From an uncultured Ectothiorhodospiraceae bacterium (GTDB taxonomy: Bacteria > Pseudomonadota > Gammaproteobacteria > UBA6429 > Thiohalophilaceae): a DNA stretch of 64,000 bases. This document shows positions 1 through 64,000 of this stretch, piece after piece. Made by a program: the position numbers and the translations under genes. The notes beneath the pieces are model-generated. The model worked only from the letters and a program-made list of their open reading frames with translations, did no database searches and was not told the DNA's origin. The stretch covers positions 1 to 64,000 of the forward strand of contig CAMYOL010000014.1 of the NCBI GenBank assembly GCA_947260005.1, given 5' to 3'. Within the stretch, counting starts at the first letter, position 1; each line of letters starts with the position of its first letter.

Positions 1-232
1 GTCGAATGACATCACCGGCCTGATCTTTGGCTTCTTTCAAGATTTCAACGGCACGGTTCTTGGCCAACTCTTCTTCATGCTGACCTTTTTCCGCAGCAGC
101 CAAGCCATCCGCAATCTTTGCCTTACGGGTATGCAAGGCATTCATGATCGGTGGCCATACAAACTTCATGCAGAACCAAATAAAGAAAAAGAAGGTTATG
201 CTTTGTCCGATGAGCGTGTAATTAAAATTCAT
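1..232 (-). CDS. atpF: ATP synthase F0 subunit b, N-terminal part (cut by window edge)
   Basis: Subunit b forms the peripheral stalk that ties the membrane F0 sector to F1. The visible frame begins at an ATG at 232 and gives about 77 residues: [10 protein letters not shown], an aromatic-rich membrane segment with several Phe in a row, then the charged start of the cytoplasmic coiled coil ([17 protein letters not shown]). The rest lies beyond base 1. It follows atpE on the same strand in the usual atpI-B-E-F order. The identification rests on context plus the typical N-terminal anchor and KIADGL motif. Confidence 0.93.
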
Positions 233-281
233 ACGCTTTTCCTAATCTGTCGTCTTTATCAAATAGCAGGCTTTGCTTATC

Positions 282-542
<261 letters not shown>

Positions 543-580
543 CTATTTCAAAATTCTAAAAAAAAAAATTAAAAATCTGT

Positions 581-1534
<954 letters not shown>

Positions 1535-1585
1535 CTATCTCAATAGCGAAGCCAGGGCCAATAAGCCACCGTTTTCGGTCTGAGC

Positions 1586-2017
1586 TTACTGCCCTGTCTT
1601 ACTTCCAGGTTTGGAGCGAGGAGCATAACCTCCGCTAAACACAAACCCTATATACGCGACAGTAAATCCGATCAGCACTGCCAGTGGTTCCAGCTTTAAG
1701 TAACCCATTCCGAGCGCTAATAACACCATAATGGCTGCATATTTAAGCAGGGCACCCTTAAAGACTTCAATCCCAACATTTCCCTGGTTGGTAAGCGGGT
1801 TGCCATCTGTAGCGTCACCTGCCGCCGCGATCTTTAGTAGTCGCCAAGCGTGTAATCCTGTCCCGATACTGGTTACTGCGCCACCGTAAACCAGAGCCAC
1901 TGCAAAACTGGGCGATTTCACCAGTAGTGCAACGATAGCAGCGATTCCTGTCAATGCTGCCTGAATTTGGAGTGTCTTGCGTAACGCTAAAGTTAGGCTA
2001 TCTCTGGCTTTCAACAT
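1586..2017 (-). CDS. atpI: ATP synthase assembly/accessory protein I
   Basis: AtpI is a small membrane protein thought to help c-ring assembly or ion supply. The 143 residues have four hydrophobic segments and the Gly/Ala-rich YGGAVTSIGTGLHAWRL stretch common in this family. It is the first gene of the atp operon and has a strong promoter about 50 bases upstream. The assignment uses position and hydropathy as much as sequence, because AtpI is poorly conserved. Confidence 0.85.
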   Translation of the reverse strand: MLKARDSLTLALRKTLQIQAALTGIAAIVALLVKSPSFAVALVYGGAVTSIGTGLHAWRLLKIAAAGDATDGNPLTNQGNVGIEVFKGALLKYAAIMVLLALGMGYLKLEPLAVLIGFTVAYIGFVFSGGYAPRSKPGSKTGQ

Positions 2018-2068
2018 GATGAAAAGTCTTATAAAGACGGCCTCAAACGCAAGCTATCAGGGCGGCGA

Positions 2069-2097
2069 AGTATATAAGTTCACACTGAATTGGTCAA
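2069..2097 (-). promoter_or_regulatory. Sigma70-type promoter of the atp operon
   Basis: Read on the minus strand, TTGACC (2097-2092) is separated by 17 bases from TATACT (2074-2069), five of six consensus bases in each box. Transcription would start near 2061, giving a leader of about 45 bases before atpI. Confidence 0.7.
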
Positions 2098-2184
2098 TTA
2101 GAGCAGGCAGATTTGCCGGTTATTTTTCGCTGTTTTCAGGGTGTTAACTAAGGCCTGGATTAAGGTCGAGAAAGATCCATTCAT

Positions 2185-4467
2185 TCAGTTAGATGCCGAG
2201 CTTTCTTCAGAACCATCCTCAGGCGCAGACATGCTTGCATCAAGATATTTTTGCAATATCCTAAGCAGCATGGCCTCGCTAAAAGGTTTGGACATATAAT
2301 CATCCATACCCGCCTCAAAACAGGCCCGATCATCTCCATTCAGCGCATTAGCCGTCAGTGCCACGATCGGGGTTGCTGCCAATTTAGCGCGTTTTTCATG
2401 ATTGCGTATCTGCCGGGTGGCCTCATAGCCATCCATCACCGGCATCTGGATGTCCATCAGGATCAAATCAAAATGAGTAATGGAGGATTCCATTACCGCC
2501 TTATAACCATTTTCAACCAGCACAACCTCAACACCATGCCGACGCAGCATCTCCTGGGCTAACATTTGGTTGACCGCATTATCCTCGACTAACAAAACGG
2601 TTCCCTGGAACAATCTCAGCTCTGGTGGACTTTCAACATCTGCACCGAGCTGTTGACCGTTCAATACATTTGCAAGCGTCTCGTATAATGTTGTGCGCTT
2701 AACCGGCTTGGTAATACTCGCATCGAAGTACTTGTCGATCTCCATAACGTCAGTGTGACTTGCAGAGCTAACCAGTACAGAATGTTTAATTGGATTCGTC
2801 GAATCCTCACTGATCAAGCGTGCCAATTCTACGCCATCGATCTCAGGCATCTGGTAATCAATTAATGCGAATGTAAACGGCCGCTTTTCGACATGACTCT
2901 GCTTTATCAACTCAAGTGCCATCACTGCACTGAATGCAACTTTCGATCGGATACCTATATGTTCCAGGTAATGTTCCAGAATCGTACAATTCGTTTTATT
3001 ATCGTCGACAATTAAGACATCAATCTCATCCAGCTCATACTCGAGTAGCTCTGGTCTTTTACTTGCAGGAAGATAAGGTATGGCAAAACTAAAAGTAGAA
3101 CCGACTCCTTTTTCACTTTCTACCTTTAACTGTCCATGCATTAACTCAACCAGTTTATTACTAATCGCCAAACCTAATCCGGTTCCGCCAAAACGGCGCG
3201 TTGTTGAGGTATCTTCCTGAGAAAATTTTTCGAATAAATTAACGATACTATCCTGATCGATGCCAATTCCTGTATCGCTTACTTTAAAGCAAATAGCCGG
3301 TTGATTGTTCATTTTCACCATGCAAACACGCAGCACCACTTCCCCCCGCCCAGTAAACTTAACCGCGTTGGAACATAAATTTGTTAATACCTGCGCCAGA
3401 CGTGTGCTATCACCCTTAACAAACGTAGCAACATCATTATCAATATAACTGCTTATCTCGATGTCCTTTTGCACTGCAATCCCTGCTAACATTTGTGCGA
3501 CGTCTTCAACCACCTGATGCAGATTGAAATCGCTGTGTTCCAGAATGAGCTTATTGGCTTCGATTTTAGAGAAATCTAAAATATCGTTAATAATCGATAA
3601 CAGTAAATCTGCCGATACTTTCCCTGCGGATAACCACTCCTGTTGTTGCCTGGTCAGGCGCGTATCCGATAACAATGTTAACATTCCATAAACACCATTT
3701 AACGGTGTTCTGATCTCATGGCTCATGTTGGCCAAAAATTCTGTTTTTGCCTGCGTTGCTGCATTGGCTTGTTCAAGTGCATCGTGTAAATCATCATAGG
3801 TTTCCGAAATATGGCTCACCATTTTATTAAAGGCCCGTGCCGTGTCAGCCAGCTCATCATTACCTTTAACCTCAATCTGGTGTTTGAAGTCACCTTTGCG
3901 AATGTAATCCGTCGCCTCCTGCACGCGCGATAATTGTCGGGTCAGATAGGTACCTAAAATAAAGGAGAAAAGCGCCGACAACACTAAACCTATACCGGCA
4001 ATAATGGGAGCTTTACGTAATACATCGGCATAACGTTGTTGAATTACCTCAGTCGATAATCCTATCTCAACTCGGCCGAATCGTTCACCCTCAACAATCA
4101 CCTCTGCTGCAGTATCAAAAATATCATCATGCACATCGGCTAATCGATTGTCCATCTGAAAGGGGAATGCAAGTACTGATTGATCTCCTGCTTGAGCCAA
4201 TAATTTATCGTCATTGTAAACACGTATGTATTTTGCTTTGGAATTCTCTATAAACTCTGTTGCAAAACTTTCGATGGTACCTATATCCATGACCAGTACG
4301 GGATCTTTTAATACCGCAGCAGAGGTTTCAACAAGGTTTTGTGCACGTAATTTTAAATCATTCTCAATTGATGCACTAAACCACTTTAATCCACTAGTGA
4401 TCAATATCGCAACAAGAATAATTTCTATTATTGCGACACCCAGAATTGTTTTTAAACGAAAAGACAT
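2185..4467 (-). CDS. Membrane hybrid sensor histidine kinase with two receiver domains
   Basis: A 760-residue BarA-like hybrid kinase. Order seen: membrane helix at about 8-28, a periplasmic segment of about 120 residues, second helix at about 152-172, HAMP linker, HisKA with the phosphorylated histidine in [12 protein letters not shown], HATPase_c ([21 protein letters not shown]), a first receiver (DVLIVDDN, acceptor in ALIDYQMP) and a second receiver (VLLVEDN, acceptor in [14 protein letters not shown] near the end). No C-terminal HPt domain is present, so a separate phosphotransfer protein is expected. It starts 19 bases after the PhnD-like gene, which suggests that binding protein may deliver its signal (inference). 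The ligand and regulon are unknown. Confidence 0.9.
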
Positions 4468-4486
4468 GTGATTGGATTAGTCTAAG

Positions 4487-5302
4487 CTATGGGCTCAAAT
4501 TTAAAGCACGGACATCATTCCAGTCTGAATCCACCGCTTTGGTCACCCCTTTGATTTTTATTTTTTTAAGGATGATCGTATTCTCTTCTTTATTTTCTAA
4601 TGCAATGAGCGCCTGCTGTACCTTGGTGACAATTTCAGTTGCAACGGCAGGGTGTGATGCGAAGGCATGAGGTGTATAACCTTCCGTTGTATGTAATATA
4701 TGTAATTTATCGTGAACACTTTTTTCGATCGCCCGAAACGTTCTTAATACTCCACCACCTGCAGGGTAGTTTCCTTGCGCGACATTTCGATAAACCGAAT
4801 CATGTGAATTTACATATTGTGGTGTGAAACGAATATTTTGATTCGCTAGAATTGCCTGCGGTAACATACTCGCTGCAAATGCCAACGAAGAAGGGAACGC
4901 AAGAGTTTTAGTATTAAGATCTGACAGCGATTTAATATCGCTATCTTTGCGAACAACGAAAATACCTTTGATTTTTTTGTCGCGCGCTTTAGCGAATGCC
5001 TGATAACCGGAACTGCGACTATATATGGTGTAATGATAAGGATTCATATAAGCAAAGTCATATCCGCCCTCTGATAATTGTTTTTCAAATGCAGGTATGT
5101 TTTTTGCGGTGGCAAAACGAATAGAATAACCGGTGGTACGTTCAAGATATTGGGTCAAGGGCAACCAACTCTGGGCTACTTTTCTAATTGTCTGCTGCGG
5201 TACGACACCGAATGTATATACCTTTTGTGTTGCGCCTACGTATAGCGGAGTAGCCAGCAAAGTCATTGCCAGCATCATTAGTAGTCTTGTGTGGAATCGC
5301 AT
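4487..5302 (-). CDS. PhnD-like periplasmic substrate-binding protein
   Basis: The 271-residue product has a signal peptide (about residues 1-24) followed by the PhnD/phosphonate-type binding fold: FGVVPQQTIRKVAQSWLPL at the start of the mature protein, then YDFAYMNPYHY and a later F-x-x-SLAF region. Such proteins bind phosphate, phosphite, phosphonates or other small anions. No permease or ATPase gene is nearby. The next gene on the strand is a membrane hybrid kinase 19 bases downstream, so this copy may be a sensory rather than a transport component. That role is inference; family membership is clear. Confidence 0.85.
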   Translation of the reverse strand: MRFHTRLLMMLAMTLLATPLYVGATQKVYTFGVVPQQTIRKVAQSWLPLTQYLERTTGYSIRFATAKNIPAFEKQLSEGGYDFAYMNPYHYTIYSRSSGYQAFAKARDKKIKGIFVVRKDSDIKSLSDLNTKTLAFPSSLAFAASMLPQAILANQNIRFTPQYVNSHDSVYRNVAQGNYPAGGGVLRTFRAIEKSVHDKLHILHTTEGYTPHAFASHPAVATEIVTKVQQALIALENKEENTIILKKIKIKGVTKAVDSDWNDVRALNLSP

Positions 5303-5328
5303 TTAACTAAACCAGAGAAAATATCGAC

Positions 5329-5350
5329 CTCATTAGTATCGACTAATGAG
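5329..5350 (-). terminator. Hairpin between parB and the PhnD-like gene
   Basis: CTCATTAGT (5329-5337) and ACTAATGAG (5342-5350) form a perfect 9-bp stem with a 4-base loop. On the minus strand only a weak T-rich run follows. It may end the parB transcript or lie in the leader of the PhnD-like gene. Confidence 0.4.
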
Positions 5351-5506
5351 CCGCCACGCTTTAGACAATCTATATATTTGGTATTCGTTAAGCCTGGTGC
5401 CAGACATTCTATCCGGATCAAAACTGAATTAAGAATCCAGCCCAAAACCCTGGTCTTAAATAATTATCATTATAAATAATAACTTAGCTTGATATGACGT
5501 GGAGTG

Positions 5507-6376
5507 CTATTTGATGTGATCTAGAATTCCATCCAGCTCATCAATGGAATTGTAAGAAATGACCAACTTGCCCTTACCACCTTTACCTGACTGGAACTGG
5601 ACCTTGGCGCCCAATTTTTCGGACAGGTCCTGCTCAAGGCGTTGTGTATCGGGATCAACAATTTTAGCTGTGGAAGACTTGACGGCATCAGGGGAGCCAA
5701 TCTTCTTAACCAGGCGCTCCGTTTCCCGTACAGACAGGCCTTTGTGCTCAACTTCTTGAGCGGCTTTAAACTGAGCCCCACCACGCAAACCCAGTAAGGC
5801 GCGGGCATGACCCATCTCTAATTTGCCTTGCTCAAGCATGGCTTTTACTCCGGCTTCAAGATTGAGCAGACGCAACATATTGCTGACAGCGGCCCGCGAA
5901 CGACCTACCGCCTCGGCTGTTTGTTCGTGGGTTAATCCAAACTCATCAATCAAGCGGTTAAGCGCGACGGCCTCTTCAATTGGGTTTAATGCCTGGCGTT
6001 GAATATTCTCAATCAAGGCCATGGCCATGGCGGCTTGATCATCTACCTCACGAATAACCGTTGGTACTTCGTGCAAACCTGCTAGCTGGGCAGCACGCCA
6101 ACGGCGCTCACCGGCAATCAGTTCAAAACGGCCTGGCTTGCCAAGATTAGGGCGCACGACAACGGGTTGGATCACGCCCTGAGCACGAATCGAATCAGCG
6201 AGTTCCTGTAAGGCATCTTCATTAAAATCTGCGCGTGGCTGGTAGGGGCTGCGATCGATTAAATCAACCGCGATCTCACGCAAACCCGCATCGGCATGAG
6301 TACCCACAGGGGCATCGTCAACCGAGCTGCTGCCTAATAAGGCATCGAGACCTCTTCCTAATCCACGTTTCTTCAT
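5507..6376 (-). CDS. parB: Chromosome-partitioning protein ParB
   Basis: ParB binds parS sites and works with ParA in origin segregation. The start is placed at MKKRGLGRGLDALLG, the conserved ParB N-terminus; a longer frame from 6412 adds 12 unrelated residues. Length 289 is normal. Visible are the CTPase/nuclease-like domain with RSPYQPR and the GERRWRA box, the helix-turn-helix (LTHEQTAEAVGRSRAAVSNMLRLL), and a C-terminal dimerisation region. Unusually, a decayed kinase gene separates it from parA. I found no perfect parS sequence in the window. Confidence 0.96.
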   Translation of the reverse strand: MKKRGLGRGLDALLGSSSVDDAPVGTHADAGLREIAVDLIDRSPYQPRADFNEDALQELADSIRAQGVIQPVVVRPNLGKPGRFELIAGERRWRAAQLAGLHEVPTVIREVDDQAAMAMALIENIQRQALNPIEEAVALNRLIDEFGLTHEQTAEAVGRSRAAVSNMLRLLNLEAGVKAMLEQGKLEMGHARALLGLRGGAQFKAAQEVEHKGLSVRETERLVKKIGSPDAVKSSTAKIVDPDTQRLEQDLSEKLGAKVQFQSGKGGKGKLVISYNSIDELDGILDHIK

Positions 6377-6464
6377 AGTTGCTAGCTTAAAACAACCAGA
6401 CCATAAATGCATGCGCTTTAGTGAACGCTGGCTTGTCCTTCACTCAACCAACCGGCTTCGATTC

Positions 6465-7106
6465 TTATCCAGATGTTTTATGTGTCCGAGGCACTACCCA
6501 GCGAGCCAACATGGCTTCCATCTCCTCCATGCTAACTGGTTTTGACAAATAGTCATCCATACCCGCAGCCTTAAAACGTTCCATCACCCTTCATCTTTAG
6601 TGTTGTCCGCGATATCAGCACGTTCTTTGGAAACGACTAACTCCTGCATTATCCGTTTTTGTTCTCGTACCTGATTGATGTCTCCATATAAGCGTGTGAT
6701 GGTTGAAATCATCGGCTGCAAAAACTCAAGCAATTCGTAATCATATCCCTTGCGACGATTTGCAACGCCTACAATGCCCAGTAATTTTTTTGCCAAGCAG
6801 CAAGGGCATGCCAAGAAAAGTATTTATAGCAAGATGCGCCTCTGGCAAATCCCCTCGACGATCTTCATGTTGCGGCCCGTAGGCAATCACCACTTGCTTT
6901 TCTTTAACGACAGAACCAAACAAGTTATTTAAATTATGAAATTCAAATTCAGTTGTTTCAACTTTATCGTATAAAGCCTGAGTCTCTTCGCTCCATGCAA
7001 TGTTGGTAATCGCGTTAACTTTAATAAAAGGAATATTTTGTTCTTTATATTTGACTTCGCCAAAGAATTTCGAGTATCCCAGACATAGGATATCGGCTTG
7101 GAACAA
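6465..7106 (-). pseudogene. Relic of a GAF-receiver sensor kinase between parA and parB
   Basis: Three pieces of one signalling protein remain. Bases 7106-6741 encode the first part of a GAF domain (NAITNIAWSEETQALYDK, FGSVVKEKQVVIAYGPQHE, NTFLGMPLLLGKK). A frame change near 6800 moves the rest (LLGIVGVANRRKGYDYELLEFLQP, then a helical linker) into the frame ending at 6584. There the text jumps to the last 39 residues of a receiver domain ([19 protein letters not shown]) ending at 6465. The histidine kinase core and most of the receiver are absent, so a large internal deletion is inferred. The first frame opens right after a stop codon with a TTG and no ribosome-binding site. Confidence 0.85.
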
Positions 7107-7120
7107 TTATGATTAGGTGA

Positions 7121-7912
7121 TTAGTTAACCTTGCTAAGCAGAGTCGCGCCTTCGTGCTTACGCAAAATCTCACCGGCGAGAGCCAGATAGGCGCGTGCTC
7201 CACGGGAAGTTTTGTCATATTGAATAACGGGGGTGCCATGGCTTGGCGCTTCGGCCAAACGAACATTACGTGGAATAACCGTCCGATAAACCTTTTTTGG
7301 GAAATGCACTAATAATTGGCCGGACACATCGTTAGCCAGATTATTTCGTGGATCAAACATCGTTCGCAACAGGCCTTCCACATTAAGCTCTGGGTTAACA
7401 GAGGCTTGAATTTTATTAATCGTTTCAAGCAAGGCCGTCAGACCTTCCAGGGCATAATATTCACACTGCATTGGAATCATCACAGACTGTGCAGCAACCA
7501 GTGCATTTAAGGTCAACATGTTGAGTGAGGGTGGGCAGTCAATCAGGATATAATGGTACTTATCCTCAACGGTTAAAAGCGCCTCGCGTAAACGCGCCTC
7601 CCGATGTTGAAACTCAATCAGCGACACTTCCGCAGCGGTTAAATCGCCATTTGCTGGCAAGATATCAAACTCCGCCTGTTCGGAGCGAACAATGGCATCC
7701 TGGATGGAACATTCATTCAGTAACACGTCACATGAGGTCAGGCTGAGCTGACTTTTATTGATGCCCGAACCCATGGTGGCATTGCCCTGCGGATCCATAT
7801 CAACCAGCAACACCTTGCGCTTGGTCGCGGCCAATGATGCGGCAAGATTGATACACGTGGTGGTTTTACCCACACCGCCTTTCTGATTTGCAATGGCAAT
7901 TATCTTGCCCAT
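7121..7912 (-). CDS. parA: Chromosome-partitioning ATPase ParA (Soj)
   Basis: Deviant Walker-A ATPase that positions ParB-bound origins. The start is set at MGKIIAIANQKGGVGKTTT because an AGGG lies 8 bases upstream. A GTG at 7921 overlaps the rsmG stop and would add three residues. The Walker A box KGGVGKTT, the DMDPQGNA motif and the LIDCPPSL Walker B-like motif are intact. Length is about 263 residues. It follows rsmG without a gap; the usual parB neighbour is displaced by the relic just downstream. Confidence 0.96.
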   Translation of the reverse strand: MGKIIAIANQKGGVGKTTTCINLAASLAATKRKVLLVDMDPQGNATMGSGINKSQLSLTSCDVLLNECSIQDAIVRSEQAEFDILPANGDLTAAEVSLIEFQHREARLREALLTVEDKYHYILIDCPPSLNMLTLNALVAAQSVMIPMQCEYYALEGLTALLETINKIQASVNPELNVEGLLRTMFDPRNNLANDVSGQLLVHFPKKVYRTVIPRNVRLAEAPSHGTPVIQYDKTSRGARAYLALAGEILRKHEGATLLSKVN

Positions 7913-7917
7913 TTTCC

Positions 7918-8553
7918 TCACCCTGTCGCTTGTGTTCTTGAAATATCCAATAAATAACGTTGGCCAGCAACGTCGGGTAGATTAACCGTAATGGTCTTGT
8001 TGATGACCACTGGCATGCTGACCTTTTCTAATTCTGATTTCAGTCTGGCCCCTTTCCAGGCTAACCAGCGGCCCTGTTCAGCAAGCAGATGTTGGGTACT
8101 ATTTAAAAAGACATCCAGCTCGGCATAGGCCCTGGAGACGATCAAAGCATAACCAGAGGCTGCTGTGAAGTCTTCTATTCGCGACTGTATCACATCCAGG
8201 TTAGTCATCTTCAGGTCAATCGCTACTTGCTTGATAAACCTGGTTTTTTTCCCATTACTGTCGATTAGTGTGAAATCCAGATCTGGTCGAGAAATCGCCA
8301 AAGGGATACCGGGTAAACCCGCACCACTGCCCACATCTAAAATAGGGCCATAATCAATATAAGGGAGGGCGACGAGTGCATCCAAAACCAACTCAGTTAC
8401 CCAGCATGAATCAGGAATCGCCGTTAAATTATAGGCCTGGTTCCATTTGGCTAATAATGACAGATAGTCAATGAGAGTCGCTTGTTGGGAATCACTAATA
8501 TCAATCTTTAGGTCAGAGCAGGCTTGCCCCAGCTGAATTGCCAATTCCTTCAT
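7918..8553 (-). CDS. rsmG: 16S rRNA (guanine-N7) methyltransferase RsmG
   Basis: RsmG (GidB) methylates G527 of 16S rRNA using S-adenosylmethionine. The SAM-binding motif ILDVGSGAGLPGIPLAI, the LIDSNGKKTRFI strand and the IVSRAYAEL motif are present. I start it at the ATG at 8553; a TTG three codons upstream (8562) is possible, and neither has a clear ribosome-binding site. Length about 211 is normal. The stop overlaps the alternative parA start. Confidence 0.95.
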   Translation of the reverse strand: MKELAIQLGQACSDLKIDISDSQQATLIDYLSLLAKWNQAYNLTAIPDSCWVTELVLDALVALPYIDYGPILDVGSGAGLPGIPLAISRPDLDFTLIDSNGKKTRFIKQVAIDLKMTNLDVIQSRIEDFTAASGYALIVSRAYAELDVFLNSTQHLLAEQGRWLAWKGARLKSELEKVSMPVVINKTITVNLPDVAGQRYLLDISRTQATG

Positions 8554-8589
8554 CGAACTCAACTGGTCACATTAGCCTGCCTGCAAATC

Positions 8590-9045
8590 TTACTTACCTA
8601 CCGCCTTGCTAGTAAGTTTATCCAGTGCACCAGTCATTTTGGCAAAGACTTTGTCTTTATCAGTAATACCATGACGTTTTTTCAAATAAGCAGGGTCGTT
8701 ATAAGCCAACCAAACCTGGCCTTTATCATCTTTATAAGCCAACGCTTTCATTGGTAAATCGATACCAATTTCCTGATTGCTTAACATTAGCGGTGAACCC
8801 ATTTTTGGATTTCCAAAAATTAAAATTTGCGTATCGCGCATCGGCATGCCGACCCCTTTCGCTTTTTCACTGTGTTTCCAGCGCAATGCAACGGTAATTC
8901 CTTTTTTGGTCAAAACATTCTCAAGGCGATCCAGGGTCGCTGTTACAGAATGCATACTTTTCTTTTTTATAATGCCGTTATCAGCCGCCATTACCGAGCT
9001 TGCAAATAAAGCACAAACCAAAATAAATAGAGATCTCTTCAACAT
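8590..9045 (-). CDS. Exported DUF302 family protein
   Basis: The 151 residues begin with a signal peptide (RSLFILVCALFASSVMAAD). The mature part matches the DUF302 pattern: TLDRLENVLTKKGITVALRW, then the GMPMRDTQILIFGNPK strand, MLSNQEIGIDLPMKALAY and WLAYNDPAYLKKRHGI. DUF302 proteins are small folds of unproven function, often exported. The gene interrupts the common mnmG-rsmG pair. The 258 bases before it, up to mnmG, contain no other gene. Confidence 0.85.
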   Translation of the reverse strand: MLKRSLFILVCALFASSVMAADNGIIKKKSMHSVTATLDRLENVLTKKGITVALRWKHSEKAKGVGMPMRDTQILIFGNPKMGSPLMLSNQEIGIDLPMKALAYKDDKGQVWLAYNDPAYLKKRHGITDKDKVFAKMTGALDKLTSKAVGK

Positions 9046-9303
9046 GATTAGGGTTCCTCTTGATTCCGTCTAAGTCTGGGTTAACCCAGATATTTTTATA
9101 ATCGAATTAGTTTATTGTGTACTACTTAACATAAAGACAGGCTAGTTTAACAAAAATACAGTCACTCACTATACGTTATGACTATAAATTGAGTTGCCAG
9201 TTCAATTTCACTTTTAATTCCTGACTGAATTACTGGTTCAATTTTTCTCTCATTCGTTCACTAGTATAGTTCAGGCGTGATATATGATATTACAAATTGT
9301 TTA

Positions 9304-11199
9304 TCAGGCGGATTGGCGACTATTGGTAGCCTTACGCTTCTTTAAATAGACCAGCAAAATAGAGATTGCCGCGGGTGTCACACCCTGGATACGAGCGGCT
9401 TGTCCAATCGTTTCTGGTTGGATTCGTGTCAGTTTTTCAGCTACCTCAGCAGATAATCCTTTTACCTGATCATATTGCAACTCTGCTGGTAAAGCCGTTT
9501 GTTCATTACGTTGTTGTTTCGCGATCTCATCGTGTTGACGATCGATGTAGCCAGAGTACTTGGCTTGAATCTCAAGCTGCTCGACAATAGTGTCATCCGT
9601 TTGTAAATCTGCAATCCCCGCTAATGCCATAACATCAGCATAACGAAGACCGGGGCGGCGCAATAACTCTGATAGTCGTGCTTCTTTAGACAACGGTTTT
9701 TCTAATACCTGACTTTCTATTTCAGCATCGACCTTACCAGGATGCACGAAGGTTTCCTGCAAACGTTGTTGCTCTTTAGCAAGTATCTCTTGTTTTTCAT
9801 TAAAAGCCTGCCAACGGAGCCCATCAACCAGACCAATATTTTTCGCCTGTTCGGTTAAACGCAGATCAGCATTATCCTCCCGTAATAACAAGCGATATTC
9901 TGCACGTGAAGTAAACATACGATAAGGTTCATTTGTACCACGCGTAATCAGATCGTCAATTAATACTCCGATATAAGCTTCATCCCGTCGTGGCGTCCAG
10001 GCATCCTTTTCCTGTACATAACGTGCCGCATTCATACCCGCAACCAAACCCTGCGCGGCCGCTTCTTCGTAGCCGGTTGTACCATTAATTTGGCCGGCGA
10101 AAAATAAACCTGAAATATATTTGGTTTCTAATGATGCCTTTAAATCACGCGGATCAAAATAATCATATTCAATGGCATATCCCGGACGGGTAATATGAGC
10201 ATTTTCAAAACCTTTTATAGAACGCACAAAATCATATTGCACATCAAATGGAAGACTGGTTGATATTCCATTTGGATAAATTTCTGTGGTCGTTAATCCT
10301 TCCGGTTCGATAAAGATCTGATGCGCATCACGCTCAGCAAAGCGTATCACTTTGTCTTCAATTGAAGGGCAATAACGTGGACCAACTCCCTCAATCACAC
10401 CACTGTACATGGGGGATCGGTGCAGGCCATTTCGAATCACATCATGGGTCTTTTCAGATGTATAGGTGATATGACAGGCCACCTGTCGAGGATGATCCGC
10501 AGTGGAACCCATGAATGAAAATACTGGCGTCGGAGTATCGCCTGGCTGCGCTTGCAGCTGCGAATAGTCGATGGTCTTTCCATCGATGCGCGGTGGAGTG
10601 CCGGTTTTTAGACGCTCAACAGTAAAAGGTAATTCACGTAGCCGTTTCGACAGCGCATTTGCCGGTGGATCACCTGCACGACCGCCTTGATAGTTGGCCT
10701 CACCAATATGAATCAAGCCACCAAGAAAAGTACCCACTGTGAGTACGACCGTAGGCGCCTGAAACTTCAACCCCATCTGAGTTATTACACCAGTAACTTG
10801 ATCACCCTGAACCACCAGGTCATCGACTGCCTGTTGGAACAAAGTCAGGTTAGCGGTATTTTCCAGCACCTGCCGAACCGCATTCTTATATAAGACACGG
10901 TCTGCCTGTGCCCGAGTTGCCCTTACTGCGGGGCCTTTGCTGGCATTTAAGACACGAAACTGGATACCAGCCGCATCAATCGCCTTCGCCATTAACCCGG
11001 CCATCGCGTCCACTTCTTTCACTAAATGGCCTTTACCAATACCACCAATAGCCGGGTTACAGCTCATTTGTCCCAGGGTTTCGATGTTATGGGTGAGTAA
11101 TAGCGTTTTACTACCCATCCGCGCAGCCGCCAGCGCCGCCTCAGTACCTGCGTGGCCGCCACCGACTACAATCACATCGAAGTTGTCTTGATATTGCAT
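9304..11199 (-). CDS. mnmG: tRNA uridine 5-carboxymethylaminomethyl modification enzyme MnmG
   Basis: With MnmE, this FAD protein makes the cmnm5 modification at U34 of some tRNAs. The 631-residue protein has the N-terminal FAD motif [19 protein letters not shown], the [22 protein letters not shown] signature, the GTFLGG and GRAGDPPA motifs, [18 protein letters not shown], and the C-terminal helical MnmE/tRNA-binding region ([12 protein letters not shown]). It is full length and heads the minus-strand cluster. The tRNA target set is known from the family, not from this sequence. Confidence 0.98.
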
Positions 11200-11450
11200 G
11201 AATTAACAATAGCTTAAGAAATTGAAAGCGCGCTATTGTACGCGTTAGTCTATTTTATAGCCAATGCGATTTAAATAGTTCGACCACTTTATCGCCACAT
11301 GTGCGGCAGCCATTCATACGAATAACGACTTAAACATAACCATTCTGTGAAATTACAATATTATTAAGGGTTTTTTAAGATTCACTCGATATACTTCCTT
11401 CTGCTATAGAGATCAACCATTATGGTATTAGGTTAAACTGATTTTCCCAT

Positions 11451-11477
11451 AATAAACCACTAGTTATGTGGTTTATT
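11451..11477. other. Perfect 10-bp hairpin in the spacer upstream of mnmG
   Basis: AATAAACCAC (11451-11460) and GTGGTTTATT (11468-11477) pair perfectly around the 7-base loop TAGTTAT. It may be a weak terminator or an operator; nothing else identifies it. Confidence 0.4.
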
Positions 11478-11574
11478 TCATCAGTAATCTCAATTAGTTA
11501 GCGTAACTGTTGACAATTTGTAACCAAAATTTCATGGAGCTTTTTTTGAATGTCCACTACTCTCTGTAGTAAAA

Positions 11575-11590
11575 TGTGAACTGAATCACA
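11575..11590 (+). promoter_or_regulatory. CRP/Vfr-type cAMP receptor protein site
   Basis: TGTGA-ACTGAA-TCACA matches both half-sites of the CRP consensus exactly and is flanked by A/T-rich bases. The centre is about 248 bases before the PilZ-like gene and about 380 before mnmG. I could not place a convincing promoter at the standard -41.5 or -61.5 distance. A class I adenylate cyclase is encoded later in the window. Confidence 0.55.
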
Positions 11591-11829
11591 CTTTTTGTAG
11601 TGATTTGGGGGACACGTTTTTTTGGCGTGCAGAATGATAAATAAAAATAAAAATCCTTGCTAATACCGAGACTGGTGTTTGGCAAACGTTTGCTGTCGAT
11701 TTTTCTCACCCCCCAAATCAAAAGAAATACGCATTGTCGTGAATATCGTAATTTAGATTGACTCTGAATTCGTGATGGAAGTGGCAATTAAATTGCATAG
11801 TTACAATTAGGTTAAAACTGAGTTGAATA

Positions 11830-13575
11830 ATGAGCACAAGCTTTTCACAATTTGACACTGAGCCCGCTGCTATCAACAACTGGCTGGATAACCTACCGAT
11901 AGCCTCGGTGGGTGAGACCGCTCGTCAATTGTATATGGCTATGCGTGATGTTAACCGTCAGGATGCCGTCCCTGTAAAACAACATTTCCATCTACTTGAA
12001 GGTATTGGTGAACCGCTTGAACTCATTTTGCCTGAGCTACATCGTCACTATGCCGGCAAACCGCTTCCTTTATCGCAAAAACGCCGTAAGGTTGCTGATC
12101 TGTATACCCAGCTCCTGCGTCAGGCCATTTTAGGTTATCAACAGGTCATCGCCCACAGTATTGAGCTGAGCCGTTTTGGTTGGAAAAAAGTCGTGACCAC
12201 ATCCGTGCACCGTATTTTTTATTATTCCAGCTTCCTTTTATGTAATTATCGTCAACTCTACATGCCGTACCAAAAAGGCATGTGGCAACAGTTATATTGG
12301 ATCTATCAACTGGTTGAAAAATATAATCTGCTTAATGCAAAAGTATCCGGGCTGGGTGAAGCCCCAGGCAAAACCAGTATTGGCGTTGAGTTTAAAAAAC
12401 TGTTATTACACTCATTGTTGTCACCAAATTTATTTAAGCCATCTGAATTAAAAGATGTATTGAACAATCTCGATTTGTGGGTTCAGCATGCAACCATAAA
12501 AGCAACTCGTCCAGGTGAAACTAATACAACCTACGCCTTCACACTAGAGACTGACTATCCACCGGGTTTAATTGCTGAAAACATATCTCAGGGTGAAAAC
12601 CAACTTATTGATGTCCGCTATTTAGATGTTTCAAACTTACTCATACACATCAATAAAGTGATGAATAATGCGAAGCCGGGAATTGAAACAATCAAACTTG
12701 GAAGAGGTCGCTTCACATCACCTCGTTCCTTACTCATACTGATTAATAATTGGGGACGTCCGCCAACTCGCGATGGAGAACGTCGTCTTATTCAGGGTCA
12801 TGCTGAAGTTGCCATCGGTGTTAGCGCAATTCACTACGTTGTTTCCAATGGCCGGAATGCAAACCAATCAACTCACGAACCTGAACATCATGTTGAACCT
12901 GAAACTGATGACGACAATTTCAGTATCACTATCCCACCGATAAAACCCGGCGAACTAGGCAACCAGGACTTCAAGGCAGAATCTAATGCTAGTGATGATA
13001 TCTGGGATAGCGCTTATCTTGAATCCGATACACCGGCACCCTCGTGGACGGAGAGCATGCGCATGAAGGTTTATAGCTACCTGAATGCCAAGGTCATGAA
13101 TATTAGTAAAGGTGGTTTCTGTATTGCCTTACCGCAAAATGGTGTCGAGCATATTCAAACAAATGAACTGGTTGCTGTACGCGGTATAACCGGGCAGTGG
13201 CAACTTGGTGAAATTCGCTGGATGGTTTGCCCTACAACCGGACCAATCAGGGCTGGAATTCAGAAGCACAGCCAGATTGTCAAACCCGCTGAAATTAAAT
13301 TAACAACGGGAAAAAAATCTCAGCCAATAAAATGTTTGCTTGGAAAAAATGAGAGTGGGCATATTTTATTTTTACCCATCATGCCTGCTAAGTTCAATAG
13401 CGATGAAGTACAGTTGGTTCTTGATGGTCAAACACAGTCGATCCAAATACAAGATTCTTTATTCACAACACCCGTTGGTTCAGCACACCAAATTGAATTT
13501 ACAGATTCACGCCCGGTCAGCCCACAACTTGCCGAGAACGCTGATGAATACGAGTCAATTTGGGCAAGCTTATAA
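11830..13575 (+). CDS. Large PilZ-like domain protein with helical N-terminal region
   Basis: The 581 residues have two parts. Residues 1 to about 330 form an apparently helical region (INNWLDNLP, LLRQAILGYQQVIAHS) of a kind seen in uncharacterised gammaproteobacterial proteins. After an acidic linker, about 400-480 resemble a PilZ domain, with NISKGGFCIALPQ matching the N-x-S-x-x-G part of the c-di-GMP site. The upstream arginine pair (RxxxR) is not evident, so binding may be altered or absent. FimW-like surface-sensing proteins have a comparable layout, but I cannot confirm that relationship. A CRP-type site lies upstream. There are no membrane segments or signal peptide. Confidence 0.6.
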   Translation: MSTSFSQFDTEPAAINNWLDNLPIASVGETARQLYMAMRDVNRQDAVPVKQHFHLLEGIGEPLELILPELHRHYAGKPLPLSQKRRKVADLYTQLLRQAILGYQQVIAHSIELSRFGWKKVVTTSVHRIFYYSSFLLCNYRQLYMPYQKGMWQQLYWIYQLVEKYNLLNAKVSGLGEAPGKTSIGVEFKKLLLHSLLSPNLFKPSELKDVLNNLDLWVQHATIKATRPGETNTTYAFTLETDYPPGLIAENISQGENQLIDVRYLDVSNLLIHINKVMNNAKPGIETIKLGRGRFTSPRSLLILINNWGRPPTRDGERRLIQGHAEVAIGVSAIHYVVSNGRNANQSTHEPEHHVEPETDDDNFSITIPPIKPGELGNQDFKAESNASDDIWDSAYLESDTPAPSWTESMRMKVYSYLNAKVMNISKGGFCIALPQNGVEHIQTNELVAVRGITGQWQLGEIRWMVCPTTGPIRAGIQKHSQIVKPAEIKLTTGKKSQPIKCLLGKNESGHILFLPIMPAKFNSDEVQLVLDGQTQSIQIQDSLFTTPVGSAHQIEFTDSRPVSPQLAENADEYESIWASL

Positions 13576-13598
13576 CCACCGACATGACGTCTGGCCAA

Positions 13599-13823
13599 CT
13601 AAATACTTAACAAGGCCCGATCACGCTTTAGGTTTTTCTCAAACGCAAACTGCTCATTCAGGTAGTCGATCAAGCCCTGCTTTGCCATTGCTTTAGTAGT
13701 ATAGGGCCCTTGATCACCTCCACGGCGAATCGCAAACCACCATTCATTATCGACACTATAAAAACGACCACTACGAAATGGAATGGCTCCTTTTTCATCA
13801 TGTCGGCTACGTTGTTGATACAT
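13599..13823 (-). CDS. Small DUF6316-like protein
   Basis: About 74 residues. The core FRSGRFYSVDNEWWFAIRRG followed by GPY and an acidic/helical tail resembles the small gammaproteobacterial family DUF6316, of unknown function. The ATG at 13823 is preferred because GGAGG lies 8 bases upstream; an in-frame ATG at 13829 is only 2 bases from it. It is convergent with the PilZ-like gene and divergent from lexA. The roughly 300 bases up to lexA hold only short palindromes, such as one at 13872-13888. Confidence 0.65.
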   Translation of the reverse strand: MYQQRSRHDEKGAIPFRSGRFYSVDNEWWFAIRRGGDQGPYTTKAMAKQGLIDYLNEQFAFEKNLKRDRALLSI

Positions 13824-14094
13824 ATTCATTCCCTCCCATTAAGTATGAATGAGGGCCATCCCTAGCCGTTTGCATTGCCAGGCAATGCGTCCTACCCCAA
13901 TGTCTATTTCAGTGAATACCTCTGATTCATTGGAAACGATCGTAACGAATCCGGCTTACATTCGTCTGTCAGACAGGCCTGATCTTGCTGTAAGTATTCA
14001 CCTACATGTCTGAATCACTTGCTGAGTATTAAATAACGCCAGGATGGGTGAGGGGGGGTTTTCTATTATTTAATGAAATAAATTACATTTTAAC

Positions 14095-14141
14095 TTGAAA
14101 GTTCTCTGAATGTTCTCTACTATAGAGAACGTATGGAGAAC
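14095..14141 (+). promoter_or_regulatory. lexA promoter with four-half-site operator
   Basis: TTGAAA (14095-14100), a 17-base spacer and TACTAT (14118-14123) form a sigma70-type promoter. Over it lie four half-sites: GTTCTC at 14101 and 14112, then the reverse GAGAAC at 14125 and 14136. Spacing is N5, N7, N5, so outer and inner sites on each side are 11 bp apart. The last half-site lies just inside the coding sequence. This is most simply a LexA autoregulatory operator with an unusual sequence. Confidence 0.75.
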
Positions 14142-14738
14142 ATTTTAACGCTCACTGCCCTTGAACAGAAGATGTTGCGATTTATACGCAATTATCTGGC
14201 CCAGCACGGTCAAGGACCGACCTTGAACGAGATAGGAGCTTCGCTCGGGATCAGTTCAAAAGGCACCGTGCATCGTTATGTGCAAGCCCTGGTTGAAAAG
14301 GGCTACCTTCACCATACCGAACGAGGCTGGCGCGGTATCCGACTTACTGATATCCCACACTCCCACACGACCCTCCCCTTGGTAGGTCGGGTAGCCGCGG
14401 GCCGACCCATCGAAGCCATTCCAGATCAAGATGAACTTAGCTTTGCGGAGTTTTCTAATCCGGATAATTATGCCCTGGAAGTTCAGGGTGACTCAATGTG
14501 CGATATCGGAATACTTGATGGCGATATCGTGATCATTAAAAGCCAGGCAGCCGCTAAAGACGGCGATATCGTGGTCGCACTCATTGATGATCAAGAGGCG
14601 ACCCTGAAACGCTTTCGTAAACTTGATGGTGGTAAAATTAAGTTGATACCGGAAAACAGCCAAATGCAAGCCATGGTATACGATGCACAACGAGTTCAAA
14701 TTCAGGGGATATTAGTTGGACAGCTACGACGTTATTAA
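14133..14738 (+). CDS. lexA: LexA-type SOS repressor
   Basis: A 201-residue self-cleaving repressor. The N-terminal winged helix (residues about 5-70) carries GPTLNEIGASLGISSKGTVHRYV. The C-terminal S24 domain has the Ala89-Gly90 cleavage site (VAAGRP), Ser121 in GDSMCDIGILDGD and Lys159 in ATLKRF, so autocleavage chemistry is intact. The recognition helix differs from the E. coli type, which fits the GTTCTC/GAGAAC operator. The predicted transcription start is only a few bases before this ATG, so the mRNA may be leaderless; the next methionine (residue 14) would remove part of helix 1. Confidence 0.92.
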   Translation: MENILTLTALEQKMLRFIRNYLAQHGQGPTLNEIGASLGISSKGTVHRYVQALVEKGYLHHTERGWRGIRLTDIPHSHTTLPLVGRVAAGRPIEAIPDQDELSFAEFSNPDNYALEVQGDSMCDIGILDGDIVIIKSQAAAKDGDIVVALIDDQEATLKRFRKLDGGKIKLIPENSQMQAMVYDAQRVQIQGILVGQLRRY

Positions 14739-14762
14739 GATTAAGGAAACGGTTTTAAACTG

Positions 14763-15158
14763 TTAACGACCAAAATAGCGTAAGGCATTTTCACTGTTTA
14801 AATAACCTCGAAGCCCGATCAAAAAAATAATCACAACGACATTTAAAATAATCGTCAATATTCCATAGCCCGTGGTTAAATATTTAAGCATTAATAACAC
14901 ATCCAAACCCAGGCTCAATAAAAGTACATAAACCAGGACTCTCGCAAAACCGACAAAGCGACTAGCTCGCAATAATAAAACCAGGGTAACCACAACCAAT
15001 ACTCCCACAGCAAATAAATTGATAAAGCTTAACAGTGGAAGACCAGTAACCGGCAATGAGATCTGTGATTTATGTATGAACATCAAATTTGCGGCAAATA
15101 CACTGGTAAACATAATGCAGAGGGAGCTGAACACCTTAATAGCCGTCGGCATGATCAT
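14763..15158 (-). CDS. Small integral membrane protein, unrecognised
   Basis: About 131 residues with four hydrophobic segments and a short polar C-terminus (LNSENALRYFGR). I do not recognise the family. The ATG at 15158 overlaps the stop of the preceding gene as ATGA, which suggests translational coupling. ATGs at 15167 and 15152 are alternatives. It is the last gene of the tatABC-side minus-strand run and is convergent with lexA. Confidence 0.65.
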   Translation of the reverse strand: MIMPTAIKVFSSLCIMFTSVFAANLMFIHKSQISLPVTGLPLLSFINLFAVGVLVVVTLVLLLRASRFVGFARVLVYVLLLSLGLDVLLMLKYLTTGYGILTIILNVVVIIFLIGLRGYLNSENALRYFGR

Positions 15159-15622
15159 AGCCCACAAAAGCTATCGAGCTTAATGCTAACGTCACGGCAG
15201 TGTAACTTAAAAACCTCATTCGCCCGGCCAAACCTGGGCGAAGTACCCTTGTTAACTAATTTATGTGGGCACTGCAGGACAATACGTCGACCACAATCAA
15301 CGACAACCCAGTTTCCAGCGATATAAGCACGCTGCATTGGAACACTGTTAGTAGCATTGGGTTTGATAGTTGTTTGACTATTATTATACTTAGTAGAACC
15401 CGAATTATTATTGGCCGCTAAGACATTAGACTCAGTGCTTAGCACTTTATTGACCGGCTTCACAGCAGTAGCATTATTGTGTTCAACAGCATCGTCCATA
15501 GCGTTCACTTCATCGGGCGGCACTGATTTAATTAAAACGAGAATCGCTGGGACGGTCAACAGAGTAAATGCGATTAAAAACAAAAATAATAAACGTCGTT
15601 GTTGCCTGGAAATTACTAACAT
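15155..15622 (-). CDS. Single-span membrane-anchored protein, unrecognised
   Basis: 155 residues: a basic N-terminus (SRQQRRL), one transmembrane helix at about 10-32, a Ser/Asn/Thr-rich linker, then a C-terminal domain with four cysteines (VVVDCGRRIVLQCPH, LHCRDV, DSFCGL) that could form disulfides in the periplasm. No family was recognised. It lies 11 bases after tatC and overlaps the next gene by 4 bases. Confidence 0.65.
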   Translation of the reverse strand: MLVISRQQRRLLFLFLIAFTLLTVPAILVLIKSVPPDEVNAMDDAVEHNNATAVKPVNKVLSTESNVLAANNNSGSTKYNNSQTTIKPNATNSVPMQRAYIAGNWVVVDCGRRIVLQCPHKLVNKGTSPRFGRANEVFKLHCRDVSIKLDSFCGL

Positions 15623-15633
15623 ATCGCCATCGA

Positions 15634-16521
15634 CTATAGTGGATCTTTTTTGTTGATTGTTTCTTCTTCTTCAATCGCACGCTCAAACTCATCATCCAGG
15701 TCTTCTTCAGACTCCGCCTCGGCTTCTTCGTCTGCATATTCCTGTTTTTCTTTTCTTAAATTTTCAATTCGATCTTTTAAAAATATACGTGCGGTGACGA
15801 TCCCCGCTTCAAATAAAAGCCACATTGGTAATGCGAGCATCACCTGAGAAATAAGATCTGGCGGAGTCAGCAACATACCCAACACAAAAGCACCAACAAT
15901 GACATAAGGGCGCTTTTGAGCCAGGCTATCCGGATCCGTTATCCCAGCCGCAATCAAAATAATTGTTGCAATGGGAACCTCGAATGCGACACCAAACGCA
16001 AAAAACATCTTTAATGCAAAATTTAAGTAGTCCGCAATATCCGGACGATACTCAATGCCGGTAGGAATAAAGGCCGAAGTAAATTGAAATACTAACGGGA
16101 ATACAACTGTATAGGCAAACGCCATCCCTAAATAAAATAAAACAATGCTGGAAATTATTAACGGTACCGCAAGTCTTTTTTCTTTCTGGTAGAGCCCGGG
16201 AGCGATAAAACCCCAGAGTTGATAAAGAATAAAGGGAATCGCTATAAAAAAAGAACCGATCAACGCCAATTTTAACGGCGTAAAAATAGGCGAAATTACC
16301 CCTGTAGCAATCATTGCTGTATTTTCAGGAAGGTAATTTTGTAAGGGAATAGAAAAGTAGTAATACAAATCATTGGCAAAGGTCATTAAACCAACGGTGA
16401 TAATCGCCATCACAATAACGACACGAAGTAAGCGATCCCGCAACTCAATTAAATGCGAGATAAAGGTCGCTTCTTTTTCGCTAGAGGGATTATCCGTTTG
16501 ATTTGTTGTTTCGTCGGCCAT
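15634..16521 (-). CDS. tatC: Sec-independent translocase subunit TatC
   Basis: Core receptor of the twin-arginine translocase. The start is taken as MADETTNQT; a longer frame from 16584 runs deep into tatB. The product has about 295 residues with six membrane segments, the N-terminal FISHLIELRDRLLR motif that contacts RR signals, and conserved P and E positions (FGVAFEVPI, LLTPPD). The C-terminal tail is long, acidic and charged. It overlaps tatB by about 30 bases. Confidence 0.95.
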   Translation of the reverse strand: MADETTNQTDNPSSEKEATFISHLIELRDRLLRVVIVMAIITVGLMTFANDLYYYFSIPLQNYLPENTAMIATGVISPIFTPLKLALIGSFFIAIPFILYQLWGFIAPGLYQKEKRLAVPLIISSIVLFYLGMAFAYTVVFPLVFQFTSAFIPTGIEYRPDIADYLNFALKMFFAFGVAFEVPIATIILIAAGITDPDSLAQKRPYVIVGAFVLGMLLTPPDLISQVMLALPMWLLFEAGIVTARIFLKDRIENLRKEKQEYADEEAEAESEEDLDDEFERAIEEEETINKKDPL

Positions 16522-16993
16522 CGTCTGTGTTTGTTTTATCTGACTTCGCCAGGCTTGCTTCATATTCACGATCAAGCTCTTCACTATGATCTGTATGATC
16601 AGTCAAACCATAATCATCAAAGTCATCTTCTTGATCTTGAATTTGTTTTTCTTGACTAGATTCATCCTGATTGGATTCTCGACCAGGATCGTCATCGCGC
16701 GCCGCAACCACATAGTCATCTTTGGCCGAGGCCACTTCATTTTCAATTGTGTATTTGCTGTCATTAATAATATCTTTAATTTCATTGAGATCAGCATCGC
16801 GTCCAAGTGCCTCACGAATCTGTTCCTGACGCATTTCACGATCAATGTCATTTTTAACATTACTGATAAAGTGGCGTGCACGACCTACCCAACGTCCCAA
16901 GGTGCTGGCAAGCTTGGGCAGGCGCTCAGGACCCACCACCACCAGTGCGACTACACCGATAAGTAGCAATTCTATGAATCCAATATCAAACAC
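16490..16993 (-). CDS. tatB: Sec-independent translocase subunit TatB
   Basis: TatB and TatC form the signal-peptide receptor. The 167 residues begin MFDIGFIELLLIGVVALVVVGPERLPKL: the short membrane helix, the GPERLP hinge and the amphipathic helix typical of TatB rather than TatA. The tail is long and strongly acidic (many Asp, Glu and Gln). It lies between tatA and tatC in the standard order. Confidence 0.95.
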   Translation of the reverse strand: MFDIGFIELLLIGVVALVVVGPERLPKLASTLGRWVGRARHFISNVKNDIDREMRQEQIREALGRDADLNEIKDIINDSKYTIENEVASAKDDYVVAARDDDPGRESNQDESSQEKQIQDQEDDFDDYGLTDHTDHSEELDREYEASLAKSDKTNTDDGRRNNKSNG

Positions 16994-17031
16994 AAGCGTT
17001 TTCTATTTTCGTAGGATAGTCAAAGATAAAA

Positions 17032-17280
17032 TTAAACTTTATCTTTGTCTTTTTCTGTGGCTTCACCTTCGATGACAGACTTAGCCGACTGATCTTCTAC
17101 CTTGTCTTCAGCCGCAGTTTCATCTTTTTCAGCTGAGCCATCTTTTACTGACTTTTTAAAATTTTTCAATGCCGAACCCAGGTCTGATCCCATACCGCGC
17201 AAGCGCTTGGTACCAAACAAAAGAATGACAATAACGAGGATAAGTATTAATGAAGGTATACCGATTCCACCGAGACCCAT
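17032..17280 (-). CDS. tatA: Sec-independent translocase pore subunit TatA
   Basis: 82 residues starting at [35 protein letters not shown]: one membrane helix, the FGxKRL hinge, an amphipathic helix and a charged tail. The start is fixed by AAGGAG six bases upstream; a longer frame from 17316 has no such site. It heads tatABC. A candidate structured RNA lies in the roughly 320 bases between hisE and this gene and may be its leader. Confidence 0.95.
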
Positions 17281-17371
17281 AACGAACTCCTTAAAATCTA
17301 TTTCCGGGCAAAACAATTACGCCCAATTAGTCGTACAAGCTAAATGCATCTAGCAAGACACATATCAGCTT

Positions 17372-17503
17372 AACCAAATTGGCGATGTGCTCCTTGGGTA
17401 TCACAATCGTGTACCGCCGCCCTTGGGTGGGAAGTTCTGCCTGTTGGCAAACTTCTTGGGATCACCGTCTCATCGACCTGTAGACATTGGGATAAACCCA
17501 ACA
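17372..17503 (-). ncRNA. Candidate structured RNA or tatABC leader
   Basis: On the minus strand this spacer folds into consecutive elements: a hairpin TTGGG-TTTAT-CCCAA; GAAGTTTGCC pairing with GGCAGAACTTC; and GGTACAC-GATT-GTGATACC. A long-range stem (GG-U-CGAUG with CAUCGCC) encloses the last two. The motif CCCAA recurs four times between the stems. A promoter lies just upstream. It matches no RNA family I can recall (6S, tmRNA, SRP RNA and common riboswitches were considered). It has no coding frame and no clear terminator. Confidence 0.4.
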
Positions 17504-17509
17504 GCCTTT

Positions 17510-17539
17510 ATTTTACACTAAAATGCAGGAAGATCTTAA
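17510..17539 (-). promoter_or_regulatory. Possible promoter for the structured RNA and tatABC
   Basis: On the minus strand TTAAGA (17539-17534), an 18-base spacer and TAAAAT (17515-17510). Transcription would begin near 17503, at the start of the structured region. Moderate match only. Confidence 0.4.
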
Positions 17540-17600
17540 GTCTATGTAGACAATTTATCGATAAAGATGTGATATATCGCGATCGTGCAAGAAAATGTGC

Positions 17601-17918
17601 CTATTTGCCTCGATTTGCCTTTTCTTCCAGGCCTGACAAGCCAAAGCGTCGGGCTAATTCGTTTAAAACATCATCCGGGCCAAGCCCTTGTTGAGCCAAC
17701 ATCACCAGGGTATGGAACCAAAGATCGGCTGTTTCATAGACGATTTGCTCTTTATCACCATCCTTTGCCGCCATTACTGTCTCGGTTGCCTCTTCGCCAA
17801 CCTTTTTCAAAATGGCATCAAGACCTTTGTCATATAGTTTGGCAACATATGAACTATCCGGAGCGGCTGATTTGCGTTGTTCCAGTACCTCGGCCAGTTG
17901 TGTAAGGATGTCACTCAT
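17601..17918 (-). CDS. hisE: Phosphoribosyl-ATP pyrophosphatase HisE
   Basis: Second step of histidine synthesis: removes pyrophosphate from PR-ATP. The 105 residues contain the MazG-like helical motif [18 protein letters not shown] and [19 protein letters not shown], with the acidic metal-binding residues intact. It is separate from hisI here, with a small membrane gene between them. The position next to tatA is common in gammaproteobacteria. Confidence 0.96.
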
Positions 17919-17984
17919 TCAATATCTTTCCGTATAAATTTTCTAAGCAGTATAACAAGCCGGGGAATACAGGCGAATAGAAAA

Positions 17985-18161
17985 CTATTCATCATCATCT
18001 ATGGCGCGCGTCTTTATTAGAAAAGCAAGATAACCAAACCAGGAAGTCAGTAAGACGATTGTCGCCCAGGTATATTTTGCATTACCTTGTACGCGAGTTG
18101 AAAATAATACGTGCACAACGGGCCAAAGAAACAAAACAGCGATAAACAATATTCGAATCAT
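17985..18161 (-). CDS. 58-residue membrane protein between hisI and hisE
   Basis: A short frame from an ATG at 18161 to TAG at 17985. The product starts MIRILFIAVLFLWPVVHVLFS, has a polar turn (TRVQGNAKY), a second hydrophobic helix (TWATIVLLTSWFGYLAFLI) and ends KTRAIDDDE. The two-helix layout with a conserved-looking W-x-x-I-V-L-L resembles PLDc_N-type small membrane domains, but this is only a resemblance. It fits the 270-base gap between hisI and hisE on the same strand. Confidence 0.6.
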   Translation of the reverse strand: MIRILFIAVLFLWPVVHVLFSTRVQGNAKYTWATIVLLTSWFGYLAFLIKTRAIDDDE

Positions 18162-18188
18162 GAGCGCCTATGCCTCACTATCGTGTCT

Positions 18189-18572
18189 CTATTTGTAAAT
18201 ATCACTTGGATCTTTAATCACGGCGTCAACGGTTTGCCATTGTTCATTGTTTAACTGTTTGAAAAAACAATTGTGGCGGCCGGTATGGCAGGCAATACCA
18301 CCTAGCTGTTCAACCTCTAACAGGATCACATCGTTATCGCAATCCAGGCGTATATCTTTTAAGGTTTGAACATGACCTGAGTCTTCGCCTTTTCGCCATA
18401 GTTTGTTACGAGACCGCGACCAATAGATTGCCCGGCCTTCCTTCACCGTTAACTCAAGTGCTTCTCGATTCATCCAGGCCATCATCAGCACTTTGCCTGA
18501 TCCGGTTTCCTGAGCAATGGCTGGCACCAAACCCTCGTCTGTCCATTTGATTTCATCTAACCAATTGCTCAC
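18189..18572 (-). CDS. hisI: Phosphoribosyl-AMP cyclohydrolase HisI
   Basis: Third step of histidine synthesis, opening the purine ring of PR-AMP. The 127-residue monofunctional form shows [33 protein letters not shown], the metal-binding LDCDND, and the zinc cysteines in [10 protein letters not shown]. No HisE domain is fused. Confidence 0.97.
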
Positions 18573-18618
18573 AGTAAGCCTCGAATTTAAAATTTATTGT
18601 TAAGCAGCTTAATCAAAA

Positions 18619-19392
18619 TCACAAACGAACCTCAATACCCGCATCCAACATACATTGTTTTGCTTCTCCAACAGTGTGCTCTCCGAAATGAAATATACTC
18701 GCTGCGAGTACGGCATCCGCCTTCCCCTGATTCACACCTTCAACAAGGTGATCAAGATTACCAACACCACCCGAAGCTATCACGGGTACATTAACGGCGT
18801 CAGAGATTGCGGCCGTTAACTCTAAATCAAATCCTATTTTAGTACCGTCTCTATCCATGCTGGTTAACAAGATTTCACCGGCACCAAAATCGACCATTTT
18901 AGCGGCCCATTCGATTGCGTCGATGCCAGTGGGTTTGCGTCCACCATGAGTAAAGATTTCCCATTTATTTTTTTCGCCCGCCTGGCTGACTTTTTTAGCA
19001 TCGATGGCAACAACGATACATTGTGAGCCAAATTTCTCTGCGGCTTCTTTTACAAATTCTGGATTGAACACGGCGGCCGTATTAATCGCCACTTTATCGG
19101 CACCCGCATTCAGCATGCGACGAATATCTTCAACTTTGCGAATGCCGCCACCCACCGTTAGTGGTATAAATACCTGACCCGCGACTTCTTCAACGACATG
19201 CACCATAGTTTCCCGATCATCCGACGAGGCGGTTATATCAAGAAAAGTCAGTTCATCGGCACCTTGCTCATCATAACGTCGTGCAATCTCGACAGGATCA
19301 CCTGCATCTCGGATATCAACGAACTGCACGCCTTTGACAACACGGCCGTTATCAACATCTAAGCACGGAATGATTCTTTTTGCTAAACCCAT
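18619..19392 (-). CDS. hisF: Imidazole glycerol phosphate synthase cyclase subunit HisF
   Basis: TIM-barrel partner of HisH that makes IGP and AICAR. The start [13 protein letters not shown] is the usual HisF N-terminus; an upstream frame to 19434 is rejected. The catalytic aspartates are seen in [15 protein letters not shown] and VVAIDAKKV, with phosphate-binding motifs VGGGIR and IASGGVGN. Length about 257 is normal. It lies between hisA and hisI. About 200 bases separate it from hisA and hold a palindromic repeat. Confidence 0.97.
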
Positions 19393-19478
19393 AACTAGCC
19401 TATTTGGTTGTAAACTATTTTCACTATCACTCAACTATTACGTTATTACTGAGAAAGAGCAGGACAAAAAATTAACCA

Positions 19479-19547
19479 CGTCATTCCCGCGGAGGCGGGA
19501 ATCCAAAGAATTAGTATGGCTGGATCCCCGACTTCGCGGGAATGACG
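19479..19547. repeat. Palindromic repeat of the CGTCATTCCCGCG family
   Basis: A 69-base element with complementary ends: CGTCATTCCCGCG at the left and CGCGGGAATGACG at the right, with an inner GGCGGGAATCC/GGATCCCC. This is a common REP/MITE-like repeat in many proteobacteria. It sits in the hisA-hisF spacer and would form a hairpin in the his transcript. No second full copy was found in the window. Confidence 0.75.
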
Positions 19548-19589
19548 GGCCGTGTTCGTTTAATAGAATATTAATGAAATAAAATTAAT

Positions 19590-20330
19590 CTATTTAGCAA
19601 CTAACTCATCTGCTACTTTTTGCGCCTCAACAAAATCCAAACTACCTTCATAAATTGCCCGGCCTGTGATCGCACCGATTATACCTTCTTCTGCAACCAC
19701 ACTTAACTGCTTAATATCATCTATGTTGGTAATACCACCGGATGCAATCACGGGTATGTTAATGGCTTGCGCCAATTTAACGGTTGAATCAACATTTACA
19801 CCATTCATCATGCCATCACGACTAATATCAGTATAGATAATGGCTTCCACGCCATCTTTCTCAAAATGTTTCGCCATGTCGATCACATCATGCTTGGATA
19901 ATTTAGACCAACCGTCGACGGCCACTTTACCGTCTTTCGCATCCAGGCCAACAATAATATGGCCAGGGAATTCCAGACAGATGTCATTAACAAAATGTGG
20001 CGCAGCTACCGCCTTGGTTCCAATAATGACATACTGAACACCGGCGTTAAGATAGGTTTGAATGGTATCTTCATCACGGATACCGCCACCGACTTGCACG
20101 GGAACATCCGGATAAGCCTCACAAATGGCTTTCACCACATGGGCATTTTTCGGTTCGCCGGCAAAGGCACCATTTAGATCGACTAAATGAATTCTGCGTG
20201 CACCGGCCTCAACCCATTTTGCTGCCATCTCAACCGGATCATCGGCAAAAATGGTTTCTTGATCCATATCGCCCTGGCGCAAACGCACACACTTGCCATC
20301 TTTAATATCTATTGCAGGAATAATTAACAT
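19590..20330 (-). CDS. hisA: ProFAR isomerase HisA
   Basis: Converts ProFAR to PRFAR. A 246-residue TIM barrel with [18 protein letters not shown] (catalytic Asp), the [11 protein letters not shown] phosphate loop, [12 protein letters not shown] (second catalytic Asp) and IASGGITN. Full length, in order hisB-H-A-F. Confidence 0.97.
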
Positions 20331-20354
20331 GAGGATGATTTTCTTAGTAGTTGA

Positions 20355-21005
20355 TTAAACTCGACCGTTCCAGTTCAGGAAGTTTTTATAAAGTTGTAGC
20401 CCGTCATGCTGGCTTTTCTCAGGGTGAAATTGAGTTGCAAACACATTACCTCTTGCTATCGCCGCCGTAAACGAGATTCCATAATTTGATGAGCCCGCAA
20501 TCATTCCAATGTCTACCGGTTCAACATAATAACTATGTACAAAATAAAATCGTGCATCCTGATCTATACCATTCCACATCGGATGATCAAAGGTTTGGTG
20601 TACCTGATTCCAGCCCATATGTGGGATCTTTAACCGAGCACCCGTTTCAGGATCATGCAAGTCATCTCCGAAATAAGCAACATGCCCAGGTAATATTTTA
20701 AGACACTCTACACCATTATTCTCGTCACTTAAGGTCATTAGTGCCTGCATACCAACACATACTCCAAGTAATGGCTTATCGGCAGCAATCACGTCACGAA
20801 CGACTTTGTCGACATCCAGGCGCTTGATCTCTTTCATACAATCTCGGATGGCACCAACGCCAGGCAATACCACCCGGTCGGCCTGCTCAATCTTACTTCG
20901 ATCGTGGGTTACGACCACCTCAACCCCATCCGCCACGCACTCCAATGCTTTGGCGACTGAGTGAAGGTTTCCCATTCCATAATCTATTACAGCAACACTA
21001 GTCAT
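20355..21005 (-). CDS. hisH: Imidazole glycerol phosphate synthase glutaminase subunit HisH
   Basis: Class I glutamine amidotransferase that supplies ammonia to HisF. 216 residues. The nucleophile cysteine is in [10 protein letters not shown] and the His-Glu pair in [10 protein letters not shown]. The N-terminal [16 protein letters not shown] is typical. It lies 24 bases from hisA. Confidence 0.97.
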
Positions 21006-21036
21006 ATCATTTTAAAAATGTGTTATCAATACAGAG

Positions 21037-21630
21037 TTACAAGCTGCCCTTGGTCGATGGCGTCATGCCGGCCATGCGTGAGTCCGCCTCGATTGCCATG
21101 CGGACGGCCCGGCCAAAGGCTTTAAAAATAGTCTCAGCAATATGGTGAGCATTGTGCCCGCGAATACTATCGATATGCAGGGTTGCCAGAGCGTGATTGA
21201 TAAAGCCTTGAAAGAACTCATGAATCAAATCAACATCGAAGTCCCCGATGCGCGCACGCGCATACTCGGCATGGTATTCCAATCCTGGCCGACCTGAAAA
21301 ATCAATGACCACACGTGACAAAGCCTCATCCAGGGGTACATAGGCATGCCCGTAGCGACGGATGCCTTTTTTGTCACCCATGGCTTTGGCAAAGGCCTGG
21401 CCAATAACAATACCAATGTCCTCAACAGTATGATGCGCATCGATATGCAGGTCTCCCTTGGCCTTGACGCGGATATCAATCAGGCCGTGACGGGCAATCT
21501 GATCCAGCATATGCTCCAAAAAGGGCACACCAGTCTCAAATTCACCCTTACCCGTGCCATCCAGGTTAATTTCGACCTGGATCTGGGTTTCAAGGGTATC
21601 GCGTAGCACTTTTGCACTGCGTGCAGCCAT
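21037..21630 (-). CDS. hisB: Imidazoleglycerol-phosphate dehydratase HisB
   Basis: Dehydrates IGP. The 197 residues represent the monofunctional enzyme, without the phosphatase domain seen in E. coli HisB. Metal-binding histidine motifs [10 protein letters not shown] and [18 protein letters not shown] are intact, as is [13 protein letters not shown]. It heads this part of the his cluster. hisG, hisD and hisC are not in the window. Confidence 0.97.
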
Positions 21631-21757
21631 GTTTTCTCCTAAGTTTCTCTTTTTATTGAATTATCCTGTAAGTTGGGGATTATAACAACGATCCGGGCTA
21701 GACACTTCCTCAAAACAGGATTATTGTCGAGTATCTTAGTAGGGGAATGTAGTTGCA

Positions 21758-22483
21758 ATGAGTAGTCAGGTCGTCAATCTCAGAAAAATCCAAAATGTAT
21801 GCGAACAATGTGGAATCTATCGTCTTTGCTTACCGATGGGACTTAGCAGCGGCGACATTGATCAACTGGACGACATCATCAAACGCAGCCGCCCATTAAA
21901 AAAGGGGGAGCATGTATTCCGTGCTGGTGAAGATTTCGGTGCCATCTACGCACTACGTTCTGGCTCCATTAAATCTTACTTCCTCAACGAGCGCGGGGAA
22001 GAACACGTCATTGGCTTTAAAATGCCCGGTGATCTGGTTGGCCTTAATGGCATTAATGGTAACCATTACCAAAATTCAGCCATCGCCTTAGAGACCAGCA
22101 GCGTCTGCGAGATACCTTTCACGCAACTTGAAGAACTGGGTAAAGAAATTCAGGGGCTTTCACATCATTTAATCGAGATGATGAGCAAAGAGATCCAGGA
22201 AGAGCACCACAAAGTCGCCATGTGTTCCAAGATGCCGGCCGATGCCCGTCTCGCCAGCGTTATTCAAACCCTGTCACAACGTTTTGAAGAAAGAGGTTTT
22301 TCCGCATCAGAATTTCATCTCAGTATGTCACGAAATGATATTGCTAATATGTTGGGCCTTGCGGTTGAGACCGTTAGCCGATTATTCACCCAGTTTCAGG
22401 ATCAAGGCATATTAAGCGTCGATCGAAAACACATTCGAATCATCGATGCCAAAAAGCTTGCCAGTCTCATCCGCATGGACTAA
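21758..22483 (+). CDS. fnr: Oxygen-sensing regulator Fnr/Anr
   Basis: CRP-family activator with an oxygen-labile 4Fe-4S cluster. Cys15, Cys18 and Cys24 (CEQCGIYRLC) plus Cys117 match the four cluster ligands of E. coli FNR. The C-terminal helix-turn-helix NMLGLAVETVSRLF keeps Glu204, Ser207 and Arg208, which read TTGAT half-sites. The 241-residue length is normal. It is adjacent to the cbb3 oxidase genes, and a matching box precedes ccoN. Divergent from hisB. Confidence 0.95.
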   Translation: MSSQVVNLRKIQNVCEQCGIYRLCLPMGLSSGDIDQLDDIIKRSRPLKKGEHVFRAGEDFGAIYALRSGSIKSYFLNERGEEHVIGFKMPGDLVGLNGINGNHYQNSAIALETSSVCEIPFTQLEELGKEIQGLSHHLIEMMSKEIQEEHHKVAMCSKMPADARLASVIQTLSQRFEERGFSASEFHLSMSRNDIANMLGLAVETVSRLFTQFQDQGILSVDRKHIRIIDAKKLASLIRMD

Positions 22484-22493
22484 ATCATATATC

Positions 22494-22760
22494 CTATTTA
22501 GCTTTATTATCGACCGTTGGACAGGGCCCCTGGAAAAAACAAGTGAGCACACACGAACTGGCCGTCAACATCCAAAATAAGAAGAAGCCAACACTATAGC
22601 CGCCCAGGCGTGATATTTCTCCGTAACCACTGACGGCCATAATTAACTGTGGATCAAAGGCAGTAAAAAAAAGGATCGTAGCGGCACCCGCAGTTAAAAA
22701 AGACGGCCATAGAACCGAAATTATTCGTTGTGCGCTGAAGGGATTTTTTAATGTCGGCAT
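22494..22760 (-). CDS. Small membrane protein of the cbb3 oxidase locus
   Basis: 88 residues with two or three hydrophobic segments (SFLTAGAATILFFTAF, GYSVGFFLFWMLTASSCVLTCFF) and a short tail with CPT. I recall similar proteins near cco genes but no proven function. It occupies the place after ccoH where ccoI and ccoS are often found; neither is in the window. Convergent with fnr, 10 bases apart. Confidence 0.65.
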   Translation of the reverse strand: MPTLKNPFSAQRIISVLWPSFLTAGAATILFFTAFDPQLIMAVSGYGEISRLGGYSVGFFLFWMLTASSCVLTCFFQGPCPTVDNKAK

Positions 22761-22798
22761 TGTTTTCTCCTCACTTCGCTACCTGTCAAAATTTGCCA

Positions 22799-23338
22799 TT
22801 AAGGACCTGGTTGTATTAACTGCTGACCTTGCATTGGGAAATGTATGCGCTGATTAATTTGCCAATTTCCGCTCATAGATTCAATGAATACATTCCACCA
22901 ACCCTCATGGATGTCATCCACTTGAATAACGAAATCGTTCAGATCATTACGTTTTAGTAATAAGACCCGGTCTTTTTCTGCCTGCGTTACATGCACCAGA
23001 CGAACTTTTAAAACCTTATCTGTTTGGGTTAGGCCTGTAGGTATATGGATTTTTAATTCAGAGGTTAACGCATTAAAATCCATCACTGCGGTTACCCCAA
23101 GCTCATGGGCTACACGTTGCTTGGTTAGCACCTGATTAATGGCCAGCCCTTCTTTATAATAATTATCAACGACCAGACTGTCATCATTCTTAACGGCAAT
23201 ATAGACCGTGGTTATACCTGCTATCACCGCTGACGCAGGCAATGAGATAATAAACCAGGGCCAAAACTGTTGATACCAGGGTGGTATTGTTTCTGATATA
23301 TCGAGTTCGCTTTCGCTCATAGTTGATGTACCTGTCAT
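22799..23338 (-). CDS. ccoH: Cytochrome cbb3 oxidase maturation protein CcoH (FixH)
   Basis: FixH-type assembly factor for the cbb3 oxidase. The 179 residues have one membrane helix (WFIISLPASAVIAGITTVYIAV) preceded by PWYQQFWPW, then the typical DDSLVVDNYYKEGLAINQ segment and a periplasmic domain. Its ATG overlaps the ccoG stop as ATGA, suggesting coupled translation. Confidence 0.9.
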   Translation of the reverse strand: MTGTSTMSESELDISETIPPWYQQFWPWFIISLPASAVIAGITTVYIAVKNDDSLVVDNYYKEGLAINQVLTKQRVAHELGVTAVMDFNALTSELKIHIPTGLTQTDKVLKVRLVHVTQAEKDRVLLLKRNDLNDFVIQVDDIHEGWWNVFIESMSGNWQINQRIHFPMQGQQLIQPGP

Positions 23339-24729
23339 TTTAATTTTGGCCCTAAAAATACCGCCTTCGCAGTCGTTTTTAATTCCGGCTTGTCGATGGC
23401 AATAATTGTAAATTTAATCTTTTGACTCATTGCGGTGATATTGACAGGGTCCACCTGAATTCGTGCAGAAACATTGGCTGTTAAATTTGCACTTACCTTG
23501 ACCTGCTCATCACGCAAAATAAATTTAGACTCAAAAGGTGCATCCATTAAGATTCGGTAAGTTCGATCCACCATATCTTTGTTAGCAATCTTTAGGGTAT
23601 AAATATTCTCAATATAACCAAGCGGTGTAGTTCGATACAAGGCATTACGATCACGAACCACATCCAGCTCTAACGGGATACGGGTTGCCATGCTATATAA
23701 GAGACCTGAAGTTAGTACCACTAACAATACAAAATAAACGATCACTCTTGGCCTGAATAATTTTGTTTTAATGTTGTTGAGTGCATTTATCGTGGTGTAT
23801 TTAATTAAATTTCTTGGATACCCCATTTTATCCATTACTTCATTACATACATCTACACAGGCGGCACAACCAATACATTGATATTGCAGGCCCTGGCGAA
23901 TGTCTATTCCGGTCGGGCAAACCTGGACACACAAAGTACAGTCAACACATGCCCCCAAACCTTTTGATTTAGGATCCAGTCCTTTTTTACGCGAACCACG
24001 CGGCTCACCACGCACAGAATCATAGGAAATAATAAGCGTATTATCATCAAACATCGCACTTTGAAAGCGTGCATATGGACACATATAAATACAGACTTGC
24101 TCACGCATCCATCCGGCGTTTCCGTAAGTCGCAAAGCTATAAAATATGATCCAGAACCATTCCCATGGTCCCAGACTCAAATTCCATAATGAACTTGCCA
24201 GCTGATCGACCGGCGTAAAATAAGCAACAAAAGTAAATCCTGTCCAGGCGGAAAAACTAATCCAGATAAAATGCTTAAGCGCTTTGCGGCCAAACTTGTA
24301 TCGGCTTAATGGGGCATTATCTAATTTAATTTGTTTGTTACGACTGCCCTCAACTTTGCGCTCAATCCATAAAAAGACTTCCGTCCATACGGTTTGTGGA
24401 CAGGCAAAACCACACCATAAACGCCCGGCCAGCGCGGTAAAGAAAAACAGGGCAACCCCGGAAATAATTAACAGAACGGCTAAATAGAAAAAATCCTGCG
24501 GCCAAAAGGTCCAGTCAAAAATATAAAAACGTCGATTAGGTAAATCAAATAATACGGCTTGTTTGCCATTCCAATAAATCCATGGCACAAAATAATATAA
24601 GCCCAATAATAGCGTGACACCGAGAACCCTTAAACTGGCATATAGGCCATGGACTTCACGGGGGTAAACCTTTTTGTGTTTAGCGTAGAAGCCGCTGTCT
24701 TGATCGTCTTGCGATACAGACTTATCCAT
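23335..24729 (-). CDS. ccoG: Cytochrome c oxidase accessory protein CcoG (FixG/RdxA)
   Basis: Membrane ferredoxin-like protein implicated in copper handling for cbb3 assembly. 464 residues with several N-terminal membrane segments including WCGFACPQTVWTEVF, a double 4Fe-4S ferredoxin region (CVDCTLCVQVCPTGIDIRQG and CIGCAACVDVC), a further helix and a C-terminal Ig-like FixG domain. It lies downstream of ccoP and overlaps ccoH. Confidence 0.95.
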   Translation of the reverse strand: MDKSVSQDDQDSGFYAKHKKVYPREVHGLYASLRVLGVTLLLGLYYFVPWIYWNGKQAVLFDLPNRRFYIFDWTFWPQDFFYLAVLLIISGVALFFFTALAGRLWCGFACPQTVWTEVFLWIERKVEGSRNKQIKLDNAPLSRYKFGRKALKHFIWISFSAWTGFTFVAYFTPVDQLASSLWNLSLGPWEWFWIIFYSFATYGNAGWMREQVCIYMCPYARFQSAMFDDNTLIISYDSVRGEPRGSRKKGLDPKSKGLGACVDCTLCVQVCPTGIDIRQGLQYQCIGCAACVDVCNEVMDKMGYPRNLIKYTTINALNNIKTKLFRPRVIVYFVLLVVLTSGLLYSMATRIPLELDVVRDRNALYRTTPLGYIENIYTLKIANKDMVDRTYRILMDAPFESKFILRDEQVKVSANLTANVSARIQVDPVNITAMSQKIKFTIIAIDKPELKTTAKAVFLGPKLK

Positions 24730-24759
24730 TTTGATCCAACCAGGACATATAAGAACGTA

Positions 24760-25647
24760 TTACTGACTTAAGCTATAAACATAAGCGGCTAATAGATGTG
24801 CCTTTTCTTCACCAAGCAGATCACGGTGTGCAGGCATTTTACCGTTACGACCCTTCTGGATTGACTCTTTAATTAATCCCGGGGTACCACCATACAACCA
24901 GGTGTTATCCGTTAAATCCGGGGCACCGAGTGCCGGGTTACCTTTACCATCAGCACCGTGACAGGCGACACACATCGAATCAAATTGCGTTTTACCCTGG
25001 GTGACTTTAGCGGCATCCGCTTCTCGCCCACTCAAACTCAATACATATACGGTAATTGAATCGAGTTGTTGCACATTCATGCCGGCACCCATTGGCGGCA
25101 TCACGCCGTTACGACCGTCTAATATAGATGTTTTAATTGTTTCAGGTGCACCGCCATACAACCAGGCTTTATCCGTGAGATTTGGGTAGCCGGCTAACCC
25201 ACCCGCATCTGAACCATGACAGGTTGCACAATTATTTAAAAACAGGCGGTACCCTGAATCCATCGCCTGCGCATCTTTGGCTAAATCAGCTATCGATTTT
25301 TTTGCATAGGCTTTAAAAATAACACCATAACTTTTATCCGCTTCATCCATTTCAGCCTGGTATTGACCGATCTGGGTCCAGCCTGTCATACCAGCATAAT
25401 TACCAGCAGTTGGATATATCACCATGTAAACCAACGAAAACACAATCGTCAGGTAAAACAACCACAACCACCAGCGCGGCAGTGGATTATTATATTCTTG
25501 TAAGTTTCCATCCCAGGTATGGCCAGTCACATCACCTTGATTGGCTTCTTTTTTGCGTTTTTTTGTTGTCCAACGTATCAACCATAAACAGCCAAGAATA
25601 TTGGCAAGAGTGATAACTATGACATAAATACTCCACGCGTTACTCAT
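24760..25647 (-). CDS. ccoP: Cytochrome cbb3 oxidase subunit CcoP (dihaem)
   Basis: Electron-input subunit with two c-type haems. The start is placed at MSNAWSIYVIV, with AGAGG five bases upstream; the frame from 25668 is rejected. About 295 residues: N-terminal membrane helices, NPLPRWWLWLFY, then two cytochrome c domains with CATCH and CVACH and downstream methionine ligands (VMPPMGAGM, KMPAH). It overlaps the end of ccoQ slightly. Confidence 0.96.
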   Translation of the reverse strand: MSNAWSIYVIVITLANILGCLWLIRWTTKKRKKEANQGDVTGHTWDGNLQEYNNPLPRWWLWLFYLTIVFSLVYMVIYPTAGNYAGMTGWTQIGQYQAEMDEADKSYGVIFKAYAKKSIADLAKDAQAMDSGYRLFLNNCATCHGSDAGGLAGYPNLTDKAWLYGGAPETIKTSILDGRNGVMPPMGAGMNVQQLDSITVYVLSLSGREADAAKVTQGKTQFDSMCVACHGADGKGNPALGAPDLTDNTWLYGGTPGLIKESIQKGRNGKMPAHRDLLGEEKAHLLAAYVYSLSQ

Positions 25648-25822
25648 GTTCGCCTCTTCGATGTTCATTTAATTGCATTGGCTGCTCAAGTTCATTCAAT
25701 GGTAAATTCTCAGCTTCTGAAAAGTCTTTTTTACGTCTACGACTGTAGGCCCAAACCACGATACCTATAAATAGGATAATCCATAGCAGTGTTACGAATG
25801 ATTGAATAGTATGTATATCCAT
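25640..25822 (-). CDS. ccoQ: Cytochrome cbb3 oxidase subunit CcoQ
   Basis: 60 residues: one membrane helix (FVTLLWIILFIGIVVWAYS) followed by RRRKKDFSEAENLPL, the normal CcoQ/FixQ pattern. It stabilises the oxidase. It lies between ccoO and ccoP. Confidence 0.93.
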   Translation of the reverse strand: MDIHTIQSFVTLLWIILFIGIVVWAYSRRRKKDFSEAENLPLNELEQPMQLNEHRRGEHE

Positions 25823-25854
25823 GTTGATCTCTTAAGCTTTAATTTCTCTGGACG

Positions 25855-26466
25855 TTAATTTCTTTGGGTCTTAATCGCGGTGCCCAATACTTGTAAATAG
25901 GCAACCAGGGCCTCGAGTTCTGTTTTACCAGTCACCGCCGCTTTTGACGCTTCTATATCAGAATCTTTATAGGGCACACCTAATAACTGCATTGCGGATA
26001 ATTTTTTCGGCGTTAATTCTGCATCAATCAGATTGTGCTCTAACCATGGAAATGCCGGCATATTTGATTCCGGGACCACCGTACGTGGATCGATTAAATG
26101 CGCAATATGCCATTCATCGGAATACAAACCGCCAACCCGGGCTAAATCCGGTCCGGTACGTTTTGATCCCCATTGAAAGGGATGATCGTAAACGAACTCA
26201 CCGGCAACCGAGTAATGACCATAACGTTCTGTTTCGGCGCGAAACGGCCTGATCATTTGTGAGTGACAGGTGTAACAACCCTCACGGATATAGACATCCC
26301 GTCCCTCTAATTGTAACGCTGTATAAGGTTGCAAACCTTTCACTGGTTCAGTGGTATCTTTTAGAAAAAACAAAGGCACAATCTCGACCAGGCCACCAAA
26401 ACTAATCACAATAACGATGAAGATGGCCATCAAGCCAATATTCGTTTCTACTTTTTCATGCGACAT
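25855..26466 (-). CDS. ccoO: Cytochrome cbb3 oxidase subunit CcoO (monohaem)
   Basis: 203 residues: an N-terminal membrane anchor, the c-type haem motif in [15 protein letters not shown], then GPDLARVGG and the [16 protein letters not shown] segment with the likely axial methionine. Full length, between ccoN and ccoQ. Confidence 0.96.
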
Positions 26467-26486
26467 AAAATGATTCCTCTAATCAC

Positions 26487-27923
26487 TTAAGCTTGGGCAG
26501 GTTCAGCTGAACTTTGCTTGGCCGGTGCGGGCCCCATAATGGTCATGTAAACATTCCATGCCATGATTAACATACCAATCAGGTATAACACCCCACCAAG
26601 GAACCGGACAACATAATAGGGATAACTTGCTTCGAGCGATTGCACAAAACTGTAAGCCAGGGTGCCATCGGCATTGACTTCACGCCACATCAAACCTTGC
26701 ATGACACCGGCAATCCACATTGAGGCAATATAAAAGACAATTCCAATAGTCGCGATCCATAAATGCACATCGATCATTTTTGTTGAATACATTTTTTCAC
26801 GATCGAACAACTTTGGAATCAGGAAGTAGATACAACCCATAGTGATAAAACCAACCCAACCTAAGGCGCCGGAATGAACGTGACCAATTGTCCAGTCGGT
26901 ATAATGCGACAGGGCATTTACCGTTTTAATCGACATCATCGGCCCTTCAAAGGTCGACATGCCATAAAACGATAAGGACACGATCATAAATTTCAGAATC
27001 GGATCACTGCGTAACTTGTGCCAGGCACCGGACAAGGTCATTACACCATTGATCATCCCACCCCAACTTGGTGCCAATAGAATCAGTGAAAAGATCATAC
27101 CGAGCGATTGCCCCCAGTCAGGCAAAGCGGTGTATTGCAGATGATGAGGACCGGCCCACATATATAAAGAAATTAAAGACCAGAAATGAACAACCGATAA
27201 TCGATAGGAATAAATAGGGCGGTTCGCCTGCTTTGGAACAAAGTAATACATCATTCCAAGAAAACCCGCAGTCAGGAAAAAGCCAACTGCATTGTGGCCG
27301 TACCACCATTGCACCATCGCGTCGATGGTTCCCGGATAGGCCGAATAAGATTTCCAAAGTGAAATTGGAACCGCGGCACTGTTAATCAAATGCAAAACGG
27401 CAACCGTTAAAATAAATGCACCGAAAAACCAGTTGGCGACATAGATGTGCTTGACTTGTCTCTTGACGATTGTGCCAAAGAACACGATTGCATAAGACAC
27501 CCATACCAGGGTAATTAAAATATCAATCGGCCATTCTAATTCCGCATACTCTTTACCTGAGGTAATCCCAAGCGGCAGAGTAATCGCCGCCGCGACAATA
27601 ACCAGCGTCCAGCCCCAGAAGGTAAACGCTGCCAGCTTATCGGAGAATAATCGGACCGAACAGGTTCGTTGAACAACATAATAGGACGTGGCAAATAAGG
27701 CAGAGCCGCCAAAGGCAAAGATGACAGCATTCGTGTGCAAGGGTCGCAAACGGCTATAGGTTAGCCACGGCAGATCAAAATTTAACCCTGGCCAGACTAA
27801 TTGTGCGGCAATCACCACCCCGACTAATATACCAACGACTCCCCATACCACGGTCATTACCGCAAACTGTCTGACTACCTTATAATTGTAAGTCTGCGCG
27901 TTGGAACTTGGTTCTGACTGCAT
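26487..27923 (-). CDS. ccoN: Cytochrome cbb3 oxidase catalytic subunit CcoN
   Basis: Haem-copper oxidase catalytic subunit of the high-affinity type C family. The 478 residues have about 12 membrane segments and the metal-ligand histidines in [39 protein letters not shown] and [14 protein letters not shown]. It heads ccoNOQP-GH. An FNR box at the right distance upstream supports low-oxygen induction. Confidence 0.97.
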
Positions 27924-27986
27924 AAAGCCGCCTCACTAGCTAAACATGATAAACGTAACTTTAGCAAATGATGGCAAAAAGTATTG

Positions 27987-28000
27987 CTGATCTGGATCAA
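27987..28000 (-). promoter_or_regulatory. FNR/Anr box of the cco operon
   Basis: Minus strand TTGAT-CCAG-ATCAG matches nine of ten FNR consensus bases. A -10-like TAAAGT lies at 27963-27958, giving a start near 27951 and placing the box centre at about -41.5, the class II activation position. ccoN begins 28 bases further on. Confidence 0.75.
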
Positions 28001-28087
28001 ACAACGATCAAGTTACCACTACACAACCGAATTTAAAGCATTAGACATCAATGCCGAGACATAAATAAATTAGACAGCAGATCTCAA

Positions 28088-28864
28088 ATGAAAAAATCCC
28101 TCGATCGCTGGTTACGGCGACGCAAATATAAACGCTTAAAACGCAAATCTTCAAAGACCTGGCGTTATATACGTTGGGCCTGGCGCATCGGATTGCTGTT
28201 ATTGGTCGTTGATATATTTTATGTGATGATAATTTGGCCAGACTGGGACGAATTCAAATCCGGCGCGATCCCAAAATCACGATTTATTCGTGATTATGAA
28301 GTTCAGATGAAAGAACAAATGTTTCATCCGGGATTAAATTGGCAGCCGGTCTCTTTTAAATGGATGCCACCACACCTTCGTCGTGCCGTCATTGCCGCCG
28401 AGGATGCACGTTTCTATCATCACAATGGATTTGATCTCATCGCTTTCAAAGAAGCGATGGACACCAACCTGGAATTGATGCGCTTTAAATACGGCGCCAG
28501 TACCATCTCACAACAGACGATTAAAAACCTGTTTTTCACCAGCTCACGTAACCCTTTGCGCAAATGGCATGAATTACTGTTGACCCTGGGTATGGAATGG
28601 AACCTGGAGAAAAACCGGATCCTGGAAACTTATTTAAACATTGCTGAGTTTGGTGAAGGTATCTATGGAGTGCAGGCGGCGGCAAAACATTATTATGGCG
28701 TTCCGGTTTATTCATTAACTGAACGGCAGGCAGCAGAGATTGCCGCAACCTTACCCAGCCCAATCAAACATAATCCGGGCACAAGAACAAAACGATTTAT
28801 TAAACGCTCGCATCGCATCTATCGATGGATGCAGGTACATAAAGCTAATAAAAATAAGCGTTAG
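28088..28864 (+). CDS. mtgA: Monofunctional peptidoglycan glycosyltransferase MtgA
   Basis: Polymerises lipid II into glycan strands. 258 residues: a basic N-terminus, one membrane anchor (about 33-50), then a GT51 domain with RRAVIAAEDARFYHHNG (catalytic Glu105), the GASTISQQTIKNLF motif, KRILETYLNI-like (KNRILETYLNIAEFG) and GVQAAAKHYYG. No transpeptidase domain. Divergent from ccoN. Confidence 0.95.
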   Translation: MKKSLDRWLRRRKYKRLKRKSSKTWRYIRWAWRIGLLLLVVDIFYVMIIWPDWDEFKSGAIPKSRFIRDYEVQMKEQMFHPGLNWQPVSFKWMPPHLRRAVIAAEDARFYHHNGFDLIAFKEAMDTNLELMRFKYGASTISQQTIKNLFFTSSRNPLRKWHELLLTLGMEWNLEKNRILETYLNIAEFGEGIYGVQAAAKHYYGVPVYSLTERQAAEIAATLPSPIKHNPGTRTKRFIKRSHRIYRWMQVHKANKNKR

Positions 28865-28865
28865 T

Positions 28866-29198
28866 TTATTCGGGCTTCCAGATCCCAACCGCAGGATCAT
28901 CGGTAGCAACACTTTTACCTGCAGGCAAATCAGGTGCTGCACTTTGTTCGTTTGCGGCTTGAGGTTTTGCAGATTCAGCACGGTCATCACAAACGTGTTT
29001 CATAAAGGCATGGAGCTGGTCTAATAATTCATCGCGCTCATTGGCCGGGCCAGGATAATCCGCACAAAGATAACCTGCGACGGCGACCAGATACTGTATG
29101 TTGACCATCATGTCTTCCTGCGCGGCCGCATCATGCTCGACAATTCGTTTTAATAAATCTGTAATTAATTCCTGGGAAAGACTGATGTTGCCTGACAT
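28866..29198 (-). CDS. Small cytosolic protein, unrecognised
   Basis: 110 residues. The N-terminal two-thirds look helical (LSQELITDLLKRIVEHDAAAQEDMM, LVAVAGYLCADYPG, DELLDQLHAFMKHVCDD) and the tail is low-complexity and alanine-rich. No signal peptide or membrane helix and no recognised family. Convergent with mtgA with one base between stop codons. Coding is supported by the long clean frame and absence of overlap. Confidence 0.6.
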   Translation of the reverse strand: MSGNISLSQELITDLLKRIVEHDAAAQEDMMVNIQYLVAVAGYLCADYPGPANERDELLDQLHAFMKHVCDDRAESAKPQAANEQSAAPDLPAGKSVATDDPAVGIWKPE

Positions 29199-29315
29199 GG
29201 ATATATCCTCGGTAAAATTTTGCGCTAGTTTACAGGTTAAAATACGGCTAAACCACCCATGAACCAGGTGGTTATTCGTCTGTAATAAGGTGTAAAACGA
29301 AAATTAGCGTAACAA

Positions 29316-30464
29316 TCAAGTTGTACTTTGGATGGAAGAGGAGATGGATTCCAGATTCTCACTGATTGAATTGAGCCCATCAAGCGTTTCAATCGTTAAC
29401 TCACAAACATCATCAATCACTTCCACTTTCGATTGAACGTCTTGAGCCAATGACACCTGTTGATCCGCATTTTCAGAAATATTCGAATTCATTGAGCGTA
29501 TACTTTCTACTGCGGTTGTTATCTCAGCTAATGACTGAGTAGCATGATTTAGTTGTTGAGCTGCGTTGTGTGCAATCTCCTGGCCGCCATCCATCGAGCT
29601 CACCGCAGTTTTTGCTGCCAGTTGTAATTTTTGAATCATGTTTTCAATTTCTTGTGTCGACTCATGTGTACGACTCGCCAGGGATCGCACTTCATCTGCC
29701 ACCACGGCAAAACCACGACCTTGCTCACCAGCACGTGCTGCCTCAATCGCTGCATTTAAAGCCAGCAGATTGGTTTGTTCAGCAATCCCTTTAATTACAT
29801 CCAGGATCGCCCCAATACTGACGCTGTCATCGGCCAACTCTTGAATCACGGTTGAAGATTGATCGACCTGTGACGCCAAACCCGTAATCGCTTGCGTCGC
29901 TTCTTCTAGTATTGTCACACTTTGCTTGGCACTCGTATCGGCAGCCGTTGCGGCCTCAGTGGCATCGTGTGCATTGGATGATACCGACTCTGAGGTCGAG
30001 AGCATGATTTCTAATGCCTGATTTAATTCGGATGCTTCCGACTTTTGATGTTTAACACCCTGATTGGTTAGGGCGACAGAGTTTGACATGCTGTTGGCGG
30101 TTTCATTTACGTTATTGGCAAAAGCCGCCATTTGTTCATCAAGCTCATTAGATGGATGGGTAACGACCTCAACGATGGTTGCCATTAATTCAGCATCACT
30201 GCTTTTCGTCGTCAGCTCACTGGTCGATTGCAAATAATCTTGTAATATCGCCTTATGGTCTCGCCATGGTTTCGTCGACCAAATAGCAAAGCCCACTAAA
30301 ACCACAAGGCCGACACTCACCGCTATATATAAGTGGTATGAGCTCCAGGGCGCACTGATACGATCGGCTATAATGACTAACACCATAGCCACAAATGCAC
30401 CAAGCACTAGCTTGTTTCGCATACCCAGCCAATTAGCCAGTTTGATTTTAATTCCTTTGCCCAC
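29316..30464 (-). CDS. Methyl-accepting chemotaxis protein lacking a periplasmic sensor domain
   Basis: 382 residues. Two membrane helices at about 19-36 and 43-62 are separated by only a short loop, so there is no ligand domain outside the cell and no evident HAMP domain. The rest is a long coiled coil with the MCP signalling tip ([37 protein letters not shown]). Such receptors may sense membrane or cytoplasmic state or work with other sensors (inference). No che genes are nearby. Confidence 0.9.
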
Positions 30465-30621
30465 TTTTAAGGCTCCAGTACAAAAGGATGTTACTTAATG
30501 TTTCGTCCTGACTGGGAATTATCTTTAATTAATTAGGGCCTTTATCGATTTCATGATTGATAAATTGTGCTTTTCCCCCATGAAAGACTACTATTGCGTG
30601 GAAATTTGAGGAGCACACCCT

Positions 30622-31968
30622 ATGCATTACGACTTATTAGCCATTGGCGCCGGCAGTGGCGGCCTTTCGGCAGCAGAACGCGCCGCAGAATACGGCAAAA
30701 AAACTGCTGTGATTGAAGCAAATAACAATCTTGGCGGAACGTGTGTGAATGTGGGTTGTGTCCCCAAAAAGGTCATGTGGTTTGGGGCGCATCTGGCCGA
30801 TGCGATAAAGGATCTGCCGGCCTATGGCTTCGATGTTTCACTTAAATCCTTCAGCTGGGGCAAGCTAGTTGAATCCCGTGAAAGTTATATCAAGGGCATA
30901 AATGACTGGTATATCAATTACTTAAAAGACAGCAATATCGACCTCATCCAGGGCTATGCACGTTTTATTGATGCTAAAACACTACAAGTGGGTGAGCAAA
31001 CCTATACCGCTGATCACATTGTGGTATCACCCGGTGGCTACCCCATCGTGCCTGATCTTCCCGGTGCAGAGTATGGCATTACCTCCGATGGGTTTTTCGA
31101 GTTAACCGAACAACCTAAACGTGCCGTTGTGGTTGGCGCTGGTTATATTGCCGTTGAACTGGCCGGGGTCCTAAACAGCCTGGGTAGTGAAGTGAGCATG
31201 CTGTTGCGTCGCGATCACTTTCTCGGTGCCTTCGATTGCCTGTTGCGTGATACCTTGATGGAAGAAATGAGTAATGCCGGGGTTAACCTGATGACCCAGG
31301 TTAGCGTCCAGTCAGTTGAAAAACAGGACAATGGTCAACTGAAAATACACTGTAACAACGGCATCGTGCTGGAAGATGTCGACAGCCTAATATGGGCGAT
31401 TGGTCGCGCACCGAACACTCAAAATTTAAACCTCGCATCTGCAGGTGTTCATCATGATGAGCAAGGATTTATCCCAACTGACGAATTTCAGGTCACCAAT
31501 GTTGATCAAGTATATGCCATTGGCGATGTCACCAATCGCGCACCGTTAACCCCGGTTGCGATTGCGGCAGGACGTCGTTTATCTGATCGGCTTTTTAACC
31601 ATCAACCGGAACGAAAACTCGATTATGAAAACATTCCGACTGTGATGTTTTCACACCCCCCCATCGGCACCATCGGTCTGACCGAAGAACAGGCGCGTGC
31701 AGAACATGGCGATGCCGTTAAGATTTATCAAACCAGTTTCACCGCGATGTATCACGCCATCGCTGATCACCCACAACGTACCGCAATGAAACTGGTCTGT
31801 GTCGGTGCTGATGAAAAAGTTGTTGGCTGCCATATCATTGGCATGGGTGCGGATGAAATGCTACAGGGGTTTGCGGTGGCCATTAAAATGGGTGCCACTA
31901 AAAAAGATTTCGATAACACCGTTGCCATCCATCCAACCAGCTCTGAAGAGTTGGTGACGATGCGCTAA
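30622..31968 (+). CDS. gor: Glutathione-disulfide reductase
   Basis: NADPH-dependent flavoprotein reducing oxidised glutathione. 448 residues: FAD motif [16 protein letters not shown], the redox disulfide Cys41-Cys46 in [13 protein letters not shown], the NADPH fold [11 protein letters not shown], a second FAD motif YAIGDVT, and the interface HPTSSEE with the active-site histidine. GAGGAG lies just before the ATG. The arginines expected for glutathione reductases were not checked, so another disulfide reductase is possible but less likely. Confidence 0.92.
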
Positions 31969-32028
31969 ATTTACTTAACTGATCTGAGAAACTATTTAAC
32001 TAAACATTCAGGACGATAAACAAAACCA

Positions 32029-32565
32029 ATGACCATTCGAAGTTTCGAAGCTACAAAGCCCGAGATCAAGAAGGGTGCCTACGTCGATCCACAAGCGGTG
32101 GTCATTGGCGATGTGATTTTGGGTGAAGACAGCTCGGTATGGCCGTTGTCCTCCATTCGTGGTGACGTGAATACAATTCAAATCGGCGAACGAACAAATA
32201 TACAAGATAACTCCACCCTGCATGCCACCCATGATAGCGACTACCATCCCGGTGGCATCAAAACGATCATCGGTAACGACGTTACCGTTGGCCACCAGGT
32301 GATCTTACATGCCTGCACCATTGGTAATCGGTGTTTAATCGGTATGGGCAGCATCATCATGGATGAAGCTGTTATTGCTGATGACGTTATTATTGGGGCC
32401 GGCAGCCTGGTCACCCAGAAAAGCAAATTAGAATCCGGATGCCTATATATAGGGAGACCTGCGCGAAGGCTTCGTGCACTGAGTGACGAAGAGAAAAGCT
32501 ACATTCAATATTCAGCACTAAACTATGTGCGCCTTAAGGATCGATACATGCAAGATAATGCCTAA
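32029..32565 (+). CDS. Gamma-class carbonic anhydrase-like protein (YrdA family)
   Basis: 178-residue left-handed beta-helix protein with repeating hexapeptides (VVIGDVILGEDSSVWPLSSIRGDVNTIQIG). The metal-binding histidines fall in TLHATHDS and VTVGHQVILHACTIGNRCLIGMG. Family members bind zinc or iron; enzymatic activity is not always shown. It lies 60 bases after gor on the same strand. Confidence 0.92.
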   Translation: MTIRSFEATKPEIKKGAYVDPQAVVIGDVILGEDSSVWPLSSIRGDVNTIQIGERTNIQDNSTLHATHDSDYHPGGIKTIIGNDVTVGHQVILHACTIGNRCLIGMGSIIMDEAVIADDVIIGAGSLVTQKSKLESGCLYIGRPARRLRALSDEEKSYIQYSALNYVRLKDRYMQDNA

Positions 32566-32608
32566 ACTAAGGCTAAAATATTTCTAGATAATGTCCAGGC
32601 TTTAAATA

Positions 32609-32887
32609 TTAACCTAGATGCAAGCGTGCCTTCATTTGCTGATGAAGGACTCGGACAATATAAATTGAAGATTTTTTTTCAATAAAATAGATCGCGTGCT
32701 CCTGATAGAGGTAACGTTTGTATTTTGGACGTATGTCATCAACTTTTTGTGCGATGTCTGGGCTATTTGCAAGCTGTTGAATGCTTTCTTCTAACCCGGT
32801 TAAGTAACTCGCCGCCTGAATATCACCAAAATTTAATTCGGTGTATCGATATATTTTTCGTAGATCACTTTCAGCGCCGTAATAGAA
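32609..32887 (-). pseudogene. ParE/RelE-type toxin without a start codon
   Basis: An open frame of 92 codons reads FYYGAESDLRKIYRYTELNFGD, then LEESIQQLANSPDIAQ, DDIRPKYKRYLYQEHAIYFI and IYIVRVLHQQMKARLHLG. This is a nearly complete ParE toxin fold with the usual C-terminal RVLHQxM and HL signature. A TGA lies directly before the first Phe. There is no ATG, GTG or TTG in a usable place and no antitoxin gene beside it. I infer the gene has lost its 5' end. Confidence 0.75.
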
Positions 32888-32947
32888 TCAATGGTGCCTG
32901 ACCACCGTCGATATAAATTTTATATTTTATTACCTTTCTATACTGCA

Positions 32948-32976
32948 AGATTCTTCGCTATGCTCAGGATGACAAG
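32948..32976. repeat. Short copy of a dispersed repeat-like sequence
   Basis: The string around AGATTCTTCGC...CTCAGGATGACA resembles a half-unit of a palindromic repeat I have seen in many bacterial genomes. Only one copy lies here, upstream of the ParE relic. Low certainty. Confidence 0.35.
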
Positions 32977-33053
32977 ATTAAAGCAGTCTGGATGATAGGA
33001 GCCAAGTACTAAGTATGACAACAGTCAATAACAGGGATTAAACGGTCATGGAT

Positions 33054-33081
33054 AATCGCTATTAGGATTGCTATAGCGATT
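33054..33081 (-). terminator. Hairpin after srkA
   Basis: AATCGCTAT (33054-33062) and ATAGCGATT (33073-33081) are perfect complements around a 10-base loop. It is 28 bases past the srkA stop on the minus strand; no T-run follows, so termination is uncertain. Confidence 0.4.
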
Positions 33082-33108
33082 AAGCAAGGAAACACTCTCT
33101 ACTAAGTT

Positions 33109-34095
33109 TTAACCCAAATCTAACGTCGGTTGATGACAACGTTCAAGTTGTTCACGGAAGGTAATTATTTGTTCTTCCCAGTAACGTGGCGTGTTAAACC
33201 AAGGAAAGTGTTGCGGAAACGCGGGGTCATCCCAACGTCGTGCCAACCATCCGCAATAATAAACCAGACGCAAGGCACGCAAAGCTTCGATCAAGACCAG
33301 CTCACTGCGATCAAACTCGCAAAACATTTCGTAGCCTTCGAGCACATGATTAAATTGAGTCGCCATTTCATGTTGTTCTCCGGAGAGTAACATCCACAAA
33401 TCTTGCATAGCTGGCCCCATGACACAGTCATCCAGATCAACAAAATGAAACTGCTCACCGGTACTCAGGATATTACCCGGGTGGAAGTCACCATGAATTC
33501 TGATATTGAAAGGTTGTACGGCTTCCATCATGTTCTGCGCTTGATCCAATAACGACTGTGCTGCGAGGGTGAAGTTGTGCCGCAATTCGGCCGGCACAAA
33601 CTCATTTTCAAGAATAAAATCTAGTGAACCCTGACCAAACCCGGCCACCGTTAACGTTTTACGATGTTCAAATCGCGCGGTACGACCAATGGCATGGATG
33701 CGACCAATGAGCCTGCCAAGTTGCTGTAAAATATCGGGGTCACTCAGTTCCGGCCAGCGCCCACCCCGACGCGGATACAAGGAAAATCGATATCCCCCAT
33801 ATTCAAACAGGGTGTATCCTTCGCGCATAATCGGCGGGATGATGGGAATATCCTGAGCCTCTAATTCATAGGCAAATTGATGCTCTTCCATAATGGCCGC
33901 ATCGGTCCAACGGTGCGGCCGGTAAAACTTGGCGATAATAAACTCACCTTCACTCAACTCGATTTGGTACACCCGATTTTCATAACTGTTGAGCGCCAGC
34001 AAGCCCCCGCTGGGATGCAGTTCGACCGACTCGATCGCCGTTAAAATGAGTTCAGGAGTAAGCTGTTGATAGGGGGCTTGTTGTTGAGTAACCAT
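33109..34095 (-). CDS. srkA: Stress-response serine/threonine protein kinase SrkA (YihE/RdoA)
   Basis: Aminoglycoside-phosphotransferase-like kinase linked to stress survival and control of programmed death in E. coli. 328 residues, the family length. Visible: the N-terminal nucleotide-binding lobe (ALNSYENRVYQIELSEGEFIIAKFYRP), the catalytic loop RIHGDFHPGNIL, and the metal-binding FVDLDDCVMGPA. Divergent from prlC. Confidence 0.93.
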   Translation of the reverse strand: MVTQQQAPYQQLTPELILTAIESVELHPSGGLLALNSYENRVYQIELSEGEFIIAKFYRPHRWTDAAIMEEHQFAYELEAQDIPIIPPIMREGYTLFEYGGYRFSLYPRRGGRWPELSDPDILQQLGRLIGRIHAIGRTARFEHRKTLTVAGFGQGSLDFILENEFVPAELRHNFTLAAQSLLDQAQNMMEAVQPFNIRIHGDFHPGNILSTGEQFHFVDLDDCVMGPAMQDLWMLLSGEQHEMATQFNHVLEGYEMFCEFDRSELVLIEALRALRLVYYCGWLARRWDDPAFPQHFPWFNTPRYWEEQIITFREQLERCHQPTLDLG

Positions 34096-34153
34096 AAATA
34101 ATACGTGTTAATAAACCAGACTCGATGCTTACCGGCTCCCTGTTATATGATAC

Positions 34154-34172
34154 AGCTTATATGATATAAGCT
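34154..34172. promoter_or_regulatory. 19-bp palindrome between srkA and prlC
   Basis: AGCTTATATGATATAAGCT: 8-bp arms around TGA. It lies in the promoter space of two divergent genes and could be an operator or hairpin. The regulator is unknown. Confidence 0.4.
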
Positions 34173-34224
34173 ATCGGCTATCGCCTAAAAAGCGAACCCA
34201 CCATAACACGATATGAGGTTGAGA

Positions 34225-36270
34225 ATGAGTAATCCTTTGTTATCTTTTGACGGACTACCACCCTTTTCAAAAATTAAACCTGAACAAGTTGAGCCCGCCA
34301 TTGATCATTTACTGGACCACAATCGTAAACTGGTCGAACAACTTATCAACTCGAATGCTAAACCGAGCTGGGATAATTTTGTACAAGTGCTTGAAGATGC
34401 CGATGATCGACTAAACCGTGTCTGGTCTCCGATTAGCCATATGAATTCCGTCGTCAACTCAGATGAGTTGCGTGATGCCTATAATGCCTGTCTGCCGAAA
34501 CTCAGTGAATACGGCACCGAAATGGGGCAAAACGAAAATTTATTTAAGGCTTATGATTCCATAAAAAAAGATCAGACGGAATTCAATAAACTTTCCACTG
34601 CGCAAAAGAAGATCATTGAAAACGCATTACTGGATTTTAAATTATCTGGTTTCGACCTGCATGACGATAAAAAGAAACGTTTTAAAGACATTCAACAACA
34701 ACTCTCAAAATTAACCACTAAATACGAAGAAAACGTCCTGGATGCGACCCGGGCCTGGAACAAACACGTCACTGACGATACTTTGTTAAAAGGTCTGCCA
34801 GATTCCGCTATCGCCATGGCAAAACAAACCGCTGAACAAAAACAGCTCGACGGCTGGTTGTTTACACTAGATTTTCCTTCTTATTATGCGGTGATGAGTT
34901 ATGCAGATGATCGTGAGTTTCGTTTTGAAATGTATGAAGCCTACGTCACGCGCGCCTCCGATCAGGGCCCAAACAAGGGTGAGTTTGATAATTCAGCGGT
35001 CATGGAAGAAATCATTGCGCTACGTGATGAGTCGGCAAAATTACTGGGGTTCGATAATTACGCCGAGCGTTCTCTTGCGCGCAAAATGGCTGAAACCCCT
35101 GAACAGGTTATCACTTTTTTAAACGAGCTTGCGGATAAATCGCATGCAATGGCTGAAAAAGATTTTCAAGAACTAAAAGACTATGCACACGAGCACCACC
35201 TGCAAACCGAATTTGAACCCTGGGATGCAACTTACTACAGTGAAAAATTACGCGAACATAAATACTCCATTAATCAGGAAACCTTAAAACCTTATTTCCC
35301 TGAAACCAGGGTCATCCCTGGCATGTTTGAGGTGGTGAATAAGCTATATGGAATTGAGATTACTCAAGTCGATGGTGTCGACAGCTGGCATAAAGATGTC
35401 AACTTTTACGAAATCAAGGATCAATCCGGCCAGCTACGTGGCCAGTTCTATTTAGATCTTTACGCCCGCGAACATAAACGCGGTGGCGCCTGGATGGATG
35501 ATTGCATGGGTCGCAGTGTTCATAAAGACGGCTCCAGTCAGATTCCAGTGGCTTACTTAACCTGCAACTTATCACCACCGATTGGTGATCAACCGGCACT
35601 GTTTACTCACAATGAAGTCACGACCTTGTTTCATGAATTTGGTCATGGCCTGCACCACATGTTGACTAAAATAGACTATATTGGTGTTTCAGGTATTAAT
35701 GGCGTTGCCTGGGACGCCGTTGAGCTACCCAGTCAGTTTATGGAAAATTGGTGTTGGGAAAAAGACGCGTTAAAACTGATAACCGGGCATTTTGAGACTG
35801 GAGAGACACTTCCAGACGATCTTTTTGCTAAGATGTACGCCGCCAAGAATTTTCAGTCGGGTATGCAGATGGTCCGGCAACTGGAATTAGGGCTGTTTGA
35901 TATTAAGCTGCATGCAGAGTATCAGCCAAAACAAGGCGCACGAATCCAGGAGACACTGGACGCCGTCCGTGAAAAAGTAGCCGTAGTAAAAGCGGCTGCA
36001 TTTAACCGTTTTCAGCATGGATTTACGCATATTTTTGCAGGTGGTTATGCAGCCGGTTACTATAGCTACATGTGGGCCGAGGTGCTCTCTGCCGATGCCT
36101 TTGCTAAATTCGAAGAAAACGGTATTTTCGATCAGCAGACTGGCAACGACTTTTTGCAAAATATCCTCGAAAAAGGTGGCAGCCAGGAGCCAATGGAATT
36201 GTTTATCGCCTTTCGAGGTCGGGAACCAGAAATAGAAGCCTTATTAAGGCATAGTGGAATAGCAGCATAA
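34225..36270 (+). CDS. prlC: Oligopeptidase A (M3 metallopeptidase)
   Basis: Cytosolic zinc oligopeptidase that degrades short and signal peptides. The start is set at MSNPLLSFDGLPPF with GAGG six bases upstream; an in-frame ATG at 34213 overlaps this site. About 681 residues, normal for PrlC. The zinc motif HEFGHGLHH lies at about residue 470, with the third ligand in VELPSQFMENW. The C-terminal FAGGYAAGYYSYMWAEVL is conserved in the family. Confidence 0.96.
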   Translation: MSNPLLSFDGLPPFSKIKPEQVEPAIDHLLDHNRKLVEQLINSNAKPSWDNFVQVLEDADDRLNRVWSPISHMNSVVNSDELRDAYNACLPKLSEYGTEMGQNENLFKAYDSIKKDQTEFNKLSTAQKKIIENALLDFKLSGFDLHDDKKKRFKDIQQQLSKLTTKYEENVLDATRAWNKHVTDDTLLKGLPDSAIAMAKQTAEQKQLDGWLFTLDFPSYYAVMSYADDREFRFEMYEAYVTRASDQGPNKGEFDNSAVMEEIIALRDESAKLLGFDNYAERSLARKMAETPEQVITFLNELADKSHAMAEKDFQELKDYAHEHHLQTEFEPWDATYYSEKLREHKYSINQETLKPYFPETRVIPGMFEVVNKLYGIEITQVDGVDSWHKDVNFYEIKDQSGQLRGQFYLDLYAREHKRGGAWMDDCMGRSVHKDGSSQIPVAYLTCNLSPPIGDQPALFTHNEVTTLFHEFGHGLHHMLTKIDYIGVSGINGVAWDAVELPSQFMENWCWEKDALKLITGHFETGETLPDDLFAKMYAAKNFQSGMQMVRQLELGLFDIKLHAEYQPKQGARIQETLDAVREKVAVVKAAAFNRFQHGFTHIFAGGYAAGYYSYMWAEVLSADAFAKFEENGIFDQQTGNDFLQNILEKGGSQEPMELFIAFRGREPEIEALLRHSGIAA

Positions 36271-36274
36271 AATA

Positions 36275-37078
36275 ATGAAAAACATCTTTACTAAAAGTAC
36301 ATTTTTATTCTTATTAGTCATTTCAGTAACCCATGCCGAAACCTTGTATGTAACCGATCGAATTTTATTGGGCATGCACCAGGAAGCCAATGAGACCAGC
36401 CCAATCATAAAAACGATCACGAGCGGTACCGCAACGACCGTACTACAACGTAACGAAAACTTTATAAAAATAAAATTAGCCGATGGCACTGAAGGCTGGG
36501 TTAGTAAAAATTTTCTCAAAAAAGAAAAACCTGCCACCGCTGAACTTGATGTTGCAAAGGCCAGGTTAAAAAAAGCGGCACAGAATAATAAAAAGCTAGC
36601 TGACGAACTCGCCAGCAAAGAACGTGAAATACAAATTCATCGTGATGAATTATCCAATGCAAAATCCTCGATAAAAGGCTTAAAAAGTGCGCTCAAAGAA
36701 GCCGGTAGCCCAGCCGAACCAACCGGCAACCCCGAAGACCTGACTAAGGCGCAAGCAAAAATAAAAACACTGGAAGAAAAGATCACACAATTAGAAGAAG
36801 AAAAAACAGAAGTTGCCAGCACGTCAGGAAGTGATGCGGTTATTGAGCTTGAAAAACTGCAAAATCAGAATAAAGAATTCCAGGTTCGAATTGAAGCTGC
36901 GTTAGCAAACCTGAGTGGTGAAACTGTACCTAGCGCTGCAGAACTGGCTGCAATCAGACCTTCATTTCCATTTTGGTATTGGTTGTTGCTGGTTGCGTTG
37001 ATGATAGCAGGCGTCGCCGGCGGTGTTATATGGATGGATATTTTGCATCGCAAAAAGCACGGTGGTTTCCGTTTATAA
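36275..37078 (+). CDS. TIGR04211-like SH3 domain membrane protein
   Basis: 267 residues: signal peptide (about 1-21), a bacterial SH3 domain (LYVTDRILLGMHQEAN, IKTITSGTATTVLQ, GTEGWVSKNFL), a long coiled coil (about 90-215) and a C-terminal membrane helix (WYWLLLVALMIAGVAGGVIWMDI) with a basic end. The architecture matches the E. coli YgiM type. Role unknown, probably at the cell envelope. It starts four bases after the prlC stop, so co-transcription is likely. Confidence 0.88.
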   Translation: MKNIFTKSTFLFLLVISVTHAETLYVTDRILLGMHQEANETSPIIKTITSGTATTVLQRNENFIKIKLADGTEGWVSKNFLKKEKPATAELDVAKARLKKAAQNNKKLADELASKEREIQIHRDELSNAKSSIKGLKSALKEAGSPAEPTGNPEDLTKAQAKIKTLEEKITQLEEEKTEVASTSGSDAVIELEKLQNQNKEFQVRIEAALANLSGETVPSAAELAAIRPSFPFWYWLLLVALMIAGVAGGVIWMDILHRKKHGGFRL

Positions 37079-37720
37079 TTAATAACCGGTAATACTGAAG
37101 TGCATAAAATCTTTCTGGCGGCCTTTTATTTCACCGCCCCATTTAAAGCCTATGCGTTTTAACTGACCTACGATTTGCCCATTTAATTTTAAACTCAATG
37201 GATCCTTATCAGGACGCCAATGACCACCACGCAATAGCCGGCATTGTTCACCAAAAGTAAAACACTCCGTATATAAGCCATTGTGTTGCGCATTAATATC
37301 AAGCGCAATACCAAATGAGTGATTACTAAAACCCGTTCGATTTCCATTATCATCTATTTTGCCGCGCGTCTGACCAACACGATATCCAATCACGGTCTTA
37401 ATCGGTTGACCCAATTTTATAAGTTCACGTAATGTTGATTGCAGTTGCGGAGCAAGTTGTCGGCAGATCAAAAAAGGTTTTATGTTGGGTAGATTAATTT
37501 CTACTTGGTCTTCTACACAAATACTACAACCCGTTACGCGATCAATCTCATGCTCTTTTAGTTCTTGATAGGGTTTACGTACATCTCGATAGGCAACGGC
37601 TTTTTTTAGATTAACATTCCAGCTCCAGGTCGAATAACTGCAAGTTTGAGCCAACCCGGGCGAAGCCATTAACATCAGGCTTAAGCACATCACAATAAAT
37701 CGAATAAAATAAGTCGCCAT
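37079..37720 (-). CDS. Exported M15-type peptidase domain protein
   Basis: 213 residues with a signal peptide ([13 protein letters not shown]). The C-terminal half has [17 protein letters not shown], supplying the His and Asp zinc ligands of the M15 (VanY/D,D-carboxypeptidase-like) fold, and KDFMHFSI for the third. The N-terminal half has several cysteines ([10 protein letters not shown]). Likely a periplasmic peptidoglycan-related peptidase. Convergent with the preceding gene, which ends at 37078. Confidence 0.8.
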
Positions 37721-37749
37721 CAGCTTATTTTCCGCTAAAATGCCAAACT

Positions 37750-39216
37750 ATGAAATATAAAGACTTGCGCGACTTCATCGATTTATTAGATAAACGCGGC
37801 CAATTAAAACGCATTCACCAGGAGATCGATCCTAACCTGGAAATGACAGAAATTTGCGACCGTACCTTACGCGCTGGTGGGCCGGCCATCTTATTTGAAA
37901 ATCCGAAAGGATCCGACATACCTGTGCTGGCGAATCTGTTTGGTACCCCTGAACGTGTTGCCCTCGGTATGGGCGAAGAGTCGGTCGAGGCCTTACGTGA
38001 AGTCGGCAAATTACTGGCAATGCTCAAAGAGCCTGATCCCCCGAAGGGCATGAAAGACGCATGGGAAAAGTTACCGGTCTTTAAGCAAGTTCTGAACATG
38101 TCACCAAAAGTGGTTAAGAAGGCCGCCTGTCAGGAGAAAGTCATTGAGGGTGAGGACATCGATCTTAATCAACTACCCATCCAGACCTGTTGGCCCGGAG
38201 ACGCTGGCCCGTTGATTACCTGGGCGCTGGTGGTTACTAAAGGACCCAACAAACCTCGCCAAAACCTGGGCATCTATCGCCAACAAGTTATTGGCAAAAA
38301 TAAGGTTATTATGCGCTGGCTAGCCCACCGAGGCGGTGCTTTGGACTTTAAAGAGTGGTGTGAATCCCACCCTGGCGAAGCATTTCCGCTCAGCGTTGCA
38401 CTGGGGGCTGACCCCGCTACGATCCTCGGTGCGGTCACACCGGTGCCCGATTCATTGTCCGAATACGCCTTTGCCGGTCTCTTACGTGGCGATAAGACCG
38501 AGGTCGTCCAATGCCTGGGCAACGAGTTACAGGTTCCTGCCTCAGCTGAATTCGTGCTCGAAGGGGTCATTGAGCCAGGTGAATTGGCCGATGAAGGTCC
38601 GTTTGGTGACCATACTGGTTATTACAACGAAGTCGAGCAATTTCCGGTTTTCACCATCAAACGCATCACTCACCGTAAACAACCTATTTATCATTCTACC
38701 TACACAGGTCGTCCACCCGATGAACCGGCTGTGCTCGGTGTGGCACTCAATGAGGTTTTCGTGCCCATTTTGCAAAAACAATTTCCTGAGATTATTGATT
38801 TCTATCTACCACCAGAAGGTTGCTCTTATCGAGTTGCGGTGGTCAGTATGAAAAAACAATATCCAGGACATGCCAAACGAGTCATGTTGGGCGTATGGTC
38901 TTTTTTGCGGCAGTTCATGTACACCAAATTTGTGATTGTCACCGATGACGATGTCAACGTAAGAGATTGGAACGATGTGATTTGGGCCATGACCACCCGC
39001 ATGGACCCTGCCCGTGATACCACCCTGATCGAAAATACGCCCATCGACTATCTGGATTTTGCCTCACCGGTCTCCGGTCTCGGCTCTAAAATAGGCTTTG
39101 ATGCCACCAACAAATGGCCCGGTGAAACCACGCGCGAATGGGGCAAACCCATTAGTATGAGTGATGATGTTAAACAACATATCGACGCTATTTGGGATGA
39201 ACTCGGCATCCTATAA
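37750..39216 (+). CDS. ubiD: 4-hydroxy-3-polyprenylbenzoate decarboxylase UbiD
   Basis: Prenylated-FMN-dependent decarboxylase of ubiquinone synthesis. 488 residues, close to E. coli UbiD. Typical segments: [59 protein letters not shown] and [27 protein letters not shown]. Ubiquinone use fits the respiratory genes in the window. Confidence 0.97.
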
Positions 39217-39317
39217 TCTTTCAGTTCTCATATTTTGAAATAAATCCATCATTTTACTCAATCGATCCACCACCAGGTCCGATATCTATTGGTAACTACT
39301 TGCAATGATGATTTGAG

Positions 39318-39398
39318 ATGAGTGAAGAAGATAAACCACCCGTCACGGCTGATGAAGAGGCCACCAAAAAAATTGACTTGAGCAGAATGAAAGTATGA
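39318..39398 (+). other. Possible 26-codon leader frame before the PilZ gene
   Basis: MSEEDKPPVTADEEATKKI... ends in an ATGA overlap with the next ATG at 39395. The composition is like the acidic N-terminus of the PilZ protein, so it could be a coupled leader peptide or an old N-terminus put out of frame. No strong ribosome-binding site. Confidence 0.3.
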
Positions 39399-39850
39399 CT
39401 GACGCAACCGACACATCTGATGAAAAACCAGTAGACGACGTCACCAATGACGATACACCCGACCTCGAGCCGTCATCAGATAACCGGACTAATGCGCGTG
39501 TAAATCTCGATCGACCCTTAATCATTCGCTTATCCAGTGGCGAGAGCATTAAAGCACGTCTGGTCAATTTATCTTGCGGGGGACTTGCCTTTGAATATCC
39601 AGCAGCCGCAGAATCCGGCGCGACTTTTGGTTTACTCTTTCAGCTTTCGACTAAAACCGACACCATCAATATTCAGGCCGAAGGGGTTGCTCGACATAGC
39701 CACGTTAAATCTGAGTCGTTTGTGACGGGTATCCAGTTCACAAAAATTTCTGAAGAACATATCGACATTATCGAAGATTTTGTTGAGTATAAACTTTCAA
39801 CGGCCGAACAATTAACCGGTTTTGCGGTAAGCCACCGGCACCGAAATTAG
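39395..39850 (+). CDS. PilZ domain protein
   Basis: 151 residues: an acidic disordered N-terminus of about 35, then a PilZ-like domain with NARVNLDRPLIIRLSSGE, the NLSCGGLAFEYP box (matching N-x-S-x-x-G) and VTGIQFTKIS. The expected RxxxR before the domain is only partly met (NRTNARVNLDRP). A probable c-di-GMP effector. It ends one base before the convergent SDR gene. Confidence 0.8.
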   Translation: MTDATDTSDEKPVDDVTNDDTPDLEPSSDNRTNARVNLDRPLIIRLSSGESIKARLVNLSCGGLAFEYPAAAESGATFGLLFQLSTKTDTINIQAEGVARHSHVKSESFVTGIQFTKISEEHIDIIEDFVEYKLSTAEQLTGFAVSHRHRN

Positions 39851-39851
39851 A

Positions 39852-40748
39852 TCAATCTTTTTTTATTTCCTCTAAAGCAGCCTCAAGGTTCGGGTAACGT
39901 AATTTAATATCCAACTCAGCTAACATGCGTGAATTATCAATTCGACGCGATTCTTTTAAATAAGACAACATACCCTTACTAATTTCTTGCTCGGCCTGCT
40001 CCCACTCTAAAGCCGGTGGCCGTTTCAAACCAAAATGATCAGCAAGGGTAAAAAAATATTCTGTCATATTTGAATCGGTACCATCGCTGACGTTATAGAT
40101 TCGAAAGTCGTGTTGACTATGCGCAGCAGCTACACAGACCTGAGCAAGATCATCTTCATGAATGCGATTCGTTTTTGGCGCAAGCGCTTCTTTTAGGACG
40201 GGTACACCTTGTTTAATCCTGTTTAATGGCAAGCGCCTTGGACCATAAATCCCTCCCACCCTTAATATGATCAGGGGTACATTGTTCCGCTCACACCATA
40301 CTTTCAGTTGCGATTCCATATCGAATCGTCGTTTCGCACGATCCGCCTTCGGCTTAACAGGTTGATCTTCACCGATTAAGTCGCCTGCACAATCGCCATA
40401 GACGCCGGTGGTACTTATCGCAATGATTCGTTTCGGTTTCACGAGCTGAATGGCTAATGAAGCTAAAAAATGTTGGCAGCGATGGTCTATAACCCCGCTC
40501 GATGGGGGGGGAATGAAATAATAAACTAAAGTGGATGCTTGCAACTCCGGTAAAACCGGTTCCAGGTCATCCAGATTACATTGTGCCGAGGATATGCCGA
40601 CACGATTCAGCAATCGCGCTGACGGCTCACAACTTACAATACCGATGATTTCATTGGCCTGGCCACGCCACAGGGCCGCAACACGTCGCCCAATGTCACC
40701 ACAACCAACAATCCAGACGCTGTCATAGCTTGTAATTGACGAGTTCAT
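39852..40748 (-). CDS. NAD(P)-binding SDR-family epimerase-like protein (YeeZ type)
   Basis: About 298 residues starting at MNSSITSYDSVWIVGCGDIG. A GCGDIGRRV nucleotide-binding turn, ISTTGVYGD (catalytic-type Ser/Tyr region) and LRVGGIYGPRRLPL are extended SDR features. The frame upstream of 40748 overlaps the divergent reductase gene and is rejected. Substrate unknown. Confidence 0.85.
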   Translation of the reverse strand: MNSSITSYDSVWIVGCGDIGRRVAALWRGQANEIIGIVSCEPSARLLNRVGISSAQCNLDDLEPVLPELQASTLVYYFIPPPSSGVIDHRCQHFLASLAIQLVKPKRIIAISTTGVYGDCAGDLIGEDQPVKPKADRAKRRFDMESQLKVWCERNNVPLIILRVGGIYGPRRLPLNRIKQGVPVLKEALAPKTNRIHEDDLAQVCVAAAHSQHDFRIYNVSDGTDSNMTEYFFTLADHFGLKRPPALEWEQAEQEISKGMLSYLKESRRIDNSRMLAELDIKLRYPNLEAALEEIKKD

Positions 40749-40799
40749 TAAGCGATAATGCCGTGCCCTGAGGCGAAACCCAAGCATTATTTCAATCCC

Positions 40800-41816
40800 A
40801 TGACCTTCCAAATCACACTCAACAAATCCGGCCATCAATTTTCTGTTGAAGAGAATGAGACCGTACTCGATGCGGCCATCCGGCAGGGCATTGGCTTACC
40901 TTACGGATGCCGTAATGGGCAATGCTGGAATTGCAAAGGTTTAATTACCATGGGCAAAGTACGCTATGCCTCTCCGCTTACAGCCTTAAGCAAGCAACAA
41001 CAGGCAAAAGGTGAGGCCTTATTATGTCAGGCCTTTGCTGAGAGTAACCTTGAAATCAATATCAACGAACTCACTCACACAAAAGAGGTCCCAACACGAC
41101 GCTTCCCGGCGAAAGTCGCAGAAATTAACCCAATCAGCCATGATGTGCTACAGATTATTTTAAGCCTGCCAAATAATTTTCGTCTTCGATTTTTTGCTGG
41201 CCAATACATTAACTTTATTCTCAACGATGGTCGCCGTCGCAGCTTTTCAATTGCGAATGCACCGCATGAAGATAAATTCATCGAACTTCATGTCCGTCAT
41301 ATTGAGGGAGGAGAATTTACCGGTGAAGTGTTTGACGGCATGCAGGTCAAAGATATTGTCCGCATTGAAGGCCCATTAGGCAGCTTTTTCCTGCGGGAGA
41401 AAAGTGAACGCACCGCTATCTTAATGGCAGGCGGTACTGGCTTTGCGCCGATAAAAGGGATCGTCGAACATGTGCTGGCAAAAAAACTACCACGAGATTT
41501 ACACATTTACTGGGGTGCCCGAAACTTTACTGACCTATATTTCCACGAGCAGGCTTTACGCTGGTCTAAAGAGCATGAAAACATTCAATACACACCGGTA
41601 CTTTCTGGTAACGAAAATCTTGAAAACTGGTCAGGACAAACCGGCTTTGTACATGAGGCCGTGTTACAGGACTTTAACGATTTAACTAATATTGAAGTCT
41701 ATGCCTCAGGCCCACCGGTAATGGTTTATGCCGGGCGTGATGCCTGTGTCGAACGGGGAATGGATTCAGAGTATTATTATTCAGATGCGTTTGAGTTTGC
41801 TAATGATAAAAAATAA
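40800..41816 (+). CDS. 2Fe-2S ferredoxin-NAD(P)H reductase (CDP-6-deoxy-glucoseen reductase-like)
   Basis: About 338 residues. The N-terminal plant-type ferredoxin has GLPYGCRNGQCWNCKG plus a late ALLCQAF cysteine as cluster ligands. It is followed by an FNR-type reductase with FAGQYINFIL, RRSFSIANAP (flavin) and AGGTGFAPIKGIV (NAD(P)H). Homologues next to ubiD are common in gammaproteobacteria and are often named after AscD, but a sugar role here is unlikely. The stop codon lies inside the long inverted repeat that follows. Confidence 0.85.
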   Translation: MTFQITLNKSGHQFSVEENETVLDAAIRQGIGLPYGCRNGQCWNCKGLITMGKVRYASPLTALSKQQQAKGEALLCQAFAESNLEININELTHTKEVPTRRFPAKVAEINPISHDVLQIILSLPNNFRLRFFAGQYINFILNDGRRRSFSIANAPHEDKFIELHVRHIEGGEFTGEVFDGMQVKDIVRIEGPLGSFFLREKSERTAILMAGGTGFAPIKGIVEHVLAKKLPRDLHIYWGARNFTDLYFHEQALRWSKEHENIQYTPVLSGNENLENWSGQTGFVHEAVLQDFNDLTNIEVYASGPPVMVYAGRDACVERGMDSEYYYSDAFEFANDKK

Positions 41817-41940
41817 ATAGGGGTCAGAGACGGAAAAAAATAGGGGTCAGAGACGTATTAATATTTTTCGTTATCAATTCCTAAAAATATTAATACGTCT
41901 CTGACCCCTATTTTTTTCCGTCTCTGACCCCTATTTATTT
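41811..41940. repeat. Perfect 58-bp inverted repeat with internal direct repeats
   Basis: Bases 41811-41868 and 41883-41940 are exact reverse complements around a 14-base loop. Each arm holds two copies of ATAGGGGTCAGAGACG (left arm at 41817 and 41840). The GGGGTCAGAG core is typical of REP-like palindromes associated with Y1 tyrosine transposases (RAYT) in proteobacteria. It fills the space between two convergent genes and would act as a strong hairpin for both transcripts. Confidence 0.85.
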
Positions 41941-41947
41941 CTATTTT

Positions 41948-43192
41948 TTAAACTGATGCAGGCAAAACAGGCAAATTAACGGGTACAACACTTAACATGT
42001 CATCCATTTTTTCTTCTTGAGCCAACAGTAAACCTTTACGAAAACATTCTATCGCACGCTCGGGTTCATCCAGCTGTTCCATTAATTGCCCTAATTCTTT
42101 ATAGGTATCTGAACGTGGCTGAATACCCAGGCTGGCTTCCAAATAGGATTGCGCCTTGCCCCATAATTGATTTCGTTTACACAGGCGACCTGCGGTTAAC
42201 AATAAGACAGGATTGTTCTCATTTGTTTTCAACCATTGTTCCGCCATTGCCAGTTGTTTGTCGGAATCTTTTGCTTCAATCAGCCCATATAAATAAACCA
42301 ACTGCATTTCCCAATGACGCTTTAATGTTTCACGCACTACTGCTTCAGCAGAATCGTGATCGTTCAGGGTTAATAAACAACGCACGTAATGTTGCGTCAG
42401 GTTAACATCCTGACGTAACCCTTTGGGCACCTGTTGCCAGACGGATCTCAATTCTGCTACTTTGCCATGTGATGTAGCTGTGGTGATGAGCTCACGATGT
42501 ACGACTAACTCCAGCTGCTGTAATTGTTCCTGATTAATAATGCGATATTTTTTTAGATCCGGAATAATTTTTTTCAGGTCAGACCAACTTCTTAACATCT
42601 CATAAATGCGCGCTAACAAAAATAAGACATGTGGATGTTTGGGGGACGCCGAGTGCAATTGCACCAGTGTTGCCAGAGATTGTTCTAGCTGACCCTGAAC
42701 CAATTGCAATTCTGCCTGCGTTAATTGCACGGCAAAACCTGAACCCTGCATGCTTTGATGGGCAAGCCCTAAATAATTATCACGCCGATCGGAAGCAGAA
42801 AGTTTTTGTGCGGCACGAGCAGCGGATAAATAATTTAGTAATGGTGTATCGCTGGTGTTAACGTGTCGAAGTAAAAAACGTTCGGCACGTGACCAGTTGC
42901 CTTGCGCCAGTTCGATTAAGCCTTTATTGGTGTCGCGACGCGCACGCAACACTTTTTGTCGATTTCGCCACTCACGAAACGAGGTCGGCATATTCCAACC
43001 TACAACCAGGATGCGTAATATAAAATACAGCAGCGAGAAACCTATAACGGTAAGAATAATAAACAGGGACAAACTAAGCTCGGCAGACTTATAGCCCCAG
43101 GCTATGATCACATAACCCGGATCTTGATACGCCAATAAACTCAACGAAGCTGCAATCAATAATATGAATAATGTACCGAATAACCACTTCAT
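41948..43192 (-). CDS. hemY: Haem operon TPR membrane protein HemY
   Basis: 414 residues: two N-terminal membrane helices, the HemY region (VGWNMPTSFREWRNRQKVLRARRDTNKGLIELAQGNWSRAERFLLRH) and several TPR-like repeats (NPVLLLTAGRLCKRNQLWGKAQSYLEASL). Its exact role in haem synthesis is unproven. It is the last gene of hemCDXY. Confidence 0.93.
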   Translation of the reverse strand: MKWLFGTLFILLIAASLSLLAYQDPGYVIIAWGYKSAELSLSLFIILTVIGFSLLYFILRILVVGWNMPTSFREWRNRQKVLRARRDTNKGLIELAQGNWSRAERFLLRHVNTSDTPLLNYLSAARAAQKLSASDRRDNYLGLAHQSMQGSGFAVQLTQAELQLVQGQLEQSLATLVQLHSASPKHPHVLFLLARIYEMLRSWSDLKKIIPDLKKYRIINQEQLQQLELVVHRELITTATSHGKVAELRSVWQQVPKGLRQDVNLTQHYVRCLLTLNDHDSAEAVVRETLKRHWEMQLVYLYGLIEAKDSDKQLAMAEQWLKTNENNPVLLLTAGRLCKRNQLWGKAQSYLEASLGIQPRSDTYKELGQLMEQLDEPERAIECFRKGLLLAQEEKMDDMLSVVPVNLPVLPASV

Positions 43193-43196
43193 TGTT

Positions 43197-44375
43197 TTAG
43201 TTAACCTGCTTTTCCGGCTCGTTGGTCACTGCATTCGGAGTAGCAGATGGTATACTCGGTGCGCTGCCGTCGGGGCCAGTTTCTCGTCCTAAACGGTATT
43301 TTTGCAGGGCCTGATAGGTAAAGGCGATATCCGGTAAGGGTGGTGCAATTGATTCATCCAATAACTTACTTAAACTTTCAAGCGTCGCTTTGGTAATGCT
43401 TGCCTCATTGTCAAAGTGTTTGGCAATCCAGTCCATTGCCGTGGTAATACGTTCTTTATAGACATCGGGTTGACCAGATAACATCGCAAGCCGCGCCTGT
43501 TCCAATTGCAGACGTACATTTTCTATCAGGAAAAAACGTTCCTTCGGAGCAAGCATGGGTTGTAATGGCGCCTCGTGATCACGTATTTCAATCAGACCTT
43601 TAAGGTCCGTCCAGATCGCCGAAGGTAATTGCGACCATGTTTCTACATTTTGACTGGTTGTTTGCACATTATTATTTTGCTGTGCTTTTGATTTTGGATC
43701 GGGTGTCGATGATGGAAGTTTATCGATCTCTTTATTAATCGCACTTATCTGTAATGACAAGCCAGCCAAATCGGCTTGCGGGATCTGCTTAAGTTGTTGC
43801 ACGGCTTCAGCGATGACTTTACGTACACCGACAATACCGGGGTCACCCGTTTCACGCAGACGTCGATCGGCAGACTCAAGCGCAACAATTGAGGTGTTGA
43901 TGTCACGCTCGAACAGCAACCGATTATTGGCCAGTTGAATTAAATATTCTGATTCCATTAGCAACCAGTCTTTGCGTAAGTGCTGATTTTTTTCACGCAA
44001 GACCTCAATGTAATCGGTCATTTCTTTTTGTCGGGTTTGCATTTCGTTAACGCGTTTATTCACACCATCTTCAAATTGCTGACTTTGTTCAACCAGTGCG
44101 GATTGTGATTGCTGAAAATTCGTAAAGGTATCGGTTGTTTGCAAGTAAAAGCGATACGCATAATTTCCGCCGGCAATCATCACCCCCAGCAGGATGACAA
44201 TAAAGACAATCGGGAAAATACCTTTTTTATTCGGATGTTTCGCACGAGCGCGTTTATGCCGAGCTTTCGCCGGTTTTTCGGCATCCGGCTTTGGCGGCTC
44301 ACTCGTATTGGCCATTGCTTTGTCGTCGTTCTGGTCTGTCTGCTCGTCACTCACTTCACTTAATACTCCACTCAC
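43197..44375 (-). CDS. hemX: HemX family membrane protein
   Basis: 392 residues: a charged cytosolic N-terminus, one membrane helix (IFPIVFIVILLGVMIAGGNYAY), a coiled coil and a large periplasmic helical domain (LLMESEYLIQLANNRLLFERDINTSIVALESADRRL, typical of HemX). Often annotated as uroporphyrinogen C-methyltransferase, but no SAM motif is seen. The longest start is GTG; downstream starts including ATG at 44315 are possible. Confidence 0.9.
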   Translation of the reverse strand: MSGVLSEVSDEQTDQNDDKAMANTSEPPKPDAEKPAKARHKRARAKHPNKKGIFPIVFIVILLGVMIAGGNYAYRFYLQTTDTFTNFQQSQSALVEQSQQFEDGVNKRVNEMQTRQKEMTDYIEVLREKNQHLRKDWLLMESEYLIQLANNRLLFERDINTSIVALESADRRLRETGDPGIVGVRKVIAEAVQQLKQIPQADLAGLSLQISAINKEIDKLPSSTPDPKSKAQQNNNVQTTSQNVETWSQLPSAIWTDLKGLIEIRDHEAPLQPMLAPKERFFLIENVRLQLEQARLAMLSGQPDVYKERITTAMDWIAKHFDNEASITKATLESLSKLLDESIAPPLPDIAFTYQALQKYRLGRETGPDGSAPSIPSATPNAVTNEPEKQVN

Positions 44376-44397
44376 TACCGATGGCTATCAAATCAGC

Positions 44398-45165
44398 TTA
44401 GGATTTTAAAACCAATTTTAACGCGATCACAATCGCCGATTCCAAACCCGTTTCATGAACCCGATCAACTACTACGGGTTTAAGTGTAAACCCTAGCTCA
44501 CATGCTTGCATCGCGATCCTTGGGTGAATCGCAACAATCTGCGTGTTGAATATCCAGTTTTGCTGATCACGGACCGCACATTTGGCCAGATGTTTGATGG
44601 CCTCAGAACTGCTGACCACAATTGCATCAATATCGGCATACTCGTCAGTTAGCGCTCGCTTCGTTTTAAGCCGTTGATATACTTCAACATATTCAACTTC
44701 AGCACCGCGTTGCTTTAACACCGAGGCCAGATGCTCACGGCCAGATTGGCCCCGAACAATCAGAATACGCTGACCCTCTAACGACTGGAAAGCCTCCAAT
44801 GCCAATAAACCTTCTGAGTCAAAAGACACGCTGGGAAGGTAATGTACCTGCTGATGGTGACTGTTTAACTCATCCGCAGTGCCTTGCCCCACCACTGCCA
44901 CTTTGATATGCGAGGGTAAACCCGTGCTTAAAAAAGGCCAGGCATGTTTAACCGCATTACGGCTAACAAAGATGATGACATTATATTTATCCAAATGATC
45001 AAGGGCAGGGGGTTTGGTGCTAACCGGCTCAATCTCTAATAATGGAAACTCAACAGGGATACCGCCATATGAACTGATCGCCTCCGTTAATGGCGCCGCC
45101 TGTTCCTTGGGGCGAGTGACGAGCACCTTTAAGCCGTTTAGTTGAAGACGATCAGCTTTGTCCAT
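44398..45165 (-). CDS. hemD: Uroporphyrinogen-III synthase HemD
   Basis: Cyclises hydroxymethylbilane. About 255 residues from [23 protein letters not shown]; it overlaps hemC by 14 bases. The two-domain fold shows [33 protein letters not shown] and [12 protein letters not shown]. Sequence conservation in HemD is low, but the position after hemC settles it. Confidence 0.94.
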
Positions 45166-46084
45166 ACAGCGATTCCAGAATTCTACCCGCACCGCGTGCT
45201 AATAAATCTTCTGCAAGTACTTCGCCCATCTCTTGTACATTGTCAATTGGCCCGGCAATCTCTGCACGAATGATTTCACTGCCATCCACCGCACCGACCA
45301 GCCCTCTCAGTAATAAGGCATCGTGTGAAAGCTCTGCAAAACCGGCGATCGGCACCTGACATCCGCCATTAAGTCTTGCATTCATCGCTCTTTCAGCCGT
45401 TACTCGAAACGCGGTTTCTTGATGGTGCAGGGGCTGAATAAGGTTATTCACGCGAGCATCATCATTACGACATTCCAGACCAACCGCACCTTGCCCAATG
45501 GCTGGCAAACTTAGCTCTGGTGACAGGCGCTCGCTGATCCTGTCTTCCATACCCAGTCGGATTAAGCCCGCAGCAGCCAAAATGATGGCGTCATAATCGC
45601 CCGCATCCAGTTTGGCTAAACGTGTATTGACGTTACCGCGTAAATCCAGGATCTCTAAATCAGGTCGTTCTGCCTTGAGTTGGCATTGGCGGCGTAAACT
45701 TGAGGTACCAACACGCGCGCCCTGCGGCAAAGAATAAAAGGTCTCATGCTCGTTGGAAACAAAGGCATCACGAGGATCTTCACGCTGACAAATGACGGGC
45801 AAATGCAATCCAGTAGGCAAATCAACCGGCACATCTTTCATAGAATGCACGGCAATATCGGCCTGACCTTCGAGCATGCCGACTTCCAATTCTTTGACAA
45901 ACAGGCCCTTTCCACCGACCTTGGCCAATGGAGTGTCCAGTATCTTGTCACCCTGGGTCGTCATCTCGATCAGCTCGATTTCGAGCCCAGGATGAGAACT
46001 TCTAAGTAAATCAGCTACATAGTTAGCTTGCCACAGCGCTAACTGGCTCTTGCGCGTCGCAATACGGAGTAATGAATCAGTCAT
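45152..46084 (-). CDS. hemC: Porphobilinogen deaminase HemC
   Basis: Links four porphobilinogens into hydroxymethylbilane. 310 residues: [51 protein letters not shown] and the dipyrromethane-bearing cysteine in [11 protein letters not shown]. Full length. Confidence 0.98.
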
Positions 46085-46176
46085 ATTAATATAGGGATAA
46101 AATCTTTTTATTGAACAAAAGGCCTTAGATGTCGACCAACGACTTATAATACACTAAATTTTTACGGACTGTGGTA

Positions 46177-46707
46177 ATGATATTAGGTAAGGGTTTGTTT
46201 GTTCAGCTTTTTCTAACAGGTGCTTTATTAGCCAGCTTCTCGCTCAGCTATGCAACTGAGGATTATAATTTCGATGATTTACCGCATGTCGAAATCATCA
46301 ATACCGAGGACTTTCGCATTGATAGTCACCTCGCCGCCCAGAAACAAACACCGATACTGATCCTTTTCTCAATGGAAGAATGCACCTATTGCCATTACGT
46401 CGAAGAAGAACATCTCAAACCAATGTTACGCAACTCAGACTATAACGAGAAAGTCATTATTCGTCGTGTGATGACGGATGACTTTGACGACTTGATCGAT
46501 TTTAATGGTGAAACGGTATCAAGCATGGATTTTTCATCACGTTATGGCGCATTCCTGACGCCAACCGTTGTGTTTCTGGATCACAATGGTAAACAACTCT
46601 CACGTATCTTAGGTGTGCGCAATACTGAATATTACGGTGGTGATCTGGATGATAGCCTGGATCTATCTCTGCAAATGATTCATGAACAACTAGCCTCGTT
46701 AAAGTAA
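46177..46707 (+). CDS. Exported thioredoxin-fold protein with CTYC motif
   Basis: About 176 residues. A signal peptide (LFVQLFLTGALLASFSLSYA) precedes a thioredoxin-like domain with SMEECTYCHYVEEEHLKPML (CxxC at about 69-72) and the cis-proline loop FLTPTVVFLDHNG. It resembles SoxW/DUF255-type periplasmic thioredoxins. An ideal TATAAT at 46145-46150 could drive it. It is divergent from hemC; a link to haem or cytochrome maturation is possible but unproven. A GTG two codons upstream is an alternative start. Confidence 0.82.
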   Translation: MILGKGLFVQLFLTGALLASFSLSYATEDYNFDDLPHVEIINTEDFRIDSHLAAQKQTPILILFSMEECTYCHYVEEEHLKPMLRNSDYNEKVIIRRVMTDDFDDLIDFNGETVSSMDFSSRYGAFLTPTVVFLDHNGKQLSRILGVRNTEYYGGDLDDSLDLSLQMIHEQLASLK

Positions 46708-46745
46708 GCAAGTCACCCAAAAAGTAAGCCCGCCACCTATAAACA

Positions 46746-47480
46746 CTACATCGACTTCATTACTTTACGCACCGTCGGTAAGTGTCGGCGACTCACCTCC
46801 AGCGTATCATCGATTCCAAGTAATTTTATCTGGTGACCACCATCTTTGAGTTTATCCAGCGCCGCAATCGCGTTGAGTGCGACTAAGGCATTACGATGTA
46901 CGCGCAAAAACACATCCGCAAATTCTTCCTCCAGTGAGCGTAGTGATTCCTCAATCAACACGGTCCCGTCTTTATAGCGTACGGTCACATATTTGTGTTC
47001 CGCAAATAAATACAAAATATCACTTACATCGATCAGGCGTAACTCATCACCCAAACGTGCACTGATATGCTGGCGCCTTTTATCACCCTCTTGTTGCAAA
47101 TTGATTTTTGCTAATTGTGCTTTTGTCAGGCGTTTTGCAGACTCAAGTGCGTCTTGTAGGCGTTCCTTACGTATCGGTTTTAGCAAATAGTCCACCGCAT
47201 GGGTATCAAATGCCGTTAACGCATATTCATCATAAGCAGTAGTAAAAATAATCGCCGGTGGCTCTTCGAGCTTCATGATATGTTGCGCCGCCTCAATCCC
47301 ATCCATTCCAGGCATGCGAATATCAAGTAAGATCACATCTGGTGACTGTTGTTGGCAAAGCATCACCGCCTGCTCACCATTAGAACCCTCAGCAATACAT
47401 TCACCAAGCGCTTGATCACTTATGATCTGTTTTAATCGTTCGCGCGCTAATGGCTCGTCATCAATGATCAGTATCTTCAT
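46746..47480 (-). CDS. algR: LytTR response regulator AlgR
   Basis: Receiver with acceptor Asp in [13 protein letters not shown] and Lys in YLLKPIRKERL, followed by a LytTR DNA-binding domain (FAEHKYVTVRYKDGTVLIEESLRSLEEEFADVFLRVHRNALVAL). In pseudomonads AlgR controls type IV pili and exopolysaccharide. Synteny argH-algZ-algR-hemC is conserved. Start at MKILIIDDEPLA; an ATG three codons upstream at 47489 is also possible. Confidence 0.93.
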   Translation of the reverse strand: MKILIIDDEPLARERLKQIISDQALGECIAEGSNGEQAVMLCQQQSPDVILLDIRMPGMDGIEAAQHIMKLEEPPAIIFTTAYDEYALTAFDTHAVDYLLKPIRKERLQDALESAKRLTKAQLAKINLQQEGDKRRQHISARLGDELRLIDVSDILYLFAEHKYVTVRYKDGTVLIEESLRSLEEEFADVFLRVHRNALVALNAIAALDKLKDGGHQIKLLGIDDTLEVSRRHLPTVRKVMKSM

Positions 47481-48525
47481 CCGGCTCATTCCGATAAGGC
47501 CAACTCAGTGTGACCGTGTAACTCGTGTCGTCTTCAAAAACATTTAGATCGCCCTGAGCTGGAAATAAGGTCTGCAAACGATCACGAATATTTTCCTGGG
47601 CAATATGATTACCGCTATTGGCATTGCCACGAACCACCGGCACAGGATTGTGAATGATCAAACGTATCATGCCTTTTTCTTTATCCCCGCTGATATTAAT
47701 GACCCCACCTTCTGTCCGCGGCTCGATACCGTGATAGATCGCATTCTCCAGCAATGGTTGAATTAATAAGGGCGGTACGTAACTGTCAAGCGGGATTGAA
47801 TCCACATCCCAGTTTATTTTTAAGCGATCGCCTAGTCTCAGGTGTTCAATATCCAGATAACGTTTACACAGATTAAGCTCATCACGAAAGCTGTGAAACT
47901 GGCGAGCGTCCCCTAACGAGGCCCGAAATAAATCAGCCAAATCATGCACCGCCGCCTCAGCCTTATCGGCATCCGTCTTGGTCAAGCTGGCAATGGTGTT
48001 CATACTATTAAAAAAGAAATGTGGACGTATTCTCGATTGCAATGATTGCAGTCGCGCCTCAGCCTCAGAACGAATCTTCAACTTCCATTGATGTTGCACA
48101 TAAAAGTAACGCAAGATCGGTCCGGTCATCACAAACGTAATCAAAATGGTATGCGATACAAACGAAACATGGGAAAGCTGTTGTGGGGCACCCGGATAGA
48201 CATACCAGTAAGCAATTTCGCTTAAGGCAAAAACTACCAATAAAACAATAAGATAACTCATTGTCGCCACCACTCGATTTGAGTAACGACACAATATTGG
48301 TCTGACTGCACAGAGGGCATAACAGCTGCTCAAGGCACACCATTGTACATAGAGGGAAATCAGCCCCAAATCCTCCCAGCGAGTATAATAAGCACCTGTT
48401 TGAGGAATAAGCACGACCAAAAAGGCAAACAACTGCGTGATCACCACCACAAAAAACACCATACGTAGTGAGCATAAATTCGGTAAAAAGCAGTCGTTTA
48501 GATCTGTTCGAATCGGACTGTTCAC
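47461..48525 (-). CDS. algZ: LytS/YehU-family sensor histidine kinase AlgZ (FimS)
   Basis: 354 residues: five or six N-terminal membrane helices, then a His_kinase domain with QSRIRPHFFFNSMNTIASL (likely phosphorylated His) and a GHKL ATPase region (LLIQPLLENAIYHGIEP). The conventional G1 glycine box is weak, as in AlgZ of pseudomonads. It overlaps algR. Confidence 0.92.
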   Translation of the reverse strand: MNSPIRTDLNDCFLPNLCSLRMVFFVVVITQLFAFLVVLIPQTGAYYTRWEDLGLISLYVQWCALSSCYALCAVRPILCRYSNRVVATMSYLIVLLVVFALSEIAYWYVYPGAPQQLSHVSFVSHTILITFVMTGPILRYFYVQHQWKLKIRSEAEARLQSLQSRIRPHFFFNSMNTIASLTKTDADKAEAAVHDLADLFRASLGDARQFHSFRDELNLCKRYLDIEHLRLGDRLKINWDVDSIPLDSYVPPLLIQPLLENAIYHGIEPRTEGGVINISGDKEKGMIRLIIHNPVPVVRGNANSGNHIAQENIRDRLQTLFPAQGDLNVFEDDTSYTVTLSWPYRNEPDEDTDH

Positions 48526-48635
48526 AATCTTTTTGGTATTCCTTTAGAAAACCTCAAAACACAACATTAAACATAGCGTAAGCTCGCCTGAATAACGAGG
48601 AAGAAATCTACATTCCGCTGGGAAGCCCTGCGATA

Positions 48636-48664
48636 TTGAGGTCGACACTGATATACTTTATAAA
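48636..48664 (+). promoter_or_regulatory. Probable argH promoter
   Basis: TTGAGG (48636-48641), 17-base spacer, TATAAA (48659-48664). Transcription would start near 48671, about 30 bases before argH. Confidence 0.55.
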
Positions 48665-48701
48665 GGTAACTTCTTTGCAGCATAATTAAACTGGATATTC
48701 A

Positions 48702-50087
48702 ATGAGTCAAAAAGACGACAAACCCTGGGCCGGACGTTTCAACGAGCCGACAGATGCCTTTGTTGAGGCCTTTACCGCCTCGGTTGGGTTTGACCGGCGC
48801 ATGTATAAACATGACATTGCCGGGTCGATCGCACACGCCAGCATGTTAGCCAGGGTTGGGGTGTTAACTAAAGACGAATGTAAATTGATCATCGACGGCC
48901 TGCAAGGCATCGAAAAAACCATCACGGCCGGAGAATTCAACTGGTCAACCCGGCTGGAAGATGTCCACATGAACATCGAGTCGGCGCTGACGGAAAAAAT
49001 TGGCGACGTCGGTAAAAAATTACATACCGGACGTTCGCGTAACGATCAGGTTGCGACTGATATACGTTTATATTTGCGCGACGAAGTGGTATTAATTTTA
49101 GCCGAGCTAAAACGCCTGCAAACGGCACTGGTCGATCTGGCAGACCAGCATAGCGACACTATCTTGCCTGGCTTTACCCATTTGCAAACGGCACAGCCGA
49201 TCACTTTTGGTCACCACTTGTTGGCCTGGTTTGAAATGTTGCTGCGCGACCAAAACCGGCTGGAGGATGGCTTGTTAAGGATTAACGTTATGCCACTCGG
49301 TTCAGCGGCATTAGCGGGAACGACCTTCCCGATCGATCGCGAATACACCGCGCAATTACTTAACTTTGATAATGTCAGCGAAAACTCATTAGACTCGGTC
49401 AGTGATCGTGACTTCGCGATCGAGTTTTGTTCGACCGCCTCTATTTTAATGATGCATTTATCACGCTTCTCAGAAGAGTTAATCGTCTGGAGCTCGGCTC
49501 AATTTGATTTCATTGAACTTGGTGATAGCTTTTGCACCGGCTCATCGATTATGCCGCAAAAGAAAAATCCAGACGTACCCGAACTTATACGTGGTAAAAG
49601 TGGTCGTATTTTTGGGCACTTAATGGGTATGTTGACCTTAATGAAAGGCCAGCCCTTAGCCTACAACAAAGACAATCAGGAAGATAAAGAACCTTTATTC
49701 GATACTATCGATAACTTAAAAGGGTGCTTAAAGGTCTTTGCGGATATGGTCCCGAATATACATGTGAAAAAAGATAAGATGTATCAGGCTGCCTTTAAGG
49801 GTTTTTCAACCGCCACGGATTTAGCCGATTACCTGGTTAGAAAAGGCGTGCCTTTTCGTGACGCCCATGAAGTCGTCGGCAAGGCCGTTGCCTTCGGTAT
49901 CGAACAAAACAAAGATTTATCAGAAATGAGTTTATCTGAATTACAAAATTTTTCTGATTCAATCGAACAGGATGTATTTGAGGTATTAACCCTGGAAGGT
50001 TCCGTTGCGGCAAGAAATCATATCGGCGGCACGGCACCGGAACAGGTCAAGGCAGCCGTAAAGCTGGCGAAACAACGGATTAGCTAA
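48702..50087 (+). CDS. argH: Argininosuccinate lyase
   Basis: Final step of arginine synthesis, releasing fumarate. 461 residues of the fumarase superfamily with the signature [20 protein letters not shown], the [20 protein letters not shown] segment and [14 protein letters not shown]. Full length; adjacency to algZ is the conserved gammaproteobacterial order. Confidence 0.98.
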
Positions 50088-50090
50088 ATC

Positions 50091-50110
50091 AATGAACCTA
50101 CGGGTTCATT
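50091..50110 (+). terminator. Hairpin after argH
   Basis: AATGAACC-TACG-GGTTCATT is a perfect 8-bp stem with a tetraloop, three bases after the argH stop. No U-tract follows, so it may be a terminator or an mRNA-stabilising hairpin. Confidence 0.5.
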
Positions 50111-50142
50111 CGTCATACCCGTGGGGGCACTTTTCCCGCGAA

Positions 50143-50200
50143 CGCCTACATGGAGAAGGTGAGACTGGAGGTCGATAAGCTGGCCTGGGCCACGTAGGCG
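50143..50200. repeat. Imperfect inverted repeat in GC-rich spacer
   Basis: CGCCTACATGG (50143-50153) and CCACGTAGGCG (50190-50200) pair with one mismatch across a 36-base interior. The spacer 50111-50250 is richer in G and C than its surroundings and has no coding frame of note. It may be part of a dispersed repeat. Confidence 0.4.
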
Positions 50201-50265
50201 GTAGGGCGAAGCAGGAGCCAGAGCCGAGGCGGTAATCCAGTTCTTCAAACCAATAGGTTTATTAA

Positions 50266-50904
50266 ATGGACGCAAGCAAAACATTATTAACCAACTGGGA
50301 CAAAAGCCTGAGCCAGGCTCAACATAAAACTCTGGATGCCAATCTAGAGCGGCGACATTTTTTACACACCGCCTGCAAAGCAGCGGCCGGCACTGCTCTA
50401 ATCCCATCCATCGCGTTATTTACGGCCTGCGATCAAAAAACGAAGACACAACAGAATAAACAACTCAAACAAGAACCCTGGCCCACATTTGCCGCTGTGC
50501 AGTTAATTTTATTCCCCAACGATGGCAACGGCCCCAGTGCAACTGATCTGAATGCAAACGCTTATTTACATTTTGTCCTCTCAGCAAACGACACCGATCA
50601 CGAAGAACGCGATTTCATATTAAAAGGCATCGACTGGTTAAATCAATTAGCGAATACCGAACATAAAACGACGTTCATAAAAGCCCGCCCCGAACAACAG
50701 GAACAACTTATTCATAAGATAGCAATAAGCACCTCTGGCGAACGCTGGTTGTCGTATTTACTCTTATATATATTCGAAGCCCTGCTCAGTGACCCTGTCT
50801 ATGGCAGCAACCCAAACGGCATCGGCTGGCAGTGGTTAGAACACCAGCCTGGTTTTCCGACCCCCGACAAAACTAAAACCTACCCAGAGCTGTTAAAACG
50901 ATGA
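50266..50904 (+). CDS. Gluconate 2-dehydrogenase subunit 3-like Tat protein
   Basis: 212 residues. The N-terminal segment ERRHFLHTACKAAAGTALIPSIALFTAC contains a twin arginine, a hydrophobic stretch and a lipobox-like cysteine, suggesting Tat export and possibly lipidation. The rest fits the small subunit of membrane FAD dehydrogenases (FAAVQLILFPNDGNGPSA, ending WQWLEHQPGFPTP). Its stop overlaps the GMC oxidase start, so the two form a complex in all likelihood. Confidence 0.85.
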   Translation: MDASKTLLTNWDKSLSQAQHKTLDANLERRHFLHTACKAAAGTALIPSIALFTACDQKTKTQQNKQLKQEPWPTFAAVQLILFPNDGNGPSATDLNANAYLHFVLSANDTDHEERDFILKGIDWLNQLANTEHKTTFIKARPEQQEQLIHKIAISTSGERWLSYLLLYIFEALLSDPVYGSNPNGIGWQWLEHQPGFPTPDKTKTYPELLKR

Positions 50905-52592
50905 GTGAATTTGACGTTTGCATCATTGGCAGTGGCGCAGGAGGGGGACCCGTTGCCTATCAATTAAGTCAGGCCGGATATGAGGTCGTTGTATTGGAAA
51001 AAGGACCCTTTCTAAAACAAGATGATTTTTATAAAGACGAACTCGCCTGCTGCCGACGCAGTGTTTACACACCTGCGTTACAAGACGAATTCCATGTTAT
51101 CGAAGATTATAATGGCAAAGACGAGCAAGGCAATTATAAGTGGCTAAGCGAATCGACGTTTGACTCCGGTTGGGACTTTTGGAACGGCAACATGGTCGGT
51201 GGCGCCAGCAACTTAATGAGCGGCTTCTTTCATCGTTTAAAACCAGAAGACTTTCGTTTAAAAAGTGAGTTCGGTGAAATCAAGGGGGCCAATGTGGTTG
51301 ACTGGCCCATCGAATATAACGATCTCGAACCCTATTATGCACGTGTTGAACAGATCGTTGGTGTCTCCGGTAAAACCATAGCCCATCCGAATTTAGAACC
51401 CCGATCAACAAACGATTTTCCGTACCCACCAACAACTGAACACCCGATCACAAAATTTATTGATCAAGGCTGTGAAGCATTGAAATTACATTCTCTGCCC
51501 ACCCCACGCGCCATTTTACCCACTGCATTAAACAAACAACGCACAGGTTGCCAATATTCCGGTTATTGCGGGAGTTATGGCTGTGCCAGTGGTGCCAAGG
51601 GCAGTTCCCGTGAGGCGTTATTAAATCCGGCCCTGGCGAGTGGGCATTGCACAATCCGAGATCGCGCAAAAGTTACACGACTGATCAGTGATGCCTCCGG
51701 TAAAGTAACACAGGCAGAATATATCGATAAAAACAATCATAAAAAAACCGTGCGCGCTAAAATATTTGTCGTTGCCTGCCAGGCAGTTGAAACATCACGT
51801 TTATTGCTAAGTTCAACTGGCCCTAAACACACTCAGGGACTTGGCAACGCTTATCATCAGGTTGGTAAAAATATGTTGTTCTCAGCCGGTGGTTCCGGCT
51901 CAGGTGAATTTCACTACGATGATTACAGTCCGGAACTTGGACAGCAACTCAAAATTCGTGGCCCCTTTGTAAACCGATATTTACAGGACTGGTATTTTAT
52001 AAACGATAAAAAACTCGGTCGCGCCAAAGGCGGCACCGTTGAATTTTTACTATCACATCCAAATCCCATCTCGCGCGCCAATGGCGTCAAATGGGGTGAT
52101 GACAATAAACTGTTATGGGGGAGTACCCTCAAACAAAAACTCAAATCGGCGTTCACCCAATCGCAACGTTTAAAATTTGAAATCTTTTGCGACTGGTTAC
52201 CGACCGATGACTGCTTCGTTAGCCTGGATACCCAACATAAAGACAAATGGAATAGCCCGGTCGCTAAGCTTAGGGTTGGCTATCATGATCACGATCTTGA
52301 AATCGGTAACTACATTCTCGAACAAAGTAAAAATTTATTTGCAAAGATGAAAGCGAAAAACATCAGCGGCAGTGTCAGCGGTTCACCACCACCAAACTTA
52401 CAGGCAGGGGGCTGTCGATTTGGGAATGACCCCTCAACCTCGGTACTCGATAAAGACTGTCGAATTCATGATGCTGAAAATGTATTTGTGACCGATGGCT
52501 CCTGGATGCCCACCGGTGGCAGTGTGCCTTATACCTTTACTATCTACGCCAACGCTTTTCGCGTAGCCGATATTATAAAAAAACAACTTTGA
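50901..52592 (+). CDS. GMC-family FAD oxidoreductase
   Basis: 563 residues related to large subunits of gluconate/fructose-type dehydrogenases. The FAD-binding IIGSGAGGGPVAYQLSQAGYEVVVLEKG is at the N-terminus; GGASNLMSGFFHRLKPEDF, QRTGCQYSGYCGSYGCASGAKGSS (Cys-rich) and the C-terminal VTDGSWMPTGGSVPYTFTI follow. It has no signal and probably travels with the RR-signal partner through Tat. The common NPT near the C-terminal catalytic segment is replaced by PYT. No cytochrome subunit is adjacent. Substrate unknown. Confidence 0.88.
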   Translation: MSEFDVCIIGSGAGGGPVAYQLSQAGYEVVVLEKGPFLKQDDFYKDELACCRRSVYTPALQDEFHVIEDYNGKDEQGNYKWLSESTFDSGWDFWNGNMVGGASNLMSGFFHRLKPEDFRLKSEFGEIKGANVVDWPIEYNDLEPYYARVEQIVGVSGKTIAHPNLEPRSTNDFPYPPTTEHPITKFIDQGCEALKLHSLPTPRAILPTALNKQRTGCQYSGYCGSYGCASGAKGSSREALLNPALASGHCTIRDRAKVTRLISDASGKVTQAEYIDKNNHKKTVRAKIFVVACQAVETSRLLLSSTGPKHTQGLGNAYHQVGKNMLFSAGGSGSGEFHYDDYSPELGQQLKIRGPFVNRYLQDWYFINDKKLGRAKGGTVEFLLSHPNPISRANGVKWGDDNKLLWGSTLKQKLKSAFTQSQRLKFEIFCDWLPTDDCFVSLDTQHKDKWNSPVAKLRVGYHDHDLEIGNYILEQSKNLFAKMKAKNISGSVSGSPPPNLQAGGCRFGNDPSTSVLDKDCRIHDAENVFVTDGSWMPTGGSVPYTFTIYANAFRVADIIKKQL

Positions 52593-52971
52593 GCTATGCC
52601 CCTGGTAATCACGGACCTCCTGCATTGTTCTAATAAATTTGGCTAATCCATTATCGTTAATTATAATATGGTCTTACTTATCACAAAATCACATCATTTA
52701 ACTGATAAATATTCTAGCTCGATAACTAAATTTGACATGAAAACAACCAGACAGCTCGTTCCTCTTTAAAACCACCAATCGGTTAACATAATAATGCTCA
52801 AAACATCCCCAGCACTCATCTTTATCCGCTAAATCGGGTATTATACAGATGTCAGTATTAGTCGGTTTAAAGGGAACAAATACGGACGTCCATATATATA
52901 ACTATTTTTTGTGTTTAATAATAAATAGAAATATCTGTGCTCAATGAACAGAGAATGGTTGGCTTTTATTT
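52593..52971. other. AT-rich spacer with no recognised gene
   Basis: About 380 bases after the GMC gene. All frames are short. It opens the AT-rich accessory strip that runs to about 54.8 kb. I see no clear promoter, repeat or RNA in it. Confidence 0.5.
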
Positions 52972-53139
52972 ATGAGCCTCTCTCTCTTTATTGTAGGTAT
53001 TAAAATATACGTAAAGGATTCGTATGAAAGCCCTATATATGGGCTAACTAAATTTTATGGCCCGTATCATGAACAAATTGGGGTCGTTACCTTCATACTA
53101 GGAGCTTATTTTTTTAGTAAATTGTTTAGGAAAAAATAG
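52972..53139 (+). CDS. Possible 55-residue membrane peptide
   Basis: ATG at 52972 gives MSLSLFIVGIKIYVKDSYES, a polar middle (GLTKFYGPYHEQ) and a second hydrophobic run (IGVVTFILGAYFFSKLFRKK). The layout, two hydrophobic segments with a basic end, suits a small membrane protein, but there is no ribosome-binding site and no recognised family. It could be a cassette-type gene or chance. Confidence 0.35.
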   Translation: MSLSLFIVGIKIYVKDSYESPIYGLTKFYGPYHEQIGVVTFILGAYFFSKLFRKK

Positions 53140-53312
53140 TTAACCACCATATGAAAACGCATCACAAGGCAATTAAAATCATGTGCACCACACTGGGCCG
53201 TCAACGTGGTCCACGCGTTAGTTGTAATTTGTTTTAAACGTTGAGGTTTTCGAATGTTCACAAATTTTAAAATTACAAGTCTATAAATCTTTCAATCTAC
53301 AATAGGAATACC

Positions 53313-53396
53313 ATGTTAAAAAGACACAGAATACAATTTCCAAAACCAGAATCATCTGATCTTAATCAAGATGAGATACGAGCAGGTTTTTTATGA
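53313..53396 (+). other. Original 5' end of the methyltransferase gene, now out of frame
   Basis: ATG at 53313 has a good AGGA five bases upstream and reads MLKRHRIQFPKPESSDLNQDE, the usual start of this methyltransferase family as I remember it. The frame then ends at TGA 53394-53396, while the conserved body continues in a frame one base over. I infer loss of a short internal segment that also shifted the frame. Confidence 0.6.
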
Positions 53397-54009
53397 TCGC
53401 TTAAAATGCACCTCACCTGTCAAGGTAACCACTATTCTTGAGTCCGCAGTAAGGCAATCTCAGGATAATTTCACTGAGCTACGTGTACTAGATTTGGGTG
53501 CGGGTAACGGCATGATGGGTGAGGAACTCAAAAGGCATGGTTTGTCTCGCTTAGTTGGTGTGGATATTATTCCTGAGGCATATGAAGCAACGGTACGTGA
53601 CCGTCCCGGTTTATATGATGCCTATTATATAGAAGACTTCACTCAATTAAGTGAAGAGAAAAAAGAAGATATTGCCTCATGGCAATGTGATTGCATGGTG
53701 ACGGTTGCCGCGTTGGGTTTTGGTGATATTCCAACAAAGGCATTTATTGAGGCATTTAACATCATCACAACTGAAGGCTGGATAGCATTTAATATAAAAG
53801 AATCCTTCTTTGACAATAGTGATGATTCCGGTTTTTCAAAAATGATTCGTGAATTAATTTTCTCTGAATATCTTGATGTCTATCATATCGAACGTTATCG
53901 ACATCGATTATCGATTGAAGGTGAGCCACTTTATTATTTTGCCATTGTTGGCAGAAAAAATGCTGATGTCCCTGACGAATTCCTGGAATCTAAAGGCATT
54001 TTGGCCTAA
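53371..54009 (+). CDS. SAM-dependent methyltransferase, 5' end damaged
   Basis: 212 residues in the open part: YEQVFYDRLKC, the SAM motif VLDLGAGNGMMGEELK, VGVDIIPEAYEA, MVTVAALGFGDIPTKAF and GWIAFNIKESFFD. The target is unknown. The ATG at 53371 lacks a ribosome-binding site; the natural start appears to be 53313 in another frame. The product may be made poorly or not at all. The stop TAA is inside an attC-like site, the arrangement of an integron gene cassette. Confidence 0.75.
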   Translation: MRYEQVFYDRLKCTSPVKVTTILESAVRQSQDNFTELRVLDLGAGNGMMGEELKRHGLSRLVGVDIIPEAYEATVRDRPGLYDAYYIEDFTQLSEEKKEDIASWQCDCMVTVAALGFGDIPTKAFIEAFNIITTEGWIAFNIKESFFDNSDDSGFSKMIRELIFSEYLDVYHIERYRHRLSIEGEPLYYFAIVGRKNADVPDEFLESKGILA

Positions 54010-54096
54010 CCAACGCATAGACTCTGGCAACAAAAAGCACTGCAGCTCATTACTCGTTGCTTTACTTTTTGTTGCCAGTCATGCGAGGCGTTATGT
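54004..54096 (+). repeat. attC-like integron recombination site
   Basis: GCCTAAC (54004-54010, fits RYYYAAC) begins the site and GTTATGT (54090-54096) ends it. Between them CGCAT (54014-54018) pairs with ATGCG (54081-54085), then an unpaired base region, then CTGGCAACAAAAAG (54024-54037) pairs perfectly with CTTTTTGTTGCCAG (54065-54078). Simple boxes R and L, an unpaired spacer (CAA versus AGGC), extra bases on one side and a long stem are the features of attC. The R' box departs from GTTRRRY at one base. The methyltransferase stop lies in the first box. Confidence 0.7.
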
Positions 54097-54159
54097 TCCA
54101 CCGGCATTAATTTAGTTTCTTATGGAATAATTTGAGTTAAATAAGCAAAGGAAGGTAAT

Positions 54160-54672
54160 ATGAAAAAACTGTTATTGGTTATTATTTCACTTATTTTAGT
54201 TGCTGGCGTTATATTATGGATGATGGGGAATACAACGAGAGAGATTAGTACAGAAATTGAAATTTCGGCCCCACCTGAAAAGGTGTGGAACATTCTGACA
54301 AATATTAATGATTGGCATAAATGGAATCCTATTGTCGTTCAGGCAAGTGGTAGCCCATCTATTGGATCGGAATTAACCATCACTATGCGAGGTGAGGAAG
54401 GTAAAGATGGCCCAAAATACATGCCTGTCGTTACACGCTTTCAAGAAGCAAGTTCATTTGAGTGGCGAGCAACCATGATGGCTGGGTTTATGTTTACGAA
54501 TGGCCGGGGCTTTAAGCTTGAGAAAACAGATTCAGGCACTCGCCTAACCAATACAGAGACATTCAAAGGAATGATGGTACCCCTGTTTTGGAGCAAGCTG
54601 AATGATCATGTACCTTCGATGTTGACGGAAATGAATAATGCGCTTAAAAACCAGTTGGAGAAAACACCGTAA
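54160..54672 (+). CDS. SRPBCC (START-like) domain membrane-anchored protein
   Basis: 170 residues: one N-terminal membrane helix (LLLVIISLILVAGVILWMM), then a polyketide cyclase/START-like domain with EISAPPEKVWNILTNINDWHKWNPIVVQA and a FKLEKTDSGTRLTNTETF strand. These domains bind hydrophobic ligands. AAGGAAGG lies a few bases before the ATG. It follows the attC-like site but has no such site after it; an imperfect inverted repeat (TAAAGTGC at 54690, GCACTTTA at 54742) follows instead. Confidence 0.82.
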   Translation: MKKLLLVIISLILVAGVILWMMGNTTREISTEIEISAPPEKVWNILTNINDWHKWNPIVVQASGSPSIGSELTITMRGEEGKDGPKYMPVVTRFQEASSFEWRATMMAGFMFTNGRGFKLEKTDSGTRLTNTETFKGMMVPLFWSKLNDHVPSMLTEMNNALKNQLEKTP

Positions 54673-54758
54673 TAATAAAATTTAGTAAGTAAAGTGCACA
54701 TTAGGATAGTTTAAACAACACAAGCTTTTCAGATTTATTAAGCACTTTAGTATTTACA

Positions 54759-54789
54759 AAAAAAACCAGGACGGTGTCCTGGTTTTTTT
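54759..54789. terminator. Bidirectional intrinsic terminator
   Basis: ACCAGGAC-GGT-GTCCTGGT with flanking A-tract on the left and T-tract on the right gives a long perfect stem with U-runs in both directions. It lies between the convergent SRPBCC and GGDEF genes. Confidence 0.9.
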
Positions 54790-54804
54790 AATAACATATT
54801 TAAT

Positions 54805-55638
54805 TTAGCCGGCCATCTGCTCGCCAGTACCATCCAGACTTTGGCGGGCTCGTTGCATTAACATACCCACATCATCACCTTTGCGCCATTGAGCCATGCC
54901 AAACTCATGCATCAAATCAAACTCGCTATCATCCGTTGTCGGAATCACGACTTTAGACATTTGCTCTTTAATTTTATCACGCAGTTCACTGGTCGCGCTT
55001 TCTTCTGTCTCTGGCATAATGAATAAAAATTCATTTTTATCCAGCCGGCCAATAACATCCGCCCAACGCATTTGATCGTTTAACATCTGACTAACATTCA
55101 ACAGCACTTCGTTGGCATTATCATTACCATGGGAACGAATCAGTTCACTTAAGTTACCCAGGCGCAGAATCATGACGGACATGGTATTACCATAGCGGCG
55201 GCTGCGAGATGCCTGTTGTTCCAGGTTCTGAAACAGGGCACGCCGGTTAGGCATGCCGGTGATTTGATCGATGGGATTGAGCTCAGCGACTTTGGTTTTG
55301 AGCCCTTCACGGTCTTCGATTAAATTCTGTAGCTGGGTCACATCGCTGCAATACTGCAAACGGTGGTCGCCTAAGGGTATGGTCATACACGCCAACCAGT
55401 AAGCATCGCGTTTGTTGGTGGCAGTCAAATAAACATGACCTTCACCAAACATATCCTGGATTTCACTGGATAGATCCTTCAATTGTTTGCCCACGATATT
55501 TGAGCTGGACATGGTGGTTACACGAAGGAAGCTATCATTTACCCAAACAACCTCATTATCACTGCTCACCAATGCCAGGGCGCCAGGCAGGGAGTCGACA
55601 AATTGCTGCACTAGATTCGATGCAAGATGGTCCAACAT
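54805..55638 (-). CDS. PAS-GGDEF protein with degenerate active site
   Basis: About 277 residues from MLDHLASNLVQQF (AGAGGA nine bases upstream). A PAS domain (LPGALALVSSDNEVVWVNDSFLRV) precedes a GGDEF-like domain (DQITGMPNRRALFQNLEQQASRSRRYG). The signature GGDEF is replaced by RLDKNEF, so cyclase activity is unlikely. It may bind or signal without making c-di-GMP (inference). The N-terminal part lacks membrane helices. Confidence 0.85.
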   Translation of the reverse strand: MLDHLASNLVQQFVDSLPGALALVSSDNEVVWVNDSFLRVTTMSSSNIVGKQLKDLSSEIQDMFGEGHVYLTATNKRDAYWLACMTIPLGDHRLQYCSDVTQLQNLIEDREGLKTKVAELNPIDQITGMPNRRALFQNLEQQASRSRRYGNTMSVMILRLGNLSELIRSHGNDNANEVLLNVSQMLNDQMRWADVIGRLDKNEFLFIMPETEESATSELRDKIKEQMSKVVIPTTDDSEFDLMHEFGMAQWRKGDDVGMLMQRARQSLDGTGEQMAG

Positions 55639-55903
55639 AGTAGGCTTTCCTCTGGTCAATAAATAACCGCTTAATTCAAGCGCGGGTATTACAAATCATA
55701 GCCTGCATTTAAGATTTTTCACCCGTGCAAATGTGAATCAATCGATATTTTGATGCTTGCTACTTATCATATAAAATTCTCAGTTAAAACAATGGCTTAA
55801 ATAGTGACGAATATCTCTATTTATATTATCGTGATCCCCAGCATGTTATTGTAATTGCTAAAGATTTGAAGAAACACCCTAGCCAGCCGATAACCCTAAT
55901 AGC

Positions 55904-58753
55904 ATGGTAAGGCTGGCCCCAACCCTAGATCTGGACCCCACTTTTGATTTCAAGCAAATCAAACAGCGTTTTTATGACCTAAATAAAAGCCGGCTCAAGC
56001 GTTCGATGGCTGATATGCGTGAACGCCAACGCCAATTTGTGGAACTTCTGCCATTGCTGTATCACAGCAATCACCCAATCTTACCGGGCTATGTTTCTAA
56101 ATCGACACCGGCGGGCATACCGGAATATTCACCCAGCAATACCACGCTCAATCTCGCTAAAACGTTAGCCAAAAGTTTCACCTATAAAAAACGCGCTTAT
56201 CGCAAGTACCATATTCAGGCCATCTATATGATGGGCAGTACCGGCACCATTGCCTACTCAAGTAAAAATAGTGATTTTGATATATGGGTTTGTTACGACA
56301 GCTCGTTAAAAAATGATCAAATAGAAAATCTGAAACTAAAATCACAGGCGATTGAAGAATGGGCCAAAACGCTTGATGTTGACGCACATATTTTCTTGGT
56401 TGATCCAGTTTCATTTCGCGAAGGCAAACATGACTCCCTTAACTCCGAAAGCAGTGGCACCGCCTTTCATTATTTATTGCTAGAAGAATTCTACCGCACC
56501 AGTCTGTTGTTAGCGGGCCGCTATCCAACCTGGTGGCTCGTACCACCAGAGCATGAACATGAATATGACGACTTTGTTTTTAATATAAAAACGAAACGCT
56601 TCGTTCACGCCAGGGAAAACATCGACTTTGGTGGCTTAAATAAAATACCTGCTGAAGAATTTTATGGCGCAACTCTGTGGCTGCTATATAAGGGCATTAA
56701 CTCGCCCTACAAATCAGTTTTAAAGACCGCCTTAATGGAGGCGTACGCTAGCGAGTACCCCAATATTGATATTCTAGGCCTGCGATTTAAGGCGGCTGTT
56801 TACAACGGCGAAAATGAAATCAATAAACTTGACCCTTATCTAATGATGCTACATAAGGTTGAAGAATATTTTAAGAAAAAAAATCAATTGAAACGCCTGG
56901 AATTAGTTCGTCGTAGTTTTTATTTCAAAGTAAACAAAAAGCTTAGTGAAAATACAAATAAAACACCACACTGGAGAAATGAACTTTTAGTTGAACTCAC
57001 CCAATCCTGGGGCTGGTCTACGAGCCAGATCTTTTTGCTCGACAGTAAAAATGACTGGAAAATACAACGCGTCCTGGATGAACGAAATACGCTTATGAAT
57101 GAGATCACTCATAGCTATCGTTTTTTGTCCGAATTTGCCCGGAACAATTCGAATGCAAACTTAATTGACGCAAAAGATCTGCATTTATTGGGCCGTAAAC
57201 TCTATGCGGCGTTTGAAAGAAAGGCCGGTAAGATTGAAATCATTTACCGTGGCATTACCAACAATCTTTATGAATCCCATATCTCGATCCACAAACTAAA
57301 AGGTGAAGACAAAAAGTATTTCTGGGTCGTTTACAATGGCACAGTCACAGCCGAAGAGGCCGGCTTATTCCCACCGCTAAAACGGGCCTTTAGTCTTATT
57401 GAACTCTTGTCCTGGTGTTATTTTAATAAAATAACAACGTCCACCACCATGACGGCGCTTTATGCGCCCGGTACAAATTTATCAGATAAAGAACTCAAAT
57501 CCATTAACGCGATTTTTGAGCAAACATTTGATCATGAACAGCTATATGAAAATAACATCAACGAACTCCGGCGACCGGCGGCAATTAAAAAGGTGGTTAG
57601 TATCATTAATGCCGGTGTTGATCCGTTCTCACAATACACTCGTATAGGTAATCACCTGGCCAGTGATCGCACCGACTCGCTTCGATATGGTGGCCGGCTC
57701 GAAAATTTAACCAACTCCATCGACCAGGTCATTGTCACCTCCTGGCATGAAGTTCTAACATTACGATATACTGGTATCGAAGGTATTTTTCAGTGCCTAC
57801 ATGACTACATGCAATGGATGCCACCCTCAATGGAAAGGCGCCCGCCATCAATTAATTCTGTTAGCTTTTCATCATACCGCAGTAATGCAATCGCCAATCG
57901 AGTTGAAAAACTCTTTCAAACGGTCATGGATTGTTTTTATAACAAAAATAATCCACCTGGTACTCGATATATCCTGGCAGTAGAATGGAATTATTATGTC
58001 CTTTATATGCAAGATGATTACCTGCAATACCATAAAGCCGGTAATCAGGAAGAACTAAAACGATATTTATCAACACCAACTCTAAAATTCCAGCATGTCG
58101 TCTTTGATTCAGAGACTCTCAATGATGATGTTTTACCATTACTATACACACGAAATAAACCCGGAATGATCCAGGTTTATTTCCACATCGTAGAGAAATA
58201 CGTTCATACTTATATACTTGATGAAAATGGCGCCCTGTTTCACCATGACACAGATTTTTTTGATGCCATGTCACTGGTCAATCACTATCAACAGTTTTTC
58301 GATTCTGTCGCAAACAGAATGGCTTTTTTGAAAGGGGATCATGGAACAGAAAACACAGCTCAAAATTACAGCTTTCACTATGTTCAAAAAAACATACGTG
58401 GTGAATGGGAGTTCATTCGGCATAAAACAAATTCAATGTTCAAACCCGTTGAATATTTATCATTACAGGTTATTGGCACAAAAGTAGACGAAGATATTCA
58501 TTTTAAGGTTTATTGTGAAGATCAGGAGTACTCTACAATTGAACATGGCCAGTCTTTATATCAGCTTATTTGTAGCCAAATTCTTGAAAAACGTAACAAT
58601 CACACCAAATACCCCATCTATATCACCGATATCGACTTATCAAAATCCATGTTAGGGCCAAATTATTCCGAAACTCAAACCGTGCATTTCCTGAATTACA
58701 AAAAGTTTTTCGAAAACAAACTGCTCGAGATACTGCATCATAAAAGCCAATAG
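55904..58753 (+). CDS. cyaA: Class I adenylate cyclase
   Basis: Makes cAMP for CRP/Vfr. 949 residues, somewhat longer than E. coli CyaA. The nucleotidyltransferase-like catalytic region has YMMGSTGTIAYSSKNSDFDIWVCYDS with the metal-binding aspartates, and the N-terminal NHPILPGYVSKSTPAGIPEY is typical. The C-terminal half is the regulatory portion. No strong ribosome-binding site precedes the ATG. A CRP-type site in the window is at 11575. Confidence 0.95.
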   Translation: MVRLAPTLDLDPTFDFKQIKQRFYDLNKSRLKRSMADMRERQRQFVELLPLLYHSNHPILPGYVSKSTPAGIPEYSPSNTTLNLAKTLAKSFTYKKRAYRKYHIQAIYMMGSTGTIAYSSKNSDFDIWVCYDSSLKNDQIENLKLKSQAIEEWAKTLDVDAHIFLVDPVSFREGKHDSLNSESSGTAFHYLLLEEFYRTSLLLAGRYPTWWLVPPEHEHEYDDFVFNIKTKRFVHARENIDFGGLNKIPAEEFYGATLWLLYKGINSPYKSVLKTALMEAYASEYPNIDILGLRFKAAVYNGENEINKLDPYLMMLHKVEEYFKKKNQLKRLELVRRSFYFKVNKKLSENTNKTPHWRNELLVELTQSWGWSTSQIFLLDSKNDWKIQRVLDERNTLMNEITHSYRFLSEFARNNSNANLIDAKDLHLLGRKLYAAFERKAGKIEIIYRGITNNLYESHISIHKLKGEDKKYFWVVYNGTVTAEEAGLFPPLKRAFSLIELLSWCYFNKITTSTTMTALYAPGTNLSDKELKSINAIFEQTFDHEQLYENNINELRRPAAIKKVVSIINAGVDPFSQYTRIGNHLASDRTDSLRYGGRLENLTNSIDQVIVTSWHEVLTLRYTGIEGIFQCLHDYMQWMPPSMERRPPSINSVSFSSYRSNAIANRVEKLFQTVMDCFYNKNNPPGTRYILAVEWNYYVLYMQDDYLQYHKAGNQEELKRYLSTPTLKFQHVVFDSETLNDDVLPLLYTRNKPGMIQVYFHIVEKYVHTYILDENGALFHHDTDFFDAMSLVNHYQQFFDSVANRMAFLKGDHGTENTAQNYSFHYVQKNIRGEWEFIRHKTNSMFKPVEYLSLQVIGTKVDEDIHFKVYCEDQEYSTIEHGQSLYQLICSQILEKRNNHTKYPIYITDIDLSKSMLGPNYSETQTVHFLNYKKFFENKLLEILHHKSQ

Positions 58754-58800
58754 TTTATATTCGCATTAAATTCTACTAATTTTAATTTCAGGGCATCACA

Positions 58801-59397
58801 TTGAAACCTTATTCAGAAGCTTGCGAAGAAAATAAGCAGCCTATCCTGGCTGTGATAAAAAATTATTTTTCAAACCATCAACACATTCTCGAGATCGGCA
58901 GTGGCACCGGACAACATGCTGTCTTTTTTGCTGAAAATATGCCTGAACTCACCTGGCATTGCAGTGATGTTGCTACTTATCACCAGGGTATCCGTGCCTG
59001 GCTATCAGACTACCCCAATGAAAATATCAAAGGGCCTTATGAACTTGACGTCACTCAAAGCGATTGGCCAATGGAGCAGGTGCAGGGTATTTTTAGCGCC
59101 AACACCACCCACATTATGTCCTGGGAAAATGTTAAACAACTGTTTGCGGGTGTCGGGAGGATATTAGCTTGCGACGGATATTTTTGCTTATATGGCCCGT
59201 TTAATTATCAAGGTCGTTATACAAGTGAAAGTAATGCTCAATTTGATCGTTATCTCAAACAACGTGATCCCAGCAGTGGCATACGTGAATTTGACGAACT
59301 ACAGATACTGGCAAATGCGGCGAACTTATCGTTCGTTCACGATCATGAAATGCCGGTGAATAACCGCATTCTCGTCTGGCAGAAAAAACAGACTTAG
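58801..59397 (+). CDS. DUF938 SAM-dependent methyltransferase-like protein
   Basis: 198 residues starting at TTG with AGGG seven bases upstream. The family signature CEENKQPILAVIKNYFSNHQHILEIGSGTGQHAVFF and the YGPFNYQGRYTSESNAQFDRYLKQRDP segment are present. Function not established. It overlaps the end of ntrC by four bases on the opposite strand. Confidence 0.9.
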   Translation: MKPYSEACEENKQPILAVIKNYFSNHQHILEIGSGTGQHAVFFAENMPELTWHCSDVATYHQGIRAWLSDYPNENIKGPYELDVTQSDWPMEQVQGIFSANTTHIMSWENVKQLFAGVGRILACDGYFCLYGPFNYQGRYTSESNAQFDRYLKQRDPSSGIREFDELQILANAANLSFVHDHEMPVNNRILVWQKKQT

Positions 59398-60791
59398 ACT
59401 GTCGCCTCCATACCCAACTCTTTTATTTTTCGAGTCAAGGTATTACGCCCCCAGCCCAATAATTTGGCCGCATCCTGTCGACGACCACCTGAATGCCGTA
59501 GAGCGGTTTCAATCATCACCCGTTCAAATTGTGGCATTGCCTGATCAAGTATTGCGGTATCACCTTGTGCCAAATGGCGCTCGGTCCAACGGCGTAATAC
59601 CTCGATCCAGTCACCACTGCTTGATTGTTCAGCTTTATTGGCCTGCAACTCAGGCGGTAGATCTTCAATGTTAATCACCTGACCTGGCGACATGACGGTT
59701 AACCAGCGGCAGGTATTTTCAATTTGCCGAACATTACCGGGCCAGTTTAAACGTGACATATATCCTTCTGCTTCATCCGACAAGGTTTTCACTTCGACAT
59801 TTAATTCATTAGCGGCCAGTTGTAAAAAATGTCTGGCCAATAAGCCAATGTCCTCACTACGTTCACGCACCGAGGGCAAATGAATTCGAATGACATTCAA
59901 ACGATGATACAAATCTTCGCGAAATAATTTTTCTTCGACTCGTTTATCCAGATCCTGGTGGGTCGCGGCAATGATTCTGACATCGACTTTAATCGAATTA
60001 TGACCGCCGACGCGATAGAACGTGCCATCCTGCAACACCCGTAACAGGCGGGTTTGTAATTCCGCAGGCATATCACCGATCTCGTCAAGAAATAAGGTGC
60101 CACCATCCGCTTGCTCGAAGCGTCCTTTCCGAGCAGCTTGCGCACCGGTAAAGGCCCCTTTTTCATGACCAAATAATTCTGACTCTAATAAATCTTTTGG
60201 TATTGCCGCAGTATTAATGGCAATAAAAGGTTGATTTGCACGTGGGCTGTGTTTATGTAGAGCATGCGCAACCAGCTCTTTACCCGTGCCTGACTCACCA
60301 TTAATCAATACCGTGATATTTGAGCGCGACAGGCGACCAATCGCACGGAACACTTCCTGCATTGAGGCAGCCGCCCCGATGATCTCTGTGTTTTCATTCG
60401 TTTCAACTGATTCAACAACGTCGGCCTTCACATTCACATCAAGTGCACGACGGGTTAATTCTACTGCCTCATCAACATCGAAAGGTTTAGGTAAATACTC
60501 AAAGGCACCACCTTGATAGGCATTGACGGCACTGCCCAAATCAGAGTGGGCGGTAATTATAATAACAGGCAGATCTGGGTTGATTGAATGAATGTTTTCT
60601 AATAATTCAAAACCATCCATACCCGGCATACGGATATCCGAAATGATGGCATCAGGCTGGGTGCTTTTCATTTTATCTAAAACACTTTGCGCATCCTCAA
60701 AGGTTTGCACATTTATATTGGCACCTTTAAGTGCCTTTTCTAATACCCAACGAATCGAACGATCATCATCGACTACCCATACCGTATCCAT
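59394..60791 (-). CDS. ntrC: Nitrogen regulator NtrC (sigma54 activator)
   Basis: 465 residues: receiver with acceptor Asp near 52 ([11 protein letters not shown]), AAA+ domain with GESGTGKE, the sigma54-contact [31 protein letters not shown], and a Fis-type C-terminal helix-turn-helix ([30 protein letters not shown]). Full length, partner of the upstream ntrB. Confidence 0.97.
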
Positions 60792-60793
60792 CC

Positions 60794-61876
60794 TTAACTT
60801 TCCCCATGCTCATTTAAAATCGGTAAAAAAACGGAAAACGTCGTTTTACCAGGTTCACTTTTACATTCAATTAATCCTGAATGCTGATGTATTAATCTTT
60901 GCGCAATAGATAAACCTAAGCCTGTGCCATCTGCCCTTCCTGTAATCATCGGGAAAAAGATCTTATCTTTAATATCTTCAGATACACCTGGCCCATCATC
61001 TATCACATCAAGTTTTATGACTAAACGATATGTATTTTCTCCGATGGTGAAATTTCTTAATACGCGAGTTTTAATTGTTATGTTGCCATTTTCATCAACC
61101 ACCTCGACCGCGTTATTAACAATATTTAAAACGGCCTGTATCAACAGGTCCTGATCGCCAATAATATTTGGAATGCTCGGATCGTAGTCACGTGAAAAAT
61201 TGATGCCTTCTTTATTTTGAAAGGCGATATTGGCGACATATTCAATCACTTCATGGATATTCAACTCAATATTGTTTGGCATGCCACTCGGACCGAGTAA
61301 TCGATTCACTAATTTCTGTAATCGATCGGCCTCATCAATAATCACGCGGGTATATTCTTTTTGGTCTTCGCTGTGAAGTTCACGTTCTAACAGTTGGGCT
61401 GCGCCGCGCAACCCACCCAGTGGATTTTTAATCTCGTGCGCAAGGCCACGCAATAAATCCTGAGTGGTGTCCTGTTGCGACAAAATGGCATCGTCACGCA
61501 GTATTCGCCGTAAACGATCAATCGGGAACATCTCAAACAAAATCTCTTTTTCGCTAAACGCCGACAAAAGAACGTTAACCGTAAAATCAACCGTCACTTC
61601 TTTTTCACGCATCAGGCTGATGGCTTGTTCGTGCCTGGAGAACGGATGCGTTGTTTTCACCGCGTTCGCCACCTGTTCTTTAATCGGCTCTCTAGCCGAA
61701 ATCAGTTCATCGAAACTTAAACCGACTAATCGATGCATACTGGCGCCCAGTAACATCTCGGCAGCCGGGTTCGCATAAATCAACGTCAGGTCTGCCTTAA
61801 AAAGCATGACTGCGGTGTTGATGTTATCTAGGATACGCTGGTGCATCTCTGAATATGTGTTGGGAACGGCTGCCAT
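60794..61876 (-). CDS. ntrB: Nitrogen-sensing histidine kinase NtrB
   Basis: 360 residues: PAS domain (ILDNINTAVMLFKADLTLIYANPAAEMLLG), HisKA with LLRGLAHEIKNPLGGLRGAAQLLERE, and HATPase_c (IVNNAVEVV, DDGPGVSED, GRADGTGLGLSIAQRL). No membrane segments. Presumed to answer PII, though glnB/glnK is not in the window. NtrC-type sites lie upstream. Confidence 0.96.
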   Translation of the reverse strand: MAAVPNTYSEMHQRILDNINTAVMLFKADLTLIYANPAAEMLLGASMHRLVGLSFDELISAREPIKEQVANAVKTTHPFSRHEQAISLMREKEVTVDFTVNVLLSAFSEKEILFEMFPIDRLRRILRDDAILSQQDTTQDLLRGLAHEIKNPLGGLRGAAQLLERELHSEDQKEYTRVIIDEADRLQKLVNRLLGPSGMPNNIELNIHEVIEYVANIAFQNKEGINFSRDYDPSIPNIIGDQDLLIQAVLNIVNNAVEVVDENGNITIKTRVLRNFTIGENTYRLVIKLDVIDDGPGVSEDIKDKIFFPMITGRADGTGLGLSIAQRLIHQHSGLIECKSEPGKTTFSVFLPILNEHGES

Positions 61877-62019
61877 GACCTCTTATTTAGCAAGTATTAA
61901 ACCAAGTTTGTGCACAAATTATGGGCATTCCACCTATAGATTCGATCTAAATTATTATATAAATAACAATGACTTAGGATGAGAATGGCAGGAAAAAAAT
62001 TATAAGCCGAAACCTTAAG

Positions 62020-62036
62020 CAGCCCAATACAGTGCA
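62020..62036 (-). promoter_or_regulatory. Second, weaker NtrC-type site
   Basis: Minus strand TGCACT-GTATT-GGGCTG: one perfect half-site and one weak. Its centre is 40 bp from the strong site, on the ntrB side. Confidence 0.45.
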
Positions 62037-62059
62037 AAACCAACCATTTACACAAGAAC

Positions 62060-62076
62060 TGCACTATTATAGTGCA
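62060..62076 (-). promoter_or_regulatory. NtrC-type operator over a TATAAT box upstream of ntrBC
   Basis: TGCACTATTATAGTGCA is a perfect palindrome of the NtrC form TGCAC-N7-GTGCA and close to the E. coli glnL site. On the minus strand it contains TATAAT, so a bound regulator would cover a possible -10 box. It lies about 190 bases before ntrB, in a 250-base spacer with no other gene. Confidence 0.65.
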
Positions 62077-62128
62077 TTACCAGATAAAAATCAGGTTCGA
62101 TAATTTGGGCAGTCAGGAGGGAATTCTA

Positions 62129-63268
62129 TTAGTTTGGGTAACCGATTTCGTCCAGTACCACTAAACGATTATTGGTGAAACGGGCAATGTCATTATGTAA
62201 GTTACCACTTTTAAGAGCCTGGGAATAAGCCTGGCTGGCCTGTTGTGCCTCACCAAGCGCCTCTAAAGAAATACCTAAGCCAACCCACCAGACACCGTTC
62301 TGTGGTTGTGCCTCAACAATTTTCTGATATATTATTGCGGCTGAGGTGTGATCTTTTTGTCGCTGATACAGGGCAGCTAAAATAGCGTAGTACTCCGGAT
62401 CACTTTTTATTGGCGGAGCATGTTGCCGTAAGACACTAACCGCAAGCTTATCCTGATTTAATTGCATTAATGCTCGCGCGTAGAGTTTTCTAAAGGTGCG
62501 ATGCCCCGGCGATAAACTCAATCCATGTCGTAATAATTCACTCGCCTCAACCCAACGCCCCTGTTTAATATAAACACCGGATAATAATTCTCTTGCTTTA
62601 ACATGACCGGGCTCAACCGCTAAGGCCTGACGTAGAAATCGTTCTGCTTTCTGCGTCTTACTGACCTTTAAATATTCATAGGCTGACTGATAGGCGACTT
62701 CGGCGCGCTGCTCGGAGCGCATTGGCACGGTACTTTTACTAAAATTAGAATCCTTCTCAGGCCTGGCAACCACTGTCGTCGCCTTTTGTGGTTTCTTTTT
62801 AGGTATTTTTACAGGTTTGCTATTGCTGGCATTAGCAGCAGATTTAGTGACTACTTTTGGTTGTGGGCGCCGAACCTCAACAACCTGTTTCTTCGTATCG
62901 ACTGGTTTAGGATTTATTTTAGTTTTTTGGACGTTTTGAGTTTTAGCAGGCACGTTTGTTGCGCGATAATCTGTTTGTGCAGGAGCTGTCTTTCCGGCGT
63001 TGACTAATTCCTGCACCACCTGGACATTGCTAATTATGTCTTCATTTTTGAATTGACCTAATAGATAGAATCCTGACACCCCACTGATAACGAGAACCGC
63101 AACAATAATGCTGCTCACTATTAAATAACTGGTTTTATTACTGTTCTGCTGCGGAACCTGTGAAAAAGGTAAATCATATAATTTTGATTCTTCCGTATCT
63201 GGGCCTGGAGAACCATTGACCGCACCACGCTGGTCCAGGTCAGTTAATACTTTATTAATTAGACTCAT
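62129..63268 (-). CDS. MshN-like pilus-biogenesis TPR protein
   Basis: 379 residues: the MSLINKVLTDLDQRGA start typical of MshN/GspB-type proteins, one membrane helix (SYLIVSSIIVAVLVISGVSGFYLL), a long Pro/Lys/Thr-rich linker, then TPR repeats (AEVAYQSAYEYLKVSKTQKAERFLRQAL and following). Likely a periplasmic part of an MSHA-type pilus system. Immediately after the MshM-like gene. Confidence 0.82.
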   Translation of the reverse strand: MSLINKVLTDLDQRGAVNGSPGPDTEESKLYDLPFSQVPQQNSNKTSYLIVSSIIVAVLVISGVSGFYLLGQFKNEDIISNVQVVQELVNAGKTAPAQTDYRATNVPAKTQNVQKTKINPKPVDTKKQVVEVRRPQPKVVTKSAANASNSKPVKIPKKKPQKATTVVARPEKDSNFSKSTVPMRSEQRAEVAYQSAYEYLKVSKTQKAERFLRQALAVEPGHVKARELLSGVYIKQGRWVEASELLRHGLSLSPGHRTFRKLYARALMQLNQDKLAVSVLRQHAPPIKSDPEYYAILAALYQRQKDHTSAAIIYQKIVEAQPQNGVWWVGLGISLEALGEAQQASQAYSQALKSGNLHNDIARFTNNRLVVLDEIGYPN

Positions 63269-63270
63269 GG

Positions 63271-64000
63271 TTAACCGGCATAACTTACGTAACCAGACAC
63301 CGACGCAATCACGGCTATCGCCGCAAAACTAGCGACAAGTCGACGCCACCATGGGGCTTTTGTCGAACGCAACTGTGTATCTTCGGTATCACTTATCGCT
63401 AATTTAATAATGTCTTCCGTAATCACACGAGCACCTTGTCCATAAGCCACCATTAATGACTTGTGGCAGAGAATATTGATTAAGCGGGGAATCCCCTGAC
63501 TGGCTTTAAATAGATGTTCTAAAGCCCTCGATTCAAAAATATTCCCATGTTTGAACCCAGCAACAACCAGGCGATGCATAATATAGGCATCCATGCCAAC
63601 CCGCTCCAATGGTTGTAACTGGTATGAAAAGGTAATCCGTTGCTTCAACTGCCGAACCGACTTTTTATTTAACAGTTCATCTAGCTCAGGCTGACCAAAC
63701 AATACTACATGCAAAAGCTTTGATTTTTCCGTTTCCAGATTAGTTAACAGCCGCAATGACTCCATGGTCTCTTCAGGCATCGCTTGTGCTTCATCAATGC
63801 ACAACACAACTCGCTTACCTTCCTGGGCCAACTCTAGCAACTTGTCGGTGATCATATTATTAAGGCGGTGCACATAACGGGTAATCTTAAGCCCTAATTC
63901 TTCGGCAACGGCGACCTGTAATCCATACGATGAAAGTTGCGGGTTAGGGATATACACTAATTTAAAATGTTCGCTCAGGGTACGCATTAACTTGCGACAA
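63271..64000 (-). CDS. MshM/ExeA-like AAA ATPase, C-terminal part (cut by window edge)
   Basis: The frame runs off the right edge (CRKLMRTLSEHFKLVYIPNP at 64000 side). Seen here: Walker B RVVLCIDEAQAMP, sensor region HVVLFGQPELDELL, the ASQGIPRLINILCHKSL motif of ExeA-type ATPases, and a C-terminal membrane helix (RRLVASFAAIAVIASVSGYVSYAG). The Walker A box lies outside. It pairs with the MshN-like gene two bases away. Confidence 0.85.
   Translation of the reverse strand, partial: CRKLMRTLSEHFKLVYIPNPQLSSYGLQVAVAEELGLKITRYVHRLNNMITDKLLELAQEGKRVVLCIDEAQAMPEETMESLRLLTNLETEKSKLLHVVLFGQPELDELLNKKSVRQLKQRITFSYQLQPLERVGMDAYIMHRLVVAGFKHGNIFESRALEHLFKASQGIPRLINILCHKSLMVAYGQGARVITEDIIKLAISDTEDTQLRSTKAPWWRRLVASFAAIAVIASVSGYVSYAG

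Follow-up and report, generated by a model that had tools for sequence, protein, structure and literature searches.

In the portions of the literature available to us, the LexA box of Escherichia coli, which is also the usual one in Gammaproteobacteria, is given as CTGT-N8-ACAG and that of Gram-positive bacteria as GAAC-N4-GTTC (PMC3323433, PMC2248561). The published box of alphaproteobacterial LexA (Caulobacter and others), as presented in the corresponding sections of four papers, is GTTC-N7-GTTC (PMC3323433, PMC8565304, PMC9578287, PMC12700426). For Gammaproteobacteria, the available text names either CTGT-N8-ACAG or a Xanthomonadales variant, and within the open-access literature we found no description of an operator such as the one reported here from this class; subscription papers lie outside that scope, and an earlier description is possible.

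We analyzed an array at the lexA gene in 64,000 nucleotides of DNA (the window) from an uncultured gammaproteobacterium, whose genome amounts to 3.71 Mb in 81 contigs (99.47 per cent complete, 2.1 per cent contamination). Direct reading bears out the four half-sites listed in a preliminary description of this DNA: GTTCTC (14101–14106), N5, GTTCTC (14112–14117), N7, GAGAAC (14125–14130), N5, and GAGAAC (14136–14141). The start given there, 14095, coincides with the beginning of the −35 hexamer TTGAAA. With a probability of about 0.88, we read the array as an autoregulatory lexA operator composed of two opposed boxes of the alphaproteobacterial type, each of which would bind one LexA dimer. The features are as follows:

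14095..14100, forward strand: −35 element TTGAAA (promoter scan; flanking hexamers in lexA promoters of relatives)
14101..14117, forward strand: predicted LexA box 1, GTTCTC-N5-GTTCTC, a GTTC-N7-GTTC direct repeat that makes up the entire 17-bp promoter spacer (sequence, relatives, box model)
14118..14123, forward strand: −10 element TACTAT (promoter scan; hexamers at the equivalent place in relatives)
14125..14141, reverse strand: predicted LexA box 2, the same direct repeat as box 1 on the opposite strand (sequence, relatives, box model)
14133..14738, forward strand: lexA, 201 amino acids, PF01726 and PF00717 (open reading frame [ORF] list, profile searches, alignment)

Box 2 spans the predicted transcription start and the lexA start codon, and its bases 14133–14141 double as Met-Glu-Asn codons. 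Both boxes are exact, with two same-orientation GTTC copies 11 bp apart in a lexA promoter, as in the alphaproteobacterial type, and CTGT-N8-ACAG of the E. coli type is absent from the array and its promoter. The preliminary description had contrasted the array with the E. coli and Gram-positive boxes and implied that it was unlike every known box. This implication has to be dropped, since sections of three papers on Alphaproteobacteria already give GTTC-N7-GTTC (PMC3323433, PMC8565304, PMC9578287).

The array at lexA is not due to chance. Its inner pair, GTTCTC-N7-GAGAAC, occurs a single time in the 64 kb, and 100 shuffles yielded no copy. A box model trained on 55 box sequences, both window boxes included, scores these two at 17.7 and 17.3 bits, and the next best site in the window at 8.9. 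Of 369 genomes drawn from the class, 22 (18 of 272 genera) carry the exact four half-sites with a gap of 5–25 nt, among them three of the four genomes of the window's family; the source genome is included in both counts. A reversed control of the pattern has no match in any listed genome. A lexA homolog adjoins the pattern in 18 of the 22 genomes, which supports the LexA operator that the preliminary description had predicted from sequence. In one genome (L273), the pattern lies before a DinB-like gene for a second Y-family polymerase (polY), and in the other three (L257, L261, and L263) neither a lexA homolog nor polY lies within reach of it. The pattern in L261 precedes a gene for a DEAD-box helicase, whose match to the HRQ1 winged-helix domain is below the cut-off, and in L147 and L278 a gene for a helicase that looks similar is divergent from the operator.

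No second convincing target was found in the source genome, which would be compatible with an array that serves a DNA-binding protein other than LexA. Such a protein is nevertheless extremely improbable: the motif tracks lexA across many families, recurs at translesion-polymerase genes, and equals the box known for LexA of alphaproteobacteria, the proteins with which the LexA of the window groups. The array is a genuine lexA operator and, by its sequence, would represent a variant of the direct-repeat LexA operator that is new in a class with a different usual box.

The protein encoded by lexA scores 168 bits against TIGR00498 (curated cut-off 111), consists of LexA_DNA_bind and Peptidase_S24 domains, and has its best matches among solved structures in LexA repressors. 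An Ala-Gly cleavage site and a Ser/Lys dyad are present and align with E. coli positions 84–85, 119, and 156, which we take to be the functional cleavage residues of E. coli LexA. Residues 44 and 45 (Glu-Glu in E. coli) presumably contact DNA; at these positions, His followed by Arg or Lys is found in all 37 LexA of gammaproteobacterial group A, all seven of group B, and all 15 from alphaproteobacteria. Thirteen mostly Thiotrichaceae sequences, excluded from the promoter set described below, also have His at 44 (13 of 13), and their residue 45 is Lys, Gln, or Arg. Purifying selection acts on the window's lexA (dN of 0.046 and dS of 0.59 against L018; against L019, dS is 1.5 and saturated).

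Apart from the window LexA, no full-length LexA was found in the source genome. The same genome encodes a 159-amino-acid S24 protein (L017 1393–1872; contig C7 near 33663) that scores above the LexA equivalog cut-off and has no recognized DNA-binding domain; its locus has no GTTC-N7-GTTC, and no umuC-like ORF was noticed among its neighbors. In one relative (G017 C19), a second, diverged LexA of group B (L147 1257–1914; recognition helix SRGSLHKHI) has its own opposed pair of the same boxes and is divergent from the helicase-like ORF.

In a 79-row tree, LexA from gammaproteobacteria of the GTTC type and from alphaproteobacteria are split from those of E. coli, Pasteurella, Bacillus, Streptomyces, Geobacter, and Manganitrophus with a support of 100/99, subject to a long-branch warning. 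A tree in which all gammaproteobacterial LexA form one clade is not firmly rejected (approximately unbiased [AU] test; P-value = 0.07) in this set with few E. coli-type rows. Because of this P-value, the few E. coli-type rows, and the long branches, we do not conclude that LexA is of lateral origin. A viral origin was rejected, no relative having been found in viral contigs.

A protein search returned 80 lexA loci, many from metagenome-assembled genomes of gammaproteobacteria (Ectothiorhodospiraceae, Chromatiales, Thiodiazotropha, and others), with an alphaproteobacterial tail, and the array recurs repeatedly upstream of lexA in these loci. The gammaproteobacterial promoter set comprised 38 sequences (the window and 37 loci), after exclusion upon inspection of 15 gammaproteobacterial rows: L052 (cut before the promoter), L068, and the 13 mostly Thiotrichaceae rows. 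These 13 have degenerate boxes or none: in 12 of them, even the best match to GTTCT-N6-GTTCT differs at two or more bases on both strands' patterns, and none has both boxes within one mismatch.

With at most one mismatch in the ten core bases, box 1 (GTTCT-N6-GTTCT) is present in 35 and box 2 in 36 of the 38 promoters. When exact GTTC copies were counted in these promoters with no spacing imposed, same-strand pairs stood 11 bp apart in 62 of 76 strand sets and no other step was seen in more than three, while opposed copies lay at scattered distances from each other. Both boxes are present in 34 promoters, among which nine different gaps occur, the smallest 8 and the largest 21 when measured from GTTCT to AGAAC; the gap in the window is 9. 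Because the 11-bp step is nearly fixed while the gap varies, the conserved object is, by this comparison of promoters, the GTTC-N7-GTTC direct repeat, two copies of which oppose each other; the window's perfect 41-bp dyad would then be one spacing among several. Boxes also precede polY genes that are unlinked to lexA in five relatives (G007, G009, G010, G027, and G029). In G009, G010, and G027 the box stands alone, which is the best sign that the direct repeat may be the binding unit; G029 and G007 have opposed pairs.

The gap is identical in the window and seven relatives (L018–L024), and the polY promoter of G007 shows the same N5-N7-N5 layout. These similarities would fit one large palindromic operator, in which the four half-sites form a single dyad, the N7 inverted core is primary, and dimers cooperate. 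We consider such an operator very improbable, however, in light of the nine gap values, which follow no evident helical rule, and of the lone direct-repeat boxes at polY. Moreover, the inverted core lacks genome-wide enrichment: GTTCTC-N7-GAGAAC with up to two mismatches has 53 sites in the source genome versus 67 for the reversed control (among the matches beyond the array, the gene surroundings were viewed for two one-mismatch sites). Thus, the half-sites and the 11-bp phasing of the preliminary description stand, whereas GTTCTC-N7-GAGAAC, which it had taken as the unit to be sought around the genome, does not.

The hexamer pair 14095/14123 is the only plus-strand promoter in a scan of positions 13800–14800 and matches at 9 of 12 positions. 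Shuffles of the scanned region give 2.1 such sites on average over both strands, so the predicted promoter by itself is weak evidence. Across relatives, a −35-like hexamer (at least four of six matches) lies directly 5′ of the 17-mer in 25 of 35 lexA promoters, and a −10-like hexamer of the same quality directly 3′ of it in 27 of 35 (three of the 38 promoters had no left box within one mismatch). The frame is not universal, since ten promoters have no −35 and eight no −10 at the expected place.

The likely start codon of lexA is the ATG at 14133, because its frame contains no ATG, GTG, or TTG between the TAA at 14091 and this position, and the next in-frame ATG, at codon 14, is within the conserved domain. 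The usual spacing between a −10 element and the transcription start puts the latter at approximately 14129–14131. The lexA leader would therefore probably measure about 0–4 nt, and the mRNA would be nearly leaderless, as the preliminary description had proposed; its overlap of the array with the −10 box (14118–14123) and the ATG, which lies within box 2, is likewise confirmed. So short a leader is predicted for the window and its closest relatives because little space separates their boxes and box 2 contains the ATG. The ATG has this position in the window, in L018–L022, and in L275 (same family); in other relatives, lexA begins after box 2. As judged from these predicted starts, compaction over the start codon is specific to part of the group.

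Could lexA instead have a normal leader, with its main promoter upstream of 14095 and the array serving as a roadblock instead of an operator that overlaps the promoter? The approximately 300 bp before the ATG (13830–14132) have no listed ORF of at least 60 amino acids and would leave room for another promoter, and a 9-of-12 match is what shuffles also yield about twice over both strands. Yet the 14095/14123 promoter is alone on the plus strand of the scanned region, and the promoter frame around box 1 is kept in most relatives examined. We therefore regard a promoter farther upstream as improbable.

In the mechanism that we infer, with respect to LexA binding, dimer geometry, cleavage, cooperativity, and the mRNA 5′ end alike, one LexA dimer would sit on each direct repeat. 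The dimer on box 1 would occupy the spacer between the −35 and −10 elements and block RNA polymerase, and the dimer on box 2 would cover the transcription start and the start codon, adding another block that is largely independent of the first. Both would be lifted when LexA, stimulated by RecA, cleaves itself.

In 22 of 36 lexA loci, polY is located behind lexA on the same strand, at a distance of 8–843 bp; among the other 14, at least two (L027 and L050) end within about 530 bp. The source genome and G001–G003, whose LexA form one clade, have polY away from lexA and without a box, and in the source genome neither Y-family polymerase gene has one. At recA, no exact GTTC-N7-GTTC or CTGT-N8-ACAG is present within 300 bp upstream in any of 25 loci, the source genome included (a 26th locus had no upstream DNA). 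At uvrA, none of the ten loci with a located start, again including the source genome, has an exact box within 400 bp upstream (a script located the start in ten of 20 loci). No imuB was seen in the source genome. The preliminary description would have counted a lack of sites near other SOS genes against its reading; the source genome has none at recA, uvrA, or either Y-family polymerase gene, but relatives do have boxes at polY, and for that reason the operator reading stands.

Exact GTTCT-N6-GTTCT occurs at seven sites in the source genome. Two are those of lexA; the other five, located within ORFs or across their starts, were rejected because these ORFs do not resemble SOS genes. The looser pattern GTTC-N5-W-N-GTTC has 41 exact sites, compared with 48 for the reversed control: two at lexA, three among the seven above, and 36 others. 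Thirty of these 36 are inside an ORF of at least 90 amino acids and six are outside (L190, L194, L195, L201, L208, and L214); by eye, from ORF starts, no SOS gene was seen next to any of the 36. A box-model search of the source genome scored 150 of 1558 candidates and so covers part of the mismatched sites, and the same kind of search in relatives (88 rows) did not list one good box. Further LexA targets with mismatched half-sites may therefore exist in the source genome. For the 88 rows, surroundings were viewed at 20 places, 13 rows of at most 12.6 bits were left aside, and the rest were assigned to lexA boxes by pairing and contig position; L148, L149, and L151 were left out and L150 was re-examined. 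Fetched sites such as L153, L154, L157, and L159 are inside genes and look like chance.

The searches in relatives also turned up LexA-like sites and lexA genes in other settings. In Thiodiazotropha, direct repeats of 16.7, 13.1, and 12.4 bits (L144 and L156 in G017, L155 in G020, scores in the order L144, L156, L155) lie just before transposase-like ORFs, and among these three an IS91 zinc-binding domain was confirmed for L144 only; an insertion element is possibly under SOS control there. A strong LexA-like box of 19 bits (L141; G021 C13 near 209694) precedes a C-5 cytosine DNA methylase gene by approximately 250 bp. On a Methylophaga thalassica plasmid (L280), lexA overlaps the DNA polymerase IV gene behind it and has only a degenerate ATTCTC-N5-ATTCTC upstream. 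On a Methylobacter sp. plasmid (L281), lexA is divergent from umuD and a Y-family polymerase gene, with one GTTC-N7-GTTC box between them.

The polY promoters of the source genome, G001, and G002 (L139, L160, and L161) have no LexA boxes but other blocks in common, TTAGTTATTGTA, GCTTGCGG, and TTTGTTTCAAT, which are perhaps the site of another regulator. A WYL-domain gene adjoins recA in 11 of 26 recA loci (L105, on contig C36 of the source genome, L109, L110, L111, L116, L118, L119, L123, L125, L131, and L132), as assigned by Pfam for the source gene and by tblastn to that gene for the others. The motif TAAAAA[AG]TATTGACAT, usually just behind AGGTG, is present in ten of the 11 WYL-linked recA promoters and, with one substitution, in the remaining one, that of the source genome; its core is absent from the 14 other recA loci with upstream DNA. 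This distribution suggests that recA may be controlled by the WYL protein instead of LexA, an arrangement loosely like PafBC of mycobacteria, as far as the available text on that system goes (PMC5656591).

That no second target was found in the source genome is odd for a working LexA. On a tentative reading, which we hold to be rather unlikely, the SOS circuit of the subclade of the source genome and G001–G003 has been reduced to hardly more than a lexA that represses itself. LexA would then be an autorepressor reset by damage, with few or no other targets, a compacted operator, and a nearly leaderless start, and recA would have passed to another damage regulator. We raise this because polY, which is no longer in the operon, lacks a box, uvrA lacks one too (source genome and G002), and recA stands beside the WYL gene with its own promoter motif.

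A broad set of gammaproteobacterial families has an alphaproteobacterial-like LexA with boxes of the alphaproteobacterial type, so that use of the E. coli box to predict their SOS regulons would fail. These families also provide a natural setting in which to test how a single GTTC half-site is used in palindromes, direct repeats, and opposed pairs, and whether LexA and recA can be uncoupled.

Compared with the E. coli system, the window has the same gene and the same autoregulation at the promoter but direct repeats in place of one palindrome, and other recognition-helix residues. The GTTC half-site is shared with Gram-positive bacteria, in which His at E. coli position 44 occurs in one of two rows aligned; spacing and orientation differ, the window having an N7 direct repeat instead of an N4 palindrome. 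With the alphaproteobacterial box, the half-site, the 11-bp direct repeat, and the gene are identical. Among 28 alphaproteobacterial lexA promoters, the 11-bp step is found in 27 of 56 strand sets, and 12 promoters contain an opposed pair in which neither copy has more than one mismatch; in all 12, GAAC..GAAC comes first and the copies are 25–26 bp apart from start to start. The window, in contrast, has GTTC..GTTC followed by GAAC..GAAC, with a variable gap among relatives, and it differs further in its gammaproteobacterial host, in box 1 as the promoter spacer, and in that no recA or uvrA sites were found. Outside Alphaproteobacteria, lexA of Acidobacterium capsulatum is reportedly a lateral acquisition of an alphaproteobacterial lexA, to go by the title of the 2006 study of Mazon et al. 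It provides a precedent for an alphaproteobacterial-type lexA beyond that class, whereas the type seen in the window is spread over many gammaproteobacterial families and has its own arrangement.
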